From Nitrospiraceae bacterium (GTDB taxonomy: Bacteria; Nitrospirota; Thermodesulfovibrionia; UBA6902), in assembly GCA_003599425.1 (NCBI GenBank), contig QZKC01000079.1:1-49033 (forward strand): a stretch of 49,033 nucleotides of DNA, in the 5' to 3' direction. The notes under the pieces were generated by a model that did not search any database, was not told the origin of the DNA, and worked only from the letters and a program-made list of their open reading frames with translations. The position numbers were made by a program, and so were the translations under genes. This document shows, one piece after another, positions 1 through 49,033 of the stretch. How positions within the stretch are numbered: the first letter of the stretch is position 1; each line of letters starts with the position of its first letter.

Positions 1-240
<240 letters not shown>

Positions 241-287
241 TCAGTTTATGCATAGCGAATCCCGTTCCAATGGAAGGGACAAAGGAG

Positions 288-448
288 CAAAGGCAAGGCT
301 GGTGAAGATTTCTATGCGACACCTATTAAAAAGGGATTAGAGGTCAGGGATGAGGAGTTGGACAAGAAAGAAGACAAAGAAATGCCAGAAGGAAAAATGT
401 AAAATGCCTTGTGTCGATTATAGAAATCCTGAGCCAGACTTGCCTTTG
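288..448 (-). repeat. Family B palindromic element, copy B1
   Basis: About 161 bp, in reverse orientation relative to B2 and B3. Inner conserved ends are ATTTCTATGCGACA (309-321 region) and TGTCGATTATAGAAAT (412-427). Outside these lie outer arms CAAAGGCAAGGCTGG (288-302) and CCAGACTTGCCTTTG (434-448), complementary except at one position. In the reverse strand the segment after the inner end (CAAGGCATTTTACATTTTT) matches copy B3. The interior contains the degenerate word pattern of the type CCAACTCCTCATCCCTGACC when read on the minus strand. Confidence 0.75.
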
Positions 449-456
449 TGAGATTT

Positions 457-485
457 AAAGCTCTTAAATAATTATTAAGAGCTTT
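457..485. other. 11-bp perfect hairpin, possible weak terminator
   Basis: Arms AAAGCTCTTAA (457-467) and TTAAGAGCTTT (475-485) are perfectly complementary with a 7-base loop. No long T run follows on either side, so a role as an intrinsic terminator after ligA is uncertain. It lies just outside B1 and before A1. Confidence 0.5.
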
Positions 486-507
486 GATGATTGATAGCAT
501 AAATCTT

Positions 508-647
508 ATTGGGACAAGCCATGGTTCAACAACATCTTGAATGGGATAGATTTTAGATGTTCATGATAATGCATACTCAACAGAATGCTTTCGGGCATCA
601 GATGTTAAGGTATCACTCAATATGTTGTTTCACCATACTTGTCCAAT
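508..647 (+). repeat. Family A palindromic element, copy A1
   Basis: A near-palindrome beginning ATTGGGACAAGCCATGG and ending ACCATACTTGTCCAAT. The left arm AACAACATCTTGAATGGGAT pairs with the right-hand stretch that includes ATCACTCAATATGTTGTT. The centre includes CAGAATGCTTTCGGGCATC, a stretch recognisable in the other copies. Further copies lie at 3416-3555 (reverse), 10024-10193, 32060-32228 and, decayed, 36363-36495. Confidence 0.85.
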
Positions 648-675
648 TCTATAAAGCGGGTTAGCCGGGCCGACA

Positions 676-2478
676 GTGTCTACAGATAAAAAATCTGCAA
701 ATAAAATCCTTAATTGTGTCTTAATTGCACTTATTATTCTCACAATATTTTTTCTGCAGTACATTTTCCGTTCTGCAGACGACAACAGGCTGACGAGTTG
801 GGAATGGGCATTTGCGCGTGTTGATCTGACGTGGTTCGTCGTAGTCCTCAGCCTTGGCATGGTCGCAGCCTATATCATCTCGAGATCTCATTTTTTTCAG
901 CGTATGCCTGCGACATTACTTTTTCTTTTCGCATTCGTAATAAGCATGCTCTTTTGGAGAGAGCCTGAACTCCTTGTGGATACCTCGCGATATTTTACCC
1001 AGGCAAAGCATCTTGAGCTCTACGGGGTACAGTATTTTTTTCAGGAGTGGGGGAAGGGAATATTCGCGTGGACTGACCTGCCGCTTGTGTCGTTTTTATA
1101 TGGCCTGGTCTTTACGTTGTTGGGTGAATCAAGGCTGTTCATCCAGATATTTACGACTGTTCTTTTTGCGCTTACGTGTGTGCTTGTTTATTTCACGGGA
1201 AAGAAACTCTGGGATGAGGAGACAGGTTTCCTTGCAGGAATTCTCCTTCTTGCGATGCCCTATCTGTTCTCTCAGATACCGCAAATGCTTATTGATGTTC
1301 CGACAATGTTTTTTCTTGCGCTTTCAATCTTCACTTTTTTAAAAGCAATGGAAAAAGGCGGCAACTGGGTGTATTTTTCGTCTATCGCCATATTCAGTAC
1401 AATATTTTCCAAGTATTCAACGTGGATTATGTTGTCTGTCCTGCCAGTGATATGGTTGGTCTCTATGGTGCAGCAAATTCAGCGGTCAGCGGTCAGCAGT
1501 CAGAAATCGGAATACAAAATCCCCCATCCCCCTTTTACCAAAGAGGAGCAAAGGGAGATTCTCCAAACTCCAAACTCCAAACTCCGAACTCAAGTCATTT
1601 TCTATCGCGGGATATCGGTTCTCTTTATCACGGGAATATTTGCAGCGATCGTGATCTCTCTTAAATTTGATGTTATTGTCCAGCAACTGAAATTATTGCA
1701 GGAATACCAGGCTCCCGGCCTTGACCGCTGGGGAGAGAGTTTTATCTCAACATTCCTTTTCCAGGTACACCCCATCATCACTATCGCAGCACTGTATGCA
1801 GTCTATGAGGCTTTCAGGAAAAGAGACCTTAAGTTTGTTATTATTTCGTGGCTGATGCTGTTGATCGTCATTCTCCAGATCAGGAGGTCACGGTATGTCT
1901 TCGTAACGTTTCCAATGCTTTCACTTATGGCCGCTTATGGGCTACAGAGAATTAAAACCGCAGAACTCAGGAGGTTTATCGCTTTCGGCGCGGTCTTTTC
2001 TGCGTTAATTGTAGCGATCGTGGCGTATCTCCCTTTTTTGCAAAATATGAGTGTGGTGAATATCAGCGATGCAGGAATGTTCCTCAATTCTGTTCATGCA
2101 GAAGAGATCAGGGTCTTCACCATTCCATCGGATGAGACTATTGTTAATCTTGCTGTTACGGTTCCAATGCTCGATTTGTTCACCGTGGGAAAAATTTCTT
2201 ATCGGGATGACTCAAAATTCTCGCCTCCAACAGAAGAGATCAGGGAGTCGCCCCTGCGGTTTACGTGGGAATTCCAAAATCCGGGATACTATGGCGGGGA
2301 CGGTAAATCTTCCAGCCGCAGCGTGCCTGTCGTTGTGATTTCCAATGGTCACATAACAACAGTGCCGGATGATGTCGCGGCGACATTAAAAGGCTACAGA
2401 AAGAATAAGGTCTTTGATACATCAGATGATCTCTTCGGGTTCAATCCTTTTGTGACGGTGTATCTGCCGGAGAAATAA
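676..2478 (+). CDS. GT39/ArnT-like membrane glycosyltransferase
   Basis: A 600-aa integral membrane protein with about ten hydrophobic segments, resembling the dolichyl-phosphate-mannose mannosyltransferase/ArnT class (GT-C fold), which transfers a sugar from a polyprenyl-phosphate donor on the periplasmic side. After the first membrane segments comes an acidic loop, LLVDTSRYFTQAKHLELYG, in the place where GT39 enzymes carry catalytic acidic residues, and later DVPTMFFLALSIF. The start is a GTG at 676 with only a weak upstream purine stretch, so the exact start is uncertain. Residues about 266-308 are low-complexity and are encoded by inserted repeats (1479-1594), which is unusual for the family. 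Its stop codon abuts the stop of the opposing fmdB-like gene. Acceptor unknown; lipid A, O-antigen or protein are all possible. Confidence 0.7.
   Translation: MSTDKKSANKILNCVLIALIILTIFFLQYIFRSADDNRLTSWEWAFARVDLTWFVVVLSLGMVAAYIISRSHFFQRMPATLLFLFAFVISMLFWREPELLVDTSRYFTQAKHLELYGVQYFFQEWGKGIFAWTDLPLVSFLYGLVFTLLGESRLFIQIFTTVLFALTCVLVYFTGKKLWDEETGFLAGILLLAMPYLFSQIPQMLIDVPTMFFLALSIFTFLKAMEKGGNWVYFSSIAIFSTIFSKYSTWIMLSVLPVIWLVSMVQQIQRSAVSSQKSEYKIPHPPFTKEEQREILQTPNSKLRTQVIFYRGISVLFITGIFAAIVISLKFDVIVQQLKLLQEYQAPGLDRWGESFISTFLFQVHPIITIAALYAVYEAFRKRDLKFVIISWLMLLIVILQIRRSRYVFVTFPMLSLMAAYGLQRIKTAELRRFIAFGAVFSALIVAIVAYLPFLQNMSVVNISDAGMFLNSVHAEEIRVFTIPSDETIVNLAVTVPMLDLFTVGKISYRDDSKFSPPTEEIRESPLRFTWEFQNPGYYGGDGKSSSRSVPVVVISNGHITTVPDDVAATLKGYRKNKVFDTSDDLFGFNPFVTVYLPEK
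1479..1594. repeat. Composite word repeat inserted in the glycosyltransferase gene
   Basis: Three parts in a row: a word repeat TCAGCGGTCAGCGGTCAGC (about 1479-1504); an ATCCCCC...GGGAGATT hairpin-like unit (1517-1560); and a word repeat of the unit CTCCAAA/CTCCGAA (1561-1594). The reading frame stays open through all three. Similar C-rich/G-rich hairpin units are common dispersed repeats in environmental bacterial genomes. Confidence 0.75.
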
Positions 2479-2697
2479 CTAATGGCACGAACTGCAGGAC
2501 GACTTGCTGCAGGAGGTGCAGCCTGAACTCCCGGAAGAGGTGACCGGTTTCTCTACCCCGCTCATTCCGAAGAGCGAAAACTTTTTCCTGATATTTTTTG
2601 AGTTGCACTTGGGGCATGCGACATCAGGGTTTGTCCCTGAGACCAATTTCTCGAAATCCTCGGAACAGTCATTGCAGGTATATTCATAGATAGGCAT
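2479..2697 (-). CDS. FmdB-family zinc ribbon protein
   Basis: 72 aa. It begins MPIYEYTCNDCSEDFEKLVS and continues with a second pair in VACPKCNSKNIRKKFS, the CxxC...CxxC zinc ribbon of the FmdB regulatory-protein family (CxxC_CxxC_SSSS). The serine/cysteine-rich tail, ending CSKSSCSSCH, is also typical. Family members are small putative regulators or accessory proteins whose function is not established. It lies 31 bp downstream of talC on the same strand and is probably cotranscribed with it. Its stop codon is directly adjacent to the stop of the plus-strand glycosyltransferase gene. Confidence 0.85.
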   Translation of the reverse strand: MPIYEYTCNDCSEDFEKLVSGTNPDVACPKCNSKNIRKKFSLFGMSGVEKPVTSSGSSGCTSCSKSSCSSCH

Positions 2698-2728
2698 CGT
2701 TATCTCCGTGTAGCGATCTTATTCTATC

Positions 2729-3373
2729 TTACTTCGGAACCTTTTCCCAATCCTTCAGGAATTTCTCGATCCCGATATCCGTAAGCGGATGTTTGGAAAG
2801 CTGTTCAATGACAGAAAAGGGGATGGTTGCGATATGGGCGCCCATCCGCGCTGCGTCAAGAACGTGGAGAGGATTGCGTATGCTCGCGACAATGACCTCT
2901 GTTTCGAATGCGTAATTTTCATATATTTCGAGGATCTGTGCTACGAGGTCCATGCCGTAGTGGGTTATATCATCAAGCCTTCCTACAAAAGGGCTTACGA
3001 ATGTCGCGCCAGCCTTTGCAGCCAACAATGCCTGGTTTGGGGAGAAGATAAGGGTGACATTTGTTTTTATCCCAAGCTGAGAGAGTTTCTTTACAGCTTT
3101 CAGGCCGTCCTTTGTCATGGGGATCTTTATTACGATATTCTTGTGTATCTTCGCGAGCTCCTGAGCTTCTTTTACCATGCCTTCAGCTTCGAGACTTACT
3201 ACTTCAGCGCTCACCGGGCCGTCGACTATCTCACAGATTTCCTTAAGAAGCTCTACAGGGTTTCTCTTTACCTTCGAGATGAGTGAAGGATTGGTGGTTA
3301 CCCCGTCAATGACGCCGATCTCCCATGCTTCCCTGATTTCTTTGGTGTTGGCCGTGTCGATGAAAAATTTCAT
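2729..3373 (-). CDS. tal: Transaldolase-like protein (TalC/fructose-6-phosphate aldolase family)
   Basis: 214 aa, the usual length of the short TalC/FSA subfamily of transaldolases. It starts [20 protein letters not shown] and has the family signature [11 protein letters not shown]. The Schiff-base lysine is expected in [10 protein letters not shown] (Lys83), and the downstream [20 protein letters not shown] and SPFVGRLDD motifs are intact. As transaldolase it would move a dihydroxyacetone unit between fructose-6-phosphate and erythrose-4-phosphate in the non-oxidative pentose phosphate route; some relatives act instead as fructose-6-phosphate aldolases, and sequence alone does not decide. 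It precedes the FmdB-like gene, and family A copy A2 lies just upstream. Confidence 0.92.
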
Positions 3374-3415
3374 GTGGTCTCCTTTGTGTGATTTTTATCC
3401 CGGATTATTAACAAG

Positions 3416-3555
3416 TTTGGACAAGTATGGTTAAAAAAACATATCGTGCGATACCTTAGCATCTGATGGCAAAAACATTTTGTTAAACCTGAATCCTCAT
3501 GTATATTAAAAAATCTATCGCATTCGAGATGTTTTTGAACCATGGCTTGTCCAAA
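3416..3555 (-). repeat. Family A palindromic element, copy A2 (reverse orientation)
   Basis: 140 bp between talC and the FeS oxidoreductase gene. Read on the minus strand it begins TTTGGACAAGCCATGG and ends ACCATACTTGTCCAAA. Its arms carry AAAAACAT opposite ATGTTTTT, and CTCGAATGCGATA opposite the complement of ATCGTGCGATA. Both blocks differ from A1 and A3 on both arms together. Confidence 0.85.
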
Positions 3556-3590
3556 TAAAATTTGAGAACAATATATGGGATATTGAGTTT

Positions 3591-4781
3591 CTATTTTACA
3601 GCAGGATTCATGGCTTCATCAATCACCTCAATAATGTGCCTGACGTTTACCTGTGCTTTCGATGTCTTTTTCAGGTTCTCAAGCTGCATGACACAACCGG
3701 GGCATGAAGTGACCACTGTATCGGCATTCGTATCGAGTATATTCTCGATCTTTTTCTTGCCGATATCCCTGGAGATGCTCCTGAAGTGCATGCTGAACAA
3801 TCCTGCAAAGCCGCAGCATTCATGCGCGTGCTTCATTTCTGTAAACTCAACTCCCTTAATGCCTTTGAGAATTTGCCGGGGTTCGTTCTGTATGTTCATT
3901 CCGTAATTGAGATGGCAGGGGTCATGATAGGTCATGACTGAAGGATTGATCTCAAGGCCGCTTACAATGTTGTGCGTGAGAAGGAACTGATGAATGTCCA
4001 TAAGGTTTGTAATGGTCCCGCCTGCAAGTTGGGGATATTGGTCCCTAATGACCATTGTACATGTTGGGCACATGCTGATGATCGCCTCGGCCCTTACCTT
4101 GCTGAAATGCTCAATGTTTTTCTGGGCGAGCGTTACTGCTTCGTCAACCAGCCCTGCTGACCTCAACGGCGCCCCGCAGCATAATTCTCCCCTGAAGACC
4201 ACCACTTCATATCCTTTTGAAAGAAGGATACGCGAGAGCGCTATCCCAAGACCGGGATAGAAGTAATTGACGCTGCATCCGGCAAAGATTGCGATCCTGC
4301 TGGCCTTTTTCTTTTTCCTGTAGACCTGAAAGCTGTTCTTGAATGGTTCGGATGCTATCTCCGGCATTCCGGAGAGCAGCGCGTTATGAAAGAGAGGTTT
4401 GTAAATTGCTTTCTGCACCCAACGAAGCAGGGAGAATGCGGTGTCCATTCTTGCCGCAGAATACTTCAGAGCTGTCCTCAGCAAGACACCTTTGGTGAAC
4501 GAATCTTTCAGACGGGTCCTTCCCTGATAAACAACTTCAGGGATATTGATCCCGACAGGGCAGAGATTCCTGCATGCCTCGCAAAGCATGCAGCTAAATA
4601 TCTTTTCAGCAAGATTTTTTGAGGCGGAGAGACGGTCTCCTTCCAGCTCTCCAAGCAGGGTGACCCGGCCTCTCGCTCCCATCGTTTCATTCAGTGTTGT
4701 CAGAAATGTGGGGCACAGGGTCTTGCATGCACCGCAGCGGACACATCTGGAGAGGTCTGTGTGATAAGCAGTTTCAGTCAT
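3591..4781 (-). CDS. GlcF-like iron-sulfur oxidoreductase subunit (CCG domains)
   Basis: 396 aa, soluble. The N-terminal part carries two ferredoxin-type clusters: CVRCGACKTLCP (Cys13, 16, 19, 23) and CMLCEACRNLCP (Cys64, 67, 70, 74). Two CCG (DUF3483/heterodisulfide-reductase-type) domains follow: ELCCGAPLRSAG with CPTCTMV, then ECCGFAGLFS with CPGCVMQLEN. This is the architecture of glycolate oxidase subunit GlcF and of LutA/LldE-like and related electron-transfer subunits that pass electrons from a flavin FAD-binding partner (GlcD) to the respiratory chain. No glcD-like gene is adjacent here. The downstream neighbour in transcription is the talC group; upstream lies larE, whose product helps make the lactate racemase cofactor, so a link with 2-hydroxyacid oxidation is possible but inferred. 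Confidence 0.85.
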   Translation of the reverse strand: MTETAYHTDLSRCVRCGACKTLCPTFLTTLNETMGARGRVTLLGELEGDRLSASKNLAEKIFSCMLCEACRNLCPVGINIPEVVYQGRTRLKDSFTKGVLLRTALKYSAARMDTAFSLLRWVQKAIYKPLFHNALLSGMPEIASEPFKNSFQVYRKKKKASRIAIFAGCSVNYFYPGLGIALSRILLSKGYEVVVFRGELCCGAPLRSAGLVDEAVTLAQKNIEHFSKVRAEAIISMCPTCTMVIRDQYPQLAGGTITNLMDIHQFLLTHNIVSGLEINPSVMTYHDPCHLNYGMNIQNEPRQILKGIKGVEFTEMKHAHECCGFAGLFSMHFRSISRDIGKKKIENILDTNADTVVTSCPGCVMQLENLKKTSKAQVNVRHIIEVIDEAMNPAVK

Positions 4782-4785
4782 ACAT

Positions 4786-4856
4786 TTATAAAAAAGTAGA
4801 GAATAGAGAGAAGAACAAAACCTCTTTTCTTTCTACTTGCTACTTTCTTTTACTTA
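4786..4856. repeat. Word-repeat hairpin overlapping the end of larE
   Basis: An imperfect inverted repeat built from short variants of AAGTAGAGAATAGAGAGAAG on one side and CTTTCTACTTGCTACTTTC on the other, fills the 58-bp gap between larE and the FeS gene and runs into the last larE codons. It resembles the other degenerate word repeats of this window. Confidence 0.6.
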
Positions 4857-5655
4857 TGTCTTCATTAAAGCTCCCGCTCCTGAATCCCTGGAGGTCAAGG
4901 GCAATATTTTTATAACCGATGGATTTCATATAAGATATAATTTTTCCCCGTGCTGTATCGTTGATGAATATCCTGAAATCTTCCGGATGGACTTCTATCC
5001 GTGCTGTTTCACCGTGGTCCCTGACCCTGAGTTCCCTGAGGCCGAGCTTTTTCAGAAAGCTCTCTGCCTTGCTCACCCGCGAGAGTGCTTCTGCTGTGAT
5101 CTTGTGTCCATAAGGGAAGCGTGAAGACAGGCAGGGTGTTGCTGGCTTGTCCCAGGTGGGAAGTCCGAGATCTTTGGATAGTTCACGAATTTCATTCTTG
5201 CTGAACTCCGCATCCAGCAGGGGGCTCACAACTCCTTCCTCCTGGGCAGCGCGTTTGCCGGGGCGCCAGTCATGAGCGTCATCAGCATTGGTACCGTCAA
5301 GGATGAACGGGATCCCTTCCTCGGTTGCGATCTGTCTGAGTTTGCTGAAAAGGTCTTTTTTGCAGTAATAACATCTGTCAGGAGGGTTGTTAGCATAATT
5401 TTCATTCTTGAGTTCATCAGTCGTAATGCACCGGTGTTTTATATTAAGGGAGGATGCCAGCTCTTTTGCGAAAGAGAGTTCTTCTTCCGGGACGCTTTCA
5501 GATACGCCGGTGACTGCAAGGATATTGCTAAGGCCGGACAAGGATGCTGCCTTTAAAAGAAAGGAACTGTCAACGCCGCCTGAATAGGCGATGATAACCC
5601 GGTCCATCTTTTTCAGGGATATTTTTAAATTGGTGAATTTATCGTCAAGTGTCAT
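4840..5655 (-). CDS. larE: LarE-type ATP-dependent sacrificial sulfur transferase
   Basis: About 271 aa. The N-terminal PP-loop reads IIAYSGGVDSSFLLKAA, used to adenylate the substrate carboxylate. The motif DRCYYCKKDLFSKL and the downstream TNADDAHDWRPGKRA are characteristic of LarE. The motif KPATPCLSSRFPYG holds a cysteine (residue 177 counted from an upstream TTG) at the position equivalent to the cysteine of Lactobacillus LarE that gives up its sulfur. LarE installs sulfur on the pyridinium-3,5-biscarboxylate mononucleotide precursor of the nickel-pincer cofactor made by LarB/LarE/LarC. I chose the ATG at 5655 over a TTG two codons upstream because an AGG lies about ten bases before it. 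larB and larC are not in the window. The gene is preceded by palindrome C1. Confidence 0.9.
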   Translation of the reverse strand: MTLDDKFTNLKISLKKMDRVIIAYSGGVDSSFLLKAASLSGLSNILAVTGVSESVPEEELSFAKELASSLNIKHRCITTDELKNENYANNPPDRCYYCKKDLFSKLRQIATEEGIPFILDGTNADDAHDWRPGKRAAQEEGVVSPLLDAEFSKNEIRELSKDLGLPTWDKPATPCLSSRFPYGHKITAEALSRVSKAESFLKKLGLRELRVRDHGETARIEVHPEDFRIFINDTARGKIISYMKSIGYKNIALDLQGFRSGSFNEDISKRK

Positions 5656-5677
5656 AATCAAAAAGCCTAAGCTGCAA

Positions 5678-5831
5678 GAGCAGGCATAGATGCCTGAAAT
5701 TCTTTAGAGCAACACCATGTATGGGCGTATCGAGACGTATCGCTTCCTGCTATAAAAAGGTTGTGGCAGTGCAGAACACCGTGCAATAATTTAGTTGCTT
5801 TCTAAAGATTTGAAGGTATCTATGCCTGCTC
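5678..5831. repeat. Palindromic element C1 (154 bp)
   Basis: A long imperfect inverted repeat between rng and larE. The left arm, starting GAGCAGGCATAGATGCCTGA and reaching TTCTTTAGAGCAAC, spans 5678-5713; the right arm, from GTTGCTTTCTAAAGATTTG to TATGCCTGCTC, spans 5794-5831. Roughly 30 of 36 arm positions pair. The 80-base interior contains direct repeats of CGTATCG. Only one copy was found here, but its size and design match families A, B and D. Confidence 0.8.
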
Positions 5832-5842
5832 ATTCACCGTAA

Positions 5843-7324
5843 TCAGAGCGTTACTACTTCGAAGTATTCCTGGTGAAAGGTGTTGTCAGCTTTCAGGATG
5901 ATCTTGAATCCGTTCTCCTTCTCTATTGCTTCAAGGCCTTCCCGTTCATCTTCAAAGATAAGGTCTGCCACATGGGGATGCGCTGTCACCATGATCTTGC
6001 AGTTCTTCCTGGTCAAGGCGATACGCCTTAATTCAATAAATATCTCGTAACACACGGTAGTCGAGGATTTTATAAACCCTTTGCCGTCGCAATACTGGCA
6101 GGGTTCGCACAGCACGCGCTGAAGGCTTTCACGCACCCTTTTCCTTGTCATCTGGATAAGGCCGAGTTCAGAGACTTCCAGTATCGTGGTCTTTGCCCTG
6201 TCTTTTGCCATTGCCTCCTGGAATACGGTAAATAATTTCTTCCTGTTTTCCTCTTTCTCCATATCGATGAAATCGATAATGATAATGCCGCCGAGGTTTC
6301 TGAGCCGTATCTGGTAAGCGATCTCCTTCACAGCCTCAAGGTTGGTCTTGAAGATGGTGTCCTCAAGTGATGCCTTACCAACAAATTTTCCTGTATTGAC
6401 GTCGATGGAGGTGAGGGCCTCTGTCTGGTCGATAACAATATATCCTCCGGACTTGAGCCATACGCGCTTTCCCAACGCCTTTGGTATCTCTATTTCAACT
6501 CCGAATGCATCAAAGACCGGCTCAGTGCTTTCATACAGTTTTATCTTTGAGATCAATTTCGGGAAATAGGTATTTACAAAGTCCAGAAGTTTTTTCTGTT
6601 CTTCTTTTGAATCGATGAGCACCTCTTCAATCTCCTGGCTGAGCAGATCTCGTACACTCCTCAGGGCCAGATTGAGGTCGCTGTACAGAAGGTGCGGTGC
6701 GTTCACCTTTTCCTTCTTTTTCTGGATATTCTCCCAAAGGAGCATGAGGTAATCAATATCTTTTTTCAGTTCTTCTTCAGTACATTCCTCGCTCGCGGTC
6801 CTGATGATAAAGCCGATATTTTTCTGCTTCAGCTCACTCACGATGTTTTTCAGCCTGGTCCTTTCCTCCTCCGCCACTATTTTTCTGGAAATGCCGATAT
6901 GGTCGACCCCGGGCATAAGGACCAGATACCTGCCGGGGAGAGTTATATATGATGTGACGCGCGCGCCTTTGGAGCCGATGGAGTCCTTTGCTACCTGGAC
7001 AAATACCTCTTCACCCTCGCGGAGGAGGTCTTCAATAGGGAGCTGCAGCGATACTGTCTCATCAATGTCCTCGCCGAAGAGTGAGTAATCAAATCCCGAA
7101 ACAACGTCTGCAGCGTGCAGGAATGCCGCCTTTTCAAGGCCGATGTCTACGAATGCAGACTGCATGCCCGGAAGGATCTTGACGACCTTGCCTTTGTAGA
7201 CGTTTCCGACAAGGCTGGCATCTTTTTTTCTTTCAATATAAAGTTCAGAGAGCTGGGCAGTGTTTTCGATCAGCGCCACCCGTGTCTGTTCAGGAGTTAT
7301 GTTGATTATTATTTTACCGGCCAT
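5843..7324 (-). CDS. rng: Ribonuclease G/E family endoribonuclease
   Basis: 493 aa, close to the length of RNase G and lacking the long scaffold tail of RNase E. It has an N-terminal S1 RNA-binding domain (LVGNVYKGKVVKILPGMQSA, FVDIGLEKAAFLHAADV), the catalytic metal site residues in SIDVNTGKFVG and GGIIIIDFIDM, and the zinc-link-like CEPCQYCDGKGF near residue 405. The family cleaves single-stranded RNA near 5' ends in rRNA maturation and mRNA decay. It lies 72 bp downstream of the radical SAM/DUF2344 gene on the same strand. That neighbourhood is well conserved in many anaerobes, supporting cotranscription. Confidence 0.93.
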   Translation of the reverse strand: MAGKIIINITPEQTRVALIENTAQLSELYIERKKDASLVGNVYKGKVVKILPGMQSAFVDIGLEKAAFLHAADVVSGFDYSLFGEDIDETVSLQLPIEDLLREGEEVFVQVAKDSIGSKGARVTSYITLPGRYLVLMPGVDHIGISRKIVAEEERTRLKNIVSELKQKNIGFIIRTASEECTEEELKKDIDYLMLLWENIQKKKEKVNAPHLLYSDLNLALRSVRDLLSQEIEEVLIDSKEEQKKLLDFVNTYFPKLISKIKLYESTEPVFDAFGVEIEIPKALGKRVWLKSGGYIVIDQTEALTSIDVNTGKFVGKASLEDTIFKTNLEAVKEIAYQIRLRNLGGIIIIDFIDMEKEENRKKLFTVFQEAMAKDRAKTTILEVSELGLIQMTRKRVRESLQRVLCEPCQYCDGKGFIKSSTTVCYEIFIELRRIALTRKNCKIMVTAHPHVADLIFEDEREGLEAIEKENGFKIILKADNTFHQEYFEVVTL

Positions 7325-7332
7325 AATTTATT

Positions 7333-7370
7333 TTGGCACAAAGAGACAGAGGAGCAAAGGCACAAAGTGA
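7333..7370. repeat. Short CACAAAG word repeat
   Basis: The gap before rng contains GGCACAAAGAGACAGAGG followed by AGCAAAGGCACAAAGTG. The same words recur at about 279-302 and, as a full hairpin, at 46836-46927. Confidence 0.6.
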
Positions 7371-7396
7371 TAAAACAACTATGTGCTGCTGTCACT

Positions 7397-9976
7397 TCAT
7401 TTGCTTAGATTTTTTAACAACCTTTCTTTAATCGGTTCAATCCTTCCAGTACTATTATACCCATAAAGGCGCACTCTTGTTATCGATACTGTTGCCTGTA
7501 TTTCCTCAACGGGCTTCTGCAGCATTTCCTTTAGTATCTCATAAAGCCGTACCTTTGCCCTGTCTGTATCAGCGAGCACAAGGCGCAGGGTGCTGCCATG
7601 CACCTCTGCTTCCTCTACCATCTGGCGAACATCAACGAGCGCTCCATCGCGAGGGGTTCCATTGCCGGGAGAAGATACATAGGAGTCATTTTCCCGTCCT
7701 CTTGAAACAGGACAGCTTTCCTTTTCCATGAAGGCCGTTATAGAATGCCGCGCTTCAACGTCAATGGCCACTTCATATTCATATCTTGAGATGAAGTTAT
7801 TGAGAGCGCTCTCTCCCTGCGGAATAAAGATGGCCTCCAGGATACGGAGCCCATCTGGCAGGGCGGTGTTCAGCGTGCGTGTAAAATCAGACGTATCCAT
7901 AAAGCCTGAAAGTTCAATATCGAAGTACTCGTGCAAGCCGACAATCCCGGCAGCGAGAGCCGGGCCGAATGAAATCTTCGGATGAGGATGGAAACCTGCT
8001 GAGTACGCAACAGGAATACAGGCCCTTTTCATTGACCTTAACAACGCTGTCATAAGTTCGTTATGGGAAAGATACCGCATAGCTCCTGTCTTTGAAAATC
8101 CGATCCGCATCCTTGCGGGGACAGTAATTTTATTTTGATCGGGAGCACCAGCAACGGCCCCCCCACCCATCCCTCCCCCTCGAGGGGGGAGGGTAAGGGA
8201 GGGGGTGAAAGATACGGTAGTATGTTCTGATTTTTCTGCCTTTACGTTGCACCCAAGGCCGCATCCGCTGCAAACGTCCCTGCAGTCAGAGGTTATTTCC
8301 TGCTGAAAAGCCCTGTTGTATTCGGAGACCAGAAACTCCTTTGATACCCCGGTATCCAGAAAGTCCCATGGGAGATCATCGCCGGGGCTGAAGCTGCGCG
8401 AAGCAGAGCTTGAAAGGCCGATCCCGGTTATTTCAGAGGCACGCATCCATTTTTCAAAGCTGAACATCTCAGACCATCCATCAAAGCGGCATCCCTGTTT
8501 CCATGCTTCTTCAAGCAAAGATGCGCACTCCATGCCGCCTCTGGAAAATACCGCCTCAAGGAGGCTTACCTCAACATGCTGACCTTTGAAATTTATACCC
8601 CTTCTCCTGAACTCCTTCCTGATATAATCCTGCTTTTCTCTCAGATACTCTGATGATGCCTGTCCTATCCATTGAAACGGTGTGTGCGATTTCGGCACAA
8701 ATGATGAGATCCCCACATTTACCTGAACGCTTTTCCTGGTTATCTCACGTCCCTTCTTCGAGGCCCGTACCGCCATATTGATAAGCCCGTCGATATCCTG
8801 CATGTCTTCAGTGGGAAGGCCTATCATGAAATAAAGCTTGATGCTTTTCCATCCCTCAGTGAACAATTTTGTCAGTGTCTCCTCATACTCTTCATGAGTA
8901 AAGTCTTTGTTTATGACGTTCCTGAGCCTCCCGGTGCCAGCTTCAGGGGCTATGGTAAATCCTGTTTTCCTGACGCTTTTGATCTCTTTAAGAACCTCGC
9001 TGTTTATCGAACCAACGCGCAGTGAAGGAAGAGATATTGACGTGCGGGTGCCCGCAGCCAGCATGTTGAAATTCCTGATGAGCGGCAAAAGACAACTGTA
9101 GTCCCCGGTGCTGAGAGAAGTAAAAGAGACCTCTTCATATCCTGTATTCTCAATGGACATCTGCGCCAGAGAAAGGACCCTTTCAGGTGATCTTTCACGC
9201 AGCGGCCTGTAGATCATCCCTGCCTGGCAGAAACGGCACCCGCGCGTGCAGCCCCGTGCAATTTCTATCGCAGCACGGTCATGTATGATGGACGTGAATG
9301 GGACGATCGGAGCATCCGGAAAAAGTACATTGTCAAGGTCTCCAACAATTCTCCTTTTCACTTCCTGCCTGGTGGAATCATGGATTGCAGGAACATAAAC
9401 TCCATCTATCGTTGCAATCCTTGCGAGCAGCCATTCCCTTTTCCTTTTTGCTGCCTGCTGCCTGCTGAGTGCTTCCAGTATCTCCCCAATAACCTCCTCC
9501 CCATCACCGATAACAAACGCATCTATGAACGGGGCCAGCGGAAGGGGATTAACAGCACATGGGCCGCCTGCGATTACAAGGGGGTGATCGTCTCTTCTGT
9601 TTTCTGATCTGACGGGGATGCCGCCCAGATCCAGCATATTGAGGATATTTGTATAGGAAAGCTCATACTGCAGGGTAAAACCCACAATGTCAAAATCTTT
9701 TAATGGCCGTGAAGTTTCGAGTGAAAAGAGAGGGATGCTGTGCACCCTGAGATACGATTCAAGATCTATCCAGGGGGCGTAGACCCTTTCAGCAGAGGCA
9801 TAAGGGATGTTATTGATTATCGCGTAAAGGATCTTCAGCCCAATATGGGACATGCCGATCTCGTACGTATCGGGGAAACAGAGGGCGACCTTTACTTCAG
9901 CGTCTTTCCGGACGCTGTTAAGTTCGCTGCCCATGTATCTGCTTGGTTTTTTGAATCGCGAGAGATTTAAAGACAT
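7397..9976 (-). CDS. B12-binding radical SAM protein (TIGR03960-like) fused to DUF2344
   Basis: 859 aa with two parts that are separate genes in many genomes. Residues about 1-230 form the B12-binding-like domain (VALCFPDTYEIGMSHIGLKI). The radical SAM cluster motif is CTRGCRFC (Cys243, 247, 250), followed by TSLSTGDYSCLLPLI and APEAGTGRLRNVINKDF, matching the TIGR03960 group. A Cys cluster CRDVCSGCGLGC lies at about 565-576. From about residue 628 comes the TIGR03936/DUF2344 'radical SAM-linked' domain (MRIGFSKTGAMRYLSHNELM, SAGFHPHPKISFGPALAAGI). Function is not established in my knowledge; proximity to rng suggests an RNA-related role, which is inference. Residues 589-616 between the parts are encoded by an inserted palindromic repeat. 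A second low-complexity stretch lies near nt 7666-7740. Confidence 0.88.
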   Translation of the reverse strand: MSLNLSRFKKPSRYMGSELNSVRKDAEVKVALCFPDTYEIGMSHIGLKILYAIINNIPYASAERVYAPWIDLESYLRVHSIPLFSLETSRPLKDFDIVGFTLQYELSYTNILNMLDLGGIPVRSENRRDDHPLVIAGGPCAVNPLPLAPFIDAFVIGDGEEVIGEILEALSRQQAAKRKREWLLARIATIDGVYVPAIHDSTRQEVKRRIVGDLDNVLFPDAPIVPFTSIIHDRAAIEIARGCTRGCRFCQAGMIYRPLRERSPERVLSLAQMSIENTGYEEVSFTSLSTGDYSCLLPLIRNFNMLAAGTRTSISLPSLRVGSINSEVLKEIKSVRKTGFTIAPEAGTGRLRNVINKDFTHEEYEETLTKLFTEGWKSIKLYFMIGLPTEDMQDIDGLINMAVRASKKGREITRKSVQVNVGISSFVPKSHTPFQWIGQASSEYLREKQDYIRKEFRRRGINFKGQHVEVSLLEAVFSRGGMECASLLEEAWKQGCRFDGWSEMFSFEKWMRASEITGIGLSSSASRSFSPGDDLPWDFLDTGVSKEFLVSEYNRAFQQEITSDCRDVCSGCGLGCNVKAEKSEHTTVSFTPSLTLPPRGGGMGGGAVAGAPDQNKITVPARMRIGFSKTGAMRYLSHNELMTALLRSMKRACIPVAYSAGFHPHPKISFGPALAAGIVGLHEYFDIELSGFMDTSDFTRTLNTALPDGLRILEAIFIPQGESALNNFISRYEYEVAIDVEARHSITAFMEKESCPVSRGRENDSYVSSPGNGTPRDGALVDVRQMVEEAEVHGSTLRLVLADTDRAKVRLYEILKEMLQKPVEEIQATVSITRVRLYGYNSTGRIEPIKERLLKNLSK
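8149..8210. repeat. C-rich/G-rich palindromic repeat inside the radical SAM gene
   Basis: CCCTCCCCCTCGAGGGGGGAGGG-type hairpin (centred near 8182; the perfect core is CTCCCCCTCGAGGGGG). On the minus strand it encodes SFTPSLTLPPRGGGMGGG, a peptide string often produced where this kind of dispersed repeat has entered a coding region. It sits in the linker between the two domains and keeps the frame open. Confidence 0.8.
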
Positions 9977-10023
9977 GGTAAATTATCACACAGCGATTTG
10001 TTCAAAAGCAATTTAATCCAGGT

Positions 10024-10193
10024 TTATTCATAAACTTTTTTGGAACAAGCCATGGTTCGAGAAACATCTTGAACGCAATGGATTATTAAATTACTTGGAT
10101 AATACACATGCAAACAGATTGCATTATGGCTACGGTTGCTAAGGTATTGCTCAATATGTTCTCTCACCATACTTGCTCCAGGTTTATGAATAA
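10024..10193 (+). repeat. Family A palindromic element, copy A3
   Basis: 170 bp including a perfect 12-bp terminal inverted repeat TTATTCATAAAC / GTTTATGAATAA. The inner core of 140 bp runs from TGGAACAAGCCATGG to ACCATACTTGCTCCA. Arms pair through CGAGAAACATCTTGAACGCA on the left and TTGCTCAATATGTTCTCTC on the right. A3 and A4 share the outer TTCATAAAC arms, which A1 and A2 lack. Confidence 0.88.
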
Positions 10194-10241
10194 TCAAAGT
10201 TAGCGCTGTTTTAGGCATAAATTTGGATCTGCACGCGGCAA

Positions 10242-10377
10242 AAGACAGGCAGGGCAATGGGTTGGAGCGGATTTTTTGCCGGCAGTTCAGACACTATGTC
10301 TGAACAGGCAAAATCCTCGGAGGGCGCCATGGATGGCGCCCGAGAATGAGACGACAACCTCATGCCCTGCCTGTCTT
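10242..10377. repeat. Multibranched palindromic element E1
   Basis: A 136-bp segment that can fold as a closing stem with two internal hairpins. Closing stem: AAGACAGGCAGGGCA (10242-10256) pairs perfectly with 10363-10377, then after a 3-base internal loop GGTTG (10260-10264) pairs with CAACC (10355-10359). Hairpin 1: GGATTTTTTGCC (10269-10280) with GGCAAAATCC (10307-10316), capped by GTTCAGACA-cta-TGTCTGAAC (10285-10305). Hairpin 2: GGGCGCCAT-gg-ATGGCGCCC (10322-10341). It lies downstream of the 63-aa gene on that gene's strand. It could be a structured RNA, a 3' UTR element or a DNA palindrome. Confidence 0.8.
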
Positions 10378-10408
10378 AAAGGAGTGATGTAGGATATTTT
10401 TCACTTCA

Positions 10409-10600
10409 TCAGTTCTTGACTTTTTCACTACGCTTCTTCTTCCTGAATTTCAGACATTGTACACCGGATGATGCGTAAACAACAGCGGAAGGCATCTCCC
10501 TGGATTTAAATCCCATGGCCTTGCATCCGCGAGGAAACTTCTCATCCCAGGTTATATAGAAATGTTCACAGGTGAAGCAGTTGATGGGCACTTCTTTCAT
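10409..10600 (-). CDS. Small cysteine-containing protein, conserved-looking, function unknown
   Basis: 63 aa: begins MKEVPINCFTCEHFYITWDE and contains FPRGCKAMGFKSREMP and VQCLKF, i.e. four cysteines in a CxxC...C...C pattern, and a lysine/arginine-rich tail. I recall similar short proteins in deltaproteobacteria and Nitrospirota, sometimes carried in databases under unlikely enzyme names; no function is claimed. The Cys spacing suggests a metal or FeS site or a redox pair. It is divergently oriented to the selenoprotein gene with about 104 bp between start codons, and a minus-strand TATAAT-like hexamer lies just upstream. Confidence 0.75.
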   Translation of the reverse strand: MKEVPINCFTCEHFYITWDEKFPRGCKAMGFKSREMPSAVVYASSGVQCLKFRKKKRSEKVKN

Positions 10601-10624
10601 GTGTCGTTATTATACGGTTTTTTG

Positions 10625-10653
10625 TTGTCCTCGTACTATGATAAGGGTATAAT
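10625..10653 (+). promoter_or_regulatory. Probable sigma-70 promoter of the selenoprotein gene
   Basis: TTGTCC (10625-10630), a 17-base spacer and a perfect TATAAT (10648-10653), about 50 bases before the start codon. The region between the divergent genes is AT-rich. Confidence 0.6.
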
Positions 10654-10704
10654 AAAAATATTCATTGGTATTGAATCGTATTAATTTATATCCCGGGAGG
10701 TGCT

Positions 10705-10920
10705 ATGGCAGACAGGATCATCATCTTTGGAAAGGCGGGCTGACCCTTTACCGAAAAGGCCAGGTCGGCTTATGGGTGGGGAGCAGAGTATTACGATGTC
10801 AAGGCAGACAAAAAGCGGATGGAGGAAATGCTTAAATATTCAGGCGGGGTGAGGAAGGTTCCTGTTATTGTTGAAGATGGTAAGGCTACCATAGGGTATG
10901 GCGGTTCCTGAGGGGTGTGA
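10705..10920 (+). CDS. Glutaredoxin-like selenoprotein with two in-frame UGA codons
   Basis: ATG at 10705 follows a strong ribosome site GGGAGG (10695-10700). The frame reads MADRIIIFGKAG-UGA-PFTEKAR: UGA at codon 13 (10741-10743) sits where thioredoxin/glutaredoxin folds carry the first Cys of CxxC, giving a UxxT motif after a beta-strand. The rest (AEYYDVKADKKRMEEML, GGVRKVPVIVEDGKATIGYGG) is normal glutaredoxin-like sequence with the cis-proline KVPVIV. A second UGA is codon 69 (10909-10911) and is followed by Gly-Val and a final UGA at 10918-10920, so readthrough at both gives 71 aa ending GGS-U-GV. Each of the first two UGAs is followed by a small hairpin with GU in the loop. I recall an NCBI family called 'Uxx-star (seleno)protein' that this fits, but could not check. 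The alternative, a pseudogene, is disfavoured by the otherwise clean frame. Selenocysteine machinery genes are not in the window. Confidence 0.82.
10756..10771 (+). promoter_or_regulatory. SECIS-like hairpin after the first UGA
   Basis: AAG(G)CC and GGCTT flank the loop AGGTC (10762-10766). The loop GGU begins 19 bases after the UGA. In Escherichia coli fdhF the SelB-recognised loop AGGUCU has its GGU 18 bases after the UGA, so both the loop and the spacing agree. The stem is short (five pairs with one bulged G). Confidence 0.7.
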
Positions 10921-10923
10921 TTG

Positions 10924-10938
10924 CCGGCAGTTAGCCGG
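10924..10938 (+). promoter_or_regulatory. SECIS-like hairpin after the second UGA
   Basis: CCGGC (10924-10928), loop AGTTA (10929-10933), GCCGG (10934-10938), a perfect 5-bp stem extendable by G-U pairs. The loop GU begins 18 bases after the second UGA. The hairpin lies just past the final stop codon, so it has no coding reason to exist. It could also be a weak terminator, but no T run follows. Confidence 0.6.
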
Positions 10939-10980
10939 TGGAATTAACGATTTAATTGGTTAAGATTTTTTGTTATGCCT

Positions 10981-11136
10981 GACAGGGAAGTCCGCTTCAG
11001 AATTTCTATAATCGACAAGATATTTAATTTTGATTAATTGCAGTCTTCACCTTTTTCAATTCTTAACTCTTGACTCCAAACTCTTAACTCTTTTTCAAAT
11101 GTGTCGTATAGAAATTCTTCACCGGTCTTTCCTGTC
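10981..11136 (+). repeat. Family B palindromic element, copy B2
   Basis: 156 bp. Outer arms GACAGGGAAGTCCG (10981-10994) and CCGGTCTTTCCTGTC (11122-11136) pair; their sequence is unrelated to the outer arms of B1 and B3. Inner conserved ends are AATTTCTATAATCGACA (11001-11017) and TGTCGTATAGAAATTCTTC (11102-11120). The interior holds word repeats of the type TTCTTAACTCTTGACTCC. It lies between the selenoprotein and comF. Confidence 0.8.
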
Positions 11137-11170
11137 CGCGGTGCAGTAATTGAAATAAGCTTCACTATGG

Positions 11171-11869
11171 TTAGTCCATTACTCCGTGCGCAAGGGCTAT
11201 TACATAGATATTCCCGGCGCCTGCTTTTTTAAGAACGTAAGAACATTCACGAACAGTTGCGCCGGTTGTGATAACGTCATCGATCAGGAGGATGTCTTTT
11301 CCTTTTATCAATTCTGCATGATTTACCCTGAATGCCTTTCTGATATTTTTATTCCTGTCTTGTGAACTGAGGCCGACCTGCTGAGCCGTATTCCTGAGTT
11401 TAACAAGACAATTGAGCGTCAGAGTGAGATCGAGGCGTTGTGCCACATATTTCCCGAAAAGAGCGGACTGGTTGAATTCCCTCTGTTTGAGCCGTTTTTC
11501 ATGAAGTGGCACCGGTATGACTACATCAGCAGGCGGTATATTCATCCTGAGAAGTATATCGGACAGTGGCCTTGAAAGCCTCCGGACATTGTGATACTTC
11601 AGCAAGTTGATCGCCTTTCTCAGGGCATGGTCATAAAGCCCGAAACTCCGTGCATATACGAATGCTGGCTCATCCTGCAAGCACCCTCCACAAGTTGTCG
11701 ATGCTTCAGAGACGAGCGGCTTTCCGCATTTCTGACATGCAGGCCCGGTGTACCTGCAGATCGAATTCCAGCATTCAGCGCAAATCGGAGCAGTTGCATG
11801 GTCTAAGGCAGGCCTCATGCAAACAGGACATGTTTCCGGGAAAAACATGTTCAGCAAATTATTTATCAT
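11171..11869 (-). CDS. comF: ComF family protein (phosphoribosyltransferase-like)
   Basis: 232 aa from the ATG at 11869, chosen because GGTGA lies six bases before it and because the family begins just before the first zinc finger; an upstream extension to 12073 is not protein-like. The N-terminal part has zinc-binding pairs in FFPETCPVCMRP, ICAECWNSIC, CQKCGKP and CGGCLQDEP. The C-terminal phosphoribosyltransferase domain has VVIPVPLHEKRLKQREFNQS and the PRPP loop DILLIDDVITTGATVRECS. ComF/GntX-type proteins support uptake and handling of transforming DNA in competent bacteria; the exact activity is unsettled. Confidence 0.93.
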   Translation of the reverse strand: MINNLLNMFFPETCPVCMRPALDHATAPICAECWNSICRYTGPACQKCGKPLVSEASTTCGGCLQDEPAFVYARSFGLYDHALRKAINLLKYHNVRRLSRPLSDILLRMNIPPADVVIPVPLHEKRLKQREFNQSALFGKYVAQRLDLTLTLNCLVKLRNTAQQVGLSSQDRNKNIRKAFRVNHAELIKGKDILLIDDVITTGATVRECSYVLKKAGAGNIYVIALAHGVMD

Positions 11870-12125
11870 AGTTTCACCATATCCCCCTGACTGGTAGCAA
11901 CAGCAGCAATGTACAGTGTAGAATAATTTAAAGATATTTTGTAGATCCGAAAAGATAATTTGACAGCGTTTTACAACAGGCGGAGACGGCTGAAAAAGCT
12001 CGATTAGCAACACCACATGAAAATTTATAGTCGCTGAATATAGCGGTATAGCTTTATGCATATTGATAGACACATAGTTTTAACTAATCTGTTGCTTTAT
12101 GGAGATTTTGAAGGCGTCTCAGATG
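11870..12125. other. Non-coding stretch upstream of comF
   Basis: AT-rich, with no gene recognised. A weak inverted repeat (AGCAACA near 12006-12012 with TGTTGCT near 12089-12095) suggests a decayed palindromic element, but pairing between is poor. Together with element D1 it fills the 446 bp between the divergent comF and the nucleosidase/glycosyltransferase gene. Confidence 0.5.
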
Positions 12126-12283
12126 TCTAACAGATTGCTGAAAGAGTCCGTTCTTAGCGTCATTACGAGGAACATTAGTGACGAAGTAATCTCTAACTTA
12201 TTAATTATTATAGAGTCGAGATTGCTTCGGTCGAATCGACCTCGCAATGACAGTAAAATACTTTTTCAGCAGCCTGCTAAAAA
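12126..12283 (+). repeat. Family D composite palindromic element, copy D1
   Basis: 158 bp. Outer ends TCTAACAGATTGCTGAAA (12126-12143) and TTTTTCAGCAGCCTGCTAAA (12263-12283 region) form an imperfect inverted repeat. Inside is a second palindrome running from CGTCATTACGAGGAAC to GACCTCGCAATGACAG, which belongs to the widespread CGTCATTGCGAG dispersed repeat type. Copy D2 at 40523-40677 has the same outer ends in the opposite order. Confidence 0.82.
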
Positions 12284-12315
12284 AGCGAGAGCCCAACTTT
12301 TTTGGAAATAATTTG

Positions 12316-13764
12316 ATGAACTCTCATATCAAACTTATCGTAACGATCGCCCTGAAAAAGGAGATCGACAAAGACTGGTTCGCGTCCCGTAATATTCCTG
12401 TTCATTCACTTGAGGCGCTGAGGTCCGGGGCCCTGAAACAGGATTCGGGGCCTGTCATACTTATCATGATAACAGGTGCAGGCACTGAAGCAAGTGAAGC
12501 ATCTGCGCGCTGGATATGCGATAACCTGGATCCTTTATTTGTTATTAACATCGGGACCTGCGGGGTTCTGAAACAAAAATATGGGACAGGTACATGGTTG
12601 AGGCCGCATATTATTTGCAATGAAGCAGGAGAAAAGCTTGAACCTGATCAAAGACTGCCATTGCCGCAGCCAGAAGGGGTCTCAGACATTCACTTACTCC
12701 TGAGTGCCAGAAAGGAATCAATTGGCAGCATTCCAGATGCGTGGAAAAAGTACGATGCTGTCGATATGGAATCCTATATGCAGGCAAAGGTATTCCAGGA
12801 GTACGACATCACCTTCCATTGCCTGAAATTCGGGACAGACTATTCTGACGAATATACTTTCCGGGATTTTAACAGCAATATCACTTTGTTCACTGAAAAG
12901 CTTAAAGAGGCTTTCAGTTTTCTTGACAGGGATTCAGAAAAGATAACAACGGTCATCCCGGTGCATAACAGAAGCCAAACTATCAGGCGGGCACTCGATT
13001 CCGTACTCGGTCAATCCCATGCACCTGAGGAAATCATCGTTGTTGACGACTGTTCAACCGATGAGACGGGGGATATCCTTAAAAGCTACGGCAAACAGAT
13101 AACGCCAGTTTTTCTGCAAAAGAATTCAGGGCCATCACGCGCCAGAAATGAAGGCGTTCAACGCGCAAAAACAGAGTGGATCGCTTTTCTCGATTCCGAC
13201 GATTGCTGGGAGAAAGACAAACTAAAGAATCAGGTTACGTATCTGCGGAAATATCCCTTTTATCAGATAGTGCAGTCTGAAGAAGTCTGGATACGAAACG
13301 GCATCCGTGTCAATCCCTGTAAGCACCATAAAAAATCTGAGGGGTGGATATGGGAACAGTCCCTTGAGCGATGTCTTATCTCGCCGTCAGGTGTTTTGGT
13401 AAAAAAGGCATTGCTTGAGAAATATGGCCTGTTCGACGAGACAATGCCTGTCTGTGAAGATTATGACCTATGGCTCAGGATATCAAGGCATCACCCCGTA
13501 GGCCTTGACCAGAGTTTTTCAGTCATAAAATACGGGGGACACCATGACCAGTTGTCGCGGAAATTTCCTGCGATGGACAGGTTCAGAGTGCAGTCGCTCG
13601 TAAGGCTGCTGGAGAAAGAACCGAATCCCACATTCAGAAAAAAGATCATCGGTGTCCTTGCAAAGAAACTGAAGATACTTATCAAGGGATATGAAAAGCG
13701 GGGGAAATGGGAGGACGCGGGAGAGAGCAGGCGACTGCTTGAGTCTTTAATGAAGTTCGCATGA
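12316..13764 (+). CDS. Fusion of a nucleosidase/phosphorylase domain and a GT2 glycosyltransferase
   Basis: 482 aa from the ATG at 12316; an upstream in-frame ATG at 12247 lies inside repeat D1 and is rejected. Residues about 1-205 look like the PNP/MTA-SAH nucleosidase fold: LIMITGAGTEASEASARW, FVINIGTCGVLKQ, YDAVDMESYMQAKVF and LKFGTDYSDE with the expected catalytic acid. From about 215 comes a family 2 glycosyltransferase: TTVIPVHNRSQTIRRALDSV, EIIVVDDCSTDETGDIL, RNEGVQRAKTEWIAFLDSDD (the DxD-type metal site) and VCEDYDLWLRISRH. The pairing is unusual. Adenosylhopane nucleosidase (HpnG) is one known phosphorylase-fold enzyme next to glycosyl steps, so a hopanoid or nucleoside-linked sugar substrate is conceivable, but this is only a suggestion. 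No signal peptide or membrane segment is seen, so it is probably cytoplasmic or peripheral. Confidence 0.8.
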   Translation: MNSHIKLIVTIALKKEIDKDWFASRNIPVHSLEALRSGALKQDSGPVILIMITGAGTEASEASARWICDNLDPLFVINIGTCGVLKQKYGTGTWLRPHIICNEAGEKLEPDQRLPLPQPEGVSDIHLLLSARKESIGSIPDAWKKYDAVDMESYMQAKVFQEYDITFHCLKFGTDYSDEYTFRDFNSNITLFTEKLKEAFSFLDRDSEKITTVIPVHNRSQTIRRALDSVLGQSHAPEEIIVVDDCSTDETGDILKSYGKQITPVFLQKNSGPSRARNEGVQRAKTEWIAFLDSDDCWEKDKLKNQVTYLRKYPFYQIVQSEEVWIRNGIRVNPCKHHKKSEGWIWEQSLERCLISPSGVLVKKALLEKYGLFDETMPVCEDYDLWLRISRHHPVGLDQSFSVIKYGGHHDQLSRKFPAMDRFRVQSLVRLLEKEPNPTFRKKIIGVLAKKLKILIKGYEKRGKWEDAGESRRLLESLMKFA

Positions 13765-13793
13765 AATATTGCGACCACCTCTGATTTCGTTCT

Positions 13794-14291
13794 CTACTGT
13801 TTTTTCATAACACTACTGAAAACGAGAAGCGTGATGCCGTCAGCGAGGAGCAGGAGATTCAGGGTTGCGCTTACGGCATGCAATCTTCCAAATTGCTTCC
13901 TGAGTGGTGAATCATCAGCAGGGGTTTCAAATGAATGTATCTCCTGTTTAATCCTGTTAATATCGGGATGCAGTTTAAATGCAACAAAGAGATTTATAAT
14001 GATGGCGCATATGATAAGGACAAGGGAAAACTTAAAAGCCTTGCTGGTGAGGAAGGAACGTATCATTATCAGGAGGGCAAGGGCAAGGGCTGAAAGTGCC
14101 AGGTTATATATAAAGTAGCCGGGGAAAAGCTTTCCCACGATCCTTCCTGCCATATCCCGTTCAAACGACCTGAATACAGCAGGAGTGACGATGAACGTGA
14201 ATATGGATATCCCGCCGATCCAGAGGGAAAGAATTAGATTGTAGCAGAAGCTCCAGACTTTGTTCATGAAAACATTATACAGCCGCATCAT
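13794..14291 (-). CDS. DUF4149 domain membrane protein
   Basis: 165 aa with four hydrophobic segments (around residues 15-37, 57-77, 83-105 and 138-160). The first reads LSLWIGGISIFTFIVTPAVF, and the short conserved loop FERDMAGRIVGKLFPGYF follows, as in DUF4149/TMEM205-like proteins. FKLHPDINRIKQEI and RLHAVSATLNLLLL are also family-like. Function unknown. It is transcribed divergently from the ParB-like gene with 17 bp between starts, and ends convergently with the fusion gene. Another ATG eight codons in is possible as the start. Confidence 0.82.
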   Translation of the reverse strand: MMRLYNVFMNKVWSFCYNLILSLWIGGISIFTFIVTPAVFRSFERDMAGRIVGKLFPGYFIYNLALSALALALLIMIRSFLTSKAFKFSLVLIICAIIINLFVAFKLHPDINRIKQEIHSFETPADDSPLRKQFGRLHAVSATLNLLLLADGITLLVFSSVMKKQ

Positions 14292-14308
14292 GTAAAATAT
14301 CTCATACC

Positions 14309-15280
14309 ATGCCGATGCAGACTATAAGCATTGAGGACATCCTTATAGATGACAGCCGTTTCTCCACGAACGGGTCACTGTACGAGCCATACACGTCCAA
14401 AACATCTCCGATAGATTCGTTCAGACAACTCGGCATACTATATCCAATTGTTGTATATGAAAACGGTGAGAGACGTCTTCATCTCATTGACGGAAGAAAG
14501 CGGATACAATTTGTGAGGGAGACTCTAAAGGGGAAAATTGATGCCATAGTGCTTCCTCATACAACCCCCGTTACGGATATCATCACACTTATTCTTAATA
14601 ATAAGCGGAACACCGTTGAACAAAGCATAATGAACAAGGTGCAGTTTATAAACTTTGCGATGCATCTGAATGTACCGGAGACATGGATGCTGGACTCTCT
14701 CTGCGTCTCATTCGGGTTTAAACCATACAGCGGATTTCTGAAAGACTGTGAGCGCATATCACTATTGCCTGAAACTCTGAAAATGTTCTGTCATGAAAAG
14801 AAATATTCTCTGAAACAGATAGTAAACCTGACGCATTATCCTGAAGAGATACTGCTGCAAGTGATGGCATGGGGCAGGGATATTCAATTGACAGCTTCCG
14901 TATTAGAAGAAATAGCATCAAATCTGAAGGATTATCTCAGGGCGCAGAAGATAACTCTGAAAGACTTCCTTGATGAATTAGCTCTTCAGGGGATCATTTG
15001 CTCTTCATTAAGTCCGCGCGACAAGGCGGAAAGATTGCGGGAGTTTATCCGTCTGAAAAGGTTCCCGATCCTTTCGGAGGTGAATGCGAGAATGGAGAAG
15101 ACAGTGGAATCGATGCATCTGCCGAAAGAGATATCGCTTTCATGGGACAGAACGCTTGAGAACAGGAACGTAGATGTTACAATCCATATGAAGGACATAA
15201 GTGAATATGACGGCCTGCTGAAGACATTGGATTCATCAGAAATGAAACAGGCTGTCGAGCGCATATTGGATGAGCTTTGA
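14309..15280 (+). CDS. ParB-like N-terminal domain protein, function unknown
   Basis: 323 aa, soluble. The first 110 residues resemble the ParB/Spo0J nuclease-fold domain: ISIEDILIDDSRFS at the start, DSFRQLGILYPIVVYENGER and LHLIDGRKRIQFVRE in place of the GERRxRA nucleotide motif of true ParB. The following helical part (LPETLKMFCHEKKYSLKQIV, LREFIRLKRFPILSEV) could bind DNA but has no recognisable centromere-binding signature. No parA is nearby, so a chromosome-partition role is not supported. It is upstream of the helicase on the same strand, separated by family B element B3. The divergent N-terminal motif leaves CTP binding doubtful. Confidence 0.65.
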   Translation: MPMQTISIEDILIDDSRFSTNGSLYEPYTSKTSPIDSFRQLGILYPIVVYENGERRLHLIDGRKRIQFVRETLKGKIDAIVLPHTTPVTDIITLILNNKRNTVEQSIMNKVQFINFAMHLNVPETWMLDSLCVSFGFKPYSGFLKDCERISLLPETLKMFCHEKKYSLKQIVNLTHYPEEILLQVMAWGRDIQLTASVLEEIASNLKDYLRAQKITLKDFLDELALQGIICSSLSPRDKAERLREFIRLKRFPILSEVNARMEKTVESMHLPKEISLSWDRTLENRNVDVTIHMKDISEYDGLLKTLDSSEMKQAVERILDEL

Positions 15281-15320
15281 AGGCATGTTGCTTATTTATA
15301 AATATCAAAAATCTTTTCTT

Positions 15321-15483
15321 GCACAAAGGGTAGCTCTGCGTCGATATTTCTATGATCGACAAAAGGCATTTTACATTTTTGTTTCTGAGACCTTACATAT
15401 CCTTCAAAGAAATATTTTTTCGCCTATAAAGCTTATTTTGAAAATATGTCGCATAGAAATTCTCCGCAGACTACCCTTTGTGC
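15321..15483 (+). repeat. Family B palindromic element, copy B3
   Basis: 163 bp. Outer arms GCACAAAGGGTAG (15321-15333) and CTACCCTTTGTGC (15471-15483) are perfectly complementary and unlike the outer arms of B1 and B2. Inner ends are ATTTCTATGATCGACA (15346-15361) and TGTCGCATAGAAATTCT (15447-15463). The segment AAAAGGCATTTTACATTTTT after the left inner end matches B1. It occupies most of the 270 bp between the ParB-like gene and the helicase. Confidence 0.85.
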
Positions 15484-15550
15484 GTCAATGTGTGCCTACA
15501 ATTGGTGCAGAATTCTGCTTGAATATGCGGGGTAGTGAAGATAAACCATC

Positions 15551-17527
15551 ATGACCAAATATCACCTTAAAGCATCTGTACCGGCAAGGGTGGCGACTGA
15601 TTATTCTTCCCATCTCAATCCTGAGCAGCTTGAGGCGGTCACTTCAGGCGATGGCCCTTCCCTTGTAATTGCAGGGGCGGGTTCGGGCAAGACAAGGGTC
15701 GTCACCTACAGGGTTGCGTATCTTATGGAGAGCGGGGTAAGCCCTTCGAGGATAATGCTACTGACCTTTACGAACAGGGCGGCACGTGAAATGCTCCATA
15801 GGGTCGAGCTTCTCATGAAAGGAGAAGCAAGGAAGGTATGGGGCGGGACGTTCCATCATATCGGGAATATGATTCTGCGCCAATATGGAGACGCAGTCAA
15901 TCTGAATACCAATTTCACCATTCTTGACAGCGAGGACACTAAAGACCTCATAGATTCCTGCATTGCAGAACTCAACCTGAGGACACAGAGCATGTTCCCG
16001 AAAGGGAAGATCATACTTGAGGTCATCAGCCGCTGCACAGGAACAGAAAGGCCAATCCTTGATGTTATCGAAAATGATTTCTCTTACCTCCTTCTGTTTG
16101 CGGAAGAAATAGAAAAGGTCAATCAGTTATACGTGAAGAAGAAGAAAGGCATGAACCTTGTTGATTTCGACGACCTCCTGTACTACTGGAAGAAAATACT
16201 GCTTGAGGCCCCCTCTGTGAAGGACAAACTTACTGAAAAATTTCTCCATATCCTTGTGGATGAATATCAGGATACGAACAAAATACAGGCGGAGATCGTT
16301 GACATTATGGCTTCAAAACACAGAAACCCAATGGTGGTCGGCGATGACGCGCAATCAATCTATTCTTTCAGGGGCGCGTGTTTTGACAACATCATCAGAT
16401 TTCCGGAGAGATATCCAGATGCAAGGATATTCAAACTGACGACCAATTACAGAAGTACGGATCAAATCCTTGCCCTTGCGAACGGAAGCATAGCGCACAA
16501 CAGGCGGCAATTCCCCAAGGTGCTGCATTCTGTTCAAAGGAGAGGCCCGGCTCCTGCCCTTGTGCCCCTTGAAAACCGCTCACAGGAAGCCGAGTTTGTT
16601 TCTCAGAGGATACTTGATCTTATAGATGAAGGGATGCCGCTGAGGGAGATAGCGGTGCTCTACAGGTCACATTACCAGTCCATGGAACTCCAGATGGAAC
16701 TGACGAGGAGGAGGATCCCGTATGAGGTAAGGTCAGGCCTGCGTTTTTTTGAGCAGGCGCATATCAAGGATGTCATATCGTATCTCCGCGCTGCACTCAA
16801 CCCTCTGGATGAGATCTCATGGACGAGGATACTGAAGCTCATCCCCGGCATCGGGAATGTGACTGCAAAAAAGATATGGGAATATATTAAAGCCTCTGAA
16901 TCACCGCTTGAAACAGCAGTGTCGGACGGGGTAGCCAGACTGCTGACAAGACGAGCTAAAGCCAACTGGAACCGGTATAAGGAAAGTATGGAATCGCTAA
17001 AAGGAGAACCTGTTCTGAACCATCCGTCTGAGGCTATACGGGAAATACTTGAGAAAGGTTATATTGCCTATCTCCAGAGCAATTATGAGAACTATGAGGA
17101 CAGGCTGGAGGACATTGAACAGCTTTCCAACTATTCGGAGCATTTCAAATCAACAAAGGATTTCCTGAGCGACCTCGCGCTTCTTAACAGCGTACAGGCG
17201 GAAGATGTAGCTGAACCTGGAGAAGAGAGCGAATCAATAGTGCTTTCCACCATTCACAGGGCCAAGGGGCTTGAGTGGTCGAGGGTATTCATTATCGGAT
17301 TGACGGAAGGAAACTTTCCTACTGCAAAATCAATGGGCAGTCTTGAAGGGGAGGAAGAGGAGCGGCGCGTTTTTTACGTTGCTGTCACCCGCGCCAAGGA
17401 CGAGCTGTACCTCTGTTATCCTGTCATGGATGACAGATGGTATGAGGGATCTATTATAAAGAGGCCTTCACCATATATACAGGAGCTTCCTGAACATACA
17501 TATGAGAAATGGGAGATCGAGGGTTAG
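15551..17527 (+). CDS. UvrD/PcrA-type ATP-dependent DNA helicase (SF1A)
   Basis: 658 aa. It begins with a Q-motif-like HLNPEQLEAV and has all the SF1A motifs: Walker A LVIAGAGSGKTRVVTYRV, Ia LLTFTNRAAREM, Walker B HILVDEYQDTNKIQAEIV, III GDDAQSIYSFRGA, IV TTNYRSTDQIL, V VLSTIHRAKGLEWSRVFI and VI RVFYVAVTRAKDELYL. These enzymes translocate 3'-5' on single-stranded DNA in repair and in restart of replication. Length is near the Rep/UvrD core, slightly shorter than PcrA at the C terminus. It ends convergently with the histidine kinase gene, four bases apart. Which subfamily (Rep, PcrA or a UvrD paralogue) is not settled. Confidence 0.92.
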   Translation: MTKYHLKASVPARVATDYSSHLNPEQLEAVTSGDGPSLVIAGAGSGKTRVVTYRVAYLMESGVSPSRIMLLTFTNRAAREMLHRVELLMKGEARKVWGGTFHHIGNMILRQYGDAVNLNTNFTILDSEDTKDLIDSCIAELNLRTQSMFPKGKIILEVISRCTGTERPILDVIENDFSYLLLFAEEIEKVNQLYVKKKKGMNLVDFDDLLYYWKKILLEAPSVKDKLTEKFLHILVDEYQDTNKIQAEIVDIMASKHRNPMVVGDDAQSIYSFRGACFDNIIRFPERYPDARIFKLTTNYRSTDQILALANGSIAHNRRQFPKVLHSVQRRGPAPALVPLENRSQEAEFVSQRILDLIDEGMPLREIAVLYRSHYQSMELQMELTRRRIPYEVRSGLRFFEQAHIKDVISYLRAALNPLDEISWTRILKLIPGIGNVTAKKIWEYIKASESPLETAVSDGVARLLTRRAKANWNRYKESMESLKGEPVLNHPSEAIREILEKGYIAYLQSNYENYEDRLEDIEQLSNYSEHFKSTKDFLSDLALLNSVQAEDVAEPGEESESIVLSTIHRAKGLEWSRVFIIGLTEGNFPTAKSMGSLEGEEEERRVFYVAVTRAKDELYLCYPVMDDRWYEGSIIKRPSPYIQELPEHTYEKWEIEG

Positions 17528-17531
17528 AGGG

Positions 17532-20500
17532 TCAACCTGATGGTTTTGCATCGAGTATGGTGCGTATTTTCTCCAGCAGCTCGTCAGGGAAGAGAGGTTT
17601 CGGGAGAAAATTTATCTCTTCTTTCAGCAAGTCTTTCCTGTCAAGTATCTCAGCGGTGTATCCGCTTATAAAAAGGACCTTTATATCCGGTTTTATCTTC
17701 TTCGCCTCTTCATATGCATCTTTGCCGTCCCTTTTCGGCATGATGACATCAAGGACAAGAAGATCGATAGAATCTCTGTGTTCACTGAATCTTTCTATTG
17801 CTTCAATGCCGTTCGTGGCTTCTATGACCGTGTAGCCATGTTCTCTGCATATTGAACTGATAAGCTTTCTCAGAGAGGCATCATCTTCAGCCAGAAGGAT
17901 CGTCTCTGTTCCCCTGTGGACTGCTGGGGCCTCTGATGATTTTTTTTCTGCGGGTATAGTTTCGATGAGCGGGAGATAAATGCTGAACGTAGTGCCTTGG
18001 TCCGGCTTGCTGATCATATCGATATAGCCATTAATCTGTTTTACAGCTCCATAAACTATGGCAAGCCCCAGTCCTGTGCCGCGCCCTACTTCTTTTGTTG
18101 TAAAGAAAGGTTCAAATATCCTTTCCCTTGTTTTTTCGTCCATGCCCATGCCGGTATCTGTAACGGAAAGTTCCACGTATTCCCCGGGATTGCCGAACCC
18201 ACGTTCTTTTATAAATAGTTCATCAACTGATATCAGCTCTGTCTTTATGGTCAATGAACCTCCATGAGGCATTGCATCTCTTGCATTGGTGGAAAGGTTC
18301 ATCACGATCTGTTCTATCTGTCCGCTGTCTGCCATAATCGTCAAAGGGCGGTCATTCAGTGTGGTATTGAGCTCGATATCTTCACCGATCACCCGTGTGA
18401 GCAGTTTATGCATTTTTCTCAGGACAACATTGAGATCTATGGGGCTGGGCCTGATGATATCTTTTCTGCTGAAAGTAAGAAGGCTCCGGATAAGAGTTGC
18501 AGCTTTCTCTGAAGACTCAAGAATGTGCTCCATGTTGTGCCTGAGAGGATCGGACTCACTCATTTTCATCATGGTCACATGCGCATAACTGATTATCGCT
18601 GTAAGGATGTTATTAAAGTCATGAGCAATGCCTCCTGCGAGCAATCCTACTGCCTCCAGCTTCTGCGATTGCCGGAGCTGCTCCTCAAGTTTCTGCCGTT
18701 CTTCTTCGGCCTTTTTGCGGTCGGTGATATCTTCCACTACTTCTATAAATCCTTTTGGAGCTCCATCAGGCCCGATAATCGGTACTGTCCGGATATGCAC
18801 CGCTAAACTGCTGCCGTCATCACGGATCCCTTCGGTTTTGACTTCTGCAATCTGTCCAGTAGCCATAGATATGGTTCCTGGGCAATGAGTGCAGCGGCTC
18901 TCTCTTTTTTCAAATTCACTGAAACAGTGTTTTCCAATAAATGATGTGTGGTCTGTTTGAAACCATTTGCCATAGATGACGTTTGTCATGATAATCCTGT
19001 AATCCTTGTCGATAAGTGTGACGCCAAGTGGTAAATTGTCAACGAGCAGTCTGTACCGCTCATCGCTTTCCTTCAGGGCCTCAATAGCTTTTTCGTATTC
19101 GGTCACCGCCGCGGTAAGCTCTCTGGTCCGCTCAGCCACGCGCTGCTCAAGGGTTTCATTAATTGACCTGAGATCGATGAAGTTTTGTCTGAGCACATCT
19201 GTTGTCTGCTGAAAGTTATTTATAAGGCCGTATATTTCTGTGATCATGCTTTTGGGCCATGTAATGTTTTCTCCGCGGGTTATTCTCGAAGGGATGTTGC
19301 TTGTTATATCCCTCAACCTTCTCAGGGACTGGACCATCCTTTTACTTAGATAATGCGATACGGCAATGGTCACAAGCATAAATGCTATCATGAAGGCGAA
19401 GCTGTTTACAGTTAAGCTGTTCATCTTCTCCATAAAATGGGCGACCGGCATTTCTGCTGCGATAGTCCACGGCACATTGAGGCCGAGGGGGGCTTCTTTT
19501 ACATACACTGCCATATTCCAGCGGACTATTGTACTTATATTTTTTTCAGGCTTTGGCGCCCATCGATATACCCCGTCTTCAAAGAATTTGATTTCAGCGT
19601 CCTCCTGTCGGATGAATTTATCCAGGGGTTTAAGCAGGGGATTGTTGCTGAATACAATACGTTGCCTGCTGTCAAGGATTATTATATTTGCGGGCCACTG
19701 ATGCCGGAGGTTTTGCAGGCTTGCTGAAAGTTCTGTCAAATCAATTATGCCGGTGGAGGCCCCTCTGAGTTCCCCTGATACGGTTATGGGTATGCTCATG
19801 TAAATGAGAGAATCCTCATTGTTCACCTTTCCGGCTATATCTGCGACAACCGGCATGCCGGTTTGTTTCAGCCTGATAAACATTGTTTCCTCAGACAGAT
19901 TTTTTTTGATGTTTGTCTTTCCGTTTTCGTCACGCTGGGGAGAATATGCGGTGGTGATCCCGTTGCTGTCGAGAATGCCGAGCTCATGAAAATGCGTGCT
20001 TGACGTCCTAAGCACATCAAGGTACTCCTGGGCCTTCTTGCCTGAAAGTATATCGGGATTACGCAAAACTCCTGTAAGCACTTGCATGAATTCGTGAAAC
20101 TCATACTGCCATGTTTCCTGGGTAAAACGAATAATGTTTGAAAGGTTTTTTCGTATTTCGGATTCTTCCTGATCCATTATTTTTTTTACATTGACAACCA
20201 TAAAGAGAAGTGCCGGAAAAAGGATCACTGCTATGAGAATATTTCCAATCGCATGCCTGAAAGAGATTGTCTCGGCCTCATGCGGCCTCAATTTGAATTT
20301 ATATAGGTCCAGAGCAGTTAATATAAGGGTTGCAACCAGTGCATTATATATCCCATTAACCGCCTGTTTTAGCATTATCAGTAAAGAGTTCTGGTAAGGG
20401 ACTCCCATAACAAAATAAAAGAAGATCCAGACACCGGGGATTCCGATGAAAAGCCAGAATAGGCTGTCAAGCAGTACAATGTTTTTTGATTTCCGGTTGA

Positions 20501-20774
20501 AAAAATATCCTACAAAGAGCGCTTCAGCAGTGAAGGTAATGATGGAATAAGGATGGTTCCATAAAAAATAGGTGTAGCTTGAGGCTATAACTGCTGATAT
20601 CAACCCAGGCAGCAGGCCAAACAGTCCGATTGAGATCATGACGAATATGGAACCGAACAGGAAATTGAGATTGAAGAAGAGATTGAGACTGTAGTAGTTG
20701 CCTGCAAATCCGGCAAGGCCAAATAACAGGGCCAGCACAATTGTTTTAATCTGAATGTGGGCGCTCTTATTCAT
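17532..20774 (-). CDS. Hybrid sensor histidine kinase with MASE-like membrane part, PAS and receiver
   Basis: 1080 aa. Residues 1-165 hold about six membrane segments, in a multi-pass N-terminal domain. A membrane segment at about 183-200 is followed by an extracytoplasmic Cache-like sensor region (about 205-450), another membrane segment (461-481), a HAMP-like/coiled-coil linker (482-570) and a PAS domain (about 575-690) containing SRCTHCPGT. HisKA follows with LLAGGIAHDFNNILTA (His718), then HATPase_c with NLSTNARDAMPHGG, DTGMGM and GTGLGLAIVYG. The C-terminal receiver has LLVLDVIMPKRDG (Asp1009) and LPKPLFP. It should autophosphorylate in response to an envelope or intracellular signal and pass phosphate to its own receiver. 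No partner regulator is adjacent, so its output is unknown. Confidence 0.92.
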   Translation of the reverse strand: MNKSAHIQIKTIVLALLFGLAGFAGNYYSLNLFFNLNFLFGSIFVMISIGLFGLLPGLISAVIASSYTYFLWNHPYSIITFTAEALFVGYFFNRKSKNIVLLDSLFWLFIGIPGVWIFFYFVMGVPYQNSLLIMLKQAVNGIYNALVATLILTALDLYKFKLRPHEAETISFRHAIGNILIAVILFPALLFMVVNVKKIMDQEESEIRKNLSNIIRFTQETWQYEFHEFMQVLTGVLRNPDILSGKKAQEYLDVLRTSSTHFHELGILDSNGITTAYSPQRDENGKTNIKKNLSEETMFIRLKQTGMPVVADIAGKVNNEDSLIYMSIPITVSGELRGASTGIIDLTELSASLQNLRHQWPANIIILDSRQRIVFSNNPLLKPLDKFIRQEDAEIKFFEDGVYRWAPKPEKNISTIVRWNMAVYVKEAPLGLNVPWTIAAEMPVAHFMEKMNSLTVNSFAFMIAFMLVTIAVSHYLSKRMVQSLRRLRDITSNIPSRITRGENITWPKSMITEIYGLINNFQQTTDVLRQNFIDLRSINETLEQRVAERTRELTAAVTEYEKAIEALKESDERYRLLVDNLPLGVTLIDKDYRIIMTNVIYGKWFQTDHTSFIGKHCFSEFEKRESRCTHCPGTISMATGQIAEVKTEGIRDDGSSLAVHIRTVPIIGPDGAPKGFIEVVEDITDRKKAEEERQKLEEQLRQSQKLEAVGLLAGGIAHDFNNILTAIISYAHVTMMKMSESDPLRHNMEHILESSEKAATLIRSLLTFSRKDIIRPSPIDLNVVLRKMHKLLTRVIGEDIELNTTLNDRPLTIMADSGQIEQIVMNLSTNARDAMPHGGSLTIKTELISVDELFIKERGFGNPGEYVELSVTDTGMGMDEKTRERIFEPFFTTKEVGRGTGLGLAIVYGAVKQINGYIDMISKPDQGTTFSIYLPLIETIPAEKKSSEAPAVHRGTETILLAEDDASLRKLISSICREHGYTVIEATNGIEAIERFSEHRDSIDLLVLDVIMPKRDGKDAYEEAKKIKPDIKVLFISGYTAEILDRKDLLKEEINFLPKPLFPDELLEKIRTILDAKPSG

Positions 20775-20908
20775 GTTTACTAAGTATCATTGTATTACAT
20801 CCGGGATGTCTTGAACAGCAGGGCATATTTTAAACGACCAGTACCGACAGTATGCCAGACGAGGGTTTTTATACGATTTCACGAGCAGTAATAATATTCT
20901 TGCGTCAG

Positions 20909-21979
20909 TTACTTTTTCTTTGAAGGGGCGGGCTTGCCGATCTTCTTCGCTGCAATTTTTGCCTGTTCTGAATTTGGATATGCCTCGATAAGTTTTTCGA
21001 GAATGATCCTGCCGGTCTTTTCATCCTTCAAGGCATAAAAGGACAGTCCCTGCTTCAGCAGGGCGCCGGGTATCTTATCGCTTTTAGGGTTCTTTTTCAG
21101 GATCTCTTCGTAGGCGAGGATGGCGTCTTCGTAATTGCTGTCTTTATAGTAGCTTTCCGCAAGCCAGAAACGCGCGTTGTCCGTGTATTCGTTGTTCGGA
21201 TAATCTTTCAGTATAGTTTGAAACTTTTCTCTTGCTTCTACGGTCTTGCCGTCCTTGTAAGCCTGGTAGGCTGCCATATAGACATCTTTAACCTCGGCCT
21301 TTGTTTCTTCCTCTTCTGCCGCGGGCTCTTTCTTTTCAGTCTCAGCGGCTTTAGCTGCTGTTGCCTCATCTGCGCCGGTCTTCTCCGCAGTTTCCTTCTC
21401 AACTGCTTTATTGCCCTGATCAGGCTGCTTTGTCCCTTCAACCGGCTGCGAGGCCTCAGCCTTTGAAGAGGCTTCCATTTGGGAGGCTTTCTTTTTCAGA
21501 TCGTCAATGGCAAGTTCCAGTTCTTTGATCCTTAGGTCAAGTTTTTCACGTTCTGCTTTCAGGACAGCCGAATTTTTCTCGGCATAATAACGCGATTCTT
21601 CAAACCGGCCTGTAAGGATGCGGAATTCAGTGGTGAGAGACTGTATCTGGACCACGAGGTCTGCGACCGCTTTTGCGGTTGATTCCTGTTCTGCCTGAAT
21701 ATCCTGGAGCCTTTTATCCTGTTTTTCCCGCTGGCTTTGCTGCGTGGGCGCTTTTTCTTTCATGCCCCGCATCTCGGATTTCAGTTCATTGATGTCCCAC
21801 TGCATCCGGCCCAGATCTTCTGTTGAGGCGCATCCGGTAAGGATGATGGCAGAACTAAAAGCATAGAACACGAAACTCGGGAATCTCCTGAATGGTGCCT
21901 TATGAAAAAAGAGAGTGGACGCAATTACGTAATATTCATGAATCTTGGAAACGCTATCTTTTATCATGTGATACGGCAA
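20909..21979 (-). CDS. cpoB: CpoB/YbgF-like Tol-Pal accessory lipoprotein
   Basis: 356 aa; last gene of the tol-pal operon, four bases after pal. The N-terminal segment has a basic FHKAPFRRF stretch and a hydrophobic run ending AIILTGCAS, a lipobox with Cys50; the leader before it is unusually long, so a start further in is possible, though no well-placed ATG exists. A predicted coiled coil (DINELKSEMRGMKEK to AIDDLKKKASQMEAS) follows, then a low-complexity A/E/K-rich linker (about 165-225), then TPR-like repeats (YKDGKTVEAREKFQTILKDY, YEDAILAYEEILKKNPKSDK). CpoB coordinates Tol function with peptidoglycan synthesis during division in E. coli; here the role is by homology and position. Confidence 0.88.
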   Translation of the reverse strand: MPYHMIKDSVSKIHEYYVIASTLFFHKAPFRRFPSFVFYAFSSAIILTGCASTEDLGRMQWDINELKSEMRGMKEKAPTQQSQREKQDKRLQDIQAEQESTAKAVADLVVQIQSLTTEFRILTGRFEESRYYAEKNSAVLKAEREKLDLRIKELELAIDDLKKKASQMEASSKAEASQPVEGTKQPDQGNKAVEKETAEKTGADEATAAKAAETEKKEPAAEEEETKAEVKDVYMAAYQAYKDGKTVEAREKFQTILKDYPNNEYTDNARFWLAESYYKDSNYEDAILAYEEILKKNPKSDKIPGALLKQGLSFYALKDEKTGRIILEKLIEAYPNSEQAKIAAKKIGKPAPSKKK

Positions 21980-21982
21980 ATC

Positions 21983-22522
21983 CTATTGGCCTGATATCGT
22001 AAAGTGCGCCCGCCTGTTTTTTTGCCAGCATGACTCGCTCTGCTCTGTGCAGGCCGGTTTTTCCTCTCCATATGTCACAGTAGACATCTTCGACGGAGGG
22101 ACCCCGAGAGAGGCGAGATAGTCTTTTGCTGCCTTGGCCCTTTTTTCTCCAAGAGCCAGGTTGTATTCATTTGTTCCTCTTTCATCGCAATGACCTTCGA
22201 TTATGATGCTGACGTTATTTTTCTTGAGATAAGCAGCGATCTCATTCAGGACAGGCCGTGAATCATCACGGATGGTATATTTGTCGTAATCAAACAGTAC
22301 ATCCCTGAAAATAGAAGGTTCTCCTGCTGTTGTCGGCAATACGCCTTCCTGCAGTTTTGCCTCTTTTTGAGCAAGTGTTTCTTTTACCTGTTCTTTTGCC
22401 TGTTCAGCAGCAGCTTCTTTTCTTACCGGCTCTTTAGGCATGGTTGTTTCTGCCGGAGGGGGCAATTTTTTTGCACAACCGACAACGAAAACCAATAATA
22501 GTACGATCAGAAATTTTTTCAT
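21983..22522 (-). CDS. pal: Peptidoglycan-associated lipoprotein Pal
   Basis: 179 aa. Signal peptide MKKFLIVLLLVFVVGC gives a lipobox with Cys16, anchoring it in the outer membrane. A proline/glutamate-rich linker precedes the OmpA-like domain (about 75-179): FDYDKYTIRDDSRPVLNEIA, IIIEGHCDERGTNEYNLALG and EKRAKAAKDYLASLGV, which includes the residues that bind the diaminopimelate of peptidoglycan. Pal tethers the outer membrane to the wall and binds TolB. It lies 37 bp downstream of tolB in the operon. Confidence 0.95.
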   Translation of the reverse strand: MKKFLIVLLLVFVVGCAKKLPPPAETTMPKEPVRKEAAAEQAKEQVKETLAQKEAKLQEGVLPTTAGEPSIFRDVLFDYDKYTIRDDSRPVLNEIAAYLKKNNVSIIIEGHCDERGTNEYNLALGEKRAKAAKDYLASLGVPPSKMSTVTYGEEKPACTEQSESCWQKNRRAHFTISGQ

Positions 22523-22559
22523 ATCAACGACCTCCTTATATAAGATTTCTGTTAAATGG

Positions 22560-23777
22560 CTATTTAAAAAACGGTGACCATTTCGGCGACATGGCCTTTA
22601 TATCTTTCGGGGTGATCCTTCGCGGTTCCTCTCCGCTGACACGCATGACATATATACCCCGTCTGCCGTCCCTGTCAGAATCAAAGGCTAAGAACTGGCC
22701 GTCAGGAGAAAATGACGGACTTTCATTATTTCCGCTGAATGTGAGCTGCCTTAGCCCGGTTCCATCAGATTTTATCATGAAAATCTGATTATTGCTACCC
22801 CTTTGTCCGACATATGCGATCCATTTCCCGTCAGGTGACCATGATGGTGAAGTATTATATGAACCTTCAAAGGTCAATCTGCTCATGTTCCTGCCGTTTG
22901 AGTCCATCAGATATATTTGCGGGGAGCCGCCCCTGTCCGAGACGAACGCAATGGAGGACCCGTCATAAGAAAACACAGGGGAGACATCGATACCGAAGGA
23001 CGTGGTGATTTTCTTTGGAGATGATCCGTTTATATCCATAATGTATATCTCTGAGTTGCCGTCCTTCGATGAAGAGAAAACTACTTGATTGCCTGGTGAA
23101 ACGTTGCCGACCAGGTTGAGACCTTTTGATGAGAAGAGCACGGATTCCCTGTAAGCGTCAAGGTCAAAGCGATATATCTTCCAGCCCCTGTTCCTCTCCG
23201 ATGAATACAGAAGGTAGCGGCTGTCGTGTGTCCACGCGTGGCTTGACGTAAGGCCGATCGGGATTACTTTTTTCGTATTAAAACCGTCCCAGTCCATTAC
23301 GCGGAGTTCTTTGTTTTCTGCGGAAGTATAAACAAGATAGGAAATTATGGTCCTGAAAATACCTTCTCTCTCTGTTACTGTTTTATAAATATCATTAGCG
23401 ATGCTGTGTGCAATTGTGCGGACAATGTTTTTGGGGCCGACATACTGCTTTTTGAACGTCTCCCTGTTGTCGATCAGATCAAATACTGAAAGCACGACTT
23501 TTATCTCGCCCGTTGCGGAAACTTCAAGTTTAGCCGTAATTTCAGCGCCCGGCACCTCAGGAGCAATAAAGGAGAATAACCCGGTGTATTCAAGATCATT
23601 GCGGACGATCTCACCTATCTCTTTTGCTTCCGGAACTCCCTGAGAAGTTATTGATACCGGCAGTTTCCGTATGGCAGGAGATGTGATGTCGATGTAGACC
23701 TTGGCATCTGCCAGATTCAGAACACAGAACACAGAGCACAGAACACAGAAAATTTGGAATTTGAAATTACTGTTCAC
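22560..23777 (-). CDS. tolB: Tol-Pal system beta-propeller protein TolB
   Basis: 405 aa periplasmic protein. After the signal peptide comes the N-terminal TolB domain (VYIDITSPAIRKLPVSI, VRNDLEYTGLF) and then repeated WD40-like PD40 blades such as KKVIPIGLTSSHAWTHDS, SPVFSYDGSSIAFVSDRGG and SPSWSPDGKWIAYVGQRGS. TolB binds Pal and links it to the inner-membrane TolQRA complex. The start overlaps the end of tolA by four bases, which supports translation coupling. Oddly, the hydrophobic core of the signal peptide (FCVLCSVFCVLN) is encoded by a tandem CAGAACACAGAACACAGAG-type word repeat at 23719-23751. Confidence 0.95.
   Translation of the reverse strand: MNSNFKFQIFCVLCSVFCVLNLADAKVYIDITSPAIRKLPVSITSQGVPEAKEIGEIVRNDLEYTGLFSFIAPEVPGAEITAKLEVSATGEIKVVLSVFDLIDNRETFKKQYVGPKNIVRTIAHSIANDIYKTVTEREGIFRTIISYLVYTSAENKELRVMDWDGFNTKKVIPIGLTSSHAWTHDSRYLLYSSERNRGWKIYRFDLDAYRESVLFSSKGLNLVGNVSPGNQVVFSSSKDGNSEIYIMDINGSSPKKITTSFGIDVSPVFSYDGSSIAFVSDRGGSPQIYLMDSNGRNMSRLTFEGSYNTSPSWSPDGKWIAYVGQRGSNNQIFMIKSDGTGLRQLTFSGNNESPSFSPDGQFLAFDSDRDGRRGIYVMRVSGEEPRRITPKDIKAMSPKWSPFFK
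23719..23751. repeat. CAGAACACAG word repeat within the tolB signal sequence
   Basis: Four imperfect copies of a CAGAACA/CAGAGCA unit in 33 bp. On the minus strand they encode TGTGTTCTG words, i.e. alternating Cys, Val, Leu and Phe, forming the signal-peptide core. Confidence 0.8.
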
Positions 23778-24484
23778 AGATAAAACCTCACGCCTATTTC
23801 CATTTCAAAGGGTGGAGCAGGCAGGGGGCTGGCCTTTGCTACCGCCTTCATGGCGGAACGGTCAAAAAGGACATTGCCTGAAGACCTCTCGATATCATGA
23901 GAAACGATCCTGCCGTCCCTTTCAATCTTTACGCTGATGATCACTTCAAGCCCTGTGGCCCCGAATTCAGGATAGATCCATTCACTCCATATCTTTCGGG
24001 TGATCAATGCATAATATGAGTCAGATGCCAGGGATTGCACGTTGCCGGGGATGCCGGCGCCCTTGAGAGCGTTCTGCCGGACATTCTGTTTAATGATCTC
24101 TATGTCGCGTGCTTTTTCCGTTTCCTTCTTTTCTTTTTGTTTTGATAAGGCGCTGAGTGCGCGCAGCCTCTCGATCTCTTTTGAGACCTGTTCAGCTTGC
24201 TCCAGGGCCATGTCTGCCTTTGGCTGAGGTTTAACTTCTGGTGCTTTGAGTTCTTTTACACTGGTGCTTTCTTTCTTTTCTTCTTTAACGGCTGGCGGGC
24301 GAGAGGTTTTTTCCCGCGCTGTTTCAGCAGGTCCCACAAGGTTGACGAAATAGCTCGTGTATTCGTGTTCCTTGGACCTTAACGGGATCACTATAAGAGC
24401 GATCAGGACCAGATGGATTATGGCAGAGGTTGCTACGATCGCCTGAAAATTCGGTTCTTTCCCTATATGCAGGGCATACTTCAT
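23774..24484 (-). CDS. tolA: TolA-like energy transducer (TonB-type C terminus)
   Basis: 236 aa. One N-terminal membrane anchor (AIVATSAIIHLVLIALIVIP), a long charged, lysine/glutamate-rich helical spacer (about 60-145), and a C-terminal TonB/TolA domain with YYALITRKIWSEWIYPEFG and ISVKIERDGRIVSHDIERSS. Its place between tolR and tolB, with 4-bp overlaps on both sides, identifies it as the TolA component that connects the TolQR motor to the outer-membrane Pal-TolB side. The spacer is shorter than in E. coli TolA, as is usual outside gammaproteobacteria. Confidence 0.9.
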   Translation of the reverse strand: MKYALHIGKEPNFQAIVATSAIIHLVLIALIVIPLRSKEHEYTSYFVNLVGPAETAREKTSRPPAVKEEKKESTSVKELKAPEVKPQPKADMALEQAEQVSKEIERLRALSALSKQKEKKETEKARDIEIIKQNVRQNALKGAGIPGNVQSLASDSYYALITRKIWSEWIYPEFGATGLEVIISVKIERDGRIVSHDIERSSGNVLFDRSAMKAVAKASPLPAPPFEMEIGVRFYL

Positions 24485-24870
24485 CGGATCCGGGCTTTTG
24501 GCTCTGTCACCATCCCTAATTTTTCTATTCCGATCTCCCGCAGCTCACCCATAACAGCCACTACCATTCCGTATGGGACATCTTTATCGGCTTTCAGAAA
24601 GACTTCCCTGTCCTTCACCTTTGATAACTCGATCTTGAGCCTTTCTATAGTTACCGCTGACTTGTCGACATATATCTTGCCGTCTTTCTTTATTGTTATC
24701 ACAATTCTCTCGGCCGGAGACATTTCTTTGCTCTTAGCCTGGGGAAGGTTGACATCTATACCCTGTTGCAGGAGAGGGGCGGTCACCATAAAGATGATGA
24801 GCAGCACAAGCATAACATCCACAAAGGGCGTTACGTTTATTTCAGAGAGAGCCTGCCTGCGTTTCTCCAT
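24481..24870 (-). CDS. tolR: Tol-Pal motor subunit TolR (ExbD family)
   Basis: 129 aa. A short cytoplasmic start, EINVTPFVDVMLVLLIIFMV, holds the membrane helix with the conserved aspartate that takes part in proton flow. A periplasmic domain follows (IDVNLPQAKSKEMSPAERIV, KDGKIYVDKSAVTIERL). With TolQ it forms the proton-driven motor of the Tol system. It overlaps tolQ by 29 bases and tolA by 4. ExbD would be nearly the same in sequence, but the linked tolA-tolB-pal genes decide for TolR. Confidence 0.94.
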   Translation of the reverse strand: MEKRRQALSEINVTPFVDVMLVLLIIFMVTAPLLQQGIDVNLPQAKSKEMSPAERIVITIKKDGKIYVDKSAVTIERLKIELSKVKDREVFLKADKDVPYGMVVAVMGELREIGIEKLGMVTEPKARIR

Positions 24871-25492
24871 GTTTCCTCACAAGAAGATCGAGCAGTTCGT
24901 GTGAAAAATCTTCGAGCATGCTGATATTCCTTCGGGTCCTGCTCAGGAAGTAGTTATATGCAACAACAGCGGGAATCGCGGCGGCAAGGCCTGCGGCAGT
25001 GGCGATCAGGGCCTCTGCAATGCCGGGCGCGACAACTGCAAGCGAAGCTGCGCCTATCCGTCCAATGCCCATAAATGAATTCATAATGCCCCACACAGTT
25101 CCGAAAAGGCCTATAAACGGCGTAGTGGAGCCGGTCGTTGCAAGAAAGGTGAGATATCTTTCGAGACGCGCTGCTTCCATGGACTCAACCCTTCTTAATA
25201 TGGTCCTGATCTCATCGATGCTTGCGTCATCAACAGAATATGCGGCCCTGAACAGGTTTGCGAGCGGGCTGACCGTGAATTTTTTTGTCGACTGGTAAAG
25301 GGAATCCCACTGCTTGCCCTTGATAAAGGCCTCGTTGAAATCGTGTGATTCCTTTTCGATCCTGGAAAAGAGCCTGAATTTGTAAAATATGATCGCCCAG
25401 GAGAAGGTTGAAAAAGTTAGGAGCACCAAAAGGACGAACTTTACAACAGGTCCTGCCTTCCATATTAATGTAAATACTGTATCGCCGTTCAT
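24842..25492 (-). CDS. tolQ: Tol-Pal motor subunit TolQ (ExbB family)
   Basis: 216 aa with three membrane segments: one near the N terminus (VKFVLLVLLTFSTFSWAIIF) and two after the cytoplasmic loop (LTFLATTGSTTPFIGLFGTV and ALIATAAGLAAAIPAVVAYN). The conserved motif FIGLFGTVWGIMNSF and the AAG/AIPA helix that lines the proton path are present. It is the first gene of the minus-strand tol-pal operon and diverges from the atp operon across 297 bp of AT-rich DNA. Confidence 0.95.
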   Translation of the reverse strand: MNGDTVFTLIWKAGPVVKFVLLVLLTFSTFSWAIIFYKFRLFSRIEKESHDFNEAFIKGKQWDSLYQSTKKFTVSPLANLFRAAYSVDDASIDEIRTILRRVESMEAARLERYLTFLATTGSTTPFIGLFGTVWGIMNSFMGIGRIGAASLAVVAPGIAEALIATAAGLAAAIPAVVAYNYFLSRTRRNISMLEDFSHELLDLLVRKHGETQAGSL

Positions 25493-25704
25493 AACATTAT
25501 CAGAGGCTGCAAATCACGCATATTATATGAACCTTATAAAGAATTTCCCCCTCACGCCCTCTGCTATTCACATGGTCTGAAGGTAACATTTTTTCATTCT
25601 TTGAAGTTTAAATGAATGGGTACAAAAAGTAAAGGCATCTGGAACGGTAATGCAGCCTGATTCATGAGCGATTTATAAAATTCCTAAATATATTTATTCA
25701 TTTA

Positions 25705-25733
25705 TTGACAAAACGTTTCTGCTATGTTAATTT
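25705..25733 (+). promoter_or_regulatory. Probable sigma-70 promoter of the atp operon
   Basis: TTGACA (25705-25710), 17-base spacer, TAATTT (25728-25733), about 57 bases before the first atp start codon. The rest of the 297-bp gap between tolQ and the atp genes is AT-rich and shows nothing else distinct. Confidence 0.6.
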
Positions 25734-25789
25734 TTCCGCACTCTGTCTTGGATGACACGTCACTATCATTAAATTAAGCAGGAGCTTGA

Positions 25790-26209
25790 ATGTTAGAACT
25801 CAACAAGTGGTTTTTTGTCCAGCTTGCCAACTTTTTACTGCTTCTTTTACTTCTGAATATAATACTGTTTAAGCCGCTCCTCCGCCTCTTTAAGGAAAGA
25901 GACAAAGGGATCAATGGCTCTCTGGAAACTGCCAAAGCAATGGGGCAGGAAAAAGACAAGGTGATCTCACAGATCGATGCAAAGCTGACTGAAGGCAGGA
26001 TAAAGGCAAAGACAATATTTGAGAATGAGAGCAAGGAAGGGATAGCGGCGCAAAAGCAGGCGCTTGATTCAGCGCGGAGCGAAGCCTCTGAACTGAACAA
26101 AAAGGCAAAGGCAGAGCTTGGGGGCGCGATGGAGAAGGCGCGCACATCTTTGAAGTCTGATGTTGAGAACTTCGCAAGGCAGATCATGGAGAAGCTGGTA
26201 AAGGCATGA
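25790..26209 (+). CDS. atpF': F-type ATP synthase b' subunit
   Basis: 139 aa: one N-terminal membrane helix (FFVQLANFLLLLLLLNIILF) followed by a long charged amphipathic helix to the end (KPLLRLFKERDKGINGSLET, then many K/E/A residues), the form of the F0 peripheral stalk b-type subunit. A second b-type gene follows directly, and bacteria with two use a b/b' heterodimer. Overlap with the next gene is four bases. The prime assignment to the first gene follows the usual order and is not certain. Confidence 0.88.
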   Translation: MLELNKWFFVQLANFLLLLLLLNIILFKPLLRLFKERDKGINGSLETAKAMGQEKDKVISQIDAKLTEGRIKAKTIFENESKEGIAAQKQALDSARSEASELNKKAKAELGGAMEKARTSLKSDVENFARQIMEKLVKA

Positions 26210-26844
26210 AAAAGTCAGAAGTCAAAAGTCAGAAGTCAAAAGTCAGAGAACAGATAAAAGACTGTTTGCCGGTTTTTCTGGGCATGATCTTGTCTGTCAT
26301 TTTCATTCTGTCTTCTGTATCCTTCGCTGCTGAAGGCGGCGGACATGGCGGTGAACATGCAGGGTTTACATGGAAAGACTGGCTGTGGCCGGTCGTTAAT
26401 TTTGCTGTGCTTGTGGCGGTGCTCGTCTTCTTCGGGCGCAAGCCAATGGCTGATTATTTCAGAAAAAGGACCGAGATCATTGAAAAATCCCTGAAAGAGG
26501 CTGCTGAGGCAAAAGAGCTTGCACAGAAGACTCTTGATGAGGTACGGGACAGGCTCGCAAACACAGACCGTGAAATAGAGGAAATACTGAATGCCGCTAA
26601 AAAATCAGGGGAAAAAGAGAAAGAGGCGATCATAGCTGAAGGCGAGAGGCTTAAAGAGAAGATCCTTGAACAGGCAAAGGCGAATATTGATTTTGAGCTG
26701 CAGAAGGCAAAAGACACGATAAAATCCGAGGCAGCGCTGATGGCGCTTGAACTTGCAGAGAAACAGATCAGGGAAAAACTCGGACCAAAAGAACAGGAAG
26801 CTTTGGTGGAAGATTATATAAAGAGACTTGAGGCGAAAAATTGA
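26206..26844 (+). CDS. atpF: F-type ATP synthase b subunit
   Basis: 212 aa. A first hydrophobic segment (PVFLGMILSVIFILSSVSFA) looks like a signal or extra helix, followed by GGGHGGEHAGF and the canonical stalk membrane helix DWLWPVVNFAVLVAVLVFFG, then a long charged helix (about 85-212). It forms the peripheral stalk with b' and delta. Its first 15 codons are a word repeat (AGTCAGAAGTCAAAAGTC) that reads KKSEVKSQKSKVRE; a later start would be possible but none with a better ribosome site is evident. Overlaps with both neighbours are four bases. Confidence 0.92.
   Translation: MKKSEVKSQKSKVREQIKDCLPVFLGMILSVIFILSSVSFAAEGGGHGGEHAGFTWKDWLWPVVNFAVLVAVLVFFGRKPMADYFRKRTEIIEKSLKEAAEAKELAQKTLDEVRDRLANTDREIEEILNAAKKSGEKEKEAIIAEGERLKEKILEQAKANIDFELQKAKDTIKSEAALMALELAEKQIREKLGPKEQEALVEDYIKRLEAKN
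26212..26247. repeat. AAGTCAGAAGTCAAAAGTC word repeat at the atpF start
   Basis: Tandem 7-9 bp variants of AGTCAGA and AGTCAAA over 36 bp, coding for a K/S/E/V/Q-rich N-terminus. Same type of degenerate word repeat as in tolB, purL and purF. Confidence 0.75.
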
Positions 26845-27377
26845 ACAAAAACCAGATCGCTAAAAAATACAGCAGGGCTTTGATCAGTACGGTTGAACTA
26901 CAGAAGGTACCGAGCGTGATCGAAGAGCTGATAGCCTTTTCGCAGATGCTTGATGAAAACAGGCAGCTCAGGCTGCTTTTTGCTGGAATGATATTCTCTG
27001 ATGAGGAAAAGGGCAAGGCGCTCGGGGCATTGTTGCCGCGTTTAAAATTATCTTCAGAGACAGAGAAGTTTCTGAAGCTCTTTGTTCTGCAGGGCCACGT
27101 AGCAGCGATCAAGGAAATTATTGTTGCATCTGTAAACGCTTGCAATGAGAAAAAGAAAAAGGCGACAGCAGTCGTGATATCATCAGTCGCCCTTGACAGA
27201 AAATATACAGACAGGCTGAAAGGCGCGCTTTCAGTGATGACTCGGAAAGAGATCGATATTGAGACCGAGGTGGACCCTTCGCTGCTTGGCGGATTTATAG
27301 TCAAGATCGGGAGCACCATTTATGACAGCAGCCTCATCGGTCAATTGCGCCTTTTGCGTGCTGAATTGATGAAATAG
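26841..27377 (+). CDS. atpH: F-type ATP synthase delta subunit
   Basis: 178 aa; N-terminal helical bundle (QIAKKYSRALISTVELQKVP, EELIAFSQMLDENRQLRLLF) and C-terminal domain with EIDPS-type ending seen as EIDIETEVDPSLLGGFIVKI and YDSSLIGQLRLLRAELMK, the OSCP/delta signature. It sits on top of F1 and joins the peripheral stalk. Start overlaps atpF by four bases; the 57 bp to atpA contain a small word-repeat hairpin. Confidence 0.94.
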   Translation: MNKNQIAKKYSRALISTVELQKVPSVIEELIAFSQMLDENRQLRLLFAGMIFSDEEKGKALGALLPRLKLSSETEKFLKLFVLQGHVAAIKEIIVASVNACNEKKKKATAVVISSVALDRKYTDRLKGALSVMTRKEIDIETEVDPSLLGGFIVKIGSTIYDSSLIGQLRLLRAELMK

Positions 27378-27384
27378 AAATCAA

Positions 27385-27416
27385 AAGCTAATAGCTGTCA
27401 GGCCGTTAGCTAACAG
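27385..27416. repeat. Word-repeat hairpin between atpH and atpA
   Basis: AAGCTAATAGCTGTCAGGCC followed by GTTAGCTAACAG. AGCTGT/ACAG and TAGCT/AGCTA segments can pair. It is one of four such hairpins, one in each spacer of the distal atp operon. Confidence 0.6.
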
Positions 27417-27434
27417 TTTATACGGGGGTGTTTA

Positions 27435-28952
27435 ATGGCATTTACAGAACTTAAAGCAGACGAAATAAGCGAGCTGATAAAAAAGCAGATCACTGATTTT
27501 GAAAAGCGTGTTGACGTAAGCGAGGTCGGGACGGTCATCAAGGTCGGTGACGGTATCGCAAAGATCTACGGCCTGGACAAGGTCATGGCCTCGGAGCTCC
27601 TTGAGTTTCCCAATAATGTTTATGGCATGGCGCTCAACCTTGAACAGGATTCAGTCGGAGCTGTTCTTTTTGGTGAGGATACTCTCATTAAAGAAGGAGA
27701 TATTGTCAAGCGTACTGGCAAGATCATGTCAGTGCCGGTTGGCGAAGCCTTGCTGGGAAGGACTGTCAACGCTATCGGCCAGCCGATAGACGGGAAAGGC
27801 CCTATCAGCACAAAGGCCCAGAGAATGGTTGATATTGTCGCCCCCGGCATCATTGACAGACAGCCGGTCAGAGAGCCTCTTCAGACTGGGCTCAAGGCAG
27901 TAGATGCGATGATCCCCATTGGAAGGGGGCAGAGAGAGCTTATCATCGGCGACCGCCAGACAGGGAAAACCGCGATAGCAATAGATGCTATCATTAACCA
28001 GAAGGGCAGCGGAGTAATTTGCATATATGTCGCAATCGGCCAGAAGCGTTCCAACGTTGTCCGCACCGTCAAGAAACTTGAACAGGAAGGCGCACTGGAG
28101 CATACGATCATTGTTTCAGCATCTGCGAGTGAACCGGCGCCATTGCAGTACATCGCTCCGTATACCGGCTGTGCTATTGGAGAATACTTCAGAGACAACG
28201 GCAAGCATGCATTGATAGTTTATGATGATTTGAGCAAGCAGGCGACTGCGTACAGACAGCTCTCCCTGCTTCTCAGACGCCCGCCGGGACGTGAGGCATA
28301 TCCGGGAGACGTTTTCTACCTCCACTCAAGGCTTCTTGAGAGAGCGGCAAAACTTTCCGACAAACTTGGCGGCGGCTCCCTCACAGCGCTCCCAATCATT
28401 GAGACACAGGCCGGAGACGTGTCAGGCTATATTCCGACAAATGTTATCTCCATTACAGACGGGCAGATATACCTTGAGCCAGAGCTTTTTTATGCTGGTG
28501 TGAGGCCTGCTGTTAACGTCGGCCTTTCAGTCAGCCGCGTCGGCGGAGCGGCCCAGACCAAGGCGATGAAGCAGGTTGCGGGCACCCTGAGACTGGCCCT
28601 TGCGCAGTTCAGGGAACTCGCGGCATTCGCGCAATTCGGCTCAGACCTCGACAAGGCGACACTTGCACAGATAGAACGCGGTAAAAGAATGGTTGAGCTT
28701 CTGAAGCAGGGACAGTACGTTCCGCTTGCCCTTGAGGACCAGATCGTTGTTATTTATGCCGGAACACAGGGCTTTCTCGATGACATCCCGGTAGAGGCCG
28801 TGAGAAAGTTTGAGGATGAGCTCCTCAAATTCGTACGCGGCACTAAAGATGACCTGCGGAAAGATATCCGTGAGAAGAAGGCGCTTGACGACGATATCAA
28901 GGCAAAATTGAGTGCAGCTATAGAAGAGTTCAAGAAAGGATTCCAGGCGTAA
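27435..28952 (+). CDS. atpA: F-type ATP synthase alpha subunit
   Basis: 505 aa, full length. N-terminal beta-barrel ([20 protein letters not shown]), nucleotide-binding P-loop [18 protein letters not shown], the Walker [13 protein letters not shown], the [20 protein letters not shown]-type segment (here [20 protein letters not shown]) and the [11 protein letters not shown] loop. Alpha carries the non-catalytic nucleotide site of F1. The ribosome site is a GGGGGTG just before the start. Fourth gene of the operon. Confidence 0.98.
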
Positions 28953-28960
28953 TAAAGACA

Positions 28961-29033
28961 GCGATCAGCGGTCAGCGGGCAGGAAGAACGTCTCTTCCTA
29001 AAAGCTGATGGCTGATAGCTGATGGCTGACAGC
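28961..29033. repeat. Word-repeat hairpin between atpA and atpG
   Basis: GCGATCAGCGGTCAGCGGGC on the left and AAGCTGATGGCTGATAGCTG on the right can pair, capped by AGGAAGA-acgtc-TCTTCCT. It fills almost the entire 88-bp spacer. Confidence 0.7.
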
Positions 29034-29040
29034 GAAAAAG

Positions 29041-29910
29041 ATGGCAACACTAAGAGACATAAAAAGAAGAATAACTGCTGTAAAGAACACCAAGCAGATT
29101 ACAAAAGCCATGAAGATGGTGGCTGCCTCCAAACTCAGAAAGGCGCAGACAAAAATGCTGGAGATGCGGCCGTATGCTGACAAGATGAATGAGATCATTG
29201 CCGGTATGTCTGGTGACGGCGAAGGCCTCCATCCTTTGCTTGTGCAAAGGCCGAGAAGGACGGTCGAGGTGGTTGTCATAACAAGCGACAGGGGATTGTG
29301 CGGGGCTTTTAACACAAACATCCTGAAGACTGCAGAAAGGCTGATCAAAAAATACAAGGAAGAAAATTTTAATATAAGCATCAGCGTTGTCGGCAAAAAG
29401 GCATTTGATTATTTCAAGAGACGCAATATACCCATCCGCAATTCATGGCTGGGGCTTTCAGGGAAGATGACATATGCAGATGTCCAGAAGGTGGCAAACG
29501 ACATCATTGAAAGTTATATCAACGAAACGGTAGACGAAGTTTTTATTGTCTACAATAAGTTCAAAAGCGTTATAGCACAGGAAACACAGGCCGCGAAACT
29601 CCTTCCGCTGAGCGAGGCAGAGAGCGCCGTAGAAACAGGGACGGCATCGACGGTTTTTATATATGAACCTTCAAGGGAAGAGATATTTAACCAGTTGCTT
29701 CCAAAGAACATAGAAGTGCAGGTTTACAGGGCTCTTCTTGAATCTCAGGCCTCTGAAGAAGGAGCACGAATGTCGGCTATGGAAAATGCGACAAAAAATG
29801 CCGATGAAATGATATCCAAGCTCACACTCCAATACAATAAGGCTCGGCAGGCGAGTATTACCAAAGAACTCATGGACATCGTTGGCGGCGTTGAGGCGCT
29901 GAAAGAATAA
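29041..29910 (+). CDS. atpG: F-type ATP synthase gamma subunit
   Basis: 289 aa. The N-terminal helix RDIKRRITAVKNTKQITKAM and MKMVAASKLRKAQ, the central ITSDRGLCGAFNTNILKTAE, and the C-terminal EEGARMSAMENATKNADEMI are all diagnostic. The two long terminal helices form the rotating central stalk. It follows atpA after a hairpin-filled spacer with no obvious strong ribosome site; AGCGAAAAAG lies just before the ATG. Confidence 0.97.
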   Translation: MATLRDIKRRITAVKNTKQITKAMKMVAASKLRKAQTKMLEMRPYADKMNEIIAGMSGDGEGLHPLLVQRPRRTVEVVVITSDRGLCGAFNTNILKTAERLIKKYKEENFNISISVVGKKAFDYFKRRNIPIRNSWLGLSGKMTYADVQKVANDIIESYINETVDEVFIVYNKFKSVIAQETQAAKLLPLSEAESAVETGTASTVFIYEPSREEIFNQLLPKNIEVQVYRALLESQASEEGARMSAMENATKNADEMISKLTLQYNKARQASITKELMDIVGGVEALKE

Positions 29911-29917
29911 AAAATAA

Positions 29918-29962
29918 GTTGTTAGTTGTCAGTTTTTAGACTAACAACTGAAAACTAACAAC
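29918..29962. repeat. Word-repeat hairpin between atpG and atpD
   Basis: GTTGTTAGTTGTCAGTTTTT on the left pairs with ACAACTGAAAACTAACAAC on the right around TAGACTA. It uses a different word from the other atp spacers but the same hairpin plan. Confidence 0.75.
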
Positions 29963-29990
29963 TTTTTGATTTTTGATAATGGAGGTATAA

Positions 29991-31409
<1,419 letters not shown>

Positions 31410-31415
31410 TTTTTT

Positions 31416-31448
31416 AAAAGCTGTCAGCTGACAGCTTTCAGCTAACAG
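31416..31448. repeat. Perfect palindrome and word repeat between atpD and atpC
   Basis: A 22-bp perfect palindrome at 31417-31438 with arms AAAGCTGTCAG / CTGACAGCTTT, followed by a further CAGCTAACAG word. It lies immediately after the atpD stop. Confidence 0.8.
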
Positions 31449-31467
31449 CAAAAAACAGGAAAGACCT

Positions 31468-31884
31468 ATGGAAACAACCAACTTAGCAACTAAATTGAAA
31501 CTTGAGATCGTTACTCCTTACGGAACTGTTTTCAGTGAAGAAGTAGATGAGGTCATTGCATCAGGGAGCGAAGGAGAATTCGGTGTTTTACCTAATCATA
31601 TACCGTTCCTTACCACGCTTAAGATCGGTATGTTGATATATAAAAAGGGTTCTGAAACAGGGTACTTCTTTGTCAACTGGGGATATGCCGAGGTAGGTCC
31701 TGATAAAGTTTTGATACTTGCTGACAGCGCTGAGAGATCAGACTCGATAGATGTTCAGCGGGCCCTCGAAGCCAAAAAGCGTGCTGAAGAACGGCTTAAA
31801 CAGGCAGAAAAATATGACCATGCACGCGCAACCGCAGCGCTCGACCGTGCGATCGCAAGGATTCAGGTAGCAGAAAAGAAGTAG
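31468..31884 (+). CDS. atpC: F-type ATP synthase epsilon subunit
   Basis: 138 aa. The N-terminal beta-sandwich has [39 protein letters not shown] and [20 protein letters not shown]; the C-terminal two-helix part follows ([20 protein letters not shown]). Epsilon couples gamma to F1 and can inhibit hydrolysis. It is the last gene of the operon, followed by a strong terminator. Genes for subunits a and c are absent and are expected elsewhere. Confidence 0.95.
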
Positions 31885-31908
31885 GCTCTATTGTTTACGT
31901 GCTTTCAA

Positions 31909-31936
31909 GGGGCGATTCATTGAATCGCCCCTTTTC
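31909..31936 (+). terminator. Rho-independent terminator of the atp operon
   Basis: GGGGCGATTC / GAATCGCCCC with a three-base loop, followed by TTTTC. It is the best intrinsic terminator in the window and lies 25 bases after the atpC stop. The following 300 bp to the aminotransferase gene hold element A4. Confidence 0.9.
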
Positions 31937-32059
31937 GGTTACTGCCTTTCTTTGCTTTTTACTTCCCTCTCTTTTACACGGTTGCTCTTTTGAACATTCA
32001 GGCTGTTGCCCTTTTACCTAAGGGTAGCGTATGATATTTTGTTGAATCGATAAATTAGG

Positions 32060-32228
32060 CTATTCATAAACTTGATTTGGATCAAGCCATGGTTCGAGAA
32101 CATATTGAATGCAATGGATTATTAAAATATTTGAACGATACACAAGCAAACAGAATGCTTTTGGGTTACAGATGCTAAGGGATTGCCCAATATGTCTCTT
32201 ACCATACTTGCTCCATGTTTATGAATAG
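32060..32228 (+). repeat. Family A palindromic element, copy A4
   Basis: 169 bp with a perfect 12-bp terminal inverted repeat CTATTCATAAAC / GTTTATGAATAG; the outermost base pair differs from A3 (C-G instead of T-A) yet still pairs. The core runs from TGGATCAAGCCATGG to ACCATACTTGCTCCA. It lies between the atp terminator and the aminotransferase gene. Confidence 0.88.
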
Positions 32229-32255
32229 TCTGGAATAAATTAAAAGGATAATAAC

Positions 32256-33431
32256 ATGCTACACCTAAGAAGACAGTTGCCGTATAGGCCTACAGAAAGA
32301 ATGAATGTTGTAAGCTACCCGATTAGAGACATTGTTATGGAGGCGAAGCGTGAGGAGGCCAAGGGCAAGAAGATGATATATCTCAACATAGGAGACCCTC
32401 CTCAATACGGCTTCCCTGCATTCAAAGTTATATCTGAACAGGTCAAGAACGCGCTTGATGAGAACTGCAAAGGCTATGCGCCATCAGCGGGGGATGAAGA
32501 GTTAAGGAAGACGGTGGCAAAGATCGAGGGGTGCAGCCCTGATGACGTGTTTGCTGTAGCAGGGCTTACTGAAGGAATAGACTTTTTCTTCCATGCGTTC
32601 ATAGGTTTTGGTGAGAAAGTGCTCCTTCCCAATCCTGTGTATCCGCTTTATCTGAGCAAGGCAAAACAGTTTGAAGGCGAAACTGTTTTTTACAGGCATG
32701 ATGCGAACGGCCAGATAGACATAGCATATCTGGCAAAGAAGATAGAAGGCGCAAAGGCGATGGTTATCATAAATCCGAATAACCCTCTGGGTTCTGTTTA
32801 TTCCGAAAGGAATCTCTCTGAAGTCGTAAAGCTATGTGCTGAACATGATGTCCCTATATTTTACGACGGCTCTTATGACCAGCTTATATTAGAAGGCAAA
32901 CAGGTTGATTTCAGAAAGTTAGCGAAGAAAAAGATACCGTTCATATACGGAAGCTCGCTTTCCAAGGATTTCAGCTACCCCGGCGCGAGGATAGGGTGGG
33001 TAGCATTCCATGGTGAAAAGTGGTCAGAGCTCAAGAACGCCTTCTTCCTGCTCTGCAACCAGCGCCTCTCTGTGAACTGGGAGTTCCAGAAGGCTGCTGC
33101 TGCGGCAATAGTTGACCCTTCGTACTCTGCATATGTTGCGGACATGAAGAAAAAACTTCTGGAGAGAAGAGATACGTTTGTAAAGATGGCCGAGAAACTG
33201 CCTCTCTCCTTCCCTGTCCCGCAGGGCGCTTTTTACGCTTTCATCAAGATAGAAACGAAGAAATGGAAGAAGGATATAGAATTCGTGCGTGCAGCGCTTA
33301 AGCAGGGAGTCGTATTCGTCCCTGGTTCAGGGTTTGGAAGACAGGAGGATGGGGTGTACTTCAGGACCACATTCCTGCCCGAACCGGAGATCATAGAAGC
33401 GGCATTTGCCAAGATCAAAAGAATATTGTAG
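32256..33431 (+). CDS. Class I/II PLP-dependent aminotransferase (alanine/aspartate type)
   Basis: 391 aa. Typical fold-type I motifs: YLNIGDPPQYGFPA near the N terminus, AGLTEGIDFFFHAFIGFGEK, INPNNPLGSVYSE, IFYDGSYDQL and the PLP lysine in YGSSLSKDFSYPGARIGW (Lys237), then RTTFLPEPEII near the end. The pattern resembles archaeal-type alanine/aspartate aminotransferases, so the likely reaction is transfer of an amino group from alanine or aspartate to 2-oxoglutarate; substrate is not determined by sequence. AAAGGATAATAAC before the ATG gives an acceptable ribosome site. It appears to be a single-gene unit. Confidence 0.88.
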   Translation: MLHLRRQLPYRPTERMNVVSYPIRDIVMEAKREEAKGKKMIYLNIGDPPQYGFPAFKVISEQVKNALDENCKGYAPSAGDEELRKTVAKIEGCSPDDVFAVAGLTEGIDFFFHAFIGFGEKVLLPNPVYPLYLSKAKQFEGETVFYRHDANGQIDIAYLAKKIEGAKAMVIINPNNPLGSVYSERNLSEVVKLCAEHDVPIFYDGSYDQLILEGKQVDFRKLAKKKIPFIYGSSLSKDFSYPGARIGWVAFHGEKWSELKNAFFLLCNQRLSVNWEFQKAAAAAIVDPSYSAYVADMKKKLLERRDTFVKMAEKLPLSFPVPQGAFYAFIKIETKKWKKDIEFVRAALKQGVVFVPGSGFGRQEDGVYFRTTFLPEPEIIEAAFAKIKRIL

Positions 33432-33436
33432 CCTGC

Positions 33437-33748
33437 TTAATGATCAATGCCGCATGAATCAAAATTCTCAAGAAATATCGGGAACGGCTCCTTGGGGCAA
33501 ATTTCATACAGCTTTTTCACGAAGTCTATGACATATGGCGCGCCGCGGTGTTTCATGTGAGCATCATTGTCGGCAAAGATAATAAAATGTATAAAACTCG
33601 CCGGGTCTTTCTTTAACTGGAGTGATTTGTAAAGCAGCGTGCCGGGTTCTTTTTCCCTCACAGCAGATATGAGTTGATTTATTATTTTTTTTGCATCATC
33701 GATCTTGTCTTCCTGTACCTGAAACGGGATCATCACATATTCTTTCAT
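33437..33748 (-). CDS. Antibiotic biosynthesis monooxygenase (ABM)-fold protein
   Basis: 103 aa. MKEYVMIPFQVQEDKIDDAK, then EPGTLLYKSLQLKKDPASFI and HFIIFADNDAHMKHRGAPYV give the ferredoxin-like ABM dimer fold seen in small quinol monooxygenases and dehydrogenase-like proteins. Substrate unknown. GGAGGG at 33755-33760 decides the start: it touches the ATG at 33754 but stands six bases before the ATG at 33748, so the latter is chosen. It begins just after the stop of ettA and is likely cotranscribed. Confidence 0.78.
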   Translation of the reverse strand: MKEYVMIPFQVQEDKIDDAKKIINQLISAVREKEPGTLLYKSLQLKKDPASFIHFIIFADNDAHMKHRGAPYVIDFVKKLYEICPKEPFPIFLENFDSCGIDH

Positions 33749-33759
33749 TATCATCCCTC

Positions 33760-35445
33760 CTAACCTCTTGTTAAATGTCTGTACTTGATCCGGTGCGGCT
33801 GGTCTGCGGCTGCGCCGAGACGCGCCTTTCTGTCAGCCTCATATTCCGAATAATTCCCGTCGAACCAGATCACTTTGCTGTCTCCTTCAAAGGCGAGTAT
33901 GTGCGTAGCTATACGGTCGAGGAACCAGCGGTCATGGCTGATGATCACGGCACATCCAGCAAAATTTTCGAGCGCTTCTTCCAGTGCGCGCATGGTGTTT
34001 ACATCAAGATCATTGGTTGGTTCATCAAGCAGAAGGACGTTGGCTTCTTCCTTCAGCATGCGCGCAAGGTGGACGCGGTTTCGTTCTCCTCCTGAAAGCA
34101 TTGAGACCTTTTTCTGCTGGTCGCTTCCCGAGAAATTGAAGCGTGCAACATATGCGCGTGAGTTTACCTGCCTTTTGCCAAGCGGGACCACATCAAGTCC
34201 GTCAGAAATGACTTCCCATATGGTCTTATTATGGTCAAGGTCATCGCGGCTCTGGTCCACATATGCGAGCTTTACAGTTTCACCTGTCCTGAAAGTGCCG
34301 GAATCGGATTTTTCCTGGCCGGTTATCATCCTGAAAAGTGTGGTCTTTCCTGCGCCGTTCGGGCCTATAATGCCTACGATCCCTCCGGGTGGAAGGCTGA
34401 AGGTCAACCCTTCCATGAGAATGTTATCACCGTATGCCTTGCTCACATTTTCCGCTTCAATAACAACATCTCCGAGGCGGGGTCCTGGCGGGATATATAT
34501 TTCAAGTTCTTTGGATCTTTTTTCAATATCCTGAGTGAGGAGCGTTTCATATGAACTTATGCGCGCCTTGGATTTCGCGTGCCGTCCCCTGGGCGACATG
34601 CGTATCCATTCAAGCTCGCGCTGAAGGGTCTTCTGCCTGTCACTCTCTGCTTTTTCTTCCTGCTCCAGGCGGTTTTTCTTTTGCTCCAGCCATGAAGAGT
34701 AATTCCCTTTCCATGGGATACCCTGCCCTCTGTCGAGTTCGAGTATCCACCCTGCAACATTATCAAGAAAATAGCGGTCATGGGTCACTGCGATGATAGT
34801 GCCGGGATAGCTTTGCAGGTGGTGTTCGAGCCATGCCACGGTCTCAGCATCAAGATGGTTTGTGGGTTCATCAAGCAGCAGAATATCCGGTTTCTGAAGG
34901 AGCAGCCTGCAAAGCGCTACACGCCGCCTTTCACCGCCTGATAAAACCTTTACAGGCGTATCTCCCTGAGGACAGCGCAGGGCGTCCATTGCCATCTCCA
35001 AACGTGAATCAAGGTCCCACGCATCCGTTGTGTCGAGTTTTTCCTGCACAATACCCTGACGCTCTATGAGCTTGTTCATCTCATCGTCCGACATAGGTTC
35101 TGAGAACTTTTCATTGATGAGATTATATTCATTTAGCGTGTCAACGATAGCCTGCACTCCTTCTTCCACTATCTGGCGCACGGTCTTGCTGTTGTCCAGT
35201 TGGGGTTCCTGCTCAAGAAGCCCTACCGTGTGCCCGGGCGAGAGGACGGTTTCCCCGTTGAATTCTTTATCAATCCCTGCGAGGATGCGGAGAAGAGAGC
35301 TCTTGCCTGAGCCGTTAAGGCCGAGGACGCCGATCTTTGCCCCATAAAAATAGGAGAGATAAATGTCTTTCAATACCGGCTTCTTGTCATAATATTTACT
35401 CACTCCTATCATGGAGTAAATGATCTTGTTCGGTTCGTTGCTCAT
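33760..35445 (-). CDS. ettA: ABC-F translation factor EttA
   Basis: 561 aa with two ATPase domains and no membrane segment. Domain 1: GLNGSGKSSLLRILAG and LSGGERRRVALCRLLLQKPD with LLLDEPTNHLD; domain 2: GPNGAGKTTLFRMITG and LSGGERNRVHLARML with LLLDEPTNDLD. The linker arginine-rich segment RELEWIRMSPRGRHAKSKAR is characteristic of EttA, as is NKIIYSMIGVSKYY at the start. EttA binds the ribosomal E site and gates the first elongation step according to energy status. It is followed closely by the ABM-fold gene. Confidence 0.95.
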   Translation of the reverse strand: MSNEPNKIIYSMIGVSKYYDKKPVLKDIYLSYFYGAKIGVLGLNGSGKSSLLRILAGIDKEFNGETVLSPGHTVGLLEQEPQLDNSKTVRQIVEEGVQAIVDTLNEYNLINEKFSEPMSDDEMNKLIERQGIVQEKLDTTDAWDLDSRLEMAMDALRCPQGDTPVKVLSGGERRRVALCRLLLQKPDILLLDEPTNHLDAETVAWLEHHLQSYPGTIIAVTHDRYFLDNVAGWILELDRGQGIPWKGNYSSWLEQKKNRLEQEEKAESDRQKTLQRELEWIRMSPRGRHAKSKARISSYETLLTQDIEKRSKELEIYIPPGPRLGDVVIEAENVSKAYGDNILMEGLTFSLPPGGIVGIIGPNGAGKTTLFRMITGQEKSDSGTFRTGETVKLAYVDQSRDDLDHNKTIWEVISDGLDVVPLGKRQVNSRAYVARFNFSGSDQQKKVSMLSGGERNRVHLARMLKEEANVLLLDEPTNDLDVNTMRALEEALENFAGCAVIISHDRWFLDRIATHILAFEGDSKVIWFDGNYSEYEADRKARLGAAADQPHRIKYRHLTRG

Positions 35446-35490
35446 CTTGTTTCAGCTCCGTTCTTTATTGATATATGCGTATTTATTCCC

Positions 35491-35519
35491 TTTATGCTTT
35501 TTATTAAAAAAAGCATAAA
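35491..35519. other. 12-bp hairpin between the Crp/Fnr gene and ettA
   Basis: TTTATGCTTTTT (35491-35502) pairs with AAAAAGCATAAA (35508-35519) around a 5-base loop. It lies upstream of ettA. No T tract suited to a minus-strand terminator follows; function unclear. Confidence 0.5.
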
Positions 35520-35578
35520 AGTGCGATTTGAAGTATACCATAATCTTAACAGTGTTCTATCGGGTGGGAATAGCGGTA

Positions 35579-36274
35579 TCAGGCAACAGTCTGTTCAGCT
35601 ATTCTGGATAAACTTTTTATGTCCTGGATAGTTATTATCCCTCTGCCCAGAGTGATGACATGCTCATATTCAAAATGCTTCAGAATCCGGCTCACCACCT
35701 CCCGTGAGGTGCCTAATTCCATGGCAATGTCCTGGTGAGTTGTCCTGATATCGCCCTGATGAGACTGTGAGAACTTCAGGAGATATTCTGCAATGCGGAC
35801 ATCCATCCTGCGGAAGGTGACTTCTTCAATGGTTGCAATTATTTCTGACAGGCGTTTGGAGAGGAGATTAAAGATAAAATCTCTCCAGAGACTGTAACGG
35901 TTCATCCAGTCGCGGAATATTTGCGCTGGGACCATCACGGCTTCGGCATCTTCTTCGGTTATTGCGATCGCGGAGAACTTGCCGCTGCTGAAAATACACG
36001 AGGCGGTCAGGATGCAGCTCTCTCCCTTGCCCAGCCTGTAAAGGGTGATCTCCCTGCCGCTTTCTGCGGGTTTGTATACCCTGATAGTGCCGGAGAGGAT
36101 AAGGGCCAGATGCCGGCAGTCATCCCCTTCAAGGAAAATAACCTTGCCTTTCGGTATACGTGCAATGAAGGCGTGGGTCATGACCTGACTCCTGATCTCT
36201 GCATCTGCGTCCTTCAGGAAAGGGAAAGCCTGGGATACCTTTTCCAGCATTTGGGATTTGTCATCCATAATCAT
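35579..36274 (-). CDS. Crp/Fnr family transcriptional regulator
   Basis: About 231 aa. The N-terminal cyclic-nucleotide-type beta-roll includes PKGKVIFLEGDDCRHLALIL, RVYKPAESGREITLYRLGKG and ESCILTASCIF; the C-terminal winged helix has RIAEYLLKFSQSHQGDI, RTTHQDIAMELGTSREVVSR and the RILKHFEYEHVITLGRG wing. The FNR N-terminal FeS cysteine cluster is absent, but Cys residues occur in ESCILTASC. Ligand unknown. The start could be the ATG at 36274 or 36268; no strong ribosome site separates them, and a longer frame with a TTG start is less likely. It is divergent from purL. Confidence 0.88.
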   Translation of the reverse strand: MIMDDKSQMLEKVSQAFPFLKDADAEIRSQVMTHAFIARIPKGKVIFLEGDDCRHLALILSGTIRVYKPAESGREITLYRLGKGESCILTASCIFSSGKFSAIAITEEDAEAVMVPAQIFRDWMNRYSLWRDFIFNLLSKRLSEIIATIEEVTFRRMDVRIAEYLLKFSQSHQGDIRTTHQDIAMELGTSREVVSRILKHFEYEHVITLGRGIITIQDIKSLSRIAEQTVA

Positions 36275-36362
36275 TACCAGACTAATATACAACAAAGAGC
36301 CAGGTAAAATGCTAAAATAGCTTCTGCTTGTTTTAAGCTGTAATATTTGACGAGAAAATGCA

Positions 36363-36495
36363 GATGTTGTGGAAAAATATGTTTTTCGATACCTTCATGT
36401 TATGCAATAGATTTATTAAGTATTCTTTTTACTCAAAGGCATGTACTTAGTTTTATAAAATCTGTCGAGTTAAACATATTTTTGAACAAGGCCTG
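36363..36495 (-). repeat. Decayed family A element, copy A5
   Basis: Aligned with A2 in the same orientation: TATGTTTTTCGATACCTTC matches ACATATCGTGCGATACCTT in layout, and AAAATCTGTCGAGT...ATTTTTGAACAAGGCCTGT matches the A2 end with a few changes. The terminal CCATGG is altered to CAAGGC. It fills the space between the Crp/Fnr gene and purL. Confidence 0.55.
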
Positions 36496-36523
36496 TATTT
36501 TCTTGGTTGAGGAAACACATGGA

Positions 36524-39500
36524 ATGAACCTGATCCATTTTTACAGAACTCCAGCCTTGCCGGAGACGAGGAAGAGCGAGCTTTTATCAACTGCAAGGCT
36601 GAAAATATCTCCGGAAATAACAGACATTGAAACTGAATATTGCTTTAATGTTCAGGTCAAGGGACATCTGACGCAGGATGATATGCAGGTTCTCCACTGG
36701 CTGCTTTCAGAAACATTTGAACCGGAGAAATTCTCGGACAGAAGTTTTCTGGCCGATCAAACGTCATACGCCAGTCATCACTTTATTTTCGAAGTTGGCC
36801 CCCGCATGAATTTCACAACTGCATGGTCCACGAATGCTGTTTCTGTTTGCAGGGCCTGCGGGCTTAATAAAATTAAAAGGATCGAACGTTCACGAAGGTA
36901 TAAACTGTTCTTCAGTCAATCCATGGCTTCATCACTTCTTGCCTCCATCACCTCTTCGCTCTTCACTCGTCACTCGTCACTGTTTTATGATCGCATGACA
37001 GAATGTCAGTATCCAAAGCCATTGGAAACATTTGAGACAGGAATAAAGCCTGAACCGGTTTTTGTTTTACCCCTTATTGAGCAAGGCAAGGATGTGCTGA
37101 GGAAGATCAACAGGGAGATGGGCCTTGGATTTGATGACTGGGATATCGATTACTACTATGATCTGTTCGTCCGGGACATTGGCAGAAATCCGACAAATGT
37201 CGAGTGCTTTGACCTGAGCCAGTCAAACAGTGAACACTCGCGCCATTGGTTTTTTAAGGGCAAACTCGTTATAGATGACATAGAGATGCCGCTTAACCTT
37301 ATCGAGATCGTCAAGCACCCTCTCGACCTCAATCCTAATAACAGCGTCATTGCATTTCGTGATAATTCAAGTTCTATCAGGGGGTATAGTGTTGAGACGA
37401 TAATCCCGTCAAATCCGCTCTTGCCCTCAGCATTCAAAAAGACCAGTATGCGCGGAGATATCATTTTCACCGCAGAGACACATAATTTTCCCAGTGGAGT
37501 CGCGCCGTTTCCGGGCGCGGAAACAGGTACCGGCGGAAGGATAAGGGATGTCGAAGCAACAGGGAGGGGCGGTCTGGTCATTGCCGGCACAGCAGCGTAT
37601 TGTGTAGGTAACCTCCTCATCCCGAATTATGAACTTCCCTGGGAGGATAAAAGTTTTGCATATCCTGGCAACCTGGCCTCTCCGCTTGAGATCGAGATCC
37701 AGGCATCCAACGGCGCATCTGATTACGGGAACAAGTTCGGGGAACCTGTCATACAGGGGTTTACCCGTTCATTTGGGATGAGACTCCTGAAGGGTGAACG
37801 GTATGAGTGGATCAAACCGATCATGTTCACCGGCGGGATTGGACAAATGGATGCCCGCCACATTGAAAAAAGCAGGGCGGACAATGGTATGCTCGTTGTG
37901 AAGATCGGCGGGCCTGCATACCGGATCGGCATTGGCGGCGGTGCTGCATCGAGCATGATTCAGGGAGAGAATATAGCTGAGCTCGATTTCAACGCGGTCC
38001 AGCGTGGGGATGCTGAAATGGAACAGAAGATGAACAGAGTGCTGCGTTCCTGTATTGAATTGGGTGAGGAAAATCCTATTGTCAGCATTCACGATCAGGG
38101 CGCAGGAGGGAACTGCAATGTTGTGAAGGAGATCATTCATCCTGCGGGAGCAAAGATCGAGCTGAGAAAAATCCAGCTTGGCGACAATACCCTTTCAGTC
38201 CTTGAGATATGGGGCGCTGAATACCAGGAACAGAATGCCCTTCTTTTAAACCCGGATAGCGTGGGGGCATTCCACGGCTTGTGCGCGCGTGAAAAAGTCC
38301 CTTATGCCGTTATCGGCACGATAACCGGAGATGGCTATATCGTTCTTTATGATGAAACCGACGGAAGTACACCCGTTAATCTTTCCCTTGATAAGATACT
38401 TGGCGAGATGCCCCGAAAGACATTTAATCTGAATCGTATGCATATTCTATCACAGCCTCTTCAATTGCCCGAGCATATCACTGTTCGTGAGGCGCTTGAC
38501 AAGGTGCTCAGGCTGCTGTCAGTGGGGTCCAAGAGGTTTCTGACTAATAAGGTTGACCGCTCTGTTACAGGCCTTATAGCAAGACAGCAGTGCGCGGGGC
38601 CTTTGCAGCTTACTGTTTCAGATGTTGCGGTTATCGCTCAAAGCCATTTCGGATTGACAGGGGCGGCCATGTCCATTGGTGAGCAGCCGGTTAAAACACT
38701 GATTGATCCTGCTGCCATGGCCCGCATGAGCGTGGGAGAAGCATTAACAAATATGGTCTGGGCAAAGATCAGTGATCTGGAGGATATCAAATGCTCAGGC
38801 AACTGGATGTGGGCGGCAAAGCTGCCGGGCGAAGGGGCAAAGCTTTATGATGCTGCGGTTGCGCTAAGTGATATTTTAACCAGGCTCGGAATTGCGATTG
38901 ATGGAGGGAAAGACAGTCTTTCCATGGCTGCCCAGGTAAAGGATTCTTCAGGTACAACTGAAACTGTTAAATCTCCCGGGACACTTGTGATCTCTGCTTA
39001 TGCCACATGCCCGGATATTACAAAAGTTATTACCCCTGATATAAAAAGGCCGGGGCAGAGCAGGCTGCTTTACATTGATCTCGGAAAGGGGAGGAACCGC
39101 CTTGGCGGTAGCGCTTTGGCACAGGTTTATAATCAGCTCGGGAATGAATCTCCGGATGTTGATGATCCAGCCATGCTGAAACGCGCATTCAATGCGGTGC
39201 AATCACTCATTGATCGGGATCTGGTCCTCTCCGGTCATGACAGGAGCGACGGAGGTTTGATAACGACCCTTCTTGAGATGGCATTCGCGGGAAACTGCGG
39301 AATGGAAATACAGATTGAAGGTGCAAAAGTGCAAGAGTACAAAAGTGCAAAAGAAGAAGCTTCTGTACTTTTCTCTGAGGAACTTGGTTTTGTTATCGAG
39401 TACATGCCGAAAGACGAAAAAGAAATTTTTTCTGTTTTTGAAAGCTTTGCCGTTCAGCACCAAATTATTGGCAGAACTTTAGAGGAAAAAAGAATAAGGA

Positions 39501-40507
39501 TTGACTTCCGCTCTTCTGCGCTACCGGACTTTTGCACTGTTCTTGACGAAGATATGCTGGTTTTGCGCAGCATATGGGAAGAAACAAGCTATCAGCTTGA
39601 CCGTCTGCAGGCAAATCCTGAATGTGTAGATGAAGAGAGAGAGATTAATTTTGACCTGAAGGGCCCGAGCTATGTCTTATCATTTAAGCCCCAACCCCCA
39701 ACCCCAAATCCCCAATCCCTAAGAGTTGCCATCATCCGCGAAGAAGGCAGTAACAGCGACAGGGAGATGACGTCTGCATTTTATCAGGCGGGATTTGAGC
39801 CCTGGGATGTTACAATGACGGATTTCCTTGAAGACAGGGTGAGGCTAACCGATTTCAGGGGTGCAGCATTTGTGGGGGGATTCAGTTATGCGGATGTGCT
39901 GGATTCAGCAAAGGGATGGGCAGGTGTAATACGGTTCAACAAGAGGATATGGGATGAATTCCAGAATTTTTATCATAGAAAAGATACGTTCACCCTTGGG
40001 GTATGCAATGGATGCCAGCTTATGGCGCTCCTTGGATGGATCCCGTGGCAGGGAATTGATAATTCAAAGCAGCCGAGATTTATCCATAATGTATCTGGGC
40101 GTTTTGAATCCCGCTTCTCGACGGTTAAGATTTTGCCAAGCCCCGCTATTATGCTGAAAGGGATGGAAGGTTCAGTACTTGGCGTATGGGTTGCGCATGG
40201 TGAAGGAAGGGCCTATTTCCCTGATGAAAGTATTCTGAGGAAGATAGAGAACGACGGTCTGGCGCCGGTGCGCTATGTCGACGACGGTAATGAGAGTACC
40301 ATGAGATATCCTTTTAACCCTAATGGTTCGGCAGTAGGCATAGCAAGCCTCTGTTCGCCTGACGGAAGACACCTCGCGATCATGCCTCATCCTGAGCGGA
40401 CATTTTTAAAATGGCAGTGGCCCTGGATGCCTGAGGATTGGCGGAAAGACCTTCATGCTTCGCCATGGCATAGAATATTCGAGAACGCCAGAAAATGGTG
40501 CGGTTAA
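36524..40507 (+). CDS. purL: Phosphoribosylformylglycinamidine synthase, long form PurL
   Basis: 1327 aa. I chose the ATG at 36524 (MNLIHFYRTPALPETRKSEL) because the sequence before it is repeat A5 and because GAGG lies 11 bases upstream. It is the single-chain type: N-terminal PurS-like domain (about 1-110), two AIRS-type synthetase domains with AETHNFPSGVAPFPGAETGT and SIHDQGAGGNCNVVKEI, and a C-terminal glutaminase with the nucleophile in GVCNGCQLMALLGW and the His in MPHPERTFLKWQWPW. It makes FGAM from FGAR, glutamine and ATP in purine synthesis. Three in-frame repeat insertions (about residues 130-154, 932-945 and 1056-1067) are odd: the flanking domains are intact. purF follows 262 bp downstream. 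Confidence 0.95.
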   Translation: MNLIHFYRTPALPETRKSELLSTARLKISPEITDIETEYCFNVQVKGHLTQDDMQVLHWLLSETFEPEKFSDRSFLADQTSYASHHFIFEVGPRMNFTTAWSTNAVSVCRACGLNKIKRIERSRRYKLFFSQSMASSLLASITSSLFTRHSSLFYDRMTECQYPKPLETFETGIKPEPVFVLPLIEQGKDVLRKINREMGLGFDDWDIDYYYDLFVRDIGRNPTNVECFDLSQSNSEHSRHWFFKGKLVIDDIEMPLNLIEIVKHPLDLNPNNSVIAFRDNSSSIRGYSVETIIPSNPLLPSAFKKTSMRGDIIFTAETHNFPSGVAPFPGAETGTGGRIRDVEATGRGGLVIAGTAAYCVGNLLIPNYELPWEDKSFAYPGNLASPLEIEIQASNGASDYGNKFGEPVIQGFTRSFGMRLLKGERYEWIKPIMFTGGIGQMDARHIEKSRADNGMLVVKIGGPAYRIGIGGGAASSMIQGENIAELDFNAVQRGDAEMEQKMNRVLRSCIELGEENPIVSIHDQGAGGNCNVVKEIIHPAGAKIELRKIQLGDNTLSVLEIWGAEYQEQNALLLNPDSVGAFHGLCAREKVPYAVIGTITGDGYIVLYDETDGSTPVNLSLDKILGEMPRKTFNLNRMHILSQPLQLPEHITVREALDKVLRLLSVGSKRFLTNKVDRSVTGLIARQQCAGPLQLTVSDVAVIAQSHFGLTGAAMSIGEQPVKTLIDPAAMARMSVGEALTNMVWAKISDLEDIKCSGNWMWAAKLPGEGAKLYDAAVALSDILTRLGIAIDGGKDSLSMAAQVKDSSGTTETVKSPGTLVISAYATCPDITKVITPDIKRPGQSRLLYIDLGKGRNRLGGSALAQVYNQLGNESPDVDDPAMLKRAFNAVQSLIDRDLVLSGHDRSDGGLITTLLEMAFAGNCGMEIQIEGAKVQEYKSAKEEASVLFSEELGFVIEYMPKDEKEIFSVFESFAVQHQIIGRTLEEKRIRIDFRSSALPDFCTVLDEDMLVLRSIWEETSYQLDRLQANPECVDEEREINFDLKGPSYVLSFKPQPPTPNPQSLRVAIIREEGSNSDREMTSAFYQAGFEPWDVTMTDFLEDRVRLTDFRGAAFVGGFSYADVLDSAKGWAGVIRFNKRIWDEFQNFYHRKDTFTLGVCNGCQLMALLGWIPWQGIDNSKQPRFIHNVSGRFESRFSTVKILPSPAIMLKGMEGSVLGVWVAHGEGRAYFPDESILRKIENDGLAPVRYVDDGNESTMRYPFNPNGSAVGIASLCSPDGRHLAIMPHPERTFLKWQWPWMPEDWRKDLHASPWHRIFENARKWCG
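36913..36983. repeat. Word repeat in purL (first)
   Basis: Includes CTCTTCACTCGTCACTCGTC and similar CTTC/CTCC words. It encodes the S/T/L-rich stretch MASSLLASITSSLFTRHSSL between the synthetase-side ERSRRYKL and YDRMTECQYP, where other long PurL proteins have a short unrelated linker. Confidence 0.7.
39321..39355. repeat. Word repeat in purL (second)
   Basis: GCAAAAGTGCAAGAGTACAA and AAGTGCAAAAG words, encoding AKVQEYKSAKEE between FAGNCGMEIQIEG and ASVLFSEELGF. Confidence 0.75.
39690..39722. repeat. Word repeat in purL (third)
   Basis: CCCCAACCCCCAACCCCAAA followed by TCCCCAATCCC. It encodes PQPPTPNPQS in the linker before the glutaminase domain. Confidence 0.8.
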
Positions 40508-40522
40508 AAACAGTTGTTAGGA

Positions 40523-40677
40523 TTTAGGCAGGCTACTGGAAAAATCAGATGCAGCGCGTTGGAAATCGTCATACCCGCGAAAGCGGGTATCCAGAAAGTT
40601 ACTGAAAAGACTGAATTCCCTTCTTCACGGGAAGGACAGAAGAAGACATTGAAATATTTTTTCAGTAATCTGTTAGA
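40523..40677 (-). repeat. Family D composite palindromic element, copy D2 (reverse orientation)
   Basis: 155 bp between purL and purF. Outer ends TTTAGGCAGGCTACTGGAAA (from 40523) and TTCAGTAATCTGTTAGA (40661-40677) correspond to the right and left ends of D1 in swapped order. Inside is GTCATACCCGCGAAAGCGGG with TATCCAGAAAG, a unit of the widespread 'CCCGCGAAAGCGGG' dispersed repeat type. Thus the same outer frame holds a different inner palindrome than D1. Confidence 0.82.
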
Positions 40678-40769
40678 TATCAAGAAATGTTATACTAAGC
40701 CTGTGCTGGAAATGTTCAGCCTGTAAGCTTGAGAAAACTTTAAGATTTCAAATAGAGGAGATAGCAAAA

Positions 40770-42230
40770 TTGGATAAGAATTGTTTTTCTAACTCTTCCC
40801 TTTTTACTCTTCACTCTCCACTGTCTTCCGACAAGTTTCACGATGAATGCGGCGTATTCGGAGTTTATGGACACAGGGAAGCCGCTAATTTGACATATCT
40901 TGGTCTTCATGCGCTTCAGCACAGGGGGCAGGAAGGCGCGGGCATATGCTCTTCTGACGGAAGGCAGCTTTATGTAGAAAAGTCCATGGGGCTTGTCGCT
41001 GATATCTTTTCCGAAAAGCGCCTGAAACGACTGCCGGGAGAGATTGCTATAGGGCATAACCGCTATTCAACAGCAGGTTCAAGCTCGCTGAAAAATGTGC
41101 AGCCCATCATGGTCAACTTTTCCCTCGGCTCTCTCGCGATAGCTCATAACGGGAATCTTGTAAATGCACTTGAGTTAAGGAGTGAGCTTGAATCAAAGGG
41201 TGCGATATTCCAGTCAACGTCTGACAGTGAAGTTTTTGTTCACCTAATTGCAAACTCAAGTGCTGGAGGGTTATATGAACGCCTTATAGATGCTTCGAAG
41301 GCTGTTTCAGGTGCATTCAGTCTTCTCATTATGACAGAACATGAACTTATTGCCATACGGGACCAGTATGGGTTCAGGCCATTGAGCATCGGCAGATATG
41401 ACGGCGCATACGTTGTTGCTTCAGAGACATGCGCATTTGACCTCATCGGCGCAAAATATATAAGGGATGTGGAGCCAGGAGAGATGGTCATTATCAATGA
41501 AAACGGGATTAACTCCATGAGGCCTTTACATTCTCCGAGACACGCATTCTGTATTTTTGAATTTATATATTTCTCAAGGCCTGACAGTAACATATTCGGC
41601 AATATCAATGTTGACGCGATAAGAAAAGAACTCGGCCGCCAACTGGCGAGGGAAAGTTACGTCGATGCTGATGTTGTAATTCCAGTGCCTGACTCAGGCG
41701 TGCCTGCCGCGCTCGGATATGCGCAACAGAGCAGGATACCTTTTGACTTTGGATTAATACGTAATCACTATGTAGGAAGGACATTCATAGAGCCGCAGCA
41801 GTCCATACGTCATTTCGGTGTGAAGATAAAATTAAATCCGGTCAGGAAGCTTCTGGAAGGAAAGAGAGTTTTGGTTATCGATGACTCCATTGTGAGGGGA
41901 ACTACCAGTAAGAAAATTGTAAAGATGATACGTGAAGGAGGAGGGGCAAAAGAAGTGCACTTGAGAATAAGCTCGCCCCCGACCATTGGGCCATGCTTTT
42001 ACGGCATAGATACGCCGACAAGAAAAGAATTGATCGCATCAACTCATACAGTTGATGAGATCAGGAAATATATCACAGCCGACACTCTGCAATATTTAAA
42101 CATTGAGGGGTTGCTGAAAGTTGTTCCAAATCCTGAAAAGTTCTGCACGGCATGTTTTGATGATAACTATCCGGTTCTCACACGCCAGGAAAGGATAGAG
42201 CAGATGGAACTCTTTTTATCCGGCTCTTAG
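40770..42230 (+). CDS. purF: Amidophosphoribosyltransferase PurF
   Basis: 486 aa from a TTG start at 40770 with GAGGAG nine bases before it. The catalytic cysteine is Cys27 in [15 protein letters not shown], so a 26-residue propeptide must be removed; B. subtilis PurF has an 11-residue one. The glutaminase domain has [17 protein letters not shown] and [13 protein letters not shown], and the phosphoribosyltransferase domain has [18 protein letters not shown]. The C-terminal cysteines (FCTACFD) agree with an FeS-bearing type. PurF makes phosphoribosylamine, the first step of purine synthesis. The propeptide contains a repeat-encoded stretch ([14 protein letters not shown]). Its stop overlaps the end of the opposing pilin gene by four bases. 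Confidence 0.95.
40788..40828. repeat. Word repeat in the purF propeptide
   Basis: TCTAACTCTTCCCTTTTTAC followed by TCTTCACTCTCCACTGTC. Variants of ACTCTTCC/ACTCTTCA in tandem, in frame, just upstream of the catalytic cysteine codon. Confidence 0.75.
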
Positions 42231-42694
42231 AAGTTCCTGTTGTTATTGCAATCTATTACGAATTGCTCGCCATCAACTCGGGTTCCGTCAACACCGGTAG
42301 CGATTGCATAAAAGCAATTGGCATTGGCTCCAAAGGCAAGCGGGTCCGTTCCCGTTATCTCTTGCCCGGATACTATTCTATAACTGAAATTAGTCCAGTT
42401 ACCGGGCTGAAAAGCTGGAAGAGATTCCCCCGCGGTAGTCTGGATTGCAGTTATATTGGCATCACGAATGGCTGTGGTTTCTCCTGCAGCGCCGAGACTC
42501 ACCGTATATCTACCAGATTCAGCAAAAAATTGTTCTTCAAGAAGCCGTAATGCCTCAAGATTTGTATACGCCTCTGTCCTCGTCGCATTTCTTTGCTGGC
42601 CAATATAAGCGGGAATCGCGATCATGGCTATGATGCCAATAATCGCAACAACTATAATCAACTCAGTTAATGTGAACCCTTTATTGTTTTTCAT
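42227..42694 (-). CDS. Type IV pilin-like protein (third pilin gene)
   Basis: 155 aa from the ATG at 42694, chosen because AGGAG lies nine bases before it rather than the upstream TTG at 42703. It starts [20 protein letters not shown]: a short basic leader, the prepilin peptidase site G|FTLTE and a hydrophobic helix. The mature domain ([40 protein letters not shown]) is unlike the other two pilins here and resembles minor pilin/pseudopilin types. Two Cys ([18 protein letters not shown]) may form a disulfide. It lies 20 bp after the second pilin gene. The end overlaps purF by four bases. Confidence 0.88.
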
Positions 42695-42723
42695 ATTTCG
42701 CAACTCCTTTTTATATTTTATAT

Positions 42724-43281
42724 TTAGTCTGCGCTTACGGTTTTTGAATATATTAAATTGCCGCCGTTGTCGACAGCAGACATGAAAATAAATTGGACTA
42801 TTTGATTTTCAGCGGGAGTATAACATAGGGTTATTAGTCCGGAGTTATTAGTTTGCGCTATTGTGTCACAAGCTTGTTGGTTGGCTGCTATCCCTCCACC
42901 CACCCATAAACCACTTGGCGCATTCCATGGCGAGATATCAGTTTTTGAAGCTATGAAAGTTGTAACTACACCATTAGTAGAAAGGGTGTCATTATCAATA
43001 TCAGGCGGTGCAATAAACCCATCTCCATTGGAGTCAATTTCTATGAGACCTCCCAAGTTTGTGCCACCTTTTCTGACAGCATTAACCCATCCCTGCAACT
43101 CGGACGAATACGAGCTTGCAGCTCTGATGACCGATCCTTTTCTTGCCCTTTCCTGCATGCCTATATAAGAAGGAATTGCAATTGCTGCAAGGATGCCTAT
43201 GATTGCTACTGTTACCAAGAGCTCTATAAGTGTAAATCCTTTAGTTTTTTTTGTTTTCTGAGTTGAAGTTATATCCGGCAT
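42724..43281 (-). CDS. Type IV pilin paralogue with calcium-loop-like motif
   Basis: 185 aa. It has a 15-residue leader, cleavage site KG|FTLIELLVTVAIIGILAA and a hydrophobic helix. The globular part is close to the third-listed pilin at 43337-43906: GMQERARKGSVIRAA, SSELQGWVNAVRKGG and the end LCYTPAENQIVQFIF with YSKTVSAD. Residues EIDSNGDGFIAPPDID form a D-x-N-x-D-G loop of EF-hand or dockerin type. Cys in QQACDTIAQ and LITLCY likely pair. There is no clear ribosome site and a strong hairpin separates it from the upstream pilin, so expression is probably lower. PilA and pseudopilins both remain possible. Confidence 0.9.
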   Translation of the reverse strand: MPDITSTQKTKKTKGFTLIELLVTVAIIGILAAIAIPSYIGMQERARKGSVIRAASSYSSELQGWVNAVRKGGTNLGGLIEIDSNGDGFIAPPDIDNDTLSTNGVVTTFIASKTDISPWNAPSGLWVGGGIAANQQACDTIAQTNNSGLITLCYTPAENQIVQFIFMSAVDNGGNLIYSKTVSAD

Positions 43282-43295
43282 TATTTTTTTTAAAA

Positions 43296-43325
43296 AAAAA
43301 GGGGGAGTTTCAACTCCCCCTTTTT
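43296..43325. terminator. Bidirectional hairpin terminator between two pilin genes
   Basis: GGGGGAGTT / AACTCCCCC with a two-base centre, flanked by A9 on the left and T5 on the right (then CTTTTT), so both strands end in a U run. On the pilin strand it lies right after the first pilin's stop and would reduce expression of the two following pilins, leaving the first pilin as the major product. Confidence 0.88.
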
Positions 43326-43336
43326 ACTTTTTATTG

Positions 43337-43906
43337 TTAATCAGCACTTACTGCTTTTGAATAAATTATGTTAGGAACAGCAGCATTATCAGCAGCTGAA
43401 ATAAAAACAACCTGAATAGTCTGATCTTCAGCAGGTGTGTAGCACAGTGTAACCTGACCCGGAGTGGTTACTGCTACTGCATCGCATGCTGCCTGATTGA
43501 CTGCAGGTCCGCCATCTACCCATAAGGCATTACCTGCGTCCCAAGGTGAAACTTGATTCATTGCTACAGTTGCAGCTATAAACTGAGTTACAACACCATT
43601 AGCTGCGAGCTGTGCATTAGTATCATCTGCTGCTGTGACCGCACCGTCTCCATCCTGATCAACTTCATTTAAATTAGCCTGGGGGTGTGCTGGATCTCCT
43701 TTTCTTGCTGCATTTATCCAGCCCTGAAGTTCTGAAGTAGCTGACTCGGCACCCCTCACAACGCTTCCCCTTCTTCCTCTTTCCTGCATACCGATATATC
43801 CCGGTATTGCGATAGCTGCCAGGATACCAATGATGGCGACAACTACCAGAAGTTCGATCAATGTGAAACCTTTTTGCTCTTTGAGATTGTTAATTGCTTT
43901 GTACAT
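43337..43906 (-). CDS. Type IV major pilin candidate with calcium-loop-like motif
   Basis: 189 aa. Leader MYKAINNLKEQKG, cleavage before FTLIELLVVVAIIGILAAIA with the conserved glutamate at mature position 5. A strong AGGAGG lies eight bases before the ATG, and a terminator follows, both fitting a highly expressed major pilin. The globular domain includes ERGRRGSVVRGAESATSELQ, the loop EVDQDGDGAVTAADD (positions D, D, D, G, V, D as in dockerin/EF-hand calcium loops) and a likely disulfide between QAACDAVAV and TLCYTPAED. Pili built from it may serve adhesion, motility, DNA uptake or electron transfer; sequence does not say which. Assembly genes (pilB/C/D/Q) are not in the window. Confidence 0.92.
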   Translation of the reverse strand: MYKAINNLKEQKGFTLIELLVVVAIIGILAAIAIPGYIGMQERGRRGSVVRGAESATSELQGWINAARKGDPAHPQANLNEVDQDGDGAVTAADDTNAQLAANGVVTQFIAATVAMNQVSPWDAGNALWVDGGPAVNQAACDAVAVTTPGQVTLCYTPAEDQTIQVVFISAADNAAVPNIIYSKAVSAD

Positions 43907-44306
43907 TTACATCCTCCTTAAAGTTTATTTATGGTCATACTGACCATGGTTATGGGAAGCTTATGAGTTTTCATTTGCTCCCTTTCCTGCTTATATTTAA
44001 ACCATCACCTCCTTCTTAGTTGTTTCAGCAGTTAACCTGCTTTGCGACTTATGTAAAAGCATATTTAATACCAGAAGGGCATAAACTGAAAAGTCATTAT
44101 TTAGCAGGATGTTAAATGGTTAATTGACATTCCATTCTTACAATAAAATTAAACTATTTGTCTGAAGTGACATTATTTGTCAATTGAGAGGAATTTTCCA
44201 TCGAAATCTCGTATGCTGAAAGGAGACTCCGGCAGCAGGGATCTGTGTTAACGATCAGTGTGTTATGATATATTTGTTTAGCTGCATATTATCCAGAGGC
44301 ATTGAT
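43907..44306. other. Non-coding stretch upstream of the pilins
   Basis: 400 bp between the divergent pilin and MNT genes. It begins with the pilin ribosome site and leader. A pair AATTGACA (44122-44129) / TGTCAATT (44178-44185) forms an inverted repeat 48 bp apart and puts TTGACA hexamers on both strands; -10 matches are poor, and no sigma-54 site was found. Nothing else stands out. Confidence 0.5.
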
Positions 44307-44703
44307 ATGAAGGATATCGCAGAAATACTTAAAGAATATTTCGAAGATAGGGAAGATATTATTCTTGCGTTTATTTTCGGTTCTGCTGTCGCCGGCCGGT
44401 TGACAAAGGAGAGTGATATCGATATCGCGGTTTTATTCCGCGCCATGCCTGATTTTTCAGAGGTTTTGAAGATAGCCGATTCTGTCTCAGAGGCAATAAG
44501 CAGGGAATCCGATATAGTTGTTCTGAATGACTCCTCGCCCGTTATCAGGATGCAGGGTACTCAGGAGTGGGAAATTAATTAAAAGCAGAAATGACGCTGC
44601 ATACAATGACTTTTTCGTGAGGACAGTAAAAGAATATGATGATCTGAAACGTGTAAGGAAAGAAGGGGAAGAAAATATAGTGAGGGCTGGAAGATATGCC
44701 TGA
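44307..44703 (+). pseudogene. MNT nucleotidyltransferase antitoxin, frameshifted
   Basis: Start ATG at 44307 with AGAGG seven bases before it. The frame reads MKDIAEILKEYFEDREDIIL and the nucleotidyltransferase signature FGSAVAGRLTKESDIDIAV, then VVLNDSSPVIRMQ. After codon 82-83 an extra G in GGG (44555-44557) shifts the frame and it stops early at 44580-44582. In the next frame the sequence continues as expected for the family: VLRSGKLIKSRNDAAYNDFF, VRTVKEYDDLKRVRKEGEEN and a stop at 44701. MNT proteins block HEPN toxins, partly by AMPylation. The truncated product keeps the catalytic motif but loses its C-terminal part. It may be a true mutation or a sequence error in a homopolymer. Confidence 0.8.
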
Positions 44704-45120
44704 CATGGACATCATCCTCGCAAAAACAGACAACATCCAGCGATGTCTCAGGCGGATTAAAGAAACAACCGGACTCAAACCTGAGAGCCTTGATGATATT
44801 GATAAACAGGATATTTTGTTCTCAATCTTCAAAGGGCGATAGAAGCAGCCATTGATATTGCGGCGCACATAGCGGCTTCCGAGAGATTGGGACTTGCAAC
44901 TATGATAAAGGATAATTTCAGATTTCTGAAAGAGGCGGGCATTATCGATGAAAATCTTCTGAAAAAGATGCAATCAATGGCGGGTTCAGAAATATTGCTA
45001 TCCATGATTACCGTTCGATAAATATAGACATACTCAAGTCGATATTGACTGATAATCTGAAAGACCTCGAAGAGTTCTATTCTGCCGTCTTCAAAAAATT
45101 TCCTTCGGGACAAAGATAAA
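44696..45120 (+). pseudogene. HEPN (DUF86/HepT-like) toxin, two frameshifts
   Basis: Start ATG at 44696 overlaps the MNT stop. Frame one: MPDMDIILAKTDNIQRCLRR to DIDKQDI. A missing T in TTTT (44814-44817) shifts it to VLNLQRAIEAAIDIAAHIAA and MIKDNFRFLKEAGIIDENLL, and a missing G in GGG (44982-44984) shifts it again to FRNIAIHDYRSINIDILKSI, ending FSAVFKKF-like YSAVFKKFPSGQR at 45118. The RNIAIH segment keeps the Rx4-6H RNase motif of HEPN toxins. With two shifts the toxin cannot be made as read. Together with the MNT change there are three homopolymer indels within 430 bp. Confidence 0.78.
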
Positions 45121-45199
45121 TTTTCATATAACCGAGGAATTACCTTTACCGCAGGCCTGATATTGACAATAATTACATTAATTAATTAAGTTAACACCT

Positions 45200-46831
45200 G
45201 TGAATAAAAAGAGAGCATCCCTTCTTTATCTCATTCTTGCAGCATGTGTCATTTTTACAGGGATAGAAGGCAGGGCGGCGGACAATTCTGAGTCAGGACA
45301 ACCTGCTTACGGCGATGCACTTATAACGGGCTCAATTGGCGAGCCGAGTATCCTTATTCCCATGCTTGCCGGTGACAGCGCATCGCATGATGTTGCAGGA
45401 TTAATATTTAATGGTCTTGTTAAATATAATACAGACCTCACTGTGATCGGGGACCTCGCTGAGTCGTGGGATATCTCATCTGATGGCCTGGTGATTACGT
45501 TCAATCTGAAAAAAGGGGTTCAATGGACTGACGGGGTTGAGTTTACTGCTGATGATGTGATGTTCGGATATAAAACAATCATTAATGAAAAGACACCTAC
45601 CCCATATAAAGAAGATTATCTCCAGGTGAAAAAGGCAGAAGTTCTTGACAGATACACATTCAGGGTAACTTATGATAAGCCCTTTGCTCCTGCCCTTACA
45701 ACATGGGGAAGCCTGATTGTGCTGCCAAAGCATTTGCTTGAAGGGAAAGATATCACAAAGAGCGATCTTACGAGAAAGCCTGTTGGCATGGGGATGTATA
45801 TTCTTAATAGATGGACTTCTGGCCAGGAAGTTGTGCTGGATTCAAACAAAAACTACTTTGAAGGCAGACCGTACATTAACAGATATATTTATAAGATCAT
45901 CCCTGATCCGGCGACCATGTTCCTTGAACTTCAGTCTGGCAGTGTAGATATGATGGGGCTTACCCCGATCCAGTTTACGAAACAGACAGATACGGATTTT
46001 TTTATAAAAAATTTCCAGAAATACCGCTACCCGGTATTTTCCTATACCTATATGGGATTCAATCTGAAGCATCCCTGGTTTAAGGATAAACGCGTGAGAC
46101 AGGCAATAGCATATGCAATAGACAAAGGTGAAATTGTTGACGTTGTTTTATTCGGACTTGGCAGTCCAGCCACAGGCCCATATGTCCCGAATACATGGGT
46201 GTATAATCCTGATGTCAAGAAGTATGGTCATGATATAAAAAAGTCCATGGAGTTACTTAAAGATGCTGGTTGGGAGGATTCGGATGGCGATGGAGTGCTT
46301 GATAAAGACGGGAAGAAATTTGAATTTTCAGTGCTCACAAATATGGGAAACAGCCTGAGGGTCAAGACGGCAACTATTATTCAGTACAGACTGAAGAAAA
46401 TTGGGATAAAAATGAATATACGTGCTCTGGAGTGGAGCACATTCATAAATGAATTCATTGACAAGAGACGTTTTGAAACCGTTATCCTCGGCTGGAGCAT
46501 CGGGATTGACCCCGACCAATATGATATATGGCATTCAAGCAAGACAAAGGAGAAAGAATTTAATTTTGTCAGTTACAACAATCCCGAGGTGGATGAACTT
46601 CTCGAAAAAGGAAGAAGGACTTTTGATATTGACAAAAGAAAAGAGGCATATCACAGGATACAGGAGATACTTGCAGACGAACTGCCCTATATCTTTTTGT
46701 ATGTCCCTGATGCGACTCCAATTGTGCATTCACGATTTCAGGGAATAAAACCCACGACCATTGGAATAAGCTATAATTTGCATAAATGGTATGTACCGAA
46801 GAGCTTGCAGAAACACGTGATGGAACAGTGA
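45200..46831 (+). CDS. Peptide ABC transporter substrate-binding protein (DppA/OppA type)
   Basis: 543 aa from a GTG start. N-terminal export signal MNKKRASLLYLILAACVIFT: LAAC could be a lipobox (Cys16), or cleavage may occur after GRAA. The SBP_bac_5 domain covers most of the rest, with AGLIFNGLVKYNTDLTVIGD, LAESWDISSDGLVITFNLKK, GVQWTDGVEFTADDVMFGYK and RQAIAYAIDKGEIVDVVLFG. It would bind peptides (or another oligomeric solute) outside the membrane and hand them to the permeases encoded next. A 107-bp gap with a word-repeat hairpin separates it from dppB. Confidence 0.93.
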   Translation: MNKKRASLLYLILAACVIFTGIEGRAADNSESGQPAYGDALITGSIGEPSILIPMLAGDSASHDVAGLIFNGLVKYNTDLTVIGDLAESWDISSDGLVITFNLKKGVQWTDGVEFTADDVMFGYKTIINEKTPTPYKEDYLQVKKAEVLDRYTFRVTYDKPFAPALTTWGSLIVLPKHLLEGKDITKSDLTRKPVGMGMYILNRWTSGQEVVLDSNKNYFEGRPYINRYIYKIIPDPATMFLELQSGSVDMMGLTPIQFTKQTDTDFFIKNFQKYRYPVFSYTYMGFNLKHPWFKDKRVRQAIAYAIDKGEIVDVVLFGLGSPATGPYVPNTWVYNPDVKKYGHDIKKSMELLKDAGWEDSDGDGVLDKDGKKFEFSVLTNMGNSLRVKTATIIQYRLKKIGIKMNIRALEWSTFINEFIDKRRFETVILGWSIGIDPDQYDIWHSSKTKEKEFNFVSYNNPEVDELLEKGRRTFDIDKRKEAYHRIQEILADELPYIFLYVPDATPIVHSRFQGIKPTTIGISYNLHKWYVPKSLQKHVMEQ

Positions 46832-46835
46832 AAGA

Positions 46836-46927
46836 AAGGCACAGAGTGACTGAGGCACATAGGCACAAAGAGGCTTCATTCTTTTGAATAGCTTTGTGCC
46901 TTTGCCACTTTGCTCCTTTGTGTCTGC
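46836..46927. repeat. CACAAAG word-repeat hairpin between dppA and dppB
   Basis: Left side GGCACAGAGTGACTGAGGCA and CATAGGCACAAAG, right side CTTTGTGCCTTTGCCACTTT and GCTCCTTTGTGTC; the two halves pair over about 40 bases around CTTCATTCTTTTGAATAG. It uses the same words as the repeats at 279-302 and 7333-7370. Confidence 0.8.
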
Positions 46928-46938
46928 ATTTGAATGAT

Positions 46939-47937
46939 ATGCTAACGTATTTACTCAAACGTCTCCTCGAAATGATCCCAACGCTGATCGGGATTACTCT
47001 TATTTCATTTCTGATCCTTCAGCTTGCTCCCGGCAAGCCGACTGATGTCCTGACCGAGATGAATCCCAAAATTACACCGGAGGCAAGGGAACGGCTTGAA
47101 AAGCTCTACGGGCTTGATAAGCCGATCATGACGCAATACTGGATGTGGATGAAGCGTGTAGTGAAGCTGGATTTCGGCGAGTCTTTTACCACTGACCGAA
47201 GACCTGTCATGGATAAGATCTGGGACACAAAACTGCCTCTAATTGACAGGAGGCTGTTTATAACTTTTTTGATCAATGTACTGTCAACTGTCCTGATTTT
47301 CTTAATCGCGATCCCCATAGGAATATCATCGGCTACACATCAGAATTCATTGTTTGACAAGATATCAACGGTTTTTGTATTCACAGGGTTTGCCATGCCG
47401 GGATTCTGGTTTGCACTTCTCCTGATGATGCTGTTTGGAATATACCTTGATGTGCTGCCGATCTCAGGGTTCAAGTCTATGGAGTATGAATCTTTGTCAC
47501 TGAGCGGCCAGATATGGGACAGGACAAAACACCTTATCCTGCCTGTTTTTGTTTCATCTTTTGGCGGGCTTGCGGGAATTTCACGGTATATGAGGAGCAG
47601 CATGCTCGAAGTGATCAAGCAGGATTATATCATGACAGCGAGAGCGAAAGGACTGCCTGATGCAACAGTAATTTATAAACATGGATTGAGAAATGCACTG
47701 CTGCCCATAATTACTATTCTCGGATTGTCAGTGCCGGGACTCATAGGGGGGAGCGTTATCTTTGAACAGGTTTTTGGAATTCCAGGAATGGGACAATTGT
47801 TTTATATGAGTGTCATGATGAGGGATTATCCCATGGTCATGTGCATACTGACTATTGGGGGATTCCTGACATTGGTTGGAAACATGGTAGCGGATATCGG
47901 GTATTCCTTGGCTGATCCGAGAATACGGGCCAAGTAA
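46939..47937 (+). CDS. dppB: Peptide ABC transporter permease (DppB type)
   Basis: 332 aa from the ATG at 46939; an upstream in-frame ATG at 46894 lies in the repeat and gives a non-family extension. It begins [20 protein letters not shown] and has six membrane segments. The EAA loop that contacts the ATPase reads [20 protein letters not shown], followed by [20 protein letters not shown] and [19 protein letters not shown], all typical of DppB/OppB. It forms the inner-membrane channel with DppC. Confidence 0.94.
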
Positions 47938-47941
47938 TCAT

Positions 47942-48868
47942 ATGCAGAATCAATCATCTCCGGCAAAAGCATTTTGGGATCGGTTTGGGAAGAACAGGCA
48001 GGCTGTAGCAGGCGGTATTATGGTTTTGATACTATTTTCTGTTGCCGCATTTGCGCCGATTCTCTCGCCGTATGACCCGAACGATATCGACAGGGGGCAG
48101 ATCCTCGAGGCGCCTAATTCCAGGCATCTCTTTGGGACCGACGATCTCGGCAGAGATGTTCTTTCAAGAATGATTTACGGTAGTAAGATTTCCCTGTCAG
48201 TAGGATTCGTTGCTGTTGGGTTGTCAACGTTTATAGGAATGATACTGGGAGCTCTTTCAGGATATTACGGGGGTTGGCTTGACAGATTTATCATGCGATT
48301 TATTGATATCATGCTCGCAATACCGACTTTTTTCCTGATCCTTGCAGTGATCGCATTCATTGACCCGAATTTATGGAGCAATATATTGCCGCACGCGGCA
48401 GCGAAAATAATGGAAACGATTTTTATTGACCCGAACATCCTGAACATTATGATCGTCATCGGGCTGACTTCATGGATGGGCGTTGCCAGACTGGTGAGGG
48501 CGGAGTTTTTATCATTAAAAGAAAGGGAGTACATTCTTGCCGCAAAGGCGCTCGGTGCGGGTGATGCTAGAATAATTTTCAGACATATGATGATCAACAG
48601 CCTTGCCCCTGTATTCATATCTGCAGTCCTCGGAGTTGCCGCAGCGATCCTTGTTGAATCGGCGCTGAGTTTTCTCGGCCTGGGGGTTCAGCCGCCGACG
48701 CCGAGTTGGGGGAACATCCTCACGCTGGGGAAGGATAATATTGAAATTGCATGGTGGCTTTCTGTTTTCCCCGGGATCGCGATCTTGATAGCTGTCTTAA
48801 GTTACAACCTCGTTGGTGAAGGTTTGAGAGATGCGCTTGACCCAAGGCTGAGGGGAAGCGGAGATTAA
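47942..48868 (+). CDS. dppC: Peptide ABC transporter permease (DppC type)
   Basis: 308 aa, four bases after dppB. It has a short N-terminal cytoplasmic part, first membrane helix (AVAGGIMVLILFSVAAFAPI), the DppC/OppC segment HLFGTDDLGRDVLSRMIYGS, and the EAA loop AEFLSLKEREYILAAKALGA, then SALSFLGLGVQPPTPSWGNI and the end VGEGLRDALDPRLRG. A central hydrophilic stretch (around 142-170, AAAKIMETIFIDPNI) is longer than in many relatives. The ATPase genes dppD/dppF do not follow within the window. Confidence 0.94.
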   Translation: MQNQSSPAKAFWDRFGKNRQAVAGGIMVLILFSVAAFAPILSPYDPNDIDRGQILEAPNSRHLFGTDDLGRDVLSRMIYGSKISLSVGFVAVGLSTFIGMILGALSGYYGGWLDRFIMRFIDIMLAIPTFFLILAVIAFIDPNLWSNILPHAAAKIMETIFIDPNILNIMIVIGLTSWMGVARLVRAEFLSLKEREYILAAKALGAGDARIIFRHMMINSLAPVFISAVLGVAAAILVESALSFLGLGVQPPTPSWGNILTLGKDNIEIAWWLSVFPGIAILIAVLSYNLVGEGLRDALDPRLRGSGD

Positions 48869-48961
48869 GAAAAACTGGTTGAGAATGTTGAAGTAAGAGT
48901 TATTACTTGGTCTCATCGCAGTGTCAAGTATTTTTGGGGTCTGCGACATATAAGTTGGATA

Positions 48962-48991
48962 TTTACAAAAACGATTAAATTGCCTTATACT
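48962..48991 (+). promoter_or_regulatory. Probable sigma-70 promoter of the right-edge gene
   Basis: TTTACA (48962-48967), 18-base spacer, TATACT (48986-48991), followed by the small hairpin CTGTTA-agc-TAACAG and an AGAAGGAGG ribosome site (49012-49020). This is a complete initiation region for the gene at 49026. Confidence 0.6.
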
Positions 48992-49025
48992 CTGATAGCT
49001 GTTAAGCTAACAGAAGGAGGCAATT

Positions 49026-49033
49026 ATGGAACA
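49026..49033 (+). CDS. Start of an unknown gene cut by the window edge
   Basis: ATG at 49026 follows GGAGG by five bases, so a gene very probably starts here, but only two full codons (Met-Glu) are visible. Identity cannot be given. The 157 bp between dppC and this start carry a promoter of their own, so it is not simply the next gene of the dpp operon. Confidence 0.5.

Follow-up and report, generated by a model that had tools for sequence, protein, structure and literature searches.

The question raised by this locus is how a short frame that carries UGA at codons 13 and 69, and again at codon 72, is decoded. The gene lies in a window of 49,033 nucleotides, which is the whole stretch of Nitrospiraceae DNA analysed here. 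In bacteria each selenocysteine (Sec) codon requires its own SECIS just downstream, a hairpin shortly past the UGA with a G in the apical loop. A preliminary description had proposed that the first two UGAs encode Sec, that each is followed by such a hairpin, and that the third ends a frame of 71 codons. Translation reproduced this frame, and with UGA read as Sec the product is MADRIIIFGKAGUPFTEK...IGYGGSUGV. The two internal UGAs are 168 nt apart, and UGA69 lies 9 nt ahead of the stop codon. Both hairpins were found at the described places, with loop AGGUC at 10762–10766 (GGU 19 nt past UGA13) and loop AGUUA at 10929–10933 (GU 18 nt past UGA69), and both fit the bacterial SECIS description. 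The second hairpin indeed lies 3′ of the final stop, and the earlier end coordinate of 10938 has to be corrected because it cuts through this hairpin. An Rfam scan of the window gave no match at the gathering score, and Rfam may lack a bacterial SECIS model. Our conclusion, with a probability of about 0.93, is that the gene belongs to UXX-star family 1 and that its UGA13 and UGA69 are read as Sec and its UGA72 ends translation. The features are collected in Table 1.

Table 1. Positions in the window of the gene, its UGA codons and the two hairpins.
Feature	Position	Strand	Basis
Shine-Dalgarno-like GGGAGGTG, directly upstream of ATG	10695–10702	+	read off the sequence
Gene for a 71-residue selenoprotein of UXX-star family 1 (NF041114)	10705–10920	+	translation and profile match
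UGA codon 13, predicted Sec in U-P-F-T	10741–10743	+	TGA in 57 of 60 class members
SECIS 1, weaker outer pairs	10751–10753 with 10773–10775	+	
SECIS 1, core hairpin, 5 bp, loop AGGUC	10757–10771	+	hairpin rule, alignment, wobble pairs
UGA codon 69, predicted Sec in S-U-G-V-stop	10909–10911	+	TGA in 60 of 60 class members and 21 of 21 further phylum loci
True stop UGA, codon 72	10918–10920	+	stop there in 59 of 60; without a SECIS-like hairpin behind
SECIS 2, hairpin, 8 bp, loop AGUUA, 3′ of the stop codon	10921–10941	+	hairpin rule, covariation

The protein matched NCBIfam NF041114 (UXX-star selenoprotein family 1) with 108.9 bits against a cut-off of 72. The match spans profile positions 1–70 of 70, so that the model covers the tail up to its last position. 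NF041212 (Uxx-star), a broader model, gave 74.8 bits against a cut-off of 66 when UGA was given as a residue, and in a six-frame search of the genome the window copy scored 59.1, below that cut-off. The NCBI family named in the preliminary description exists, under both accessions. The glutaredoxin-like character also held, with 34.1 bits to Pfam PF00462 against a gathering score of 22.9. The UxxT active-site motif is present as U13-P-F-T and the second predicted Sec stands in a U-x-x-stop tail, S-U-G-V-stop, to which the name UXX-star probably refers. The nearest named relatives, at 79–83% identity, come from MAGs of Nitrospirae and Thermodesulfovibrionia.

The family is already in print. The pertinent entry of a 2026 review (PMC13188914) gives the NF041114 family the name "Distant Grx-like protein 1 (UXX-star selenoprotein family 1)", a UxxT motif and two Sec, and credits it to the 2008 GOS paper; the name is absent from the examined passages of that paper. 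"Distant Grx-like protein 1" is also entered with the UxxT motif in the corresponding part of a 2022 review (PMC9312934), and for UXX-star family 2 and the fusion family PMC13188914 cites Haft and Tolstoy 2025. The claim of novelty for a second Sec with paired SECIS signals therefore does not stand: the NF041114 profile includes the tail, the second Sec is published by virtue of the two Sec given in the PMC13188914 entry, and in bacteria a second Sec codon brings a second SECIS element with it. The full-length profile match, UxxT motif, two Sec and Grx-like character are those of the NF041114 family, and we saw no essential difference from it. The gene is genuine and of a kind already known, with nothing out of the ordinary for its catalogued family. 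What is added here to the catalogue entry are conservation counts, the covariation of both hairpins, the stop-codon evidence and the invariance of the C-terminal Sec.

We searched the source genome (G000) for the selenocysteine machinery and found all four genes; an absence that would speak against Sec insertion is not observed. It holds selC, a tRNA-Sec with UCA anticodon (contig C85), selB (match at E 2.3e-104), selA (C20) and selD (C40), the last itself with one UGA. Across the class, selB is so common (207 of 230 genomes) that its co-occurrence with UXX-star family 1 is no test. It was missing at E 1e-60 in four of the 58 family-positive class genomes (G012, G027, G033 and G158). The single-contig genome G022, from which L020 comes, holds selA, selB and selD and a UXX-star gene that keeps UGA69; no tRNA-Sec scored over the Rfam cut-off there, the best match being a tRNA-Leu according to ARAGORN. 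These missing selB and tRNA-Sec genes may be assembly or detection gaps. G150 (C15:23008-23099) and G228 (C20:25398-25489) each contain a long tRNA that resembles tRNA-Sec and carries a Cys (GCA) anticodon; in G150 a second selB match (C15:21101-22957) lies some 50 bases downstream of it. The tRNAs and this selB match resemble the selC* tRNA-Cys and selB* of PMC7609411, which in its relevant passages describes selC* tRNA-Cys from Nitrospirae among others and selB* in two deltaproteobacterial orders.

For the comparison of homologues, matches to NF041114 over the cut-off were collected from 58 of 230 class genomes (59 matches) and from 61 of 395 phylum genomes. The class set comprises 60 distinct members, namely the 59 over-cut-off matches, including that of the window, and a weaker copy of 64.7 bits (L080). 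The 72 candidate loci included 8 identical copies and 4 that were excluded; of the others, a pattern read 46 and a looser one the remaining 14. The excluded loci are L089, with frame changes ahead of the tail, L091 and L092, which are weak matches and were left unread, and L090, with an odd start at a contig edge and a tail that still reads U-A-V-stop. One further candidate relative, L018, was a chance match. The source genome also contains a second UXX-star family 1 copy (G000:C7:3507-3688) with a frame change mid-gene, which stands outside the counts.

As proposed, Sec13 replaces the active-site Cys. At codon 13, 57 of the 60 class members have TGA, two have Cys (L013 and L020) and one has TAA (L047); among the 21 matches outside the class, U13 occurs in 20 and Cys13 in one (L123), which brings Cys to 3 of 81. 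Codon 69 is TGA in all 60 class members, never TAA or TAG, and UGA in 81 of 81 loci overall. The model that collected these members is named for selenoproteins, for which reason Cys69 forms may sit in sister families. The stop at the third codon past UGA69 is kept in 59 of 60 class members (TAA in 25, TGA in 20, TAG in 14) and in 21 of 21 loci outside the class; in the remaining member, L074, it comes one codon later. At codons 70 and 71, positions 1 and 2 are nearly fixed (54 to 60 of 60 members) and position 3 is spread over four bases. This spread largely confined to third positions, together with the stop at codon 72, indicates translation through UGA69 and termination at 72. Homologues that end at codon 68, with neither tail nor second hairpin conserved, are not what the family displays.

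The copy with TAA at codon 13 (G228:C63:5125-5325) has both hairpins and follows a tRNA-Sec gene (anticodon UCA) at a distance of about 0.7 kb. No tRNA-Sec that would read UAA was found in G228, and the other UXX-star copy of this genome, L080, has two TGA. The TAA may be a mutation, an assembly error or an odd recoding.

The hairpin after UGA69 is exceptional by itself. Of the 2178 other TGA triplets that the window holds on its two strands, only 1 has an equal or better hairpin with its loop 16–20 nt past the TGA. In a plain MAFFT alignment of 59 distinct rows, double changes occurred in 8 of 8 pairs, with 68 double-change cells against 33.4 in shuffles and a covariation score of 0.355 against 0.203, both values being reached in 0 of 500 shuffles. 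The true register also exceeded every slid version. In the same alignment 40 of the 59 rows leave the outermost pair unpaired and 27 the pair inside it, and RNAalifold gave no consensus structure, which is putatively due to loops of unequal length that the aligner left ungapped. By a per-sequence rule, which is biased towards pairing, at least five contiguous pairs form in 58 of 60 members (L074 has four and L075 two), with 27 distinct five-pair stems. The loop starts 17–20 nt past UGA69 in 52 of 60 members and 21–27 nt past it in 8, and the first loop G lies at 16–20 nt in 51, at 21–27 nt in 8 and was unfound in one. Under the strict hairpin rule 4 of 60 lack a hairpin at this site, and the loop comes later there.

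By itself, the hairpin after UGA13 is only mildly unusual. It was equalled by 24 of the 2178 other TGA triplets, and in synonymous recoding of the 17 codons past UGA13 it was matched or bettered by 836 of 20,000 versions; its case therefore rests on the comparison of homologues. The alignment contained 26 double-change cells against 9.5 in shuffles. Double changes affected 3 pairs and 12 pair types occurred, neither value being above the shuffles, which reached them in 422 and 178 of 500 cases, respectively. RNAalifold returned four weak pairs at -0.5 kcal/mol, and the strict rule found no hairpin at this site in 15 of 60 members. Given this mixed result, we compared third codon positions of codons 4–24 in 59 sequences, which form 190 wobble pairs. 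The two wobble pairs predicted by the stem, 21–27 and 18–30, ranked first and second of 190, both by double changes and by fraction paired (97 and 90%, respectively). Relatedness alone is an unlikely cause of this ranking, since one tree is common to all wobble pairs. Thus, SECIS-like hairpins are present at both sites as described, the second supported by covariation and the first by top-ranked wobble pairs. In one of the two Cys13 members of the class, L013, pair 21–27 is broken and hairpin 2 keeps 8 pairs; the other, L020, keeps pair 21–27, which is otherwise broken only in L075, a member with UGA13. Pair 19–29 fails in 12 of 58 rows, which are the members with Asp at codon 22.

We considered whether UGA69 might be the real stop, with a transcription terminator behind it and an untranslated tail. 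Hairpin 2 is GC-rich and lies outside the reading frame, as a terminator would. This reading is nevertheless very improbable, as an untranslated tail does not agree with variation of codons 70 and 71 mostly at third positions, with one of the three stop codons at codon 72 in 59 of 60 members, or with a codon 69 that is invariably UGA among the three stop codons. Nor does hairpin 2 look like a terminator: the 8 nt past the stem average 27% T, with at least five T in only 3 of 60 members, and the first loop G keeps its 16–20 nt spacing from UGA69 in 51 of 60. A terminator scan of 10380–11160 returned a single site, elsewhere and on the opposite strand.

The opposite possibility, that UGA72 is likewise read as Sec and the protein is longer, draws on the eight sense codons that follow it in frame. 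It is hardly credible given TAA or TAG at the same position in 39 of 60 members, and the hairpin rule found no suitable SECIS-like hairpin past UGA72 in the window. Equally slight is the chance that UGA is a sense codon genome-wide or that the gene is decaying. The frame-broken second copy in the same genome would fit decay; against both stand seven ORFs of 323 to 1080 codons without UGA in the window, the presence of selA, selB, selC and selD, and the conservation of frame and tail across the phylum.

With UGA13 and UGA69 read as Sec, SelB carrying Sec-tRNA(Sec) would bind the hairpin past UGA13 and then that past UGA69, so that each UGA would be decoded as Sec, and UGA72 would terminate for want of a hairpin at the right distance. 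The predicted product is a minimal glutaredoxin-like protein with U13-P-F-T and a C-terminal S-U-G-V, which may carry out selenol redox chemistry or bind a metal(loid), the C-terminal selenol partnering that of the active site. Metal or other substrate binding is considered possible for UXX-star proteins in the passage of PMC13188914 that concerns them. We favour a protein of glutaredoxin fold that would act in redox chemistry or bind a metal(loid), with the C-terminal Sec probably its most conserved reactive group. More speculatively, and with considerable doubt on our part, the C-terminal rather than the active-site Sec could be the indispensable one, and the two selenols could pair (as a diselenide or selenenylsulfide) or form a metal(loid) site that replaces glutathione, giving a glutathione-independent glutaredoxin.

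Compared with glutaredoxin (PF00462) and Grx3 (PDB 1fov, 3grx), homology extends over most of the chain (PDB profile search, E 0.0007–0.002), and the strand-helix order appears alike in a low-confidence AlphaFold model. With a mean pLDDT of 49.7 for the window protein and five relatives, the model can support neither a fold search nor an estimate of how far apart residues 13 and 69 lie. In contrast to these glutaredoxins, the protein has Sec for the first active-site Cys and Thr for the second, which by sequence is absent from this candidate glutaredoxin, a length of 71 residues and a Sec tail.

Among 35 neighbour stretches, most with flanks of 1.5 kb and with the window counted twice (as itself and as L026), the commonest cluster, a gene that is comF-like by inspection, occurred in 10, followed by a large radical-SAM-like gene with 9; no partner gene common to the family was seen. 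In viral contigs, 26 stretches fit a pattern and none was a relative, and plasmids gave no match. Two promoter-like sites were found against 1.7 expected. The family lends itself to a clean test of Sec insertion in a natural bacterial setting, with two Sec codons, a second SECIS outside the coding sequence and, 9 nt past the second Sec codon, a stop that is itself UGA in 20 of 60 members. The 27 distinct five-pair stems at near-fixed codon distance are a ready dataset for the tolerance of SelB. The source genome also encodes two Grx-like genes with one in-frame UGA in a UxxC motif (G000:C67:6722-6910 and G000:C2:61471-61665); no C-terminal Sec tail was seen in them, and they share with the window gene the Grx-like character and the active-site UGA.
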